Below the pieces are notes generated by a model that ran no database searches, had not been told where the DNA came from, and saw only the letters and a program-made list of their open reading frames with translations. DNA of 64,000 nucleotides. It comes from Labyrinthula sp. Ha (Eukaryota > Sar > Bigyra > Labyrinthulida > Labyrinthulaceae). Location of the stretch: NCBI GenBank assembly GCA_015227615.1, contig JAALGZ010000077.1, positions 35,830 to 99,829 on the forward strand. The letters are read 5' to 3'. The position numbers and the translations under genes were made by a program. Positions within the stretch are counted from its first letter, which is position 1. Every line of letters starts with the position of its first letter. Positions 1-64,000 of this stretch are shown here, one piece after another.

Positions 1-3000
1 TCTGTGATGTTCCTATGCTAAAGGTTAACTTGGTTTATAGGAACCTATCGAGGCCATCAAGTCATAAGAATATCAGACTATGTGCGAATGATAAGTTGAA
101 GAACCATTTTCTAAGAAATCGCTTCCACTTATAATCGATTGAACTCTTAGTAGAAAAAGATAAGGAATAACCAGCCCTATTTCGTGCTTACGTATTTTTC
201 TCAAATATATATTAAGTTCAGTTCTTGCTGTTTTAAGTTCGATAAAAATTAATTCATCTCATAGACTCGAACAAAGTGGGTTGCGATAACTGCAACATAG
301 TGAATTCTTTGAATGTAGGAAGGGATTCACCTTTGGTGCTCGGATAGCACAAGTAAAAGAAAGTTGCCGGGTTCATGCGAAAGTGTTCATCAAGTGAATT
401 CTAGATGTGCAAAGCTGCATTTTTCAAAAGTACCACTTCGTTTTTTATTTTAACAATTCTTAAGCAATTGCTTGCTTTTGACATTTCTGCTTTTTTTATG
501 GTAGCATGTGTAACTAGAACTAAAACAGATATCAGATTTATATAGTTTCCCAAATTCAGCTGCACTCAGCGTAACTTTTGCCAAAAAAGATTAACCGAGA
601 TCCTCTTTCTACCAGTTTCAACAACCTGTAGTAGTTGGATTTCTCAAAGCATACGCCATTGCACTTTTTGTCACCCTTGCATAACAACTTTCTGGGGGTG
701 GAGTGAAACTAAACCAGTGCTATAGAAGAGATTAAAGGGTGCTTACAGTTTTATCTGCTCAAGATGGGCATCGAACAGTGAGATACTGGAAAGTGAGACG
801 AAGATACTAACAGCGACGATAGGCTTATGAACTGAGTTAAATAAGGCTTTCCTTAGAGATTTTTATATCGAACTAAGGTCTAAACTCATGAGAAGCTTTA
901 ATAATGAATAAAAAAAATCGTTTTACCTTTAACAGGTCTTTAGATACTCAAGCTGAAGTCCACTCAAGTCTAGTTACTTTTAATAAACCTTACTTCCATT
1001 TTTATATTGCTTTCTGTTTAGCTTTACTCTTTATTTTTGTTTTTTTGCTAAGATTTTGTCTAATGATTGCTTTTGTCTTGTTTCCATAAAATAATACTTC
1101 CTATTTCAACTGAGCAATACCATAAATCTATGATTATTGGTAATTCATACACTGATAATTAATAAATATACAGACCTTAAAGGATTTAGTTCTCGCAAAT
1201 AACACTTCTATTCTGTAATTAAAGCTGAATATACCAAGCGATTATGGTATTTTATATATAGTAGCTCATGACCCTAAATGGAGTACAGTAATTGTTTTTG
1301 GTAGAAAAATTATTTTTTTTGATTAGTATCTCGCTCCAACAACAAGATTTTTTCTTCTTGCCAAATTCAAAATTTTAGAAATGGACTAATACAAGTCAGA
1401 TGAACCTGATGTTATACGTATATTTTCTAAATTATTTCTCAAAGTACATCAGTTACTATTTTGATCCTAATATTACCTCAAACTTAATAAATGTGCTCAA
1501 AGAAGGCAGAAATAAATATTTTATAATAAAAAACTTAATAGAAACTAAAAATAAGCAGCAGAATATACGAGTCTAACTCTACTGAATATTTGCAGTATAC
1601 ATAGTTTCAAGATGAAGTCACATTACCGTGCAGTAGGTGCAAATGTAGGGAATACTTCTATACTAATACATAAGCACCTGGGATAACAAATCGTAGTACT
1701 TCTGTATTGCCACAGCCTCTAAAACCTTGAACACCTTGATTATGTCACCTTAAGCTTCTCTTCGACATCTTTCATGTTTTTTTGTAGAAATATATGTGTC
1801 ACTATATGGATCTATACTGTCCTGACTTAGGATAGGCTCATTAGAGGTATTAGACACCATTAATTTATCTTAAATAAATGTTATTATTCTTTTCAAAGAC
1901 AACATTATTGGCGATGTTTAACTAAATTACGTCCAAGGAAAATGTTCGGGGACTGCAATATACTCGCATTGACAATTAAATTATTCCACATCATGAATTA
2001 AGGCTACTTTATGAAATATTGTATTACCCTAGCCGTTAAGTACACATTGAAAATTAAGGGATTAAAGTAAAGAAGCATCACTATAAGAGAAGAACAAGCA
2101 CCGGTAATGAAAATAACATCTTTTGCCTAGTGCAAGAACAACCTGGCTATAATAAGGGGATATCTCTATGATTTTATTGCGGTACAAAATTTAGTTTATA
2201 GAGAGTTTATTCCTCGAAATCTGTAAGTCCGAATAAGCATTAGAAGCGCTTAATCTTTTCTCCATGCCCCCCCAGGAAATGGTTTTCATAAGGAAACCAA
2301 AAGATCTCTCTAAGAATATATGGGGACACTGGCTACCAGCGATACCAAGATGCTGTCTCAGAAACAACATTTACTACTTTTCTTGTTAGCCTATGTGTGA
2401 CCGTAATACTCTTCATCAGTTTTCCAATGTAAGAATATGTCGAGACAAGTAATGATACTTTGTCCCGACACTCCTTAAACCTCCTCGGTGCTATTATTAT
2501 CTACCGGAGTTCTCCGTGCAATTTTTTCTATACGGACAGATTATAAGAAAATTTTATACTTAAACACTATTATAGACTAGATTCATCAATTCAGTAGTTA
2601 CACCAATATCTTTTAAATCAGGAGAAATGTACTAAAGAATAGCTTCATATGTGTTAGTTAGCGGGCCATGTCTCACATAGCACAGGTTGCAGCAGGGTTC
2701 TGCGCAATATTTTGAGAGTTATTAATTAACAACCAACTAGTAAAAAGAATACAAAAGAATTCTTATTTTTAATTAAGTAAAATTAAAAGTTCTCTACCTG
2801 TTAAAACAATTTGTTTGAGTTCCAATTATATAAAATATAAAAAATATCAAGAAGGCAGTTGAAACTTAAATACTTTGAGCAACACAAGGAATAATTTAAG
2901 CAACTTAGGAAACAGTTTAATTAGGCAATTCAAGGTATATAAGAAAAAGTAAAGTAGCGTGGTGATTCTCTTTTACAAGCATTGAAAAATTTAAAAATAT

Positions 3001-6000
3001 ATTCTCCATTTCGACAATTGCTTAACAACGGCTCGCCAATTTATTTGTGCTCCCCATCGAGGTTGGATATCTATAGAAAGTAACATAAGCTTCACTAACT
3101 AGGAAACTACCAATGAATCAATCACTTTTGTGATCGGTATTAATTTCCCATACTCGGTGAACTGAACTAAAGGAAACTTTGAGTTAAACAATTAGAATCC
3201 AGAAGAAAATAGAGTACACATTTCGGTAGAACTTGTCCGTTGGGATGACACATGATACATATTTTCCAAGAGTTTCGCAAAACTTGATACCTCGGAAGAA
3301 GAAATTGAATTTGGGTAAGCTAACTAATAATTATTTTGCACTTGGTTTCACTATGAATATCAATAACAGAATTGGGAAATTAATTTGCATCAGATGATTC
3401 AGATTGTATGCTGATTATCAATTGATTATCAAGAGAAGAGTGGGCTACATACCTTAAAGCTAATACCCAAGAAATAATGTTTTCATATTCCACCATATCA
3501 ACATCATTTAAAAGTGGGTAGCATGTTTAAACTGTCATTCTCCAGGATTATTCCTGGGCTTGATGGTCATTTTATGAATGTTTACTTAAGGTTTAAGAGT
3601 AAATTATTGCTTGGTTATTTGGCCCAACTTTGTGATAATGCTTATTTATTTATCTATAATCAATCTAAACGACTTTCTCAAAATTAAGCATTATTATAGA
3701 GAAATATGTGCAGAAAATACTAATTAATTATTAGTAAACCAAATCTAAGTCCGTTTTGAAGTAAACAGAAGCATATCTAAACTGAAAACTGTATAACGTC
3801 AAGAACATGAACTCTGCCGAATGTCGATCTAAAATTTTATCAAGTTTCATAGTTGTTGGTCCAGAAGCAATGATGTACACAATTCCAGAGATTCTGTATT
3901 TACTAGATCTTTTTTACTTACCAGGGTTTTGGGTGATTGGTTTCATGTAGGTCATCCTATTCTGGATTACTTTTGGTTGGTCCTGAACCTAGTAAAGCGA
4001 AAAAAAAGAAAAAAATAGAAACCAATCATACGACGCTAACCAAGCATGGAAGTAGTTGAAGAAGACCATACGGCTATCAATAAATATAAGTGGAGGTAAT
4101 ACCGATGATTTAGGCCAGATATTATTTTTCTAGCGGTCAAATAGGTTATTAAGAACCACTCCAAGCGGATCAGGGTACACTGCAGTTAATTTTCTACGAT
4201 AAAACCTAGAATAATTATTGGTTCCCCTGCAAGAACTTAAGTACAACGCAACCAACTTTCTTATAACTCTCAATTTTGAGCTTTAAACTAACCTTCAAGT
4301 TTCAGCTGAAGGCTTGTCTATATCTCTCAAAGATTAAGCCAGCTCACCACGGTGACGATAGATTTAACATAAACACAATCGAAACAAAAACACTTTCTGG
4401 GTGAAAAAAGGAGGTTATTATAACTATTTACTAAGGTTTAACAGGTATTACGGTACTGTTACGGGATATTGATTACATTTTAAATTTTATAATATTAATT
4501 TCGAGAAATCTTTACCTAAACTGAATATATAAGAGCTAGAAGCGAGGTGTGAAACATCACAGACAGTAGCACTCAAATTTTAATATAAATTGCTTGATAC
4601 TGTATTTTATTTCTTATGTATATTAGCAGTGTTTTAGAGCTAAAGTCGTTGATTAAGAGGTTTACGTGTTAGGGACTATAATAATAAATAATGTGTATAT
4701 AACCCGATTTGATTAAAATCGATACGGCATACTTCCACCTTAGCAAATATTTATAGCTATGTTCTCAGTGTATAAAATTGCTTCATGAATGTTGTTAATT
4801 TTTTATTATAATAATTGAAGCTGATAATAACAACGTAGTATTATTGTATTTGAGAGATATTGGCCTGAACTGACCTAGAACTGTAATAAGAAACATTTCA
4901 CTAAGTCCCGCCAAAGTTACTGGAATACTTAAATAGACACATGTAGTATATGTAATGTAACTAACAAAATATTTCATCAATACCCAAAATAATCTAGGTG
5001 ACCAGCTAATGCAATAGTTGTTTTACAATTTAAGAAACTGTGCCATCATTTTGTTCTCAACTGAAGAGGTTCTTGGTATACACCTGCAAAATGTGATTCA
5101 AAATGTTGTTATTATACAGGCTCAAAACTGCCAACAAAATATTAACAATAACAAACAGGGTAAATTGCACACATGCAAATATTTGCTAAGTTTTCACATA
5201 TATGTATGCAACAATTTTAAATATTCTGGCCTGAGAAAATAAACGAGGAAAAATTAAGCAAGAATTAATGTTTTGAACACTGAAAATATTTTTTGTGTGC
5301 CACCGGGTGAAAACTGGTAAATATATAGCACCTACATAGAAAAGAGTCAAAAATTTAATTTTGGACCACAGTAATATTAAAAAAAAGTTAAAAATGTAAT
5401 TACAAAAAAGATCCATTTATTCCAAGGTAATTTATAAATTTCATTGAATATAATAATGTCATATTCATAGAAAAATTAAACGAAGTTTACAAAAATTCAA
5501 CCTTGAGATCAACAAAAGAAGTAAATCACATTTTCTTAGAAAGTTTTTGCAAGACTTGATAGGATTTCAATAGCTGATATGATCACTGTGCACACATGTA
5601 CATCGAACAAGCGACGAAGTACCTCAAGATGATCCATTTAAGTTCAAAATGGTGTTTCCATGGTCATTTACCTCATGGAGCACCAATAAAGAGGTTCGGG
5701 AAACTGATGATCCTATACCAATGCTCTCTGTATTTAATATAAAACTTCCATGTTTTTACTAGATAAACTTATCAAAAAGCCCAGGAGCTAGATGCTCATT
5801 ATTTTTAGTCTATGTAAGCATCGTGCTGGAAAAACCAAATTGATCACTAATAAAGAATGTCACAAATCATATGATACGATTCTAAGGACCATAAGGGAAC
5901 TCGAAGGCGATACTGAAAAAGATTATCAGACAGAAATATGTAACTACCATAGAGTTATGAATCAATCATGTTCTCGCCATGAAAAAAAAAACAGGAGAGA

Positions 6001-9000
6001 GGGTTTGCTATTGCATAATCAAATCCGTTTCAATATTCGTAAGAAAATTCATAAATCTTTATAACTCGGATAATTAAGTAAAAATATAAAACTACTAAGA
6101 AACTAAAAGCTTCTTAAAGTATTATATTTTTCACTTGTTTTATTTCCTATATAATAACGTAAGAAAATCGTAACCCTATTCCCGATGGAATGATCACATA
6201 TATTTTGACCGCTTGTAGGGTTAATATTTTGACAAAAAGATAATTAAGCTCCCTCACTCTTAATACTTGAACATGCTTTTTATTCACAAACCATCCGGAA
6301 AATATCCTCGACTTCATTTCTATAATCTACGAAATAATTAAAACCTGATCCACAATATTTTACTCCTAATGGAAAATCCTTGTCCTACTTTATACAGCAC
6401 ATTCAATACTAGAAATCTTTCCCCCCTTTAGGAAAGGTTAAATCTGTTTTTTTCTGTACGTTCACAATTTCTTATTTTGTGCAATATTTATTATGATTAG
6501 TGACTATACTGGGTTACACATGTTTCTATGTGAAGAGTTTTTTTAAGAACTGTTCCATTGCAAGAGCTCTAATCTAATTATACCATCCATCTAGGGTGTT
6601 TCATCATTTAAAAAGTTTGTATCCCTGAAAGTAAACCATTGGATAGGTGTCCTGTTCCGTGCTTTATAACATCATTATACTTTTTAGGCTCTTATCTTCT
6701 TTTAGAAACTTCTTCTTTCTCAAGAGGTCCCATTTGACTGTTTCTTTACCCGTATTCCATTTTAAACCATGATTTATGAATCTAAAAACTTTGGCTTTTG
6801 CATTAGGAAACGGTTCATCTAAACAAAATAACTGGTCTTAACTAGACTAGTCTGTTAAGAGCTTATCCTGTTTCTTGGAGGAGAATACACCCAAAATCCA
6901 CTAAAAACATGAGTTATTGTCAGCAAATATTTAATCCAAGTATATTGCAAAACGTTTCTGCACGTAGAAAGACATATTTTGAGATTATAATTCATTTCTT
7001 GGTAATCTATCAATTAAAATTTTCGTGCATTTTTTATAATGGTAATTTACGTTTAGAAACACAATTTAATTGATTTTTAATAATAAATTGAATATCATTA
7101 AAAGGTTGCACCAAATTGCCAAAATAATATTCCTTCATATTTGAACCTCATCAATACATTTATCAATCGGCGATAAAATTAATCAATATTACGGAAGAAG
7201 GATATTTAGACTACGCTGACTACTTTTATAGACATTGATACGGTGTAAAATATCACAATAATTATTTGTTATTTTGATCCAAGGGTTCTAGTCCAGTCTT
7301 GTGTTGATAGCCCATTGATAATCAGAGTAAATCCTGAATCATCTAATAAGAATGAAATTTCCAACTCTCCTGTTGATAGAAAAAGTCAAAACAATTATAA
7401 AATAGTCTCTTATAGACTCTATCAGGTCCGCTACTTAGACATAAATGAAACTAAAGTTTCGTTCCGGACCAGGGTCCATATTTCTATATGGGAAATTAAT
7501 AAAAAAATGGAGCCGAGAAAGAGTCCCCAAAACTCTGAAATAAACTTAAAACATCTAGAATATAGGAGCAAACTTAGAACAGGTATCTGAAATCAGACTG
7601 CAATCTTGAATGCCGAAAAAAGAACTTAGATAGGTTCTAGCTTGAGTTTCCAGGTGAACATTACTTCCTCAAAATCTTGTTCCGCAATGATACTTACATG
7701 TCTTCGACACTTTGGCGTTGCTAGTCATGATTTATTGACTAAATTAAAGCTCTATGACGCATTCAATTGAAAGCATTGTCCTAGCATGTAAGAACTAGGG
7801 TTTTTTTTCAATACCTAACTACCTATTAACCATTGTTCTGTGCTATACTAATCCATTGTGTCGTTCTTCGCCTTCGATTGTGGCCTTTTTCTTCCATTGT
7901 GTCTTGTACCGGTTGCTTTTCTCTTCTTCCACTCCCTTATGGCTAGCTCCAACGTGTTCCTTGGTCAATATTCAATATCAACATTCTATGACCCTGTTAA
8001 AATAAATCCCCTGTTGCTGAGCTCCCACAACTTCAATCCAAGAAAACAAATGAACACAAAAATTTCGGAGGAAAAGCTCGATGAGTCAGGGAGAGAGTTA
8101 TGGACTTACCATGGGTTGAGAGGGGGTTCTATATCGTTTAGCATGATCGTGTTGTTGCATATCAGTCGGTTGCATTTGTATGTCTGTGTTTGGCTTACTG
8201 TAATGATGATTTGACTTTATCGTGTAAGGTAGCTAATGCTATGGGTTTAGGAGAAGTATTTCCTCGATACAATAACTGGTGGTTCCTTATTGAGAGGTAG
8301 GATAATTTTTTTGTTGATATTCAGAACTGAAATCCCAGGATATTGCTGTCTTTAGATACTTGATTCTTCTTCACGGCATTCTCCTAGACTTACCATTCGT
8401 AGACTTTGCCGTCGGACTCAGTAATGACGCGCTAGTATTGCACATCTAAAAAAACCAAGTTCCACGCGGCATTTTTATCTTTGGATGTCTGCTATTACGA
8501 ACACAAGATCAAGCTTTTATATGAGTTCAAGACATATTCAATGAAATTGAAGTTTATAGGAATCAATAGGAGGATATTTGTTGATCATGCTCCCAGGACC
8601 GAGGAACATGTTTCTCTGTGTTCCCAATCAATCCTCGACAGAATCTGTGGTGAGTGACCTACCTGTACTTAAATGTTTATAGGTGGTCGTGGATTTTCAG
8701 GTGAGGTTAACTCGTGAAAACGACCTGTGACCCTTGGATGATCGGCAACTTCATCAGTTTTCAGTTTATTGAGAGAGCAGAAATTATTTCACCTTTGTGA
8801 AGACCCATAGAGGCTAAGAAGTGGTTTTAACAGCGTGTCTACTAACCAAACTTCCCTGAGAGATATTTTTGTGATCTTTGCACTTTGTCCAAAATGCCCC
8901 TAGTCATAATTATATATGAGCTCTTGGGAGAAAATTGAAGAAACGACACGACTTGTTTCAGAGGATGACTCTGCGTGAACTCCATACCTCCAGGGACTCC

Positions 9001-9129
9001 CAGGCTTTGTAAACCGACGAAATGTGAAAGTCGGAGCACTCTCCTTCAACGTTGATAGTCTTGCTCAATACAAACTCTTTACAATAGTTAAACTTACTTA
9101 CGAGCTTCCGTACCTACTGATTTTATTTC
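1..9129. other. Long AT-rich region with no supportable gene
   Basis: I see no convincing coding exon, RNA gene or repeat array here. Open frames on both strands are short (up to about 118 codons, at 7858-8214), have no recognisable motif and are what chance gives in AT-rich DNA. Some may be remains of very old transposons, since the next 3.5 kb is a LINE relic. Small exons separated by 28-30 nt introns would be hard to see by eye, so a short spliced gene cannot be excluded. Confidence 0.45.
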
Positions 9130-9502
9130 AAGAAGAAGTTGAACAAAAAGGTGTTTAAAGACTTGAGAAAGCGAATGAAAATGTTAGCCAGAATGGGAAA
9201 GGAAGATGATTTGTTTTGCAGGCCAACCCCAGCTGTACTGGGATAGCGGTCTTTGTGTGTCGGTAATCCCTTCAAGACGTAGTTGATACCTACAGAGTGA
9301 GGAGCATGATTCTAGTTGCTAAGATCAGTTCAGATAGCAGCAAAAGGCTTACTTTGGTAAACATGCACGTACCCCACACTATACTAATGACCTGACATAA
9401 TCAAGGATTCTTATAAACGCCAGAAGAGAAGGCAATAAAAATAGTGAACAAGAGTAGGTTACTAGTTATTGGAGGAAATCATAATGATCTGTTGAAGAGG
9501 TC

Positions 9503-9856
9503 ATGGAAAGACACCAGCAACAAACACAGATGTACCCAGCAAGCAACAGGAACAGAAGAATTTTAGAAGAGCTCTTGCTCCAGAACGCAATGTCCATAGT
9601 GAATCATAGGCGCAAGACAAGGAAGAAAGGATCCATAAGACACACAACCTTCCAACCATGGAATAAACAGATAAAATCATCAGAAATAGATTTCTTCATC
9701 ATCAACAAACTCACGGCAATCACATTCTTCAAAGTAAACATAAAGACCAGCAAATGGATCTGGCAAGACGAACCAAATGATAACATGATAATAAAAATAA
9801 CCATCAACCTCATACCCCAAACCAAAAGACAATCTACAAAAGGACGTGCCTACTAA
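9503..9856 (+). pseudogene. LINE endonuclease domain, carboxy-terminal fragment
   Basis: The longest intact piece of the endonuclease. It reads NRRILEELLLQNAMSIVN and then, after a T-rich gap, SSEIDFFIIN, the family pattern of a helix ending in a conserved Asn, then T...P, then the SxIDYI box. It is preceded at about 9465 by LLVIGGNHND. The frame closes before the reverse transcriptase. This is what remains of an apurinic endonuclease-type nicking domain that would have made the target-site cut. Confidence 0.55.
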
Positions 9857-10437
9857 ATTAAAAATGTGTATCAAGCAGTTCGACAAAGGTATCCAACTTA
9901 AATTGCAAAATATTAAAATTGAAACTGAAGAGGTGGGTTATATTCTAATCACGAAGGCAATAAGGGAAGCGATAGAAAACCCGATCCTGTCCAAGAAACG
10001 CAAAGGCTTTCACTGAAATCATTCTTCAGCGACTCTTGGACTCATCAAGCTCAAATGACAAAGGTAGAACACAGCTTCGGTGGAATAAAGAAGAAGGATG
10101 TCCAGAGAAGTCAGGAACGCTGTAGTTGCGGACAGGAACGCGCACTTGGACGAAATATGTACAGCAATTGACACAAAGCTCAGTACTCATAACTCCCACC
10201 AAACATATAGAATAATGTAAATATTCCAGAGGAGGAAAGATAACTTCGGGAGAATAACTAAAAATGGACGAGGTAATGTCGTATCAGAAGAAAAATGACT
10301 AAAAGTATTACGGGAACATATTCACCAGACTAAAAAAAACCAGTTCAGCAACCACAGAATATAAATGTAGATGAAGTACAATATTACCACAAATAATTCA
10401 ACTTAAATCATCAAGCCGGTCCATGTGTCTGTGCAAC

Positions 10438-11220
10438 AATTCAAACAAAGAAGAAATCATTAACATTCTAAAAATAATAAAAAATAACATAGCCAACGGA
10501 AATGATGGTATTGTAAACAAAACTCTAAAATATTCTAGTTAATTTCAAAGCACCTAATAAAAATTTCTCGAAGATTTTTTAGAGAAGGGAAGTTTAAGGA
10601 AAATAAATAAGTGGTTTATGTCAGTGAAAACTGATATTCTTGTATAGAGTTAATAGAGAGAAATAAAATTTTTCATATTTCAGAACAATATCGTTGCTAC
10701 AAACACCATTCGAAGTGTTGACAGGAATCATCAATAACTGGCTAAAGAACGTAGTTGAAAGAATACATTCATACCAAGCAGGTTTTGGTAAGCATCTTGC
10801 AACAATCCACAGGATCGAAACACTGAAGCGAATGATTACGAAAAGTGTAACGAGTTAGCTTCGACTTAAGATATTTTTCATTGGCTTCAAGATAGTTTTC
10901 AACTCAGTTTCACACAGTTTTATCTGTCTTTCATTCAGAGAACATGGCGTACCTAAATCATTAATAAAAAAGATCATGTACCTCTACAGTCAGGTAAAAG
11001 TAGTTGAAGGAGAACAGCATTCCAAAACAACAAGGATTCCAAAAGGAGCCATGCAAGATGACAGCTTATTATCCACTCTTCATATTTTGGCACTGGATAG
11101 CATTATGTATCGCCTAAAAGATAATACTTGCGAAGAAGTAAGCCCAGAAACCGATGAAGTGTAGCTCATGACTTTTGAAGACGACGTAGTTGCATTTTCA
11201 AAGACGATCCTCAAGTAGTG
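10438..11220 (+). pseudogene. LINE reverse transcriptase fragments
   Basis: Scattered reverse-transcriptase motifs in shifting frames: NGNDGIVNKTLK (motif 0), HSYQAGF (motif 2a), then an open frame at 10976-11164 holding IPKGAMQDDSLLSTLHILAL, the family's GVRQGDPLSPxLF box. Just after it, LMTFEDDVVAF stands where the catalytic FADD/YADD box belongs, with the first Ala replaced by Glu. Stops and frame changes between the motifs show that no active polymerase is made. Confidence 0.6.
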
Positions 11221-11341
11221 GATCTTGCTCAATAACTTGCAAAACTTGAACAAATCACAGAACTTGAAATATATATGTCAACAAATCTAAGATCATGTGC
11301 AAGGAGAAAGTACCTAAAATACAAGAAAAATACCTGGCACT

Positions 11342-12640
11342 TTGATCAACAGACTTCTGTGGAAGTTTCACGGTGAAATATGTGACCACTTTTTCCAAGT
11401 TGCAAGACACCTGAACTGTCACCGAGCTTCTAGATACTGTGATAGCACAAAGAACCATCCAAGAGCAAGAATCCTTGCAGTTTCACACGCAGGAGATACA
11501 TTGACTAACTTACTCAGAAAGAAAGTTCTAAATACTGAAGTGAATAACCAATCAATACAGGGAACAACCAAGATGAAATATCTGGGAGCAGTTTTCAAGA
11601 CTTCGGAACTGAGTGCAGAAGCAATCTTGGACTAGTTAGTGAGGACAACACGAGACTTAAAGCTGTCAAGCTACCTTCTAGAATGAACCATCTTGAAAAG
11701 AAAACCAAAAGAAGGGTTGTCTTGTCAATAACACTTTCATCTCTACTATATAGCTGCCAGAGATGAAAAAAATCGTCATTATCAAGAAAGGACTCAACGA
11801 ACTTTCTAGAAATATACAGAAAAAAGATTAAAAACCTGGAGAATATGAGCTTCAACCTGCAAGATGAAGTTATAAACGTCTGTGAACTTGCAGAACAAAG
11901 AACCCAAACCTTCAGTGAATAAGAAACTGTGGATGCTCAACTGGAACCAGCACGCAAAAAAGCTGTCTGGGAACCTGGAACACCATAATATCTCAGTGAA
12001 TGAATATCTCTGAAATAAGCGCTTCAGGAAAACGTGGTCATAGAACATCTGAAACAATACGAGGAACCGGTTCCACCTGATCATGAACCTCAACTTCACA
12101 AAAACCTAAACATAACCTGAAAAATAACGCTATGAACCCCCCAACCCATCTAGGATAAGAGCAGAATTTTCTCTCCTAACCTGGAATACTCCGGACTGTG
12201 TTGGAGTCCTCTGTACTCCAAAGAAAAGCACAAGACAGCTACAAAGAGAGGAACAATCTAGCACAGCAGTAGAAGCCACCTGAACCTCAACAGACACCAC
12301 AAGTCACTTCAGCCGGACAATAACCGATCTTTTCAAGTTTGGATGAAGATGTGAATGAACCTGAAACCTTCTGCATCGCCTGCAAAATACAATCTTGATA
12401 AAGTCCTACTCAACCATATTCAACGACCCACCATTGAATAAGGATAAACCACCTAAACATCAACATGTAATACAAACTTATCCCAACGGGATAGAAATCG
12501 CCCTTCTGGAACTCAGATGTGGATATGAATGAGCTTAAAACCTGCTGCGCCACCTGAAATATGAATCTTGATTAAGTATTGCTGGGAAGGCTCTAATAAG
12601 CGTCAATAAGCATCTGTATCTATATCATACGTTACCTGAA
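11342..12640 (+). pseudogene. LINE carboxy-terminal region, decayed, with an internal 174-bp repeat
   Basis: An open frame at 11342-11635 ends with TTKMKYLGAVFKTSEL, the post-thumb YLG box usual in LINE polyproteins. Downstream are broken frames up to about 12640. A stretch of about 62 bases beginning GATGTGAATGAACCTGAAAC at 12349 recurs in diverged form at about 12523, so part of the element's 3' region is duplicated. No poly-A tail or target duplication could be recognised. Confidence 0.4.
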
Positions 12641-13389
12641 CCGCTGGATCACCTTGGCTGGTATCTCATTAACACTCGCAGTCGTGTTTGTTGCTTTTTT
12701 TTAAATTCTGGATTGCATTTTGGGAAATCCAACACAAGATTCACGAAAAAGTAAGATGTTATTGAGATATGAGGGATCCTGCTACTCAATAGCACCTATT
12801 AATGGAAATGACGTAATATCAAAAATAGTTTTACTATAGAGAGTATGGGCAGGATCACAGGTGCATGAAAAGTTAGGCCCTCGGAGTCCATTCCCACTGC
12901 CACGATACTCCCTTAAAATCTAATCTAATCTAGTCCATGTGAGTTACACCAGAATCTTAACACTTGGCTCTACCGAGAATAAGCCAATTTTTTCTATGTA
13001 CAGTAAACTTCTCAAAATACACAAAGTTCGATCCTGCATTACTGCAGAAAAACTGCAGCTAAAATCTCAAGAAGAACTACCTTCACTGGGAGACCTCTAC
13101 TCTGCAAGAAACACAACTATTATTCATACATATATTGAAACCCAAACTGCTAGAAAGAGGGTAAATGTCAATACTGGGTAACAATGAGTTAAATGTCACG
13201 TCTATGGACGTGTTTAGGAAGTTTATTTTATACGACAACAACGGGGTAGTGTTCTCTTGTTATATGTCACTTAGAATTTTGTTAAGGAAAGCATTTTGTC
13301 AAAACCTTGCTTCGCCTTGTGGATGAAATGAAGAAAACGCTGTATTAAACATCCAAAGGAATCTTTTCACCGAGTTGTTACAGCACATA
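12641..13389. other. Region between LINE relic and spliced gene; no firm gene
   Basis: An open frame at 12939-13181 (80 codons, plus strand) and a possible first exon near 13193 followed by a 29-nt GT-AG segment (13246-13274) may be upstream exons of the gene that starts to be readable at about 13419. I could not join them without a remaining stop codon, so no exon is claimed. Confidence 0.3.
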
Positions 13390-13418
13390 GTAAAATTTAC
13401 TCCTTAAGTAAACTCTAG

Positions 13419-14269
13419 TAAGAGGAGCAGATCAAAGAACTCCATTTATTGAACAGGTTGAAAAAAGTCTTTTGAGAAAGTTAAGACTGAAAGATAGTAA
13501 TGGGACTAATATAGACCTGTTTTCTTCCCTTGTAAAGATTAATCAGCATGATAAGACAATTAAAAAAGTTAGACTGAAAGTGTATGAAAAGCCATATGGA
13601 TTTCATGAAAAACTAAGATTCGCAGCCCAAAATTTAGTAGTTTTATTTTATCTAAGATATACTTAGAATAAGGGAAAAGGCATTGTGACTAAATTTATAC
13701 TAAAAGAAAACTTAGAACCAAGAGTTAAAGTTTGTAGAATGTTGGACATGACAGAAGGTGAAATGAGAGACTGTATTTTGAATTTAAAGAGAGAAAATGT
13801 TTCTATCTCTTTTCCAGCGTTAGCTTATTTATTGGAATGCGCTTTATCTTCTTCAGTTTACTTTTAAAAAAATATATTCTTCCAGAATTTAGTGACCAAT
13901 TTTTTCGAGCTGATCGCATTCTTGTTGTATTTATTAAGTTTAGTCCCTATTTGTAAGTTTTTCATGAAGAGAAGGACAATGGAAGTAACATATATGGATG
14001 AAAACTATTTAAAAATGTATCCTAATCGTTCTGTTGCTATTTTATTAACTCCAAGTATATGTGAGTTTTTTTACTGCTTTAGATATACAAAACCATACCT
14101 GGAAAGAAAAGGATATGTTTGGTTTAGATCCACAAATTGCATCAATAATAAAATTTTTCCATGCAAGGGTTTTGTTAGGGTAATTAATGAAGAGATTTAT
14201 GAAGTGAACATTCAAGTAGAAGCAGATAAAGAAATAATAAAGGCACATTTGCGACCAATGCTTTTATGA
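13419..14269 (+). CDS. Unidentified spliced gene with 30-nt introns (5' end not resolved)
   Basis: Three open segments in one frame: 13419-13636, 13667-13855 and 13886-14269. They are separated by two segments of exactly 30 nt that begin GT and end AG (13637-13666 and 13856-13885). Each carries the only in-frame stop at that place (TAG, then TAA), so removing them gives a continuous protein of about 260 residues. A further 29-nt GT-AG segment at 13390-13418 may precede the first exon. The product is basic at the start, has a hydrophobic stretch (about FFELIAFLLYLLSLVPI, one possible membrane helix) early in the third exon, and ends HLRPMLL. I do not recognise a family. It could be a real gene or a recent pseudogene; the start codon is unknown. 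Confidence 0.45.
13637..13666 (+). other. Predicted 30-nt intron
   Basis: Begins GTAGTT and ends ACTTAG, lies between codons (phase 0), is divisible by three and contains the in-frame TAG. The reading frame is open on both sides. Its size matches the other introns in this window. Confidence 0.5.
13856..13885 (+). other. Predicted 30-nt intron
   Basis: Begins GTTTAC and ends TTCCAG with a pyrimidine-rich end, phase 0, and holds the in-frame TAA at 13865. Removing it joins ALSSS to NLVTNFF in an open frame. Confidence 0.55.
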
Positions 14270-14666
14270 AGACATTATTATTATGCTGAGATTCATTCAC
14301 TATTTTTCTTAATGGAGAGAACTGTTTCTCTGGCATGAATGGAACAGGTGTTAAGTTCTTTTTGTTATAAGAATCAAACTTATAATAGGTCTGATTTGAT
14401 AAAAAAATACGAGTTGCTACTTATTTTGTCAAAAAATCAACTTAATCCTATGTTCTTAATAGTTTGGTTTAAAAAATCTGTGAATTTGAAACAAATAAAT
14501 ACTACAAATAAGAAGTTATTGTATATGATGTATAGATGAAAATTCAAATTGTTGGAGTATAGTATTCTTTTTGCTATGCCTCTGGACTTGTGCTATTGGC
14601 TTCTGTTATTTACAAATAGATCAAGCACATGTTTAACCAGTCACTTGGTTACAAATTGCTTTTAAT
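14270..14666 (+). other. Continuation of the same frame, broken only by TGA codons
   Basis: After the TGA at 14267 the same frame stays free of TAA and TAG until 14664 (about 133 codons). It is interrupted only by TGA at 14336 and 14537. The first internal TGA lies in a 24-nt GT-AG segment (GTTTCT...AACAG) of length divisible by three, and the second lies in a possible 28- or 42-nt intron. No GT donor close enough to remove the TGA at 14267 is visible. It may be a decayed extension or a separate small exon set. No family is recognised. Confidence 0.3.
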
Positions 14667-14920
14667 CAGTTGATGAGTAGAACTGGAAGTTAAACGTGCA
14701 TAAAAAGATACACCAGGAAATTTTATTTCAATAAGAATAAGAATATTTTGCTTTTCTTATTTTTATTCGTATTTTTATTGCAGTTGAGCCTTTCTATATT
14801 CCACTTGATGGAGATATTCTTTAAATGTACAGAGACTGCTTAATAGTTTGTATTTTTAACTAAGAGTAGCTTAATAAGTGAGAGCCTGATATGGATTCAA
14901 AGATTTTAAACATTGTTTGG

Positions 14921-14925
14921 TAATT
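14921..14925. repeat. Left target-site duplication TAATT of the copia array
   Basis: The five bases TAATT directly left of the first LTR recur at 25434-25438 directly right of the last LTR. Five-base duplications are normal for copia elements. Their position outside the whole array says that a single insertion was later expanded. Confidence 0.5.
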
Positions 14926-15071
14926 TATTGATGCAAGTTTTTTTGCTTATGTTCACGTATTAAGTCTGGTGATACCCACTTTTACAAACTAAACTAACTC
15001 CTACGGTACTACTTTAACTACTTTTACTTTAAATACCTCAACCTCAATACAACATACAAGACACAACAACA
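14926..15071 (-). repeat. LTR A (3' LTR of the left copia element), diverged
   Basis: About 146 bp, ending on the plus strand with CAACAACA. It is alignable to LTRs B and C but with roughly ten differences plus a 3-base gap. On the minus strand it starts TGTTGTTGTG and ends in CAATA-like sequence. The A/T-rich start TATTGA matches LTR B. Confidence 0.65.
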
Positions 15072-16377
15072 CCTTCCCTTCGTTAACGTAGCACTTCTCA
15101 AGAAATTTATTAAACATATTTTTACCACTCAACTTTGTCATTATATCGGACGAGTTTTCACTTGTTAGTACATATTGCAACTTTGTTTTCATAGCAGACA
15201 CTTCCTGGGCAACATATTTATATCTGGTGTCAAGATGCTTTAATCTTCCGGTCGCAATTTCTCCTTGGCACAATCTAAGAGCTGGCTGGTTGTCAATCAA
15301 AATCACCGCCTTAAAGTCAACATCCATTTCCTTCAGCAGGCTATAAATAACTCTCAGATCTTTTATAGAACAGCTTATACCTACATATTCTGCTTCTGTA
15401 GATGATGTAGCTACGATGGGCTCTGTCTTCCTTCTATATAATACAACATTATCATTGAGAAGGATCAGATTTCCGTATACACTTTTTTGATCTTCACCAT
15501 TTGCATGTGAACTGTCAGTGAGTAAATACACTGTGTTCGCTGAATCTTTTAAGGACTCGTATTTCAGCTTCTTGTTTCTCGTTTTAAATAAATACATCAG
15601 TGCTCCCTTTGATTGTTCCAGACAGTTTTGAGTCGGGTTCTTCAGTCTAGTTGACAACATGTGAATACAAAAGCTCATTTCCAGTCTTTCGCAGACTGTT
15701 ATGTAGTTCAGCAGAACTACAATTTGGTGGTATTCTCTTACAACATAAAGCTTGTTTGTGTCGTCAGCAATATGATCCTTATTCATTGGCGTTTCCAGTT
15801 TGTTCTTCGACACTTCCGGTCGATGTTGTTGAAAACCAATCACAATTTGGTTATGTAAATTTACATAGCATGTCTTATTTTTTCCTTTAATTAAACATAA
15901 TCCCACGCAGGTCTCGGCAACAGGACTAGACGTCAGCTTAAACCTTTCAGACATCATGTTCTCAAGTACATCGACTTCTTTTTCTTCGCCACTATATAGT
16001 AGGTCGTCCACATAGACTAATATAATTAGTTTCTTCTCCCTTCTTTCATTTGTGAACAGACATTTTTCACTTAATAATGGCTTTAATCCAGCTGAAATTA
16101 GGGTTTCGAAAATTGTTTTGTGTACCAATATGGGGTTTAAGTTGTTAGTTATTTCATAAGTAGTTTGAGGAATATGATTGGTTAGATTATATAAATTGAT
16201 TGGATATACATTATGGAAAAAAAGGACAGAGTTAAGAATAATTGAAATCCAACATAAAAACCAATAAAAAAAAGAAAGACAATCAAGACATCGCATATCA
16301 AAGAACGGGATTAGAAGGATATAATCGAAGTTAAGTATAGTAACACTAAACCTCAATAAGTATCCACACATGCGCAC
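15001..16377 (-). pseudogene. copia reverse transcriptase (second half) and RNase H, left copy
   Basis: 458 codons open. KTIFETLISAGLKP leads into LVYVDDLLYSG with the YVDD catalytic box at about residues 122-125. RNase H follows, with LLTDSSHANGEDQKSVYGN and SSTEAEYVGI, then DNQPALRLCQG and RLKHLDTRYKYVAQEV, the usual copia pol end. The first 86 or so codons are not reverse transcriptase: they come from about 290 bp inserted into the domain. The frame runs past the YVN end of the right copy into LTR sequence because the bases after it differ. Confidence 0.8.
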
Positions 16378-16409
16378 TCAGCAGTTTGACGAGATCATCC
16401 TAAACTGTT
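16120..16409 (-). other. About 290 bp of foreign sequence inserted in the reverse transcriptase
   Basis: Upstream the polymerase reads CGLRNVPKIWHK (family: LYGLKQAPRAWY). Downstream it resumes at KTIFETLISAGLKP. The bases between have no counterpart in the family, are AT-rich and change frame. The same insert is in the right copy at about 21301-21590. It has no clear GT-AG ends placed at the break, so an intron is unlikely; a small element or solo LTR of another family is possible. Confidence 0.45.
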
Positions 16410-17306
16410 CTACTTGTGCCATATCTTTGGCACATTCCTCAGGCCACATAATGACGTGCAGATTTTCCAGAAATATTTATTCTCTTCTCTCTTGGGATGT
16501 CCTTTTGGAAGTTCAATAAATATTGGTTTGTTTAGCGTACCGTATATAAATGCACCGGTTATGTCCAACTGACGTAACCAGGTCTTGAACTGTAGAGCAA
16601 TACATAAGAAAATACGTATAGTTGCTACTGGTGCAACTGGGGCGTAATATTCCGGAACTTTTCTTCTAGTGTTTGCTCCATACTTGTTGTTTTTGACACA
16701 TAAGCGAACCTTGGCGAGAACCTCGTTGTTCATGTTCCGTTTAACTTTGAGCAGTTCCCCCAGATTAATCACTTGGGTAGGAGAATCTGGACGTGGTACA
16801 ACTGCAAACGTACTAGTAGTCTCTAAAGATTCGATTTCTTTGATATAAGTTACATACCAAGCTGATGAATCTTTTCCACCATTAATCTGCTCAAAATTTT
16901 GTGGAGGAATAGTTGACAAATCAATATTTGCAGATAAAGAAGAATTTAATGCGTGAAGATTCATGCGACCTCTCTGGCCACTCATAACGTTTTCTTGGGA
17001 TATGTCGAAGCTTCCTAGCGTGTTACTAGATGATTTGTGTAGTGTGAACGCTTCAGTATTTTCAGTTGGTGATGTAACTTGCTCATTTTCCTTCCCTTCT
17101 TCCTTTGAGTGGTCATCGCCAGATAATTCTGCTGTTTCTTCGTGGTGTTCTTGCAGTTTGAGGATATCTTGGGTAGTATGTTGGACAACTTTATCTATTT
17201 TTGGAATATTTGATGCTGTTGAATATCTGGAATTTTGATGGATGAACTTTTCATATGCTGAGTTGATGGTTCCTACTTCGTCTAGCTTAGTTGTTCTTAC
17301 GCGCAC
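16410..17306 (-). pseudogene. copia integrase tail and reverse transcriptase first half, left copy
   Basis: 298 codons. It starts in the linker after integrase and includes the pre-palm stretch STFAVVPRPD. Then comes KTWLRQLDITGAFIYGTLN, the copia motif with the first catalytic Asp, and CGLRNVPKIWHK. The sequence just upstream, out of this frame's start but continuous with it, carries FKLFGVGEYALLCKKKK, the integrase carboxy-terminal GDD-like module of copia. It is broken at its end by the 290-bp insert. Confidence 0.8.
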
Positions 17307-17425
17307 TATCTTCCCATTCTTACAGTTGACACATATACTTACTTTGGATTCGCTGTCTTGACCAAGATATATAACTGGTATTGTGGTTTGAAGCTTTTTC
17401 TTTTTACATAAAAGTGCGTATTCTC

Positions 17426-17971
17426 CTACTCCAAATAGTTTGAACTCATCAAGCTTAGGGTATTTGTTGAATACAAGTTTATATGAAGAAGTTCCGTTTT
17501 TCTGGTAATGCAGTTGTTAATATGGCAGCTGTGGTTCGCGCAGTAGCACCAATATTTCTCAGATATATTTTCTTGGATTAAGAGAGACATCATCATTTCC
17601 AGAAGCGCGCGGTTTTGACGTTCTATTTTTTCATTTTCTGAAGGAAAATATTCATTAGAATATTCTCTTATTATATTTTTCTTAGAACAATATTCATTCA
17701 ACTTTGCAAATTCTGTACCTCTGTCGCTGAAGATGTATTTAACACATTTATTATGAAGCTGTCTTACTCCTTTTATATTTTTTTTTACTAATCCAGATAT
17801 ATGTGATTTATTCTTGACAAGGATAGGTGTTAGAAAACCAGAGTAATAACAAACAATGTGACAGATATATCTAAAGTTGTTGATAGATGATGGAAGTTTT
17901 CCAATTGTGTCGAGATGGATCTTTTCCCAAGGATAAGTGGCTTTCCATAGTTTTGAGGTGTCGTAATTCAC
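17426..17971 (-). pseudogene. copia integrase core, left copy
   Basis: 181 codons holding the DDE core: HLDTIGKLPSS (first Asp), IFSDRGTEFAKL (second Asp) and SENEKIERQNRALLEMM (Glu). It is joined to the upstream zinc-finger frame by a one-base shift in an eight-A run (plus-strand T run at 17980-17987), and to the downstream frame by a one-base shift at a five-A run. Both shifts are identical in the right copy, so they are either old mutations or less likely programmed frameshifts. Confidence 0.75.
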
Positions 17972-17975
17972 CGTT

Positions 17976-18596
17976 TTACTTTTTTTTCTGGAACATCTTT
18001 CCTGCTGAACATCCGATACAGTACGACTGTGTCATTGGTTTGAGCTCAGTGGACAGTATATATCTGACGTTGATATGACCAAGTCTGTAGTGCATGAGAT
18101 CTGTAGCTGAAATATTTAACCGAAGTATTACAATGTTATTTTCTGGGTTGTTTGTTCCATGCAGAAAGAAGTGCCCTTTTTGTCTTTCAAATGTAAATAC
18201 GGTGTAGCCGTTTTTAGTAAGCGTGCTCCTCCTGTGGTCTTTGTGAACAGCATAGCCATCGTCAACTAACAATGACTCGCTAATGATGGTTTGCTTTTCT
18301 TTAAGCATTGGAACATATACTACATCTTTGAGCTGTAAAACTGTGGTATTGAGTAGTAGGATATGTATGTTCCCTTTCACTGTGTCGAAGTTTACCTCTT
18401 CTAATTCTCCAGACAAAGATACTCGAGTTTCAGGGGATGTATTACGCAAAAGATGTTTATCACCAGTAACATGACGTGTCAATCCAGAGTTCAACAGAGC
18501 TTTAATACACAGATTCCTGAATCTGCAGTTGCATGGTTGGTCCTCTACTATATTCTTTCTAATATTTATATTCATTTTTAGGATATTGAAGTTCAA
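17976..18596 (-). pseudogene. copia protease and integrase zinc finger, left copy; protease active site lost
   Basis: 206 codons. ALLNSGLTRHVTGDKHLL aligns with the copia protease motif (L)DSGATxHM, but the catalytic Asp is Asn (codon at 18489-18491). An aspartic protease cannot work without this residue. Farther on, DLMHYRLGHINVRY and SYCIGCSAGK form the HHCC integrase finger. The frame ends at an eight-A run. Confidence 0.75.
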
Positions 18597-18803
18597 GTGG
18601 TATGGAGTTGTTTCATCCTCATCATCAGATGGAGTGAAAGATGGTTCGAGGTTTGACTCTTCAATATCATTGTGGTCACATGTATCTTCGTAATCGTCCT
18701 CTTGAAGAATATTTATTTTATTGACACGGATGACTTGGACAGAACAGGTTTTCCATTTACGATCATTGCTTCCTCACTTCCAGCAAGCATATTCTTCATT
18801 TGG

Positions 18804-18845
18804 ACAAGAGTTGAGTTTGTGTCCAAATCATCCACATTTCATGCA
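18804..18845 (-). pseudogene. gag CCHC zinc knuckle with an in-frame TGA, left copy
   Basis: On the minus strand these 14 codons read CMKCG-stop-FGHKLNSC, exactly the C-x2-C-x4-H-x4-C nucleic-acid-binding knuckle of gag, with TGA at 18828-18830 one residue after the second Cys and Gly. A single change from TGG would give Trp. The same TGA is in the right copy at 24009-24011. Confidence 0.65.
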
Positions 18846-19018
18846 ACGTTTCTTTGGTTGAAATGTTTTCGTGTTTGTTACTTCGGTCTTATTTACACTT
18901 ATTTGCTTCGTTCTTGATGATATTTGTTCTGGACATCGCAAACTCATATTAGATGCCACTTTCAGGAAATACGATATGGTGTCATTTAAGTTTCTGTATT
19001 GCATATTGTCTTGTAAAC

Positions 19019-19697
19019 CTAGAATATGTTATCAGAAAGGTTGAACATGAATTCTTCTTTGATTTCTCTGCTGTCAGTTCCTCCGTCTAATTTAAATTGA
19101 GCAAATCCTTTTCTGCATATGTTTATATAGGAGTTTAGATCACGATATTGAAATTTCTGGAGTCGTAGTTTTGCAGAGAGTTTTAAAGTTTGCTTGTCCT
19201 TCTCATAATGAAACCTGATTGCATTGTAACCTTGGAATAAAGATTCAGCATTGCCCACACAATGTACCAGCTCTACAGTCATGGTCATCGTAAGTATGTG
19301 TTTAACATCACTAACATCACTTGCATATTGGAGTTTAGCGTCATAGAAATGTTCTACTTCATAGCAGGCCACTACATCATCGTCGATTTTTTATACATGT
19401 GCTTTCATGGGTATCTTGAACAAATCAAAATACGCTTCATTGGAAAATTTTTGTTTAGTGTTGAACTGCTGCAATATTGAATGGATTGGAACCTTTAGCT
19501 TTTCGAATCATCTCCTTGGCCACTTCTGAATGTTTTTTGTCTTTCTCTACTAGCTGGTGAGGATGTACATGGTAATTGATATACATAGATAAGTGTTTCT
19601 TTCCAAGATAAGCTAGAAGCGATGCCTGCCACTCTCTGAAGATAACTCTTTGGGTTCCAAGTTTAGGCAACTGATTATCCTGCTTCTCATAGTTCAT
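19019..19697 (-). pseudogene. copia gag fragments, left copy
   Basis: Two frames, 19455-19697 (starting MNYEKQDNQLPKLGTQ) and 19019-19372, together cover a gag capsid. The first includes IFREWQASLLAYLGKKHLSM, like the copia gag start where a conserved Trp follows the LPKL box. They are separated by a frame change and a TAA in both copies. Confidence 0.6.
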
Positions 19698-19909
19698 GAT
19701 TCTGCTTTTATTGTCTTTTGTCTTGGATTTTTGTCTTTTGGTTTATTTGCTACTCGTTTTATTTCGTAGGATACCTGGGAGTACAACTTTGGAATAGTGT
19801 TCGTGTACCCCTCTCCAACACTTGACATACTTGAAGTGCAAACATTACCAAAATCGTGTGACAGTCTTGCTAGTATCGCGAAAACAATGCCAAAAGAGAA
19901 ATTAGACAA
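19694..19909 (-). other. Leader open frame before gag, left copy
   Basis: 71 codons, ending in TGA that overlaps the gag ATG (ATGA at 19694-19697). It resembles no known retroelement protein. It may be non-coding leader; both copies keep it open because they are nearly identical. Confidence 0.25.
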
Positions 19910-20065
19910 CTTGTTTATTTGTTTATCTCTTCGAATATTTTCTTTAAATAAATATGATATCGGTCAAAGAAGTTATTTAGTATATGAGTAATTTATGGAT
20001 AAAAATTATTCTCTCAAGTTATTGTCCCTTACTTCCGGACACTTTTAGAACCAGATTTATCTCGA

Positions 20066-20103
20066 TCTTGGCTCATAAGTTGAAGGCTTTTAGGCTCTTA
20101 ACC
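20066..20103 (-). promoter_or_regulatory. Primer-binding site matching a half tRNA-Lys, left copy
   Basis: Directly next to LTR B. On the plus strand the site reads like the 5' half of a tRNA: a D-arm-like stretch GGCTCATAAGTTGAAGGC, then TTAGG, loop CTCTTAA (anticodon CTT, Lys), then CC. Read in element sense it starts GGTTAAGAGCCTAA at the LTR end. The tRNA half would have its 3' end against the LTR, which is the right geometry for priming, as with Drosophila copia and its half initiator tRNA. Confidence 0.55.
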
Positions 20104-20252
20104 TATTGACACAAGCTGTGTTTTTGCTTATTTTTACGTATTAAGTCTGATGATACCCACCTTTACAAACTAAACTAACTCCTACGGTACTACTTTAACT
20201 ATCTTCACTTTAAATACCGCAACCTCAATACAACACACAACACACAACAACA
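20104..20252 (-). repeat. LTR B (shared between the two copia copies)
   Basis: 149 bp, identical by eye to LTR C and placed 5181 bp from it. In element sense it begins TGTTGTTGTG and ends CAATA, next to the primer site. It contains TATTTAAAG as a possible TATA box. It is the 5' LTR of the left copy and the 3' LTR of the right copy. Confidence 0.75.
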
Positions 20253-20259
20253 CCTTCCC

Positions 20260-21558
20260 TTAATTAACGTAGCACTTCTCAAGAAATTTATTAAACATAT
20301 TTTTACCACTCAACTTTGTCATTATATCGGACGAGTTTTCACTTGTTAGTACATATTGCAACTTTGTTTTCATAGCAGACACTTCCTGGGCAACATATTT
20401 ATATCTGGTGTCAAGATGCTTTAATCTTCCGGTCGCAATTTCTCCTTGGCACAATCTAAGAGCTGGCTGGTTGTCAATCAAAATCACCGCCTTAAAGTCA
20501 ACATCCATTTCCTTCAGCAGGCTATAAATAACTCTCAGATCTTTTATAGAACAGTTTATACCTACATATTCTGCTTCTGTAGATGATGTAGCTACGATGG
20601 TCTCTGTCTTCCTTCTATATAATACAACATTATCATTGAGAAGGATCAGATTTCCGTATACACTTTTTCGATCTTCACCATTTGCATGTGAACTGTCAGT
20701 GAGTAAATACACTGTGTTCGCTGAATCTTTTAAGGACTCGTATTTCAGCTTCTTGTTTCTCGTTTTAAATAAATACATCAGTGCTCCCTTTGATTGTTCC
20801 AGACAGTTTTGAGTCGGGTTCTTCAGTCTAGTTGACAACATGTGAATACAAAAGCTCATTTCCAGTCTTTCGCAGACTGTTATGTAGTTCAGCAGAACTA
20901 CAATTTGGTGGTATTCTCTTACAACATAAAGCTTGTTTGTGTCGTCAGCAATATGATCCTTATTCATTGGCGTTTCCAGTTTGTTCTTCGACACTTCCGG
21001 TCGATGTTGTTGAAAACCAATCACAATTTGGTTATGTAAATTTACATAGCATGTCTTATTTTTTCCTTTAATTAAACATAATCCCACGCAGGTCTCGGCA
21101 ACAGGACTAGACGTCAGCTTAAACCTTTCAGACATCATGTTCTCAAGTACATCGACTTCTTTTTCTTCGCCACTATATAGTAGGTCGTCCACATAGACTA
21201 ATACAATTAGTTTCTTCTCCCTTCTTTCATTTGTGAACAGACATTTTTCACTTAATAATGGCTTTAATCCAGCTGAAATTAGGGTTTCGAAAATTGTTTT
21301 GTGTACCAATGTGGGGTTTAAGTTGTTAGTTATTTCATAAGTAGTTTGAGGAATATGATTGGTTAGATTATATAAATTGATTGGATATACATTATGGAAA
21401 AAAAGGACAGAGTTAAGAATAATTGAAATCCAACATAAAAACCAATAAAAAAAAGAAAGACAATCAAGACATCGCATATCAAAGAACGGGATTAGAAGGA
21501 TATAATCGAAGTTAAGTATAGTAACACTAAACCTCAATAAGTATCCACACATGCGCAC
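20260..21558 (-). pseudogene. copia reverse transcriptase (second half) and RNase H, right copy
   Basis: 432 codons, as in the left copy but ending at the natural end KCYVN followed by a stop. It holds LVYVDDLLYSG, SSTEAEYVGI and the terminal RLKHLDTRYKYVAQEV block. Its first part is again the inserted sequence. Confidence 0.8.
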
Positions 21559-21590
21559 TCAGCAGTTTGACGAGATCATCCTAAACTGTT

Positions 21591-22487
21591 CTACTTGTGC
21601 CATATCTTTGGCACATTCCTCAGGCCACATAATGACGTGCAGATTTTCCAGAAATATTTATTCTCTTCTCTCTTGGGATGTCCTTTTGGAAGTTCAATAA
21701 ATATTGGTTTGTTTAGCGTACCGTATATAAATGCACCGGTTATGTCCAACTGACGTAACCAGGTCTTGAACTGTAGAGCAATACATAAGAAAATACGTAT
21801 AGTTGCTACTGGTGCAACTGGGGCGTAATATTCCGGAACTTTTCTTCTAGTGTTTGCTCCATATTTGTTGTTTTTGACACATAAGCGAACCTTGGCGAGA
21901 ACCTCGTTGTTCATGTTCCGTTTAACTTTGAGCAGTTCCCCCAGATTAATCACTTGGGTAGGAGAATCTGGACGTGGTACAACTGCAAACGTACTAGTAG
22001 TCTCTAAAGATTCGATTTCTTTGATATAAGTTACATACCAAGCTGATGAATCTTTTCCACCATTAATCTGCTCAAAATTTTGTGGAGGAATAGTTGACAA
22101 ATCAATATTTGCAGATAAAGAAGAATTTAATGCGTGAAGATTCATGCGACCTCTCTGGCCACTCATAACGTTTTCTTGGGATATGTCGAAGCTTCCTAGC
22201 GTGTTACTAGATGATTTGTGTAGTGTGAACGCTTCAGTATTTTCAGTTGGTGATATAACTTGCTCATTTTCCTTCCCTTCTTCCTTTGAGTGGTCATCGC
22301 CAGATAATTCTGCTGTTTCTTCGTGGTGTTCTTGCAGTTTGAGGATATCTTGGGTAGTATGTTGGACAACTTTATCTATTTTTGGAATATTTGATGCTGT
22401 TGAATATCTGGAATTTTGATGGATGAACTTTTCATATGCTGAGTTGATGGTTCCTACTTCGTCTAGCTTAGTTGTTCTTACGCGCAC
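21591..22487 (-). pseudogene. copia integrase tail and reverse transcriptase first half, right copy
   Basis: 298 codons, one residue different from the left copy (Val to Ile in the linker). It contains the RQLDITGAF catalytic motif and ends at the insert. Confidence 0.8.
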
Positions 22488-22606
22488 TATCTTCCCATTC
22501 TTACAGTTGACACATATACTTACTTTGGATTCGCTGTCTTGACCAAGATATATAACTGGTATTGTGGTTTGAAGCTTTTTCTTTTTACATAAAAGTGCGT
22601 ATTCTC

Positions 22607-23152
22607 CTACTCCAAATAGTTTGAACTCATCAAGCTTAGGGTATTTGTTGAATACAAGTTTATATGAAGAAGTTCCGTTTTTCTGGTAATGCAGTTGTTA
22701 ATATGGCAGCTGTGGTTCGCGCAGTAGCACCAATATTTCTCAGATATATTTTCTTGGATTAAGAGAGACATCATCATTTCCAGAAGCGCGCGGTTTTGAC
22801 GTTCTATTTTTTCATTTTCTGAAGGAAAATATTCATTAGAATATTCTCTTATTATATTTTTCTTAGAACAATATTCATTCAACTTTGCAAATTCTGTACC
22901 TCTGTCGCTGAAGATGTATTTAACACATTTATTATGAAGCTGTCTTACTCCTTTTATATTTTTTTTTACTAATCCAGATATATGTGATTTATTCTTGACA
23001 AGGATAGGTGTTAGAAAACCAGAGTAATAACAAACAATGTGACAGATATATCTAAAGTTGTTGATAGATGATGGAAGTTTTCCAATTGTGTCGAGATGGA
23101 TCTTTTCCCAAGGATAAGTGGCTTTCCATAGTTTTGAGGTGTCGTAATTCAC
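22607..23152 (-). pseudogene. copia integrase core, right copy
   Basis: 181 codons identical to the left copy, with the DDE residues present and the same A-run frame changes on both sides. Confidence 0.75.
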
Positions 23153-23156
23153 CGTT

Positions 23157-23777
23157 TTACTTTTTTTTCTGGAACATCTTTCCTGCTGAACATCCGATAC
23201 AGTACGACTGTGTCATTGGTTTGAGCTCAGTGGACAGTATATATCTGACGTTGATATGACCAAGTCTGTAGTGCATGAGATCTGTAGCTGAAATATTTAA
23301 CCGAAGTATTACAATGTTATTTTCTGGGTTGTTTGTTCCATGCAGAAAGAAGTGCCCTTTTTGTCTTTCAAATGTAAATACGGTGTAGCCGTTTTTAGTA
23401 AGCGTGTTCCTCCTGTGGTCTTTGTGAACAGCATAGCCATCGTCAACTAACAATGACTCGCTAATGATGGTTTGCTTTTCTTTAAGCATTGGAACATATA
23501 CTACATCTTTGAGCTGTAAAACTGTGGTATTGAGTAGTAGGATATGTATGTTCCCTTTCACTGTGTCGAAGTTTACCTCTTCTAATTCTCCAGACAAAGA
23601 TACTCGAGTTTCAGGGGATGTATTACGCAAAAGATGTTTATCACCAGTAACATGACGTGTCAATCCAGAGTTCAACAGAGCTTTAATACACAGATTCCTG
23701 AATCTGCAGTTGCATGGTTGGTCCTCTACTATATTCTTTCTAATATTTATATTCATTTTTAGGATATTGAAGTTCAA
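23157..23777 (-). pseudogene. copia protease and integrase zinc finger, right copy; protease active site lost
   Basis: 206 codons with one residue different from the left copy (Ser to Asn). NSG replaces DSG in the protease as in the left copy, and the HHCC finger is intact. Confidence 0.75.
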
Positions 23778-23984
23778 GTGGTATGGAGTTGTTTCATCCT
23801 CATCATCAGATGGAGTGAAAGATGGTTCGAGGTTTGACTCTTCAATATCATTGTGGTCACATGTATCTTCGTAATCGTCCTCTTGAAGAATATTTATTTT
23901 ATTGACACGGATGACTTGGACAGAACAGGTTTTCCATTTACGATCATTGCTTCCTCACTTCCAGCAAGCATATTCTTCATTTGG

Positions 23985-24026
23985 ACAAGAGTTGAGTTTG
24001 TGTCCAAATCATCCACATTTCATGCA
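23985..24026 (-). pseudogene. gag CCHC zinc knuckle with an in-frame TGA, right copy
   Basis: Same 14-codon knuckle as the left copy, with TGA at the same position. Confidence 0.65.
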
Positions 24027-24199
24027 ACGTTTCTTTGGTTGAAATGTTTTCGTGTTTGTTACTTCGGTCTTATTTACACTTATTTGCTTCGTTCTTGATG
24101 ATATTTGTTCTGGACATCGCAAACTCATATTAGATGCCACTTTCAGGAAATACGATATGGTGTCATTTAAGTTTCTGTATTGCATATTGTCTTGTGAAC

Positions 24200-24878
24200 C
24201 TAGAATATGTTATCAGAAAGGTTGAACATGAATTCTTCTTTGATTTCTCTGCTGTCAGTTCCTCCGTCTAATTTAAATTGAGCAAATCCTTTTCTGCATA
24301 TGTTTATATAGGAGTTTAGATCACGATATTGAAATTTCTGGAGTCGTAGTTTTGCAGAGAGTTTTAAAGTTTGCTTGTCCTTCTCATAATGAAACCTGAT
24401 TGCATTGTAACCTTGGAATAAAGATTCAGCATTGCCCACACAATGTACCAGCTCTACAGTCATGGTCATCGTAAGTATGTGTTTAACATCACTAACATCA
24501 CTTGCATATTGGAGTTTAGCGTCATAGAAATGTTCTTCTTCATAGCAGGCCACTACATCATCGTCGATTTTTTATACATGTGCTTTCATGGGTATCTTGA
24601 ACAAATCAAAATACGCTTCATTGGAAAATTTTTGTTTAGTGTTGAACTGCTGCAATATTGAATGGATTGGAACCTTTAGCTTTTCGAATCATCTCCTTGG
24701 CCACTTCTGAATGTTTTTTGTCTTTCTCTACTAGCTGGTGAGGATGTACATGGTAATTGATATACATAGATAAGTGTTTCTTTCCAAGATAAGCTAGAAG
24801 TGATGCCTGCCACTCTCTGAAGATAACTCTTTGGGTTCCAAGTTTAGGCAACTGATTATCCTGCTTCTCATAGTTCAT
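24200..24878 (-). pseudogene. copia gag fragments, right copy
   Basis: Frames 24636-24878 and 24200-24553, matching the left copy apart from one residue (Glu for Val near the start of the second). The same frame change and TAA separate them. Confidence 0.6.
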
Positions 24879-25090
24879 GATTCTGCTTTTATTGTCTTTT
24901 GTCTTGGATTTTTGTCTTTTGGTTTATTTGCTACTCGTTTTATTTCGTAGGATACCTGGGAGTACAACTTTGGAATAGTGTTCGTGTACCCCTCTCCAAC
25001 ACTTGACATACTTGAAGTGCAAACATTACCAAAATCGTGTGACAGTCTTGCTAGTATCGCGAAAACAATGCCAAAAGAGAAATTAGACAA
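24875..25090 (-). other. Leader open frame before gag, right copy
   Basis: 71 codons identical to the left copy, again ending in a TGA that overlaps the gag ATG. Confidence 0.25.
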
Positions 25091-25246
25091 CTTGTTTATT
25101 TGTTTATCTCTTCGAATATTTTCTTTAAATAAATATGATATCGGTCAAAGAAGTTATTTAGTATATGAGTAATTTATGGATAAAAATTATTCTCTCAAGT
25201 TATTGTCCCTTACTTCCGGACACTTTTAGAACCAGATTTATCTCGA

Positions 25247-25284
25247 TCTTGGCTCATAAGTTGAAGGCTTTTAGGCTCTTAACC
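25247..25284 (-). promoter_or_regulatory. Primer-binding site matching a half tRNA-Lys, right copy
   Basis: Identical to the site at 20066-20103 and directly next to LTR C. Confidence 0.55.
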
Positions 25285-25433
25285 TATTGACACAAGCTGT
25301 GTTTTTGCTTATTTTTACGTATTAAGTCTGATGATACCCACCTTTACAAACTAAACTAACTCCTACGGTACTACTTTAACTATCTTCACTTTAAATACCG
25401 CAACCTCAATACAACACACAACACACAACAACA
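25285..25433 (-). repeat. LTR C (5' LTR of the right copia copy)
   Basis: 149 bp, matching LTR B throughout; similarity stops after CAACAACA at 25433, where flanking DNA begins with TAATT. This fixes the outer end of the LTR. Confidence 0.75.
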
Positions 25434-25438
25434 TAATT
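25434..25438. repeat. Right target-site duplication TAATT
   Basis: Same five bases as at 14921-14925, directly outside LTR C. Confidence 0.5.
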
Positions 25439-28400
25439 CTTTAAAGTTTTCCTTGGGACTTAGTTCAAGCTTAACGGCATCACTTATATTGTACCCTTTT
25501 TTCTGGGAAAAGAACATTACGTACTAAGCATACTGCCGAAAGGTTTGAAGTTAGTGCCTTTTAATTTATTACAAAATGTCTTTCTGTAACAAACATAAGA
25601 TAGACTACCTTTTATTGTGGCTTTATTTATACAGAGTTCCTGTCGCAATGTGTTAATGGATTTGTAACTTCAATCGAAATTATGGAGTAAAGAGACAAGT
25701 AGTTGTTCTATAACTTGTAGTTTAGAATGATTTCTTAAGGTCGATGAGGGGTTCCATGATATGTACAATTTTTATGTTCCCATAACGGGATCACACAAGT
25801 TATAGATGCTCCATAAAAAGCCGGCATTTTTTCTTTATGTATTAGCTCGTGACCTCGTTGAAAGTTCAGCTACCCTAAAAATACAGAAAGGTGATTACCT
25901 GAAATCTATAAGAATTAATTTTTTGCTGCTGGAAAAAGTGCTAAGATGAAAATACACAAGTAGATCTTCGCCACAAGACTCTTAATATGAAATGCTTTCA
26001 TCTCACATCGCCGCTTGATAGAGGATTCTTTCTAACTGGGCAGTACCAACTCATAATTATGGTTCCTTTCAACTCTGCCGTCTTAAGGTTACTTTTCTGA
26101 GAAGGTTATTACAGGATATTGATTGACCATTGTCTTAAAGGGCACTGAACCCCATCTTGGTCGGTCTCTTCATTATCAAACAATCTATAAAAAAGTCACA
26201 ATGAAAACAAACACCTTGATTAAAAAGATTGGTATATATCACACTAATGACAACAGAGTATATTCAAATGGTCTGTAATTTGTTCAAAGCTTTATCATTG
26301 ATATTTGATCTGGAATTAATAATTTCTCGCGGCTGATAATTTTCTTTGCTTTTTTCTTGCTTTTATATGTTGCTCTGCAGAGTGAAAGCTCCACGTTGAG
26401 TAATTGAGGGTATTCAAAACTACTTAAAACCCCCTCAACGCTCGCATTGGATGTTTGAAATGGATTCCTCATTCAATTTCTCAACGAATTACTTGTTTTT
26501 CATTCCCTCCTCGCTCAATACAGTACCTAGTCTCGCTCATTTAGGTCGATCAGTTCCTCATTTCTAACTCACTTCTTATTCAATATCATATCGAGAATTT
26601 CTCAGACGTACATAGTCAGGCGTAAGCTCCTAGAAATTTGCAAGTTGTCCTAGCTGAGAGCTGGCTTTGCGCTCCTATTTATTTGCCTCTTCCCATGATC
26701 TGTATATCTTAATTCTGATTCAACTTCGTTTTGGATAAATTCTATACTTCTAGCCGTTTGGGCAAAATTGCTCAACGCCCTGGAAGGTTATTTCAATTAA
26801 GACCCAAAAGTTTCTAAATATACTTTGTCAAGGAGAATACTACTTGTTCTTGTTTGTGAGATAAGCAAAAAAAAACTTATCGGGAACTTTTCTCATATCT
26901 TCCTCTTGTTTCTCATATATCTATTCTTAGGTATATGGTGAAGTAGTCGAAGTTTGGTTTTTGTCAGATTTATTTGGAAAGCTTTTTAGATGATATGAAT
27001 GTTACTTTAAGCCTTTTATTTTCTAGAAGGGGGGGGGGGATAATTCTGATGAGCTATGTCTTCTGTTTCGAGAATACGATGTTTATGTTTATTTTATCTA
27101 GGCTTCCTTGCTTCGATGTTTTAGTACTTTATTCTGGCGACATGTTCTTATATAAAAGGTTAGACTAAAATGTGGTTAGTACTAGAACTAGAAAACAGCT
27201 GAACTTGTTCATGTTGCTAGCTGATCTTCTAAATGCTCAGATACTACTTTCTTCACAAAAACTAAATCGTGTCTTTTGTTATATTTTTTCATTTTTACAG
27301 TATCTTGAAATTTAATCTTTCAACACCCTAATCTGGTACACAAACGCACCAGATCACTATATTTTTATTGTGCTCTAGTTGAAACATTAGTTCTAGATGC
27401 TGCTGCATCTCATCAATGTCCTTAGTCAGATGGATTGAAGTTCCCTACTGGAAAAAGTAAATACACCCTCTGTAGTTTTTATGGTGTTCGATAAAAACAC
27501 CTTCTGTTCCTTAACATGATAGTTCCTGTGATTCTTTGAAATCATACGAGTTTAGTTCATGTGGCGTGGGCATATCTAGAGAAGTTTCAGGGTCGCAATT
27601 ATTACTTTCAGTTAGGTTGCAAGAGACTACCAATGCTATGAGTTAAGAGGGTTATCACTTTTGTTAAGGCAGGTTTGTTTATGCTAGGCATACATATGTC
27701 AAGAAGCGTGTCATCCCTCGTTGGTCTAATCATTCTCATACTTTTTAAATTGCACATACTGTCCCAGAAAAGAGACAAGATGTACTGTTTTCTGAAACGT
27801 AAGCAAGTCTTTTTCTCCGGAAAAGCACAAACAACCGAACATTGGGGCAAGGATTCAACACACCTGCTATTTATATGCAATTAATCAAAACAAAAAATAC
27901 GGTAATTTTATAACTCCTATCCTAACAAACTAGCAAAAGCTTTTTCTGTAGGCTTTATCTTTTGTAGTGTGTGTATTTTAACAGACCTCCTATTTTAGGC
28001 TATTCTTTTCGATTTGTATGAATGAATTTCTCAAAATAAGGGAACAATATTATATGAAAGGGGAAATATATGTACAAAAGAAAAAGATGGTATAAAAAAA
28101 TATTTCTAATCAGACCACATCGGGCAAAGGATCATTCTTACAAAATTCCCAGAGCAACCTCAAACAGACAAAATTAATGATATCTTGAAGCTATTTTTTG
28201 CACTCAATTAAAACGTTCGACCTGATTTTACACGTTCTACAATGCGAAAAAATAAAGAATTTTTTTTATTAAGACATCAAGTCAAACAGCACGCAGCCCA
28301 GTACCAGTATAGGAGAAAGTAGAAGAAGTACAAGATGTTGAGTAATATGGCACAGTTGACGTTCTTGAAGATAACCTAACACTAGGTGCGACCAAAATGA

Positions 28401-29083
28401 AATAATATTTAGTCCATTGATGAGGCATAGGGTAAGTTTTATAAAATAAAATTATGCAACAGGAACACCTATAGTCTCTACTATAACAAAACATATTAGT
28501 GCTTTAGCTATCTTCTTCAAGTGCAGCAAACAAGCTTCACTCATTCAAGTTCTTACTCACTTCATGAAATTCATGATGGGGGATTATAATTGAAAAATGT
28601 ATTTTACAACCTTCTGATCATGGTTAATTTTGAAGCCAAACTAGAAAATTCCTTTATATGATGAAGGCAAATTACATATTCTTGACATTGTTTCCTTAAA
28701 ATTATCGAGTTTTCGTGTTTCTTCCCCTGAATATTCTTGAGATGATTCTTTACTGTTTCGTAATCTGTTGAATCTGGATATTAGAAAAGTTTCGTTTATT
28801 GCATATGTTACAAATACTCTGTATAAGGTCCATTTACGTTCTTGCTCGTCTTTTTCTCGCTAGCTGTACCAACATTGCTCCTTTATGGGGGGTTCACCTG
28901 AGTATTCTGGTTTGGTATTATTTGAATTTTTATTTCTGTTTTAAAAATTGGAATTATATTACACTTATTATTAAAAGATCAATGAGAAAATTGTTATGAA
29001 ATAGGCTGGTTTGTAAAAATATCTCTGTTTACAGCAAAGTAAAGTTTTGCTGGTAAACAGTGTTGCATTACCATAAATAGAAA
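25439..29083. other. Intergenic region, no gene seen
   Basis: Only short frames without motifs (for example 26284-26472 and 27608-27880, minus strand). A run of nine Gs lies near 27030. I see no tRNA, repeat array or transposon protein. Confidence 0.45.
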
Positions 29084-31050
29084 ATGGAAACCATTCGAGG
29101 ATCTATCGAAGCAAGCAATCAATTCATATCAAAGAATCATGTAAACCTTAACTTCCGAGCCTTGACTTCCGATGAAATATCCACTTTGAAACAGTTTCAC
29201 AATACTAGTAAAACATTTTCGCCTTAATTTTTCAGGTACTTCTCAGGACTTCAACAATATCAAAGTTCTGATGGAGAATCCCCCTTTGGATATTTCCCTT
29301 TTTCGAAACAACCACTTTTCCGGTTTTATTTTCCTTGGGGAATTTATAAAAAACTCAACAGTAAAAACGAAAGATGGGTTTCCTCTTCCCTGTGGCGTTT
29401 ATAATTCAGTTTTGGATAACTGTGTACTTCTTGGATGTTCAAGAATATCCAACTGTTCTCTAATTTCTACTTGCTATATTGAAAAGAAGTGTATTTTATT
29501 GAATTGTGGAACAATAACTGTAGATTTATTTTTTCATAAGCTTATAGAGAGGTATTTCAAGTTTTGGAATTGGGCAGGATGTTAAAGTTGTGAACTCTGC
29601 TGGAGGTAGAAAAGTTTGCTTCGATCCTGACCTTTCGTTTAACCAAATCTCAAAAAATATTTTATCAAAAGAAAGATATATCTCAGATACTTTAAAATCC
29701 CTTCCAGTTTGCTTTTTCAATATAATCAAAGAAAACTGTTTTCTCTCTTTGACAACAGCCAAAGATATATTCCTAGATAGAAACAATACCTTTGAAAATT
29801 CTACGCTGAAAGATGCTCTTTTCTTGGAAAAAAATAAAGTAAAAAGCTCTACTATTGAATATTCTATAATCAAGAAACAATGTGAATTCACTGATTCCAA
29901 CATTTCAAGAAGTTTTATTTTTCCTGAAACTATTATAGATTCATACGCAAAAATAAAAAGCTCTGTTCTAGGGCCTTTGAGTCATATATCTCAAGGAGAA
30001 GTATCATACAGTGTTTTAGGGCCACTAGTAGGTTTTAATCATACGGCCACTCTTACTGCATGCTATTGGCCTTCTGGTAAAGGCAATGTTTCACTTGGTG
30101 CTTTAATTGGTTCAAACCATACTAGCAGAAAACCAGATCAAGAGTTTTTTTCTGGAGAAGGAATATTTTTTGGATTAGGTTCGATAGTGAAGTATCCTTG
30201 TAACTTACTAGACTCGCCATATAGTTTAATAGCAACTGGTGTCACCGTTTTACCTCAAAAAATATCTTTTCCTTTTAGTTTAATAACCTCTGAGGAAATG
30301 ATTCCTGGTTGGATGTTGAAACAAGGATTGTATACCATATTTCGAAATCAACTAAAGTTTCTTCAAAGAAGTGTAAAGTTACAGAGCTTAATTTTTGAAG
30401 ACTCAAAGGAACAAATAAATTTGATTTGTGGAATATTTAGACCAGAGATTATGGCTCTGGTCTATGAAGCAAATGAAAGGATCAAAGAATATTTTAATAG
30501 TGGAAAAGAAATTGAAGGTCTAGGAAAGCAAATAGTTTCAAAGACTAATTTGAAAGCTGCGAAGGATGTATATACCTTTTGGCTAGAGCTTGATGCACTG
30601 GAAGAAGTCGTTTTAAGAAGTGGAAGTAAAGAAGAGTTGAGAACTGTTCTTGAGGAAATAAAAGAATCATCCTTGATTGATGAGTTTGATATTTTAAGTA
30701 AATGCAAACAAGATAATTCCTTCACTGGTCTTGTATCTAAGAAGAAGTTTACTGAAAATAACAAAGTTCTGAAAGGTAATTGGTGGGAAATACAAAAAAG
30801 TAGTTTGAAAGAGTTAATTACAAAAACCAGCGAAGAAGAAACTTTAATATCTATATATAAAGAAAAACTCGATACAATGCTAAAATATATTGTTGAAGGG
30901 AAAAGAAAAGATGATATACGAGGACCAAAAATACTACCCGAATATTCTGAATATCACATCACGTCGGAAGATGATGATATTGTGATCACAGTAAAGAAGC
31001 AAATAGAGATAAAGAAAGGAGCAGTTGAGAAGAAATTCCAGAATAACTAA
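29084..31050 (+). CDS. DUF4954 left-handed beta-helix protein (bacterial-type family), three exons
   Basis: Exons 29084-29207, 29236-29519 and 29548-31050 give 636 residues, close to bacterial members. The first exon holds FRALTSDEISTLKQFHNTS, the family's opening (LTPEEIxQLxxxGNxA). The second has FSGFIFLGEF and short repeated turns such as NSVLDNCVLLGCSRISNCSL, typical of hexapeptide beta-helix coils. The third has GIGQDVKVVNSAGGRKV, GALIGSNHTSRKPDQE and GEGIFFGLGSIVKYP, strongly conserved in the family, then a helical tail. Such domains resemble the acyl or sugar-nucleotide transferase beta helix, but no reaction is known to me. From memory the family is mainly in Bacteroidetes and spirochaetes. 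The frame joins well across both 28-nt introns. The 3' end overlaps the sorting nexin's stop on the other strand. Confidence 0.85.
29208..29235 (+). other. Predicted 28-nt intron
   Basis: GTAAAA to TTTTTCAG, phase 1, containing an in-frame TAA. Removing it joins the family's amino-terminal motif in one frame, with Ser encoded across the junction. Confidence 0.8.
29520..29547 (+). other. Predicted 28-nt intron
   Basis: GTAGAT to CTTATAG, phase 0. It moves the frame by one, exactly as needed to join CGTIT to the conserved GIGQDVKVVNSAGG block. Confidence 0.8.
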
Positions 31051-32243
31051 GTCGTGTCGATAACTTTTAGAGCATTTTCCCAAACATGTTTTGTCTTTTC
31101 ATACTCTTCTATTTTAATCTGGACAAAACTCTTCAAACCTTTGAGGATGATCCTGAAGTGTTCAACTGTTGAAGATTCCAAATTTGCTTTTAATCTCTCT
31201 GTTGCCGTTTCCAAATCAACCTGAAGAGATTTTGTTTGAGATACTGCTCTCTTATACATCTCATTAGCACTTACATCTCCTTGATCTTTCGATAAGCAAT
31301 TATTAGCCTCTACTAAAGCTTTTTCATATTTCGCCTTTATGCTTTTTCTTACTTCTAATGCGCTCTGAATCGAATCTAAAAACCTCAAACAATCAGAAAA
31401 TGTATTTTCAACTTCGAATATTTTCCTGTGTCTCTGTTCCTTCATTATTTGATTTAAATCAGAGAACGAGGAGGATATTGCATTCAATTCTTTTGAATCA
31501 AAACAATGAGGATCTTTGTCTGGAAATGCAAGAGATAGCAAGGCAAAATATTGTTGAAAGTCTGTAAATAAAGTAGCCAGTTTAGCATCCTCTCTCTGTA
31601 TTTTCTGCAAATTAGTTTTTACATCTTCACAAAATGGTTTTATATTCTGAAAGTATCTTTCACTTTTGGTAATTAATATTTCTTCTTCATTGTTTGCTTT
31701 AGATTTTGTTGAAACAAACGATTTCACAGATGACAAGGAACTCTTTAAGTTGTTTATGTATTCTTTTCCTTTAACTAAAGGAGTTATATTTTCATCAGAT
31801 TTGTAGGTCTCAAATTCCCGAGAATCAAACTGGAGAAATATTTTCAGCTTATTATCTGTTATGAACAGAGGATTAGCAGCTACACGCGAAAGAAACTTTT
31901 CTAACTCCATTTGTCTACTTTGAATAAAAGTATTTTCTTCATATTTTGTTTTCGAAAGCTCATTCTCTTCTTTAAATGTATATGTCTTCAAAGAATGCCT
32001 TAAATTCTTCATGAAATGCTTCTCAGGTAGAGAAGGAATTATTGCACCAGGATATGTTTGTAAAAGATGTGCCTGAAGCCATAAAAAGTCACTATATCTC
32101 CTAACCACCTGGAAATTTTTAGATTCAAAATGTTCTATATTGGTCTTAGAGGAGATTTTATAAGTTACATATGACTTAATCCCTTCTCCCTGCTTCATAG
32201 GATCAGAGACTGTTATCTTGAGATATTCTACGGAGTTGTTCAT
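31047..32243 (-). CDS. Sorting nexin of the SNX1/SNX2 (Vps5) type: PX plus BAR domain
   Basis: 398 residues, no intron seen. Residues 5-140 form a PX domain, which binds phosphatidylinositol 3-phosphate on endosomes: RRYSDFLWLQAHL at 48-60 with the lipid-contacting Arg, and the PGAIIPSLPEK loop at 65-75. Residues about 170-398 are a helical coiled region like the BAR domain (SNX-BAR) that bends membranes; it contains FSDLNQIMKEQRHRKIFEVEN and a terminal KSFVQIKIEEYEKTKHVWE. By family, it would be the membrane-coat part of retromer in endosome-to-Golgi recycling. It is shorter than animal SNX1 (over 500 residues) because the variable amino-terminal tail is missing. It could equally be SNX5/6- or Vps5-like. 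ATG start at 32241-32243. The stop overlaps the DUF4954 stop. Confidence 0.85.
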   Translation of the reverse strand: MNNSVEYLKITVSDPMKQGEGIKSYVTYKISSKTNIEHFESKNFQVVRRYSDFLWLQAHLLQTYPGAIIPSLPEKHFMKNLRHSLKTYTFKEENELSKTKYEENTFIQSRQMELEKFLSRVAANPLFITDNKLKIFLQFDSREFETYKSDENITPLVKGKEYINNLKSSLSSVKSFVSTKSKANNEEEILITKSERYFQNIKPFCEDVKTNLQKIQREDAKLATLFTDFQQYFALLSLAFPDKDPHCFDSKELNAISSSFSDLNQIMKEQRHRKIFEVENTFSDCLRFLDSIQSALEVRKSIKAKYEKALVEANNCLSKDQGDVSANEMYKRAVSQTKSLQVDLETATERLKANLESSTVEHFRIILKGLKSFVQIKIEEYEKTKHVWENALKVIDTT

Positions 32244-32630
32244 TCTTGTCTAGTTTAATATGATTGGTGGAAATGGCTAATGAAATAACGTACTTTTTTC
32301 CCATTGGTGCATTACTGCAGTATTCGGGTTATTGAAGAAAGTAGGATTTAGTTTTATACACGCCGGTGTTTTACACTAGCTTCTTCTCATTGGCGTGATT
32401 GTAAATTTCACAAAATTAAAATTCTAAATAAGTGAAATCAAATCAATAAAAAGTTAAAACTGTATCAAGATTGTGAAAGCACGATGTTCAGCTACAAGAA
32501 AATATGAAATGAAACCTCGATCATGTTGATCTATCTCTATTGCTGCATGTATTCAAACAAGAATTACATTATTTTTTAAGTTGTTCAAACATTTTTCAGT
32601 TAGATTTTCTTATATATAAAAGATAAAGAA

Positions 32631-32857
32631 GAAAGCTCAAGACGTTGCACTGAAGTTTAATTTATATTTATATATGAAAATAAAAAGAAAGCTCAAGATG
32701 TTCCCCTGAAGTCTAAATTATATATATATAAAGGAAAAGAAAGGAAAGCTTAACATGTTTTATATAACTGAAAGTTTAATTTATATTTTGAAAAGAAAAT
32801 GAAAACTCAACACGTTTTATATAATAAAAACTTCAAAAAAAATAAGTCATTTTCAAA
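32631..32857. repeat. Four-copy tandem repeat, period 56-57 bp
   Basis: Diverged units begin GAAAGCTCAAGACG at 32631, GAAAGCTCAAGATG at 32687, GAAAGCTTAACATG at 32744 and GAAAACTCAACACG at 32801. Each is followed by a GAAGTTTAATTTATAT-like stretch and an A-rich end. Confidence 0.8.
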
Positions 32858-32886
32858 ATTTTTGCTTAACTAAATTTTATTTTCAA

Positions 32887-32978
32887 AAGGGATGGGTTTA
32901 GGGCGAGTTTTTGGAAAAAAATATTTTAATTTGAGAAGGGATGGGATTTATGTTGGGCGTTTGGAAAAAATATATATG
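32887..32978. repeat. Two-copy repeat, period about 49 bp
   Basis: AAGGGATGGGTTTAGGGCG at 32887 recurs as AAGGGATGGGATTTATG...GGGCG at 32936, each followed by TTTGGAAAAAA and an AT run. Confidence 0.65.
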
Positions 32979-32979
32979 G

Positions 32980-33057
32980 ATAAAGTTCAAGTAAAGAGTT
33001 CAACAATAAAGTTCAGGTTAAGAGTTCAAGAATAGAGTTTAAGTCAAGAGTTCAAGG
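32980..33057. repeat. Three-copy tandem repeat, unit 26 bp
   Basis: ATAAAGTTCAAGTAAAGAGT at 32980, ATAAAGTTCAGGTTAAGAGT at 33006 and ATAGAGTTTAAGTCAAGAGT at 33032, each ending TCAA plus two bases. Confidence 0.85.
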
Positions 33058-34028
33058 AAAATATTACTTGATTACTTCTTAATTTTTTCTTGAGGTTAAG
33101 TTCAGACGCGATTGATTCTTTTCAACGCCAACCTTATATATTCTTTTTCTTTTGGCTGTTGATTTGATGTTTAAATTTGATTCCTAGTTCACTGCTATTT
33201 CTTGACTTAGATCTGTTACTTCTTCAAGCTCTGGGTCATAGAAAACCACATCCGGATTATTACGAAATGATTTACACATCGTTCTCATGGCTGCAAAAGT
33301 TTTACGTGAACCTTTGTTCGTCTGAGATGCTTCAGTGCACAGCAACTTAGCTTCAGCCAACATTTTACAATATTTACTTGAAGGTTTGACTGGTGCTTTG
33401 AAGTTTTTCAGATCTGGAACTTGGTCTCTAAGCTCCATCGTCGTCGATTTTATTGTAGGACTCTTGCCCAATGTTGTCAATGCTTTCTTGTGCAAAGGAT
33501 GATTCTGGTGCTTCCACCTAGACAACAAATATTTTGGATCAAAAAAAATCTAGACCAAGCCGAACATATATCCTTGCAAAATGTTTAAATGGCAAATCCA
33601 TATTGGTCCACACTTAAAATATGTGAGTTGGAAAATTTGAACCATTCTTCTTAGCCAGTTTTACGATGAAGTTTCTTTCCTGGTTCTTATCCTTCACCTC
33701 AATTTCAACGTCAGGTTTATATATTCACACATATATGTACAATACATCTCCCTACTCTCTTTCTTAAGAGAATTCCCAATCTCAGATGAAAGTTTGGCAT
33801 CAGATTTTAACAGTTATCTTAGCTTCTTGATAGTGACATTGACATATTTCTGAACAAGCACATCATGATAATTTACAGCTTCATCCAACATCCATTCCAG
33901 TTGAGATTTTTTCAAAGTGTCCCCACTCTTGAAACTACTATGCATAGATTCAACTCTTTGTGAAGCTTTGTTGTTGAAAGTTAAGCTTTTTTGTGTGAAA
34001 GTCCAACAAATGGAATTTTTTTCTTTAA

Positions 34029-34322
34029 TTATTTTTTTTGGAAATCTTGTTGAGGTGGGTTTTGGTAACGTTTGAGCAGGGTTTCAATAAAAGGTACGAG
34101 TGTAGATGGTGGAGTGAATGTTTCGCACAGGATTTTATTTAAGCTTACCCTGAAATGTGACAAATCTTCACCAGACAAAGACTTGCAACGCGAAGATAAA
34201 CTGGCAAGCAAATGCTTCAGACATTGAATGTGAGTAGAGTGAAGCTCCCTAACAGCTTTCGCAACTGATCTAGATCCATCGCTCATGATCACCTTGGCAA
34301 CTGCAGGGCCAAGAAATCTCAA
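34029..34322 (-). pseudogene. MULE transposase catalytic-domain fragment
   Basis: 97 codons with AVAKVIMSDGSRSVAKAV followed by HIQCLKHLLASL. In MULE transposases this is the DD(E) catalytic Asp in a 'SDGS' turn followed by C-x2-H. The sequence just upstream (GKQVRRRKGLRFLG) is open in the same frame, so the fragment's true start lies before 34322. Confidence 0.5.
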
Positions 34323-35244
34323 GCCTTTTCTACGCCTAACCTGTTTTCCGTTTTCATAAAGCTACATTCAAAGAAAATGGATCCGAAGAAGCAATCGACA
34401 CCCACTGGGCTCATTACCAACAATTCATCGCGGGATTTATCGTATGTTAGTCCTGCGTTGATACATAGCTGTGTCTAACGTGTACTTGTAGTATAGCTTA
34501 GTTGAAATACTGGCTACTTGCAATAATCAGGTCGTATTGAAACTGGTCGCGATAGTTTGGGCACTTGTAATAGCCATTTGTAATATGACATTACTGTTGT
34601 TATTAACCGTTAATCAGTACAAAAAGAAAGAAATTTAAAAGGACACAAGTTTATTATAAAGAGAAATTTATATACTTTACTGGGATTTATTTTACAAATG
34701 GACATATATCTTCTCTTATTTATCTACTTTACATGTTTTCGACCGTTACTCTTCACTTCATTGTATTCTCTTCAATTCGGGTACACAAACTATACACTGT
34801 TTCAATCCGGATTTAGCTCTATTTATTATAGACCGTCGGAACGATTACGTGGGTCGTATCTATCTGGATACAGTCGCTGTAGATGTATGCTAGTTGTTTC
34901 TGTTCTGGTTAATGATATGTTAATCCAAGAAGCTGTGCCTTGTCCTTAGCTGATATATTGAAGTAGAGTTCGAATTTTCCACCTCTGGCTTGACAACGAT
35001 GATCACATTGGACAAATACCTCCATATTACTATCTCCTAAGTCTTCCCTGTTGCTTCTTGCTCTCAACATGCCACGTTTGATGAAAGATTTGTTACACAT
35101 GCTTCCTGGAAATATCCTGTGAGGAGCTGATTCTGCTGCAGCCATTGAAGTTTCAGCTCTACCTAATGTATGTAAACATTCTAGCTCAATTTCTGTTAAG
35201 TTAGTTAAGTACTTCTTTACTCTTGAAATCTTTCTAAAGCCAAG

Positions 35245-35478
35245 TCAAACGTGTTTTAGGTTAATTATTTGAAAGATGTAAGCGTTCTTCTTCAAATCAA
35301 ACTTAAGATTAACTTCAAAAGTGCAATTCTTCGAACTCCTACAAACAAGTTTACATCTTCGTAACTTAACTACTTCAATTCCAAACTTTTTCTTTGATTC
35401 TGACTTCGTGAAGTGGTGTGAAGAGTTTTTACTAGTTCTAAAGCGTCCTGCAACGTACTTCTGAAGTGTTTCCAACAT
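35245..35478 (-). pseudogene. MULE-type DNA-binding zinc finger fragment
   Basis: 77 codons with two spaced Cys (KLVCRSSKNC) and a late His (NLKH) in a beta-rich context, as in WRKY-GCM1-type fingers at the amino end of many MULE transposases. Confidence 0.4.
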
Positions 35479-35946
35479 TTATCTTGCAGAACCAGAGCTC
35501 TTTAACAACCAACTTTCGTCTTAACTCATTTTATTGTGTTTATCCTTCGTAAGGATTTTTTTTTCTAGCAATTTTTGTGAAATTGGTGTTTTTCTTTGTA
35601 CCCTTTCGGCTCAAATTTTGAATCTTCGTGCTCTTCAATTTCCTAGGCTAATTCCAATTTCGTACATGAAAAATTTCGCCAAGTATGAAATTCACGATTC
35701 TGCGCACTCAAAATCCAGGCGAAGTATAAACTTCATAAAAATTTAACCAATCAGAATGAAGCGGTGTGTAAAACGCCAGCGTGCAAAAAACCTATCCCAA
35801 GAAAGTACCAACTCCGGGAACTCCCCCTTCAACAAGAAGGTCTACAGAAGGGGTTATAAAGACAGTATTCCCGTAGTTTTTAAGCTACTGTATTTAAATA
35901 ACCAATATTATTTTATTATTTGCAAAGTTTTTTACGTGGAAGACTG

Positions 35947-36876
35947 ATGAACCTAAAGGTACTTGGCAAACTCTGTCTGTTGTTCAACATCGACTTCGTT
36001 TTTCAGGAAGACCTAAATGACTTCGGAATAAGTGTATCAGAAATTTCCAAGAAGGTGAACTTTTTGTCAAAATATGCCAAGGGCAAACCTAAATTCAACA
36101 TCATAGATAATAAGTTTCGTTACGTCGCGATTGTGTTCTTTGAAACTAGGGAAGGAAAACCTGACTCAAGAAGACAAATCAATGAAAACTTAAAAGACTT
36201 GTTATCTCTTCTCTCCAAAAATTATATTATTTATTTTTCTGTTTCAACATTGGATATGGCTTTGGAAAATTTTTTCTTCTTTTTACCTTACTTGGGTTTC
36301 ATCGGGGATAAAGCCAACCTTCTCTTCAAGGCAGAAAGAAAAACTTTAGAGAAAATTCACAGCAAGATACAGTACAACTTAGAAGAAGTCCCGCACAGAG
36401 ATCAGAATAATCTAATAGGTAAATCTCTAGACTCACTTTGCGTAATTTCTCGAAATCAAATTTTGATGGACTGGATTTGTTTTTCCAGAGCTACAGGTGA
36501 GGTTCTCAGTTTAAACCTTGGTAAAAAGTTTGAATACAGCTTACTCAACATCATTCAATTAGTTCTTCCTGAGAGTCGGCTCTATGATGAACGTGCCTTT
36601 CTGAAACTCCTCTCCCACCTTTCGGGTTGCACAGCTCTGAGAGAACTATGTTGCACAGACCTGGAGTTGTCCAGACCTTCCAATTACTTATGGGCCATCT
36701 TTCTTTGGCAGACGAGCCGGGTAAAGCTAGATCTCAAGTACGAAAATAATTCTTCCTTTGATAAGTATGTTTTTGAAAGCATACTCTATCTTTCTCAAAA
36801 TGCATTGACTAAAGATGGCTCTGCTGCTTTGCCTAATAGGTTACTGGAAAAACCAATGCGCGCTAAATGTCTTTAA
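35947..36876 (+). CDS. Protein of unknown function, about 309 residues
   Basis: Open from ATG 35947 to TAA 36876, convergent with the PHD gene and 152 bp from its end. The frame is also open upstream to 35920. The product is rich in Leu, Phe and Lys, with no signal peptide or clear membrane segment; the segments NFFFFLPYLGFIG and LLNIIQLVLPESRLYD look like buried strands and helices. A cluster LSGCTALRELCCTDLEL near the end has a leucine-rich-repeat flavour, but one unit only. A short frame at 35756-35947 could be an upstream exon, but I could not find a splice that keeps the frame. I recognise no family. Confidence 0.55.
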   Translation: MNLKVLGKLCLLFNIDFVFQEDLNDFGISVSEISKKVNFLSKYAKGKPKFNIIDNKFRYVAIVFFETREGKPDSRRQINENLKDLLSLLSKNYIIYFSVSTLDMALENFFFFLPYLGFIGDKANLLFKAERKTLEKIHSKIQYNLEEVPHRDQNNLIGKSLDSLCVISRNQILMDWICFSRATGEVLSLNLGKKFEYSLLNIIQLVLPESRLYDERAFLKLLSHLSGCTALRELCCTDLELSRPSNYLWAIFLWQTSRVKLDLKYENNSSFDKYVFESILYLSQNALTKDGSAALPNRLLEKPMRAKCL

Positions 36877-37028
36877 GTATTGTGTATCACATGACAAACT
36901 GATGTTGAGTTTAATCTATAGGCTGTGTCTTTTGTCAAATGTTGTTATGTGTATATACATAATATATTGCTTGAGCGCCTTAGAATTTACACGTCGGAAA
37001 CAAAATGGAAAACATATTTGAACCTTGC

Positions 37029-39296
37029 TTATATGTTCTCTGGATCAGAGTCCGAGGAGAGGGCATCAACATCTTTTCCAAGTTGAAGACCGAACCATTG
37101 TTTTTCAGGCAAAATTCCCATTTCAAAATCCTCTTCCAACGTTGGTATATGATCAGGCCTAACTTCTTGACACTTATTATCCACAGGGAAGAAACCTGTT
37201 ATCTTTGGGTTTAACTTTTTCAACTGTCTCATCTGTATTCCAAATAGACTGTCATCGATAAAGCTATCTTTATTTGACTGATTAGTACCATTAGGAAACC
37301 ATAACCTAAGCCTTTGAGGAATTGGCATGTCTTCATCCAATTTTGCATTCTTTTTAGCATCATATGGGTATACTAGGGGTTTTACTTTCTTCGGGGAGGC
37401 AAGAGGCTTTGGAATAGGTTTATTTATAGGTTTGGCTATGAAATATGGTTTGACCCCTTTATAAAATGCAATTGAACAGAACAAATTTATTTGAGAAAGC
37501 GCTTTGGGTGAGTTAATTGGCAGTTGAGCGTATTCTTTGGAAAGTTGCTTCCTGAGTATATAATACAGACTCTTTTGTTCCTTATGTAGTTTCTCACCAG
37601 TTTTAACGACATGATTGAACGACTTCAAAACATTAATAATATTAGCTTTGTGAGCCTGCTTGTCTGTCTCAAAGTTTTTTTTTTCAACCTCTTCTATAAA
37701 TGCATTCGATAAATTGTACTCGTGGATTGTTGGCTTTTTCACTAACTCCAAGTTGGCGAGGTAGCTACCCAGCAACCTAGCAAAAATCTTTAGTAGGTTG
37801 TATTTCAATCTTCTGCTCAATGGCTCTTGTAGTATTTTTTGAAGTGAAAGTTTTGTTTCGATAAGTGATTGATTAACTTTCACTTGATCAACGCCCTTAT
37901 TAGAAAATTCAGTGTCTTCTAATACGAGTTCTAACTGTTCCTTAACCATCTTGAAATGTTCAAGTGTCACAGGTCTCGGCAAGAATAAAATACATTTCAG
38001 CAAGATAAAAAATATCTTGTTTCTTTCGCTTTTCAATATTTTGATCGCAGATTCATCCGCAAGTGCGAGAAAGTGCTTCTGTAAAATAGAAAATACTTCC
38101 TCTTTGTCAACTTCAAACATTAGCTCTTGTTTTTTCCTTTCTTCTTCTTGCATTTTCTTAAGTTCAAACTTCTGCTTTTCCTGTTGTTTTTTCTTTTTAA
38201 GCAGCTCTTTTTCTCTTCGTTTCTTAAGTGCCAATTGAAGTACTTCTTCCTTCTTCATCGTCTCCAACTCTTCTCTTTTTTGCTCATTTTCGGTCTTCTT
38301 TGATTTAATTGCTTTAGAAGAGTCAGACTGCTGCTTTTTCTTTGACTTAGTTTTCTCTACTAAACCAGGTTTTATCGGCGGTGGTGGTGGTGGGGCAGAA
38401 TCTTCAGATTCTGCTTTTTTTCTTTTTTTCTTCTGTTTCTTTGATTGTTCATTTTGCCTCTTTCTCTTTCTCATCTCATCTTTAGCTTGAAGTTTAAGTT
38501 GGATTGCTTCATCTTCACTGGAGCTAATCTCTACATCTTCAAAACTTGTTGTCGCTGGAGGTAATTGTGCTTTTTCTTTGCGCGCTAGAATGATGCTCTT
38601 CATTAACTTTTCAAAATACTTCTGTTTATGCTTCGCAACATCTTTCTGACACACATCCAACACTGCAGAAGGAAATACTCCCCTTTCTCTGGCACATACT
38701 CTACAAAAAAATTCATTTTCGTCATCTTGCCTTGGTTCCTTTCCCTTGGGATACATGTGACACCATTCATGTACAAACAGACCACAGTTGTCACACCCAA
38801 AGCAATTAGAATCATCTTCCTCTTCTATTGTTCCCAGGCAGTTCCAACATAAGCGAAACAGTATCTTATGTACTTCAGCAAATGCATTTTTATAATCTTC
38901 GAGCGAATGGCTCATTTCCTTGACACTTTCGTCTTCCAATGTCTTGTTAATCTTCTCAATGTGAAGCTGGTATAACCGTGGTCTTGTAACTGCAGTTATT
39001 TTTTCACACTCAAGAGTATACCAGTATCTAAATGGAGCTTCTCCTGGTTTTAGTTTTTTGAGAAAGTTGACGGTTTGGTTTAATTTTCTCTGTGAGTCTG
39101 AGGTTTTCTTCGCTTTTTGCTTTGACTTGCTTCTCTCCTTCTCTTGTTCGATCTGAAACTTGAGTAGCATAATATCAGATTCTATTTCCTCCCGACTAGT
39201 TCGATATGCTGGCCATAATTTGCTTCGGTACTCATACAGAAAGACTGGCTCAGTAATTATATCTTCTTTCTTTATTCTGGTTTGACTTTTAGGCAT
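37029..39296 (-). CDS. PHD-finger protein with charged coiled-coil centre
   Basis: 755 residues in one exon. A C4HC3 PHD finger lies at 150-201 (Cys 150, 153, 168, 171, His 176, Cys 179, 198, 201; core CDNCGLFVHEWCH). PHD fingers read histone H3 tails, which suggests a nuclear chromatin role. Residues about 255-425 are Lys/Glu-rich with likely nuclear localisation signals (RKRKRQNEQSKKQKKKRKK), a run of six Pro and a long coiled coil. The remaining 330 residues are mostly helical with no domain I recognise, and the end is acidic. The whole architecture does not match a named protein I know. ATG at 39294-39296 follows a stop-rich stretch, so the start is likely right. It is the largest intact gene in the window. 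Confidence 0.8.
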   Translation of the reverse strand: MPKSQTRIKKEDIITEPVFLYEYRSKLWPAYRTSREEIESDIMLLKFQIEQEKERSKSKQKAKKTSDSQRKLNQTVNFLKKLKPGEAPFRYWYTLECEKITAVTRPRLYQLHIEKINKTLEDESVKEMSHSLEDYKNAFAEVHKILFRLCWNCLGTIEEEDDSNCFGCDNCGLFVHEWCHMYPKGKEPRQDDENEFFCRVCARERGVFPSAVLDVCQKDVAKHKQKYFEKLMKSIILARKEKAQLPPATTSFEDVEISSSEDEAIQLKLQAKDEMRKRKRQNEQSKKQKKKRKKAESEDSAPPPPPPIKPGLVEKTKSKKKQQSDSSKAIKSKKTENEQKREELETMKKEEVLQLALKKRREKELLKKKKQQEKQKFELKKMQEEERKKQELMFEVDKEEVFSILQKHFLALADESAIKILKSERNKIFFILLKCILFLPRPVTLEHFKMVKEQLELVLEDTEFSNKGVDQVKVNQSLIETKLSLQKILQEPLSRRLKYNLLKIFARLLGSYLANLELVKKPTIHEYNLSNAFIEEVEKKNFETDKQAHKANIINVLKSFNHVVKTGEKLHKEQKSLYYILRKQLSKEYAQLPINSPKALSQINLFCSIAFYKGVKPYFIAKPINKPIPKPLASPKKVKPLVYPYDAKKNAKLDEDMPIPQRLRLWFPNGTNQSNKDSFIDDSLFGIQMRQLKKLNPKITGFFPVDNKCQEVRPDHIPTLEEDFEMGILPEKQWFGLQLGKDVDALSSDSDPENI

Positions 39297-41879
39297 TTTT
39301 TTGGGAAGAGGGCCATATGGCCCTACAATACTTGCTCAAAGATAGTTCTGTCTTTTGAAGACATTCTTCAAACTATAGACTTCGTAAACAATATTTCAGA
39401 GTTTTGAGGACTTTAAAACCCTTAAAATGTTACTTTCAAGACAAAATTTTATTTTTTAGATGGTTTGAAGAATAGAAAAGCTGTTCTCTGGGTTAGATAA
39501 CTCGTTTTCCATCTGGTACATTAGTGTGAGGTGTTAAATTGTTTAGGAAATGCTACACGCAGCATTAATAAGTGCTCTTAAAGCTAACCTTATCATCATA
39601 GCATATAAGAGTGTTGAAACAGTGAAAATAAAATATTTTAGAATCTTCTGATATCAGTGTCTCTTTAACTATAATCGGAACTTCTGAACTGCTCAATTCA
39701 AAAACAAAGTAGTTATAGATACTCAGTATTACACATAGATAAAGTGTAATATTAAGTTTTGTTTTCTTAATTGAAAATAATAAAATATTTTAGTAGCCAG
39801 ATAATAACCAGAAAACTTGATTTTGTATCCAAAACTTCTTACTTTGCATTTGTATCCGCGAATAGGGATCGGACCTAAAATTTATTGATAATATATGAAT
39901 ATTTTTCTTGCATATATATTCATTTAGATTGATTCTGATAATTTTTTAGCTATATTATTGATTCTTTTTAATCAAACTGAAATCAAATTTAAACTAAAAG
40001 CATTTGATGCGAATGAAAATCAAAACTTTCTAATCAATAATCAGAATCAAGACAATTATTAAATAATTGTTGGGAATTAGTATCAAATCCGAGTCTTTTT
40101 CTCGATGGGTTGGTACACTTTACCATCTTCTTAATCTATGTGGATAATCTAATAAACAGCTTTGAGTCATTGACTGTAAGGGAAAATTTGACGTACAGTA
40201 AGAAAAACTGAAGTGATACTAGTAAGGGAACTGGTTCTCTTGATCTGTTAGGATAAGTGCGGGTGTACTACAAGCAGAGATATCAAATGCTATTTTTAAT
40301 TACTATTCTAAGATTATTATTATCAAGAAAAATGGTTGCTGCACTATCTCAACACAGGAAACATTTAATTATGTAAATGTTTTCTCTAACAGTGGAAATG
40401 CTACATACTGAATCAACTAATAAACATTTTTTTCCTATTTTAGGCTTTTTATGAGTGGGTTTGTCTTAGTTTTACTTAACTCTATATAAATTTAGAAAAT
40501 TGATTCATAACTGTGTTTGGTTACAGAATGAGTAAATACAGTTACATAGAAGAATGCTGCTTATGATTAAATGGAATAATGCTCTACTAACAATGTTCGA
40601 ATCAACTACGGTAGTTTTGATACTTCTCGTTACATACACGCGTAAGCTAGTTGTACGAGTGTTGTGATTTTGTTAGGTTCAAAATTATTTAATCCATATT
40701 CTCTTTTTGGCTATACCAAATAAGGAATAATTCTGTTCTGTACTTTAGTGCTGAGATACCAAGAACAGGAGGTTCTGTTTCAGTAAAATATATGTGATTA
40801 TATTTTTGTCCGAATAAAATATTCTTGGGAAGGGTTTCCTAATTCTGTTTCCTTGCACTTCAATATTTATTGTTATAAAATCAATATCTACTGTGTTGCT
40901 GAGTTGTTTTTTTCGTCCATGAAGCTAAATTTTATCTTGCACAGTTTTTCGTTTTTTCTTGCTGTTATATATGTAGTTATTGGCAAAATTAATTAATTTC
41001 CCCGTAATTTCTCTGCATAAATAGAAATAAGATACAATATAAAAGTCTAACGTTTTCTCAGCATAGTTATTTCGAGAATTGTTTCATTTTATCCTGTAAC
41101 TAATGTGGGTGTCAGAAATGAATACCTCTTACCAGCTACAGCTTTCTTCTCGCATATTTCAATAGATTTTTGAATTTTCTGTTAACCCTCCCTTCCGAAG
41201 AAATTAAGCTAACGTTATTCTTTCAGATTATTTAAAAATATATTTTCTAGGACATTCTATCCCAATTCTCAACCACAAATAAAAGTTAACGTAAATTATA
41301 TAAACAAACTCTTAACAATCATGAAATTACAACAAGCTACAACATATCTATACCAAATTTTTGGGTTTTCCTTTTGGGGAGCGTTTTTGGTCGTATTTAA
41401 TATTGATTAGGTGCGATGTTTCTAAGTTGTGGATACCTGTAGATTTTATTTGCATGTGTCTGTATAGAATCTCAAAGAAGTTATACTCAATAATTTTCCT
41501 TTAATGAAGTAAAACATTCATACATAAAGAAATAAAGAACAAAAGCCATAATCGGGTTCAATAAATGAGCAAAAACATTTAATTTCATTCTTATACCGTA
41601 CTCCGTATTCAGAGATCAAGAACTAGGAATGATCGTGCTAGAATGAAAACTAGAAAAAAACTTAAAGTAAAAGATCTTGCTTCTGTTCTCATTTGCTGTT
41701 TTTCTCTTGGTATCTTCCTAAGCTCAAGATATTTTTATTGATATTAACTCAAAATTTTGTTACTAATCTGCCCCCGAGCTTATCTTTATGACTTATTATA
41801 TATACTGGTTCCATGGAGCTTTCCTCTCAATTTCACCCCTGATTATTGAACGGTTTGTACTGTTAAGCGGCTTTGATGA
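39297..41879. other. Intergenic region, no gene seen
   Basis: AT-rich, with no frame above background. A weak imperfect inverted repeat (TTGATTCTGATAA near 39931 against TAATCAGAATCAA near 40040) surrounds further ATTGATT copies; it may be a hairpin element relic. The upstream regulatory DNA of the PHD gene must lie at the left end, but no site can be named. Confidence 0.4.
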
Positions 41880-42118
41880 ATGGCCGATATAAACCACTTA
41901 AGCAAAAACATGTTTGCCAACACAAAACAGCTGAAAAACAACCGTACAAAAGGAGTTAACTTCATCAATAATGAAATTCTAAAATCACTCACAGTCCAGA
42001 GAGTTATGCAACAGGAGTTTTATTAACATTTCAGAACAGTTAGGTTCAACCATAAAATAAGGAAGTGGTTTTGTCTTTGAAATATCACCCATATCTATAA
42101 AAAGGAGAACAGAACTCG

Positions 42119-42514
42119 ATGGTTTCATGTAGACCCATAGCGCTCCTGAACACAGCGCATAAATTGGCTACAAAGATAATTCACAATCGACTGTACCTAA
42201 TAATTAACAAGATATCTTGTGGTCAGGCAGGATTTAGGTCAAGACACTCCACTGTAAATAAAATAAAAATCCTAAACAATATTGTAAAGAAAAAGTTGCT
42301 ACAGAGTACGAATCTGAAACTTCCCCTCATTGACTTTCAAAAGGCATTTAACTCGGCCGGTCATGACTTCATCCAAATGTCATTAGAAAAGAAGAGAGCA
42401 CACAGCAAAGACAGGAATATTATCCATGTAATATATGAAAGCGCCGCAGTTAATGTCACCAAAGGAAAGTTTATGTTCAAAATAGTACATTTGAGAAGAG
42501 TGGTGCCTCAATGA
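42119..42514 (+). pseudogene. LINE reverse transcriptase fragment
   Basis: 131 codons covering fingers and first palm motif. The KAFN change removes a metal-binding Asp, and the frame ends in TGA just where the RQGDP motif should start. Confidence 0.7.
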
Positions 42515-43009
42515 TACCCACTATTTATCACCATCTTTATATTGGTGCTAAACTGTAAGAAACAATAGATAAGAGCATCTTGGAATACGCGGAAATTACG
42601 GACATTTCTTTGAACTGTCTCGCTCTTCTTAATTAACTGGTTGCACTTTGTGAGAAAAATAATCAAATATGCTTCTTCATCTAACAATTCTGCAAGGTGG
42701 AATCCCTATCTGGCCTTAGAATAAACTTGAGTAAGACAAAAACTTTACAAACAGACTAAAGATATTCCCTGATCGGACAGATACCAGAGAAAACTATAAA
42801 TAAATTCCTTACCAACTTCTCCTGTGAAAAGTGTTAGAAATATTCCCATCGAGACAAATTCTTGAAGGCGCACCTCGGGAGTCGCTTCTGCGATGGAAAA
42901 CTAAATCGTAGAAGGGGGGCTAGTCATTAAAAGCACCAGGTATATAATCCGGAAATTGTTATAGTCAGTTTCAGAACCAATACCCGTGTTATTAGAGGAT
43001 GTTTAGCCA

Positions 43010-43666
43010 GTGAAGGAACTAAAGCATTTGGGAACATTCTTTAACTCCACAGAAATAGCACGAAAACATTTACTGTCCAACCTGGATAACTATGACGCAA
43101 GACTCAACAAATACAGAGACATACTCCCCTACAACACTTTAATAAAAAAAGTGAAGAGACAGCTGACAGGTAGCATAGTCTTGGTTTCTGCAATATACAA
43201 CCTAGAGAGTTTACCCCTAAGCAATACTATAAAGAAGAAGCTAAACTTCCTAACAAGAAAAATAAAATCCATCCTGAGCAATGTACCAATCCAAGAATAT
43301 AAGCTTCATGAAGGAGACCTGGACATTCAGCAAATCCTGTTAAAGCAAAGATTAAAATACATAAAAAAGAAAGAAGTAATAACTGTTAAGCAAGTCCATA
43401 GCCTTCGCGAATTCGGACTAGGCAGCCACCTGGAACCGAAAGATCCAAAATACATAGCTCCCAGTGAAATGTGTCAAAGACTTGGACTAGTTGAGAAAGA
43501 AGATATCCAACGTGTGGTACAAATCCAGGATCCATCAAATCGCAAAGAAAACCGGACGAATGCGCTTATGGAGAGTCTACAACCTACCGGGCACAGGAGG
43601 AAGTGCATCAATGAGAGAAAACTACCGAGAACATGCAGCAAGATGTCGTGCGACCGCGCCGGCTAA
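43010..43666 (+). pseudogene. LINE carboxy-terminal fragment
   Basis: 218 codons beginning with the post-thumb LKHLGTFFNS box, followed by a Lys-rich helical region (IKKKLNFLTRKIKSIL). No zinc-finger or restriction-like endonuclease signature is clear. Confidence 0.5.
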
Positions 43667-43670
43667 CATC

Positions 43671-45576
43671 AACCCGCTAATATACGTGTAGGCACAACTT
43701 GGACTCTTTGTAACATCCACCTGACAAGACCGACATCTGGAAGATCGTAACAGCACCTATGAAGTATTACATCCCCATATGGCAGCGACCGATATCCTCC
43801 CCTTCCCCCTCTCCCCAATATACAGTTAGCGATGGACATCCCTAACTCCATCCCAATCCAAACAGGGAAATTCACTCCATGAACATCCTATACCCAAAAC
43901 CCAATGAAGCCATCCTGATACACTCTCCCTGGACTGTTACTAACAATAAATACCCATCATTTACCTCGTGAAACCCTGGAACAACCTCAGTTAGAACTCG
44001 ATGAAGCAAAATGATCTCGAAACCCCGCTTCACCACCTAACACTCAAAACCAGCAGCAGCCATTCGGAAACATGTTCAGCAAACCTCAATACGCGTCTTA
44101 GAATGGTCTCCCAGGTTTCATATTGCCTTCTTGGACCTCCTTCGACTCGGTGTGAAATGGTTTCAATCTTTTGCAATCTGATTAGATTTGTAATAGAAAT
44201 TTTGGAAGTTTAAAAGCAAGGTGGATCTAGAGTAATGCTACCTTGAGCGAATGGAATCAGGTATCCTGAAAATTTGACCAATAAGTACAGTAAGAATAAC
44301 AGGAAACTGGTACAAGTATTGAAAACATTAACACATATATGTTTACTAGTAAATAACTCTCCATATGTCAAGAATGTAATAAGAACCAGTCTCGTAGAAA
44401 ATTAGGTCAAAGGGCCCATTATTTCTTAAGAACGAACGAAAACATGTTTAAGTTAAGTCGCTCCTCCACATTCCAAGTACTGCCTTCTGGATAGACATAT
44501 TGACCGCTTCTAATAACTTTTCTATTGTACATGTCAAAGGTTGCAGATTCTGAGCTGGACTATTTTGTGTACTTTAAAACCTCTTGTTATTTTCTTTGTT
44601 CAAATATTGATTTTGAATATGGCGCATTTATGATGATGAGGAGATAGATATTTTGTTGCAGATGTAGTTTAAGTTTTCCGTTTGCATATGGATAACCTAC
44701 TCCCCGATGTTTAGAGAAAAATAAGCAAGAAAATAGTATTTTTGGATAAAAGATCAGAGGTAAATGTAAGAATTTTAATATCGAGAGGAATTTCTTGAAG
44801 CTTTCCCGCAAGGTTCTTATGATAATTGCAGATTTAACTTTACTCCCTTATTGAAAGTCCATTAAGCATGAAATATATATGGTTTCTTTCTCCCGACATA
44901 TGTTGCTACCGCAAAAAAAACAGTTTTTCAACTTTAAACATGCACAACTGTTAGCAGGCTTGTTTAATCGACTACAATTTATTCAGGATGATTCTGCATG
45001 TGTCGCTAGCAATTAAATTAATAGAAAATATGTATTTTCTATAGTTCTCTCTCTATTTAACTACCTATTAGGTAAAATATAGGTATAATTTAAGCAGTTT
45101 GGTATATTACTATAAAAAGTTCTATTTAACTGCTTATAAAGGCATTGCTCAATGGTTTTAGATTGTACAATGTTAGTGAGAATATCAAATTCCCATGTCA
45201 GATTTTATTTTTCTTATTTTTCTTCAGGCTTTGGACCTTGTGGCCCTTGATTTATGACGTTATTTCCTTTATTAACTAGAAATATTCTTGAATAATGGAT
45301 ATTAAAATTCCTTATAAATCTTGAAAATCAAATTAATTGTCAGTTTAGTAGAGTTTTTCATGAAACTGTTGGGCTCAAATCAGGGTTGCGTGCTTTTTGT
45401 ATCGCCTTGTTTAGAGATGTTTGGTAAGCATTGTATAAAAAGTACAACCTTATATGGTACAAAAATCAAAAGTTAATACTTTCTAATATTGCTTTATGGT
45501 GAAGACTTGAGGCTGGTAGGCTTATATACTAACTACAACTTTGTCTAACGTTACATATTCTGTTCAGATACGTAAT
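43671..45576. other. LINE 3' flank and intergenic DNA, no gene seen
   Basis: Up to about 44200 the composition (richer in C than the surroundings) resembles the LINE relic and may be its 3' part. Beyond that there is AT-rich DNA without a convincing frame. Confidence 0.4.
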
Positions 45577-46425
45577 ATGACATTACCATGTCAAATGCAA
45601 AATTCAAATGATATATCAGCTGAGGAAATGAATCAACTGAGAAAGCAATATCAATTGAATGGATTTTGTATGATAAAAGATCTTTTCTCTCATGATGTCA
45701 TTTCAAATATAAGGTCTGAGCTTCAATTAATTATCTCCGGTGATTTTCCCACTGGAAAAGCTCCTGATAAAGTTCCAACACCACCCAAAACAACGAAACA
45801 AAAACGAACAGTGCAACAATATGTGAATATATGGAAAGCGTCTGAAGCTTTTAAGCAAGTTGTGCACTCAAGAGTACTATCAAAAATAATACATCAGCTT
45901 AATATTTTTGATGAAGATTTTTCTTCGGTAACGGTTGCACAAGATCAGCTCTGGATGAAACCTCCAAATTCGTATCCTCTCACTTTCCATAGAGACACTC
46001 CTTACTTACAATTCATCCCACAGAAGGTTGTAACTGCTTGGATTCCTCTTCATAATATAGATGAAGCCCAAGGACCAATAGAATATATAAAAGGTTCTCA
46101 TTTATGGGAAGGTGATTCCAGAAATGGTAGTATGAAGAACTTTTTTGACAAAGGAAAGCTAAGAGAAAGTAAAGATAAAGTAATAATGAAAAATATGAAA
46201 GTTGGGGATGTTGCTATTCATAATGGAAACACTTGGCATGGATCTGGAAAAAATATAAGTGATACAGTGAGGATAGGTTTAGGTGTCCACTTTATACCTG
46301 GAAAAGCAAACTTCCATCAAGACGCCACCAAGAGTAAAATATGGTCTAAATATTGTATTGATGATTCCGGTAAGTTTCAAGAAAAACTGAATCCAACTAT
46401 ATTCAAAATATTCAAGTTCAAGTAA
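45577..46425 (+). CDS. Phytanoyl-CoA dioxygenase (PhyH) family Fe(II)/2-oxoglutarate oxygenase
   Basis: 282 residues from the ATG at 45577; the frame is open a little upstream without an ATG. The double-stranded beta-helix iron site is visible: His138-x-Asp140 in LTFHRDTPY, distal His221 in NTWHGSGKN, and the 2-oxoglutarate-binding Arg232 in VRIGLGVHF. The amino part has QYQLNGFCMIKDLFS, the usual PhyH opening (G-F-hydrophobic, start of the fold). The family hydroxylates varied substrates with 2-oxoglutarate and O2. This one need not act on phytanoyl-CoA: no peroxisomal signal is seen (it ends FKFK), and it resembles the small-molecule branch with GPIEYIKGSHLW. The end lies 7 bp from the end of the RBR gene on the other strand. 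Confidence 0.85.
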   Translation: MTLPCQMQNSNDISAEEMNQLRKQYQLNGFCMIKDLFSHDVISNIRSELQLIISGDFPTGKAPDKVPTPPKTTKQKRTVQQYVNIWKASEAFKQVVHSRVLSKIIHQLNIFDEDFSSVTVAQDQLWMKPPNSYPLTFHRDTPYLQFIPQKVVTAWIPLHNIDEAQGPIEYIKGSHLWEGDSRNGSMKNFFDKGKLRESKDKVIMKNMKVGDVAIHNGNTWHGSGKNISDTVRIGLGVHFIPGKANFHQDATKSKIWSKYCIDDSGKFQEKLNPTIFKIFKFK

Positions 46426-46432
46426 TGTTTGT

Positions 46433-48001
46433 TCAACAGTTGCAGGGGTAAGTGGTTTCACATTTCCAGCAAAAATCTTTTCGGCATTTGTAACAGATCA
46501 TATGAGAACAGCCTCCATTCTTTTCAATCATTTCCTCACATGATGGGCAGGGTTTTACAACACCTTTGGATTTTAACTCTTCTAGTTTCTCATCAGTTAA
46601 CCTTTCTTCATCAGTGGCTGCTTGCTCTTTAACCAATTGTTTGAAGCTTTGGCAGCTGATTTGCGAATGGTCCAACACACCAAAAGTCCACATCTTTTTG
46701 CACACCACGCAGGATGAATATCCACAGCTACTGCACTTAAATTTTCGTAAATCAACAGCTTCAACCTCCTTGAACATTTTAGCCTCAATCGTCTCGATTT
46801 CAATCTTTTCTTTTTTTTCATATTGATCCTGTGTCGTTTTTACCCAAGTTGTAGAAACCTTCTCTCTTGTGTTTCTTCTCAACTGATCAGGTATTAAATA
46901 GGTTTCTTCAATGAACATATCATCATCAGCAAACACTATATTTTGACAATCCGGGGAAGGACATTGCATAAAATCATGCATAGTTAGTATTCCATAGCGA
47001 AATCTTGCTCGGTTTATCTGTTGTAATAATTTTTGATTCTTTCTACGATATGGACTAGCTGAGAGAGAATAAGCAATCACTTTTGAGGATGGAGATAAAC
47101 TAGGACATGAAGCATCAATAGGACAACCAAAAGGGCTCCCTAAGGGATCAGCAGCACTTGTCTCCATGTATTGCCTCAAGCATCGTATGCAAACATGTTT
47201 CTCGCAGCAATCTAAACCTGGAGCCCGCTTCGTTGAAATTTCCGAGAGGCAAACTTCACAAGACACATATTCAGGGTTTTGAAACAACTCCAGGGTTCTT
47301 CTTATATAACCCTCTGGATGATGAAAGTGAAAAGCCAGACCTTCTTCCAAACCGCTTTTTGTCTTCCTAAGGACTAGTACTATGTCATCTATACCTTTCC
47401 AAATATTAGCTTTTGTTAACGAAATGAAACTAGATAAATTTCTCATTCTAACTTGAACAAAGTTTCGCATACGATGTTGGTGTTCACTAGAGCCGCTCAT
47501 GTTAGCCAAATCCATACACAGTAGCTGAATAAAAAAGTTTGTTACTTCTTCTCCTCTAACCATCCACGTTTGATATCTTGGAATAAATCCTATTTTTGAA
47601 ATTTCTAACAGTCTTTTAGTTGTCTGATTGGAATTCATCATGAAATTAAATAAATCTGCAACAAAGTAACTAGCTACAAACTGCAAGAAAATCGTTTGTC
47701 TCTGACTAGGGTTCCACCTCCAAATTCTCCCTGGTAGCATCAAACTTAGTCTGTAAATAACCCACTTAATGAACAGCATCTTGGAAGCATACTCAAACGT
47801 AAAGGTAGCTGCTAATCTTAACAACCCCTTGTTCATGAACAGAAATGGCGACGTCAGTGTTAAAAGAGCCAAACAGAGATCAACACTCTTCAATCTTCTA
47901 CTCCATTCTCTTCCAGGGGCTCCATAAAATAAGTTTTCGTAGCAGTAAATTATACTAGGAGTAAGTCCAAGAAATACACTTGCTAAATCTTCGGTCTTCA
48001 T
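46433..48001 (-). CDS. RBR-type E3 ubiquitin ligase (RING1-IBR-RING2)
   Basis: 522 residues. RING1 at 248-300 (CEVCLSEIS..., [15 protein letters not shown]). IBR at about 347-450 ([14 protein letters not shown], later [18 protein letters not shown] and C450). RING2 at 485-514 ([22 protein letters not shown]). In this family the Cys in the GGC-x-H-M turn (Cys498) takes ubiquitin from the E2 before handing it to the substrate; it is present. A helix between IBR and RING2 matches the usual linker. The first 245 residues, with several hydrophobic helices, are not a domain I recognise and may set the partner or membrane site. The protein ends CNC just after RING2 at a TGA stop. An upstream minus-strand frame (47955-48176) overlaps but could not be spliced plausibly, so the ATG at 47999-48001 is kept. 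Confidence 0.85.
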
Positions 48002-51000
48002 TTGAGTTTACAGGTTTGATTTGCTGAAGATATTTTAGACATTCTCTTTGTGATAACTCCGGGAATTGACGTTTCATTAAACGGCTCGCATTTCGTTTCC
48101 GTAAGTTAACGGCTAAAATGTGTGAAACAGACGCGTTTTTTTCTATTGAGAAAACAGACAGAGAAAAATAGGTCAACTTGTTTTTGAACCCAAAATAAAT
48201 GATATTTCAGAACATAATATTTGAACAACTTTAATGACTTGTATGAACAAACTAAGTCAATTGTAGATAATTATTCTTATTATCCTCTCATTTCATGGCC
48301 TTGAAGGGCTTGTGACAGTAGTTCACTCTACAAGAGGTGCCCACTCCACCTTTGGAGATTTTATGGCTTCTTTTGGCGAAAGGGGTCCTCGCTTCATAGA
48401 ACTATGTTTAGCTGTTAACTCCTCAAGAAAAAGATATTTGTTCATTAAAGCTTGAGCTAATGTACTGCACCATTTCTGGATTCCCTTAAATCTGTTTCCT
48501 ATTTATCATTTATAATGTCTTTAGCACTGCGAAAATGAGACGTTGTAAACTACGATCTTTTACTAGATACTGCCTTCGTTTATATTAGGTGTATCTTCTG
48601 GGAAAGCTAAATCAGGAGGGTGTCAATGAGATTTAACAGCGTGACCAATGAGAACTCTCCAGCAAGTCTGGAGAAAAAGTAATTTATAAACCCTATATTT
48701 GCTTAAATACGCTCCGGTTTAACAGAAAACAAATAGCCAATTCTTAACTTCATGAAAGCTCGAGAAGCCAGGTTTATTATTTTTTTGCTTTTTTTCTATT
48801 GCACCATCATTTTTTTTAAGGAAGTTGGTTTTAGTTTTTTCTATTTTGAGATTCTAAGTTTTGTTCCAAGGAAGGTACATTCGGTATTATTGCAACATCA
48901 TCCTTCCATCGACAAATTTGTATTTTCCAAGCCAATTACAGAATTTTATTACTGATATAAGATCACCCAATTGTGCCGTTCTTCTACCAAGGCCCAGAAA
49001 CATATGTAACAATTACTATTTTCTGGGTTCATTCTGCAAGTTCTAACAGGTAACTTATTCCACTTTTTTGTTTTTATCTGCTTTCCTTAATTCAACAAAT
49101 CTATATTGAACTTCATAGCTTTGTTCTCACTGTTAATTCTTGAAAGCACTTATAATCTATATTAAGAAATTTATCTGGGTACTTATGTTGTGCATACAAG
49201 AAAATGAAGACTTTTTAAATTTGCTATTTTGCATTTAGAAGGACAAGGGGCTTAAATTCTGGTTTCAGTGTAAAAATTGGATACGACACATTTCAGTATT
49301 AAGAATTAAAAAAAACGTATCCTGTTCCATTACAAAAACACTCCGTATTGAACTTAGAGTAAATAATATATCTCACAAATGCTAGCGGTATGTTCGTGCT
49401 TAATAGATAAATCTTTAAGATGCATTGAAGGCACAATGTTTAAGAAATTTCAACAGGAAATGTTTTTTCGAGTTGGACTCCGGGAAGTGAGAAAACAAGT
49501 TTTTCCTCCGAGTAATAAATATCCATAATAAGAGTGGAAAAATAATGCTTTGAATATTTGAGAGATTGCTTCAATGGGGCATTCAGTTAAGAGTGGGAGT
49601 TAATTGAAAATTCCATCATAATGGCCGCTACGGACTTTGATCATAAAATTTATGCTCTTCGCAAGATAAAGACAGAAGTTTCTAGGTTAGATATAGCCAC
49701 TGTACCCTATTAGATGTATATATATTACGTCTCTAATTCTACCAATAATTCCAATTTAATATTGAATTAATACCTTGGTACAACAAAACCAGTATTTTGA
49801 AATTTTAGTCTGAATAGGTTGGAAATCAAAGTTCCGGTTATATGTGTGTTATGGCAATACAAGCAATATAGTAATATGTAAACATGATAGCACCAAGTTG
49901 GCAAACTATCCAATGTATTCCTTGTAAATTACATAATTCTAAGCTGGCAAATCAGGGTGAAGAAATGAATTGACAGGAGGCAAACATATGTCCAAAAAAA
50001 ACAGCATCATGACTCTTCTGACAAAAATTGTTATTGTTTAATAACTTTTTTTCAAAGCCACTGCTTTCCTACGTAAATGGAAAAAAACAATGTATATACT
50101 AGATTAAATTCTTGGATGAAACATTATGACGGTTTTGTTCTACTCTTACCAGGGTTTTAATACAGACTATATACATTCTTTAGATGGAATGTTAGGTAAG
50201 TTTAAGAATATGAACCTTGAAACAGCGTGGTACCAGAGCTTCCACTTGTATAATATCAAGAACGGAGTGTGCATACAAGAAAGCATCTCAGGGATGTACA
50301 AAAACGAGATGAACGCAATTTACTTTTGGTGTCTCAATCTCTGTGAAAGTATTGCTTAATAATAAACAACTGAACATCCTTCCTATTTATCTACAAGAAA
50401 CATATCTGATTAAATTATTGTTTACAAGGGACATCACAATGGTATTAATTTGATTAATATATGAGAAGTTCAAAAGTGAAAAGTTAATACTAAAGTGAAC
50501 CTAAATAAACTTCTGTAATCTTAAGATTTGGCTATATACAGTAGAAGAACCCAAAAAAGGTTGTGATAAAATTGGATAAACTAAATACAACTATCAACTC
50601 TTGTAATATTGCTTATTTAAGTTTACGTTGTCTGTTCGTATTTTACGGACAGTAGACGGTGAGCGTCTCAGATGAGCATAGTTTATGAATAAGCATCAAA
50701 ATACTAGAATAAATGCATAGCTGGTATCATTTAAGATTTCAAGTACACAAAGAAATGTTACATCAGTTAAAATAGAAAATTAATAAAATTCAAGAATAGT
50801 TATAATGGGGCTCCAAATACATAACATGCAACAAATAATTAGTTCCTACATGTTTAATAAAAACCTGGTGATCATAGCTAAATATTATTTATAATATATG
50901 AAGAGTGGTATTCATGACGAGCATCCAAAGATGAGTTTTAATCTAGGAACATGGATTAAGCACCGGCAAAGCTCGAATGTTTCTACCATAAATACAAATA

Positions 51001-54000
51001 ATTTATATTTGATATTTAATGTAAAAGAAATACTTAGAAATTCAAAGAGTTTGATACATGATGAAAATTTGTTACTTTACACGATTTAAACGAATGGTTC
51101 TCAAAATAACAAAATTAAATTCAAGATTAATAGCAATTGATAAGAAGTTATAAAATGCCGTGATATAGAAAGTCAGACTCTCGTAAAATTATATTTTAAT
51201 TACAACACTGAATAGATGTTTGTATAGCAAAAAAAATATTTTTCGATAGTGCCTTCAGGGGAAACTTTTTCCTGTGACATAAATCCTTTAGTATTGTCAG
51301 TGTGGAAATAGTTCTAAATATGTTAGACTTTCCAAGCCCACTTTTATTTTAACTACTAATAACAAAACTGCGTAGAATCTTAGTCTGAAAACCAATAAAA
51401 CAGAAAACAAGAAAATAATAGATTTTTCAAGTCGAGATTTATTATCAAAAAAGATCAAGCGAAAAAGTGGATATTTGAAAGGAGGTTTTTAGTAAAGAAG
51501 TAGAAACCAAAGAACAAGCTTTGGGAAACAGAATATCAATAATACGAGAAGGGGTTAAATCACAAGGAAAAGAAATGAAAGAACATGTCCTTATTAAAAC
51601 TCTAATATGTTTTCTGTTGTGTCAAAAGTACTTAAGTCTCACATTCTGATCTCAACATAAATTTGCATCTTCTCAGTTTCGGTAATCAAAGCCAATAGTC
51701 TTAAAAGTTCAATTATGTTGAATCAAACATTTGTTTTTTAGACATTACAAACACATGGAAGTACCTATGTTCACGAGACGGAAATAATTTAAATTGATTC
51801 GTCTATTTATCCAGTACCGAATGGGAAACATGGCCAAGTCACAAATATTTTGACAACGTACTCTAACCCAAACTTTAGTGATCGGGTTTAACCGAAGAGA
51901 GAAACCGGTATAATTAGATAGAATAAGCAGATGAAGACACTCTAATATTAGGTTTTTAGTTTTAAGATCTATTTGGTACCTATTAGGGTATTTAATTTTC
52001 TTCTCAACCCACTGTATATTGTACCTAGGTATTTAAAATTGCCGATATGCTCATCGCTGACTTAAACTAAGTATAGGTAGGGACCCTCTTGCATGGTCTT
52101 TTGGCCAGGATTTTTCTTATGGAAACTTTCGATAACACGGCCTTTCAAAGCCTGGACTCAGAAAAACCGATCCCCTCAGGGCGAACTAGAATAAAGTATT
52201 ATGTTATTATTAACAATATGGAGAAAATTTTACTGATTCATGATTAATCTAGGTTAAATTCAGAGTCATAATAGATTCAAAAATCGAAGAATACAAGGTT
52301 GGGATAAACTAGTTTTAGTTTGAAACAGCGGGGAAATGGTTTAATACTCAATACAGGCTGTATCTGTATGACTTATTGAAAGCTCGCCGTTAGATGAGCC
52401 ACTGAAGATATATGTGATTGTAAAGTTAAACACTATGTTGATATCGCCCTTTTAGTTCATTAAAAACTTTGGGGCTTAAATAAGAAAAGACCATATTTCC
52501 AAAAAGTACCGTCCTTTGATTACCAAATAACAACTTATATAAGGCACATTTTAAATAGAAAAAAGGACCTATCAGAAAGAAAATATCCAAAGTTAATTTT
52601 CTAAGGGCAATATTAGGTATAAGGGAGTATATGATTCTGAGTTCTCCATGAAATAGAACAGTCTTTACCTTAATCTATTATGAACTTCGAGATCTAGTTT
52701 CAGCATTTGCTCCGAAGTAAATAAATTTTCTACGGATATATTCTTCTATTACCTACTGTTCTTGTGGAATTTCAACAAGAATAGAGAGCACCATACGTAT
52801 TCCCCGGTTACCTTGAATCTGTTGCAGTTAATCTTCTATTCTAGATTATTTTATATAACAACTGTATATGAAAAATATAAAATAAATTTCCGGGATCTGT
52901 TGCTGTACGGATGAATACACTCTGAATAGGTGTCTCCATCTGAAACGAGAATATGTAATATTGAGCAAAAAGAAAATATATCCTTCATGAGGATAGCTAG
53001 AGCCCTTCTAAACAAGAAGAGGTTCATATACAGGGCGACCAAGAGTGTATTAGAAATTCTAAGCTAAAACATGTTTAAACTGTGGGTAAGTCAAAAGATC
53101 CTTCATAAAAATAACAGTGCTATTTACGCTCCAGATTAAGATCATATCCGAAAAAATGAAAACTGGTGGATCTGCAGGCAAGTAAGAAAAAGAACATGGG
53201 GTAAATGTAGATCATAATCCCAGTACTGAACACCAAAAGTAGACTCAAATAAATGTTCTAATTGTAACTACTTAAAAACGGCTAGACTAGAGCTGTGAGA
53301 GGAATTCCAATAAACTAGCACCAAGGAAGAGTTTAATGGAACAATATTGTACCCATGCTTAATACTAGTTGTAACACTGATCTGATTTCATTTTGTACTT
53401 TTCATATATACATATTCTCCCAATTAAAATTTTATTTTAAAAAGGTCATATGTGTGCAATAGCATAGAAATGTGTAAAGAGTATACACACTGCATCTCAT
53501 AAACCTAAAGGATTTCTAACTTTGTTAAATGGCTTAACACCAAACTATTTCAGCAACTGTAGTCCGACTGAACATAAACCGGCTGGTGATGATTCTCTTC
53601 TTGGCAACATATATCAGGGTAATTGAATACAGTCATGAACTACCATAGTACAAGACTTTTTTGTCGACTGAAACTAAGGCGATTGAAAACACAATTGCAG
53701 AAGCTCTACGTGGTGAACAACAACACCTTTCTCGAAGGAAATATTACTACTACAAACGGAGGCATTCATATTTTCTTCCTTATTTATCTAAAGCTTTATC
53801 TCATCGAGGACTGCAAATTTCCTGCACCAGTTATGATCAAAATCATGGGAGAGTACTTCTCTGTACCAGTCCAATGAAGCCACAACTTCTTTCTTTTTGA
53901 GCTGTTTAGAGTTAATAACCTTATAAATTACGATATATATGAAAAATTTAGTTATATTTAATTTTTTATATTAAAAATATTCAGATTTAAAGTTCGGTCC

Positions 54001-54129
54001 CGAGTCCAAACTTAACGAATACAATCAAAATCAATTTGGAACTGTCTATATATTCAAATTAAACTGTTTGAAAAACAGTATTGCATTACTATGGAAATCG
54101 ACTTGCAAAAATAACGTCGCAGAATTAGA
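48002..54129. other. Long intergenic region, no gene seen
   Basis: 6 kb of AT-rich DNA with short frames only (50126-50359, 53623-53877 and 53661-53900 on plus are the longest). None has a motif I know. Two overlapping plus-strand frames near 53640-53900 may be an old transposon piece. The promoters of the RBR and methyltransferase genes face this region from either side. Confidence 0.4.
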
Positions 54130-54851
54130 ATGAAGTTCCCAGGAAGGCACCATCCATCTTCCCTACGCAACAGAGACCCGATACTTAAGAAATTAATGCT
54201 TATACTTCAAAATAATGACCCAGCAAAACAAAATATTGCAACCAACAAGAAGTTTCTTGAGTTTGCAAGCGGAACAGGAGCACACATAGAACTCTTCAGC
54301 CAGAGCTTTCCAAACTTTACTTTTCAACCAACTGAATATTTGCAAGAAGAAAAAGATTATAATAATAATGTACCAACAGGACATAATATCCTGGAGGTTC
54401 TAAACCAAACTTTTTCAGACAAAACAACCTTTGGTAACGTCTTGGAAGCAGTTAGTGTAAATTTAGCTGCTTCGTTTCACACTTGGAACCCAAGTATAAC
54501 AGTATTCGTTATTTATATTTAACCTTGTAGGCAGAAAAGTTTGATATAATATATGTTTCAAATGTAACTCACATTTCACCGTTTGAAGTAACAAAAGGTA
54601 TATTCAGTTCAGCTTCTAAGTTACTTAATGAAAAGGGATATCTTTTTATCTATGGACCTTTCAAGATAAACAATGAGTTCACAACGAAAAGTAATGAAGA
54701 GTTTGATACGTCTTTAAGAAAAAGAGATCCTTTGTGGGGTTACCGAGATGTTTCTGAACTTGAGAAACTTGCCAATGAAAAAAACCTCAAACTAAATGAA
54801 AAATATGAAATGCCTGCAAATAATTTTCTTCTCTTCTTCTCGAATCTTTAA
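54130..54851 (+). CDS. METTL26: METTL26 / DUF938 family SAM-dependent methyltransferase-like protein, two exons
   Basis: Exons 54130-54501 and 54531-54851 give 230 residues. Exon 1 has RNRDPILKKLMLIL and KKFLEFASGTGAHIELFSQ, the SAM-binding motif I (hydrophobic-E-x-G-x-G-x-G) and family opening. Exon 2 has FDIIYVSNVTHISPFEVTKG, GYLFIYGPFKINNEFTTKSN and FDTSLRKRDPLWGYRD, then MPANNFLLFF, all diagnostic of DUF938. The 29-nt intron restores the frame exactly at AEKFDIIY. The family folds like a class I methyltransferase; its substrate is not established to my knowledge. The E-x-A-S-G-T-G form replaces the usual E-V-G/A-S-G-T-G. The stop is one base from that of the next gene on the opposite strand. 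Confidence 0.88.
54502..54530 (+). other. Predicted 29-nt intron
   Basis: GTATTC to CTTGTAG, phase 0, containing an in-frame TAA. Its length gives the frame change needed to reach the conserved second half of DUF938. Confidence 0.8.
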
Positions 54852-54852
54852 A

Positions 54853-55500
54853 TTATTGTCGATTTAGAGTTCCTAAACTTAGCTTGTAATTACTCCTTGG
54901 CATTGTTCCTTTTTCAATATATTTCAATAACAAGACACCAGCATCAAAATCTTCCTTATCTGTGACCACAATGTCATTCGTATACTCAGCTGCCTTTTTC
55001 TTCAACTTATTTAATAATACAACCTCCTTCTTTCTATATTCACTTAAAACAGTTTCTATTGCTTTATTATACTGAGAAATCTTTTCTGTCAACTCTTGAA
55101 AAACTTGTTTATCTTTGTCTAAATCCGTTTCTTCTTCCTCATCCTTTTCTGATTCATCATCTTGAAACCCAAGTTCATATTTTTCTTGTTCAAGTGTTTT
55201 TTTTGTGCTCAACATATCAGGTAACAAAGTTGTAGGATTGCCGCGTTCATCGTGTCCAGTTGCTCTTGGACTTATTACGAAATGAATCAAAATATCTTTG
55301 ACCTCCTTTTTTACTTCTGAAGTTTGTGTGGAGAATAATTTAAATTTTTCCAAAACTTGGTTGTAGCTTTTGCGTTGACTAAGGGATTTATTCTCAGGTG
55401 GCAGCATAGTCAGAACCTGTTCGGCGTTGCTCAGGAGGGTATGTGACTTTTGGGCAATGGTTACTATGGTCTTACTCACATCTTCGTTTAAATTAGTCAT
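54853..55500 (-). CDS. Probable Mediator subunit 8 (MED8)-like protein
   Basis: 215 residues. The first 80 are helical with heptad-like spacing. Then comes ILIHFVISPRATGHDERGNP followed by TTLLPDMLSTKKTLEQEKYE, which resembles the MED8 pattern of a helical bundle, a 'V/ILSP' turn and then V-P-D-x-L-R-T-K-P-x-P-E-x-E. A Glu/Asp-rich stretch follows (about 118-128), then a coiled coil (KISQYNKAIETVLSEYRKKE). If right, it sits in the Mediator head module and contacts RNA polymerase II machinery. The match is from a short motif, so another helical nuclear protein is possible. ATG at 55498-55500. Confidence 0.5.
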   Translation of the reverse strand: MTNLNEDVSKTIVTIAQKSHTLLSNAEQVLTMLPPENKSLSQRKSYNQVLEKFKLFSTQTSEVKKEVKDILIHFVISPRATGHDERGNPTTLLPDMLSTKKTLEQEKYELGFQDDESEKDEEEETDLDKDKQVFQELTEKISQYNKAIETVLSEYRKKEVVLLNKLKKKAAEYTNDIVVTDKEDFDAGVLLLKYIEKGTMPRSNYKLSLGTLNRQ

Positions 55501-58500
55501 TTTGACAATTATTCAAGATAAATTAAGGAAAATAGAGGATATTAGTTGGTTAGGTGAAAATTCACTTGTCGTTTGAAGAAAGAATTCTTGTATCGAAGTT
55601 CTAGAGTAATGCCATACCGTGTTTCCTTCAACAAAATATATCTGAACCAAAGATGCATAAAATTCGGTATTATTTTGTAAAATATGATTATTGGATAGGC
55701 ATCAAGAATAGTATACTATAACAAAACTTTTTTATTTTCAGCAGTATTCGCAATGCATAAAGTTAAGTATATCCATAAAGAGCTAAGTACCAAACTTGAG
55801 AACTTGAACTCTGTAGCTGCATCAATTATGAATAACCACTTATGCTGACAGCGAATCATGCCAACGGGTCCTATCATTTAGCAATCTTATCAACAGGGGA
55901 ATTTTCTTCATTTTTTTGTTAGATTGTGAATAATAATGAGCACGTCAATGAGTCTCAAGAGAACAATGGAGCTGCAAATTAAGCTTGATCTTTGAATGTA
56001 AATCAAATAAGCAACGCACTTACTGAGCTTGAGAATGTGTAAAGGAAGATGAACCGAAGCAACAGTCGGAATGAGAAAAACTACATGGTATTAGAAATAG
56101 AATCATTTGAAGACTTGTCTAAAGAAGGCTTTGAGCAATTTATGTGCCAGAATGACTGGTAACATTCGACTCAGAAGATGAAAGTAGATCTAAATTTAAA
56201 GACGGAGTAGAGAGTAGTAAAGAAATCTATCTAACTGAAAGGGACATATTAATTTCAGAAGGTTTTAAAAAAGTAAAGGGAAATCAGAATGAGGGAAGAA
56301 TTACGAGTGCTGCGTTCTCGTGATAACGAGATACTAGAAGCCGTTCGTTTTAACTGTGGAATTTATAAGGAATATGCAATGAGATCTCTGATTTATGAGA
56401 AAGAAGAAAGTTTTTGTTTGCTCTGCAAATATATATTGCTCAAATAAAAACCTTCGCTCTTCCGTTTTCGGCTTATTAGCTGGTTACCGGTAGGTATGTG
56501 AATACAGCCTTACGATTCTGTCATTGCTCTGTGAGTTGGAGTTGAAGAAAGTCAAAACCAGTATCTTCTGTTGTATTGCTCGTTCAAATGCGAGAGCAAA
56601 AATATGGAGAGTGGAGACCCAAGGAATAACTTAAAAAGAGAGTTACCGGTAGTGGAGTTGTCCTGAAAGAGCTGAAATCTAACTTTGACACGTTCATAGG
56701 GTAGAAAAAAACTAGGCGGCGTGGCGCCAATCCATTATCTATATTACCATCGCCATGGGTATACAAAAGAGATAGTTTTCGTGAAGAGTGTTTTTATTGT
56801 GGCGGGGGAAACGTAATTTGAGGTATTTTCTTACGGCTTCAACTGTAGCAATGACAGAGAGATAAAAGTTCTAAGATAAATTAAGAATGAAACCAGGTCT
56901 TTGGGTAAAACCGAGAAACACAAGATTAATATTCAAATAGGAAAGTAATAACAAGAAGAAAATATGAAAAGTAAGGAAACTTATCTCTGATGCCTACTTT
57001 CAGGTTAGACCACAGGCACAATGATGCGTAATTGTGAGAGATGGTCAGGAAAATTTATAGCAAATGAGAAATGATGTTTAAAACTTAGCATTAGATATTG
57101 TATTTGCAAAAGGTGAGGTTAATAATGGACAACAAACTTAACATAGCAATTGTGATAAATGATAGTAGTGAAATAACCGTGTCTGGAAACTTTGATTCCG
57201 GAGAAGATGTATCGGTATCTACAAGGAGAAGGGGATTTGAGAGCTCTTTGAAGAAACTCGATAAATTTGGTAAGTGTTTGAGAGTAGAAACTGATAATGG
57301 AAGTATAAATCGGAAAATTCCTGTATTGCTGGTGAAGATGCACGTGGATGTTCAATATAAGGAAATAAATGACTTTAGAGACTTAAATATATTTAATACA
57401 AATGAAGTAAACAGATGAGCTAGTGTATTAGGAGCAAGTTATCTACAATTATATTAACAGCATAGATGACTGTCATTATTAGGGGAAAATAAAAAATATT
57501 ATATTAACGAGACAGTTAATGAAAATGAAGGTGTTTGAACTATTGGCCTAGCAACAAAGCATAAACAAAAGAAACAAAAAGTACCTGGTAAAGCAAGTGG
57601 TTGTTTAATCTCTTCTTGTCTTGTATGAACAGAGAAATTGTGTACTTTCTTGGGGATGCAAAAAAGTTTCGAACGCAAAAGTGGAATTAATGGAGAATCT
57701 ATGCCCGTCAGTCGCAATTATTGTAAAAAAAGTAGTTTTCATGAGAAATTAGTCAAAGATAGTAAATTGAACTTTTTTGTGAAAAGAACACTGAATATTT
57801 CTGGAAAATATAAGTGAGATATGTTCCTGGCATTGGAGCAAAATGGGCATATATTCAAATAGCAGAGCGAAACCAGGCAAATATATATATGATTCAGAAA
57901 AGATTAAATTAAGTATATCAACATTGATAGCTAATAGAAAACGAAACCTCCTTCGAAAATAGTAGACAAACAATAAAAGCAGAACTAGTAAAACCAACTT
58001 AGAATTATACAAATTTGATATGAGTTAAATCTTGGTTGAGAATGTATAAAAAATCATAGTTTGCAGTGAATTTCGAGCCAGCTAATCGATAAAACAAGAA
58101 AGTTAGCCCTACTTTCTTTAAGTAAATAATAAAACCATAGAAATAATAAGGATTAAAATTTCCCACGTTTGGGGCATGATAAGATAATTTGATTACTTAC
58201 TGATACTCAAGTTTAATAAAAAGTTCCGAAGACTCTGGAATCTTACGGACCTTGTTACAGCTATGGACTTATTCATCATAAACGTTAGTACATACTTTTT
58301 TTGATGAAATCGCGATTCTTAAAATTTTGCAACCTAAGAAATAAATTTGCTATGGCATAGTACAGCTGATTGGGAATAATTACTTGCTAGAAAAATGGTT
58401 TCCATACTTATACTATATTACTATGACACCTGTAGCTGAAGTTGTGAGATGAGATCTAAACAGAATTGGGTAAATGTGGGAAAATATATAAATAAGGTGA

Positions 58501-59130
58501 TTTATTTTGGAACCTAGTGACAGAAAAGGAATGTGACTTGAATATATATATATATAAGGTTTAAAGTTAAGAGAAAACGAAACCTATTCATAAATATATA
58601 GAGTCAAGTATTGTTGGTAATGTGTGCTGTGTTAATTACCCCACGTTTTCTCAAAAAGTGTTTTTACATCCACTGAATAATATTCAAGTGTTAGAATGCA
58701 CAGGCACCTGGAAAAGAATAAAAAGTATAATTTGCGGACATTTAAAATGTACACGATCTCCACCATGTTACTTGATTAAGTATATATATCTTTCAAGGGT
58801 ACATATTTATACTTTAATCTTATCCTGCATAAGTTCATAATTTCGGGTGCGTGAAAGAATATTGGCTATAATTTCCATTGCAAACTACAGAAAACATTGG
58901 AGAAAAAATGGATTTTATGAACTCTATTTCAGGCAGCTACGACATCTATTGCGAGTTGTATAGAGGGTTCATTAAACTGGCACGCCCCTTAAACTAGCAA
59001 TGTTCATCAAAGGGGTTATACCGTAAGGGTGCGGCTTTTAGAGAACAAGACAATTGCTTGAACAGAAAAAGTGTTAGAAAAACCATTTTACCCACAATTA
59101 TAACCTTATAACCATTTTAGATCCACTAAC
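55501..59130. other. Region with possible decayed coding sequence on the plus strand
   Basis: No intact gene. The plus strand is purine-rich, and short open pieces look coding-like, for example SFEDLSKEGFEQFMCQNDW near 56110 and a frame from ATG 57124 to 57418 (MDNKLNIAIVINDSSEITVS...). Together these may be a very old retroelement or pseudogene. A short AT dinucleotide run lies near 58545. Confidence 0.35.
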
Positions 59131-59534
59131 ATGCGCAAGGTATGTGTAATTGGAGAATTTTTCCAAAGTAGTGTGTTCTCTCAGGTTCTTCAACTTGAAC
59201 TTCATCACACTGATTTTATTTATAGCATCGAAGCAGATGTTCTCAAAAGGTATTTTGATCCAGAGTATTAAATAGAGGCATAACAGATCTTATAGAACTG
59301 CCACCTGAGCTTCGAATGAGGCAAAATGTCTGGAATTGATTATTTTTGGGTGAAGATTAAGAAGATGCACTGAGATTGGAAAACTCTTATTACATTGCAA
59401 GGGGTATGAAAACGGATAAAAATTATATCTTTGAAACTTTAAAAATAGATCATAGACACAAATTAACGAAAGTAAAGCGGAATAAAGAAAAATGGTGTTT
59501 TCCCAAGCATGATATTGAGATATTTTTGGTTTAG
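59131..59534 (+). pseudogene. Decayed coding stretch of unknown family
   Basis: Two adjoining frames. 59131-59271 reads MRKVCVIGEFFQSSVFSQVL and on. From 59268 a second frame reads LNRGITDLIELPPELRMRQN and on to TAG at 59532, broken inside by one TGA and one TAA. Composition and length suggest former coding sequence. No GT-AG segment of suitable length removes both stops in frame. No family is recognised; a transposon origin is possible. Confidence 0.3.
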
Positions 59535-62500
59535 TTCGTGTTTTACAATGTAGAGTAGATGACAGTTTATGTGTGGAATCTAACGGAATTTATTTACAAC
59601 AATTTTGGAATTATAACTGTTCTACCAGATAAAAAGAGTGTCTCCGGTTTAGTTTATGTTAGCAGAGACAGCAAGTAAAGTAAAAAGTTGTTATGGTCTA
59701 TTCGAACAAGAACAGAGCTATGCTTCGAGATTACATAGTGATCTATCGAACTGACTTTTCTAATGTAAATAAATTCGTGTAAATTGAAAAAGACTTGTAT
59801 ACCTTTTAGCTAAGAATTTTGAATACAAAGTTTTTGTGTGTATTAACATTTTTTGTAGAGCTTTTAGACAAATTTAGAGATACCCATAATTAGTTAAAAA
59901 ATTGTGAGGTGAAATACATGGGTTCATGTTTTATGGTTGAAAATAAAAAGATCTAGAATTATCATTTCCTTTTCAGGTAACACGACTATGAAATATGTAC
60001 AAGAATCAGTTGTACTATGTAAGAGCTTTTTATCTGGAATTTTGAAAAAATATAAATTTGAGAAATGCATTCGGACCTCAGCCAAGACATGTTAATGTTT
60101 AAGGAATGTTACAATATTGGATATGATTACAAGTATATTCGGGAATAACACTAGGTTTTACAATAATTAAAGTTGAAACAACAATTTAAGAAAAACTTTG
60201 ATCTAAATTGCAAAGCAATTGTAATGTCTGTAATGAAAAGTTAAGGAATGTATTTGTATTAGCTTAGTTACAGGAGATTCTTGGGTAAAATATGACATTT
60301 ATATAACTACATGGGACATATATTTTACATCAGAGTATCATTTATTTAATGATACTTCAAATATTCCTAAACAGTAATTATCCCTTAGAGGCTAATAATT
60401 TAATAAAAAAACTAAGTTTTAGATTGTTCATTATTTACAAGGCGGCTTTTTAATGGTGAATGGTAGCAAGGTGTACCATAATTTACAAGAATGGATTTTA
60501 ATTGAGTTGGAAACTCAGAAGAATAGACATACTTGACGCTTTATGCTCGCATTGAAGACTTTGAACACTATTTCATTTAGATTAATGATGGTGTGCAAAA
60601 TTAAATTTTCTACCGATAAAAGTATATGTGGGCTTTGTCTATAAAAATAAGAAATAGAATCTCTATATATCTTGGTCATTTGTTGAGAGTATACAGAAAT
60701 CTGATATAAAGTTGAGTTGGTTAGAATAATTGTAATAGCAGTCCGAATGCCAAAATTGATAAAGCCAGGGAAATTCTTTTATACTTAAAAACCATTTTCA
60801 TCTTTATCCAACACATAGTTTCATGAATAGATATCCAAGCAGAGAGCTCTGCATTTGGCCCTGTATTATATTCTAATGATTTTTTAACCATAAATGTATG
60901 AAGAATGAGAGCAAATATACTAGAAATTTGAGTTAAATCTTTCTTAAAGGAAAGTTGCTTTATTCAAGGTTAACAAATAGTCGCTGTAAAAGTAAAATCT
61001 TGGCATTATTAGATGTTAGTGAAATCTAACGCCTCATTCTCATATCCTTAAATAAAACTATGTTTTATAGAGTATAATACCTAAATAAAGTAATAATATC
61101 TTTTTTAGAAGAAAAAAATAACATAACACAGGTGGTGGTAAGGAAGTGCATAGATCCTAGAATAATGGTATTGAAGCAGGCTCTTTCTCCGAAATTACAA
61201 AGTAGCTATCACAGAAAATGCGGGTTTAATATTCGCTGACTAGGTTATCCCTCTAAGAACATGCGATCTTGTATGTCGATTCTTAGATAATTTTTCACAT
61301 ATATTTGTAGATAGTTGCTTTTCAATTAAATAAAAAAAATAAACTCCTAAATATTTCTCTAGGTCATGTATCAGTAAGATACTTAAGTTTAGTTCTCGAA
61401 CTTGCAACAACATTTTAAAATATTCAAACAAAGTACTAGATAGAGGTAGTATTCGTACTTGAAAGAGTGCTTTTATTCCTCGTACATTTGCACCTGTTGC
61501 ACAAGATCTTGTCCACAAAATTTTGTAGTTTTGGAATTTTCATCTCAGATAGCTACATGTTTTGGTTCTTTAAATCTTATTTAGTGGTACCTAGTAATTC
61601 CATAGGATTGAATAATATGATTTCGATATTTTTATCTGTGTTTTACCTGTGGGTAGATTTTAATTTGCCTTCTGGGTATCACTGGATTGTCAGAGGATGC
61701 TGTTTCTCAAGGATTCCATAGAACATATAGATATAGCCTTATTAGCGGCCAGGCACATTTCCCGCATTTTTATAAGGTTCTCTGATCACACGGGCTCGTG
61801 AAATAGCAATTCAATTGCAACGATGCTAGTTATATATTCTCAGTTAATTAAATTAAATAAAGATTTGGCTTCAAAAGTGTTATATGGTAATAGTTATCCT
61901 GCGTCCGCCAAAGGGTTAATTATTTCCATGAAAAATGCTCCATTTTCTTCGGTGTTCATAAGCTTAGAGCACGAAGTGAAGACTGATGGTTCGTTTTTCT
62001 TAAGGTTAGCTGACTAAAAAGTTATATATATATCTATTTAAACTAGGCATTTTTGATCAAGTGGTATACTAATACATGATATTTAGATCATCCTTGTTTT
62101 GCTAATGCAAACTTTTGTTTGCTAGTTGTAGGTTTGAAATATAGTATAAAAGTAATAAAGTACGTACCATCTCCTTTAATTTCTCTAATTACCGTTTCGA
62201 TATGAAACTAAATCTTTATACCGACTGTTGAGGAGAGCGTTGAGCATTTTTCTGAGTACCTGAATAAATGCTCAAACCTAAAATCGAATTGTAACATCCC
62301 TTTGCAAGAACCGAATGCTCATTTACCCTTCCTCAAAAGTAATCACAAACATCAGAAAGAATGGTACAGCCAACGACATAACTAAGATTTAGTTCATGTA
62401 TATAGATTAGAGGGTATAGTCTCGAATTTGTAAGTTGATCTAGAAGTAATATTAAGCTTTGTCTTTGATAAACCAGGGAGTTAAGTTGTGTACTTACTTT

Positions 62501-63481
62501 TTGCACATGCAACCCAGCACAAAATGCCAGAGGAAAGCAAAGGTATATTTTTGGCCAGCATTAGATTGTTTGCTACTATATTTCTATTTTATGTTTCGAA
62601 AAAAACGTTTCGTATTGGTTAAGTTGGGAAGCTCTTAGAAATTCATCACCTAAATTTAACTACGAATCCCGAAAGCTTGTTATTTATATTTAACTAAAGA
62701 GTAACAGGAATATACCATCACCACAAAGAACTTGAAAATTGAGAACTTTTCATCAGATGCCCTCAGTTTTTCTAGAGTTGTGTTAAAGAGCTAATTAATG
62801 CCCTGACGCTGGAAAATTCTTTCTAGAAGATCCAAGCTAATAGGTCAAAAATAATATATCATCGAGGCGATAAATGTGTGAGGTTGTACGTTTCTAGTGT
62901 AATTAGGAGTGGGGAAATACTCCTCATTGAGTGCCCTTTCCGATGTTCAGTAAATTCTTGGGTGAGTTATTACGTCTAACTAAATCTGGGTATAACAGTT
63001 GGTCAAAATGAGCAAGTAACATATTGAGGACATTTACGAAGATACACACTAATGAGTCTTTCAAGAGACCTGTAGAACTAATTGAGACGTTGACTGCGGA
63101 TTCTGAGGACAATCGATGAAGAATTCTTTAAGAATTTTAATATTCATGACTGGGTTTTGAGGACTTTCAAGACTACTATCAGTTTTTTTAAGTGATACGA
63201 CTTTGAGGAATCCCAAATCCGTCATTAAAGAATTTTCCCTAGTCTTCACCCCAAATTGCAATTGAGAATCAACCAATTCGTGACCCGGTCTCCCGTCATC
63301 AGATAGGGCTGCGAGAACTAGATAATTCGCAACAAGATAGTACTTTCTTCAAACAACTCAAACATTATCCTCAGGTTAAAAATAAAAACATGTAGTCTGC
63401 GTGCTTAACTTAGCCGCTTTCATAAAAAAGCGACTATTGATCTTAATCTTAGGTATTGTAAACTAGCCTGGTTTGTTTAAT
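59535..63481. other. Intergenic region, no gene seen
   Basis: AT-rich, only short frames (for example 61240-61518 minus, 61823-62017 plus) without motifs. Plus-strand fragments up to about 60300 may continue the decayed stretch at 59131-59534. Confidence 0.4.
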
Positions 63482-63607
63482 TGTTGATATAAATAAGTAG
63501 TTTGAGCAAGTTGGTTAGCTATAATTGTACGGTTCGGAGAGTGTTATTTGGTACCAAGCAAACTTAACAATAACAAAACATTTTACAAGATAAACTTTGT
63601 TCTAACA
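63482..63607 (+). repeat. 5' LTR of a third copia element (probable)
   Basis: 126 bp starting TGTTGATATAAATAAG and ending TTCTAACA, directly before a primer site. TGTTG...AACA ends are typical of copia, and a TATA-like ATATAAATA lies near the start. Only one LTR is in the window, so the call rests on the ends, the primer site and the gag start downstream. Confidence 0.55.
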
Positions 63608-63621
63608 GGTTAAGAACCTAA
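63608..63621 (+). promoter_or_regulatory. Primer-binding site matching the tRNA-Lys anticodon arm
   Basis: GGTTAAGAACCTAA directly after the LTR end. It matches the site of the tandem copia copies (GGTTAAGAGCCTAA) at 13 of 14 bases. Its complement is an anticodon stem-loop with CTT (TTAGG, TTCTTAA, CC). Confidence 0.6.
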
Positions 63622-63907
63622 CACCAGAAGTTTATATAAACATTAAATTACAAGAAGCAGATTTCTAGTTATTGAAGCTTAAGAACCTTTAGAAGATATT
63701 TAGAGAAGAAATATTTCTGAAAGGTGAAAGTAGTTGATAAGCAGAAAAAAGCTTAGATAATATAACTGTTTATAATTTTCTTTGGTATTGCTCATAAACA
63801 GAAGTGAACACTTAGTGGCGTGTGCAGTTTCTCTTATAAATTCTGAAAGTTACCGTTTCAGAATACCGTAATAAGTAAGAATACGAAACAAAACAGCAAA
63901 GAAAAAG

Positions 63908-64000
63908 ATGAATATGACAAGTGAAAGCTCAATTATTAAGGTGAATACTCTTCCAAAGCTTGGAAACAATAAAGTAACTTATCTTCATTGGAAGAATTCA
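63908..64000 (+). CDS. copia gag, amino-terminal part (runs off the window)
   Basis: 31 codons from ATG 63908 (a second in-frame ATG is at 63914), open to the end. NTLPKLGNNKVTYLHWKNS matches the copia gag start: a K-L-P/P-K-L box, then N-Y/T-x-x-W, as in the LPKLGTQ...FREWQAS of the tandem copies. It would encode the capsid part of the polyprotein. Confidence 0.6.
   Translation, partial: MNMTSESSIIKVNTLPKLGNNKVTYLHWKNS

Follow-up and report, generated by a model that had tools for sequence, protein, structure and literature searches.

The window, the whole stretch of 64,000 nucleotides analysed here, is part of contig 129 of a eukaryotic assembly of 50,840,425 bases (50.8 Mb) in 153 contigs. 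It holds two genes in which short GT-AG segments interrupt a recognizable protein domain, and a further frame that carries two candidate introns:

13637..13666, plus strand: candidate intron of 30 nt (GT...CTTAG, 50% T), whose removal takes out one in-frame stop
13856..13885, plus strand: candidate intron of 30 nt (GT...TCCAG, 43% T), likewise removing one in-frame stop
29084..29207, plus strand: exon 1 of a DUF4954-domain gene, with an ATG start; the DUF4954 match of the spliced protein begins at residue 24
29208..29235, plus strand: intron of 28 nt, GTAAAA...TTTTTCAG; the DUF4954 match is united across the joint after splicing
29236..29519, plus strand: exon 2 of the DUF4954-domain gene, which alone scores 19.8 bits to DUF4954
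29520..29547, plus strand: intron of 28 nt, GTAGAT...GCTTATAG; the DUF4954 match runs across the joint, to residue 167
29548..31050, plus strand: exon 3 of the DUF4954-domain gene, with a hexapeptide-repeat (GlmU-like) region
54130..54501, plus strand: exon 1 of a DUF938 (methyltransferase-like) gene; this ORF alone scores 39.6 bits
54502..54530, plus strand: intron of 29 nt, GTATTC...TTTAACCTTGTAG; splicing yields one DUF938 match
54531..54851, plus strand: exon 2 of the DUF938 gene, which alone scores 121.6 bits

A first-pass annotation had placed introns at all five of these segments, at the two of 30 nt less surely, on the grounds that they restore conserved protein or an open frame, and each is present with the coordinates, length and GT-AG ends it gave. 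For three of them, the Pfam domains restored across the joints bear the placement out. Removal of both 28-nt segments of the DUF4954-domain gene gives a protein of 636 amino acids with a single Pfam DUF4954 match (53.3 bits, E 2.4e-14, residues 24-167) that spans both joints. Scanned alone against Pfam, exon 1 has no DUF4954 match, and the ORF at 29590-31047 in the third exon matches hexapeptide-repeat families only and not DUF4954; NCBIfam gives the spliced protein only weak matches far under their cut-offs, the best of them glgC-like (E 1.9e-5). The first of these introns also contains a branch-like CTTAAT, whose A lies 8 nt upstream of the 3' end. Removal of 54502-54530 similarly produces a single match to DUF938, which covers residues 7-228 and scores 165.8 bits, well above what either piece scores alone. 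The two 30-nt segments are a different matter: they remove stops, and the 265-aa frame joined by their removal has no Pfam match at E up to 1, leaving them as plausible but unproven introns that lack homology support.

The same kind of intron recurs in genes outside the window, where introns of kinesin genes were placed by homology and without a preset length, and those of chaperonin genes and a few others from the frame together with conserved residues. A search of the assembly for the kinesin motor domain gave 30 matches, and 20 loci were fetched. A profile made from the 10 loci whose motor domain is unbroken was aligned, as protein to DNA, with flanks of about 1.5 kb and with a GT-AG gap of any length of at least 10 nt allowed. 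One locus (L044) proved to be a second view of the gene at L041, hence the 19 kinesin loci in the control run, in which the alignment used 18 GT-AG gaps, 13 of them 28-32 nt long. The kinesin introns that we counted come from nine loci outside the profile set. We dropped gaps of 46, 64 and 44 nt, where the frames are open anyway and the gene gains are 4 and 5 bits, and we re-read two longer gaps by eye, one of 111 nt as a 30-nt intron and one of 124 nt as a 31-nt intron with an in-frame insertion of 93 nt after it. Two more kinesin introns, of 30 nt in L025 and 31 nt in L041, come from inspection of the reading frames by eye, the alignment itself having passed them over; in the L025 gene, the two introns that the alignment did place add only 15 bits. 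Another kinesin gene has a 29-nt intron. Alignments with a lower intron penalty produced spurious long gaps, and such alignments were left out of the counts.

Mock dinucleotide pairs, substituted for GT-AG in an otherwise identical procedure, do not produce this size class. The four pairs (TG-GA, CT-AC, GA-TG and AG-GT) used 66 gaps between them, of which 5 were 28-32 nt long, versus 13 of 18 for GT-AG (Fisher P = 8.3e-8). The total score gain was 644 bits with GT-AG and 384-512 bits with the mocks, so the mocks repair much damage too, and it is the gap lengths that distinguish GT-AG.

Chaperonin genes tell the same story. A CCT2-like gene (L048) has five introns, of 28, 31, 29, 28 and 30 nt. 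The first four are visible from split family hits and each joins conserved chaperonin residues, while the fifth is a 30-nt stopless segment that breaks up conserved sequence, in each case as judged against what we take to be the sequence of known chaperonins. A second chaperonin gene, from which 301 bases were fetched, has introns of 28 and 31 nt, and a third has one of 31 nt. The metallophosphatase-like gene at L002 contributes two short introns and an ABC transporter gene one; a further 29-nt, frame-forced candidate in L002 was left out of the count for want of homology support.

Could these segments be something other than introns, namely assembly errors that shift frames or create stops, or pseudogene damage, repaired by chance whenever a short GT-AG piece is cut out? 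Single stops do occur in some mobile-element ORFs, and the metallophosphatase-like gene contains an in-frame TAG that is poorly explained by any 28-32 nt intron, in what is presumably an otherwise conserved purple-acid-phosphatase-like frame. However, a near-constant length of 28-32 nt, in segments that are mostly GTA...TAG, T-rich and spread over unrelated genes, is not the pattern that errors leave; the mock dinucleotides do not yield it, and five gaps in a single chaperonin gene each join conserved residues. We consider the error explanation scarcely credible.

Counting the three introns supported in the window and those of the kinesin, chaperonin, metallophosphatase-like and ABC transporter genes, we have 32 short introns from few gene families, with lengths of 28 nt (12 introns), 29 nt (5), 30 nt (6), 31 nt (7) and 32 nt (2). 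In this small sample, 32 of the 33 introns counted are thus 28-32 nt long, and the remaining one, in an Hsp60-like gene, measures 127 nt. Lengths of 30 nt, divisible by three as are the lengths depleted in Paramecium, make up 6 of the 32, a class in which introns without stops are hard to detect by the method used. The first-pass annotation had described the introns as uniform at 28-30 nt and expected a sharp peak near 28 nt in the length distribution. In the genes sampled a narrow class is indeed found, and all 32 short introns belong to it, although it extends to 32 nt and is accompanied by the 127-nt intron.

An obvious concern is that real introns here have a broad length distribution, and that a small sample biased towards conserved domains favours the short ones. 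The 127-nt intron is one longer case, several of the kinesin alignments lack the first part of the profile and could thus have lost an N-terminal exon on the far side of a longer intron, and some kinase matches are partial. Yet the length-free alignment of 19 kinesin loci contains no well-supported intron longer than 32 nt after the two re-readings, and the spacing of split chaperonin hits fits 28-31 nt at the junctions fetched, the 127-nt case apart. A broad distribution therefore seems quite unlikely to us, though introns above 32 nt do occur and more of them may have escaped detection. Introns also seem patchy, with several in some genes and none seen in others. No stops interrupt any of eight HSP70 matches, two of which cover just the first 367-372 of 599 positions, and stops occur in 11 of at least 132 kinase-domain matches (120 of 320 candidates scored); the kinase matches that are partial could reflect introns, insertions or divergence.

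Of the scans that use frames without homology, only one gives a compatible picture, and only at its stricter settings. A scan of 308,547 bases for frame-restoring GTA...[CT]AG gaps, which takes in most of the loci already counted and is thus not independent of them, returned 15 gaps at 28-32 nt, 3 at 18-27 nt and 5 at 33-45 nt at the strictest ORF setting with T of at least 0.4, against 3, 0, 1 and 1 gaps at 28-32 nt for the four mocks. At the loosest setting there is no clear excess in that size range, with 75 gaps against 61, 59, 47 and 83. When frame-restoring GT-AG gaps were sought in two scans with no restriction on motif, chance gaps swamped the signal and both scans were discarded, as was a codon-bias version that was too strict for use. 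Among stop-to-stop frames of at least 150 codons in the sequence examined, overlaps included, 35 end in TAA, 20 in TAG and 17 in TGA; all three terminate long frames, and the standard code therefore fits.

The short introns share a simple anatomy. All 32 are GT-AG, though the search required such ends and would have missed any non-canonical ones. TAG closes 29 of the 32, position 3 is A in 24, and G is found at +5 in just 4. The intron bodies of 28 introns are 55% T and 7.7% G. In these 28 the branch motif is weak, no strong one being seen, and A is commonest at 8-10 nt upstream of the 3' end, with 12 of 28 at each of the three positions. The earlier view that such introns leave no room for a long branch-point tract thus holds for a long tract only, given this A peak and a U2 RNA that keeps its branch-recognition sequence.

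Genes for that U2 RNA and for other spliceosomal RNAs are present in the assembly. U1 is found at three places with equal scores (66.2 bits, just under the cut-off of 69.5) and with its 5' end, AUACUUACCUG, intact; U2 is also found at three places (best 117 bits) and retains the branch-site recognition sequence GUGUAGUAUC; and U6 is found at one place among the matches listed, at 59.9 bits, over its cut-off. The U1 and U2 genes show an arrangement of their own: between about 200293 and 222920 on G000:C96, U1 and U2 on the plus strand and U2 and U1 on the minus strand form a mirrored pair of pairs, and a further U1-U2 pair lies on C135. The U6 gene (L002, G000:C46), beside the metallophosphatase-like gene, is followed by a T run and preceded by a TATA-rich stretch. 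It reads AUAGAGA where the Rfam consensus has ACAGAGA. The ACAGAGA box of U6 pairs with the 5' splice site, and we infer that the change may be related to the missing preference for G at +5. No report of AUAGAGA together with short introns was found among the literature matches listed. With relaxed thresholds, Rfam gave nothing at E <= 0.5 in the window or in the 17 kinesin loci scanned out of 20.

Taken together, the anatomy, the narrow size in unrelated genes and the U1, U2 and U6 genes, all as read from the sequence, point to genuine introns of the major (U2-type) spliceosome that lie near a minimum size of 28-32 nt, and we consider it very probable that this explanation is right as a whole. 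Under such a model, the spliceosome would recognize each intron as one unit (intron definition), and the short distance from end to end would help to offset weak 5' splice-site and branch sequences. Deletion would have worn ordinary introns down to the shortest length that is still spliced, and an intron with cargo that the cell needs would have been spared from shrinkage.

The sparing of cargo fits the sole long intron found. In the Hsp60-like gene, split family hits lie 130 bases apart with one profile position missing, and the locus (L049, G000:C132:1416960-1417280) contains one GT-AG intron of 127 nt between residues that we presume to be conserved in Hsp60. The Rfam family SNORD14 (U14, RF00016) matches 85 nt of this intron on the sense strand, over model positions 1-111. 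The score of 43.8 bits does not reach the gathering cut-off of 64, with E-values of 3.7e-8 within L049 and 1.4e-6 genome-wide, and the next U14 candidate in the genome scores 24.9 bits (E 0.22; 99 of 1164 candidates scored). No other candidate scored in the assembly is convincing as U14. Its C box, closing stem and both conserved domains align with the model, in sense orientation and inside the intron, and its D box is CAGA where the model has CUGA. Outside this U14-like C/D snoRNA the intron has 42 nt, of which 20 nt precede it and 22 nt follow it. The excess length of the one long intron is thus probably a known kind of RNA gene, and its existence means that intron length is not strictly fixed.

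The vertebrate C/D snoRNA SNORD14 (U14) sits in introns of heat-shock cognate genes. As there, the U14-like RNA found here lies in sense direction within an intron of a chaperone gene, but its host is Hsp60-like and not Hsc70, and the snoRNA ends just 22 nt before the 3' splice site. Nothing on such a case was found among the literature matches listed for U14 host genes and for snoRNAs in protists with short introns. Two copies of the SSU rRNA (L023 and L024), on contigs of 10,000 bases each, were found with what we take to be a universal SSU string, and neither offers a clear target for the second U14 domain. Pairing between the 127-nt intron and L024 is no longer than in shuffled sequences (11 versus 9-12), and the assembled rRNA copies look damaged. 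Having no clear counterpart of the site that the second U14 domain usually targets, L024 may be degenerate. In L023 the 5' part, up to about position 1375, is taken up by sequence with no relation to L024, perhaps a mobile element.

The 127-nt intron also bears on whether the spliceosome measures length. It might act as a physical ruler, for which longer introns are unspliceable unless an internal fold, such as the terminal stem of a snoRNA, shortens them. The RNA in the only long intron found does have structure, and its terminal stem would draw the intron ends towards each other, leaving the flanks noted above, but this is a single case, and its 42 nt of open sequence already exceed 32 nt; we regard a strict ruler as unlikely. 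To return to U2-type introns near their minimum size, we tentatively suggest, as a possibility well short of even, that they come in two functional kinds. Cargo-free introns would be fixed at 28-32 nt and cargo introns would carry a snoRNA nearly flush to the splice signals, which, with the U6 AUAGAGA and no preference for G at +5, would describe a spliceosome that reads size and compactness over sequence.

The first-pass annotation had called so narrow and tiny a size class rare, a judgement that needs qualifying, since the class itself is of a known kind to which the present genome adds. In Blastocystis, a stramenopile, the intron mode is 30 bp in three subtypes, accounting for 54%, 36% and 21% of introns, in assemblies of 12.9-18.8 Mb with 85-95% of genes split and with U12-type introns present (PMC5608401). 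The peak near 30 nt is alike in the two, whereas the small Blastocystis genomes with mostly split genes differ from the 50.8 Mb assembly here and its HSP70 matches without stops. Introns of Paramecium are 25 bp long, and components at 36 and 33 bp are described for Oxytricha and Stylonychia; Paramecium and Nyctotherus share ultra-short introns of about 25 bp, compared with 28-32 nt here (PMC5014332). TAA, TAG and TGA are all used as terminators here, and there is no sign of a ciliate code. Trichomonas vaginalis has type B introns of 25-26 nt beside a longer class, few introns overall and a conserved branch motif (CTAAC) near the 3' end (PMC6260720). It shares with the present genome a very short class beside a longer one, while its branch motif is conserved and the one here is weak. 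Smaller still are the introns of Mikrocytos (16-17 nt) and of the chlorarachniophyte nucleomorph (18-21 nt), and in Mikrocytos they occur in a transposon-rich assembly of 49.7 Mb with 33.6% GC (PMC10245619). Stentor has introns of 15-16 nt and a U6 that keeps ACAGAGA (PMC9505925), against AUAGAGA here. The introns of Mikrocytos, Stentor and the nucleomorph resemble those described here in being tiny and tightly constrained, but are about 10-15 nt shorter. A genome with introns of 28-32 nt such as this one is not described among the literature matches listed, and may be in print under another name.

This makes one more genome on the short list of those in which intron size is almost fixed at a tiny value. 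The short introns had been contrasted with intergenic spaces of up to 6 kb, and the lack of any listed ORF of at least 100 aa in 48002-54129 is consistent with spaces of that size. If the genome is as roomy as the window, intron shrinkage would be separable from genome shrinkage. Why some introns stay above the minimum could be tested cleanly on the lead of the U14-like intron, by asking if all longer introns hold an RNA or some other cargo. A changed U6 box alongside weak 5' splice sites raises the question of how a spliceosome finds introns when the sequence signals are poor.

A few further points concern the window. A tRNA search set to the bacterial code found none in it, and no Rfam family reaches its gathering score there. 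On the minus strand, two runs of five ORFs (15001-19372 and 20260-24553) lie about 5.2 kb apart, with four of the five equal in length; these ORF lengths suggest a possible tandem duplication. DUF4954 is mainly a bacterial domain, and its presence together with a GlmU-like hexapeptide region in the eukaryotic gene at 29084-31050 makes gene transfer possible.
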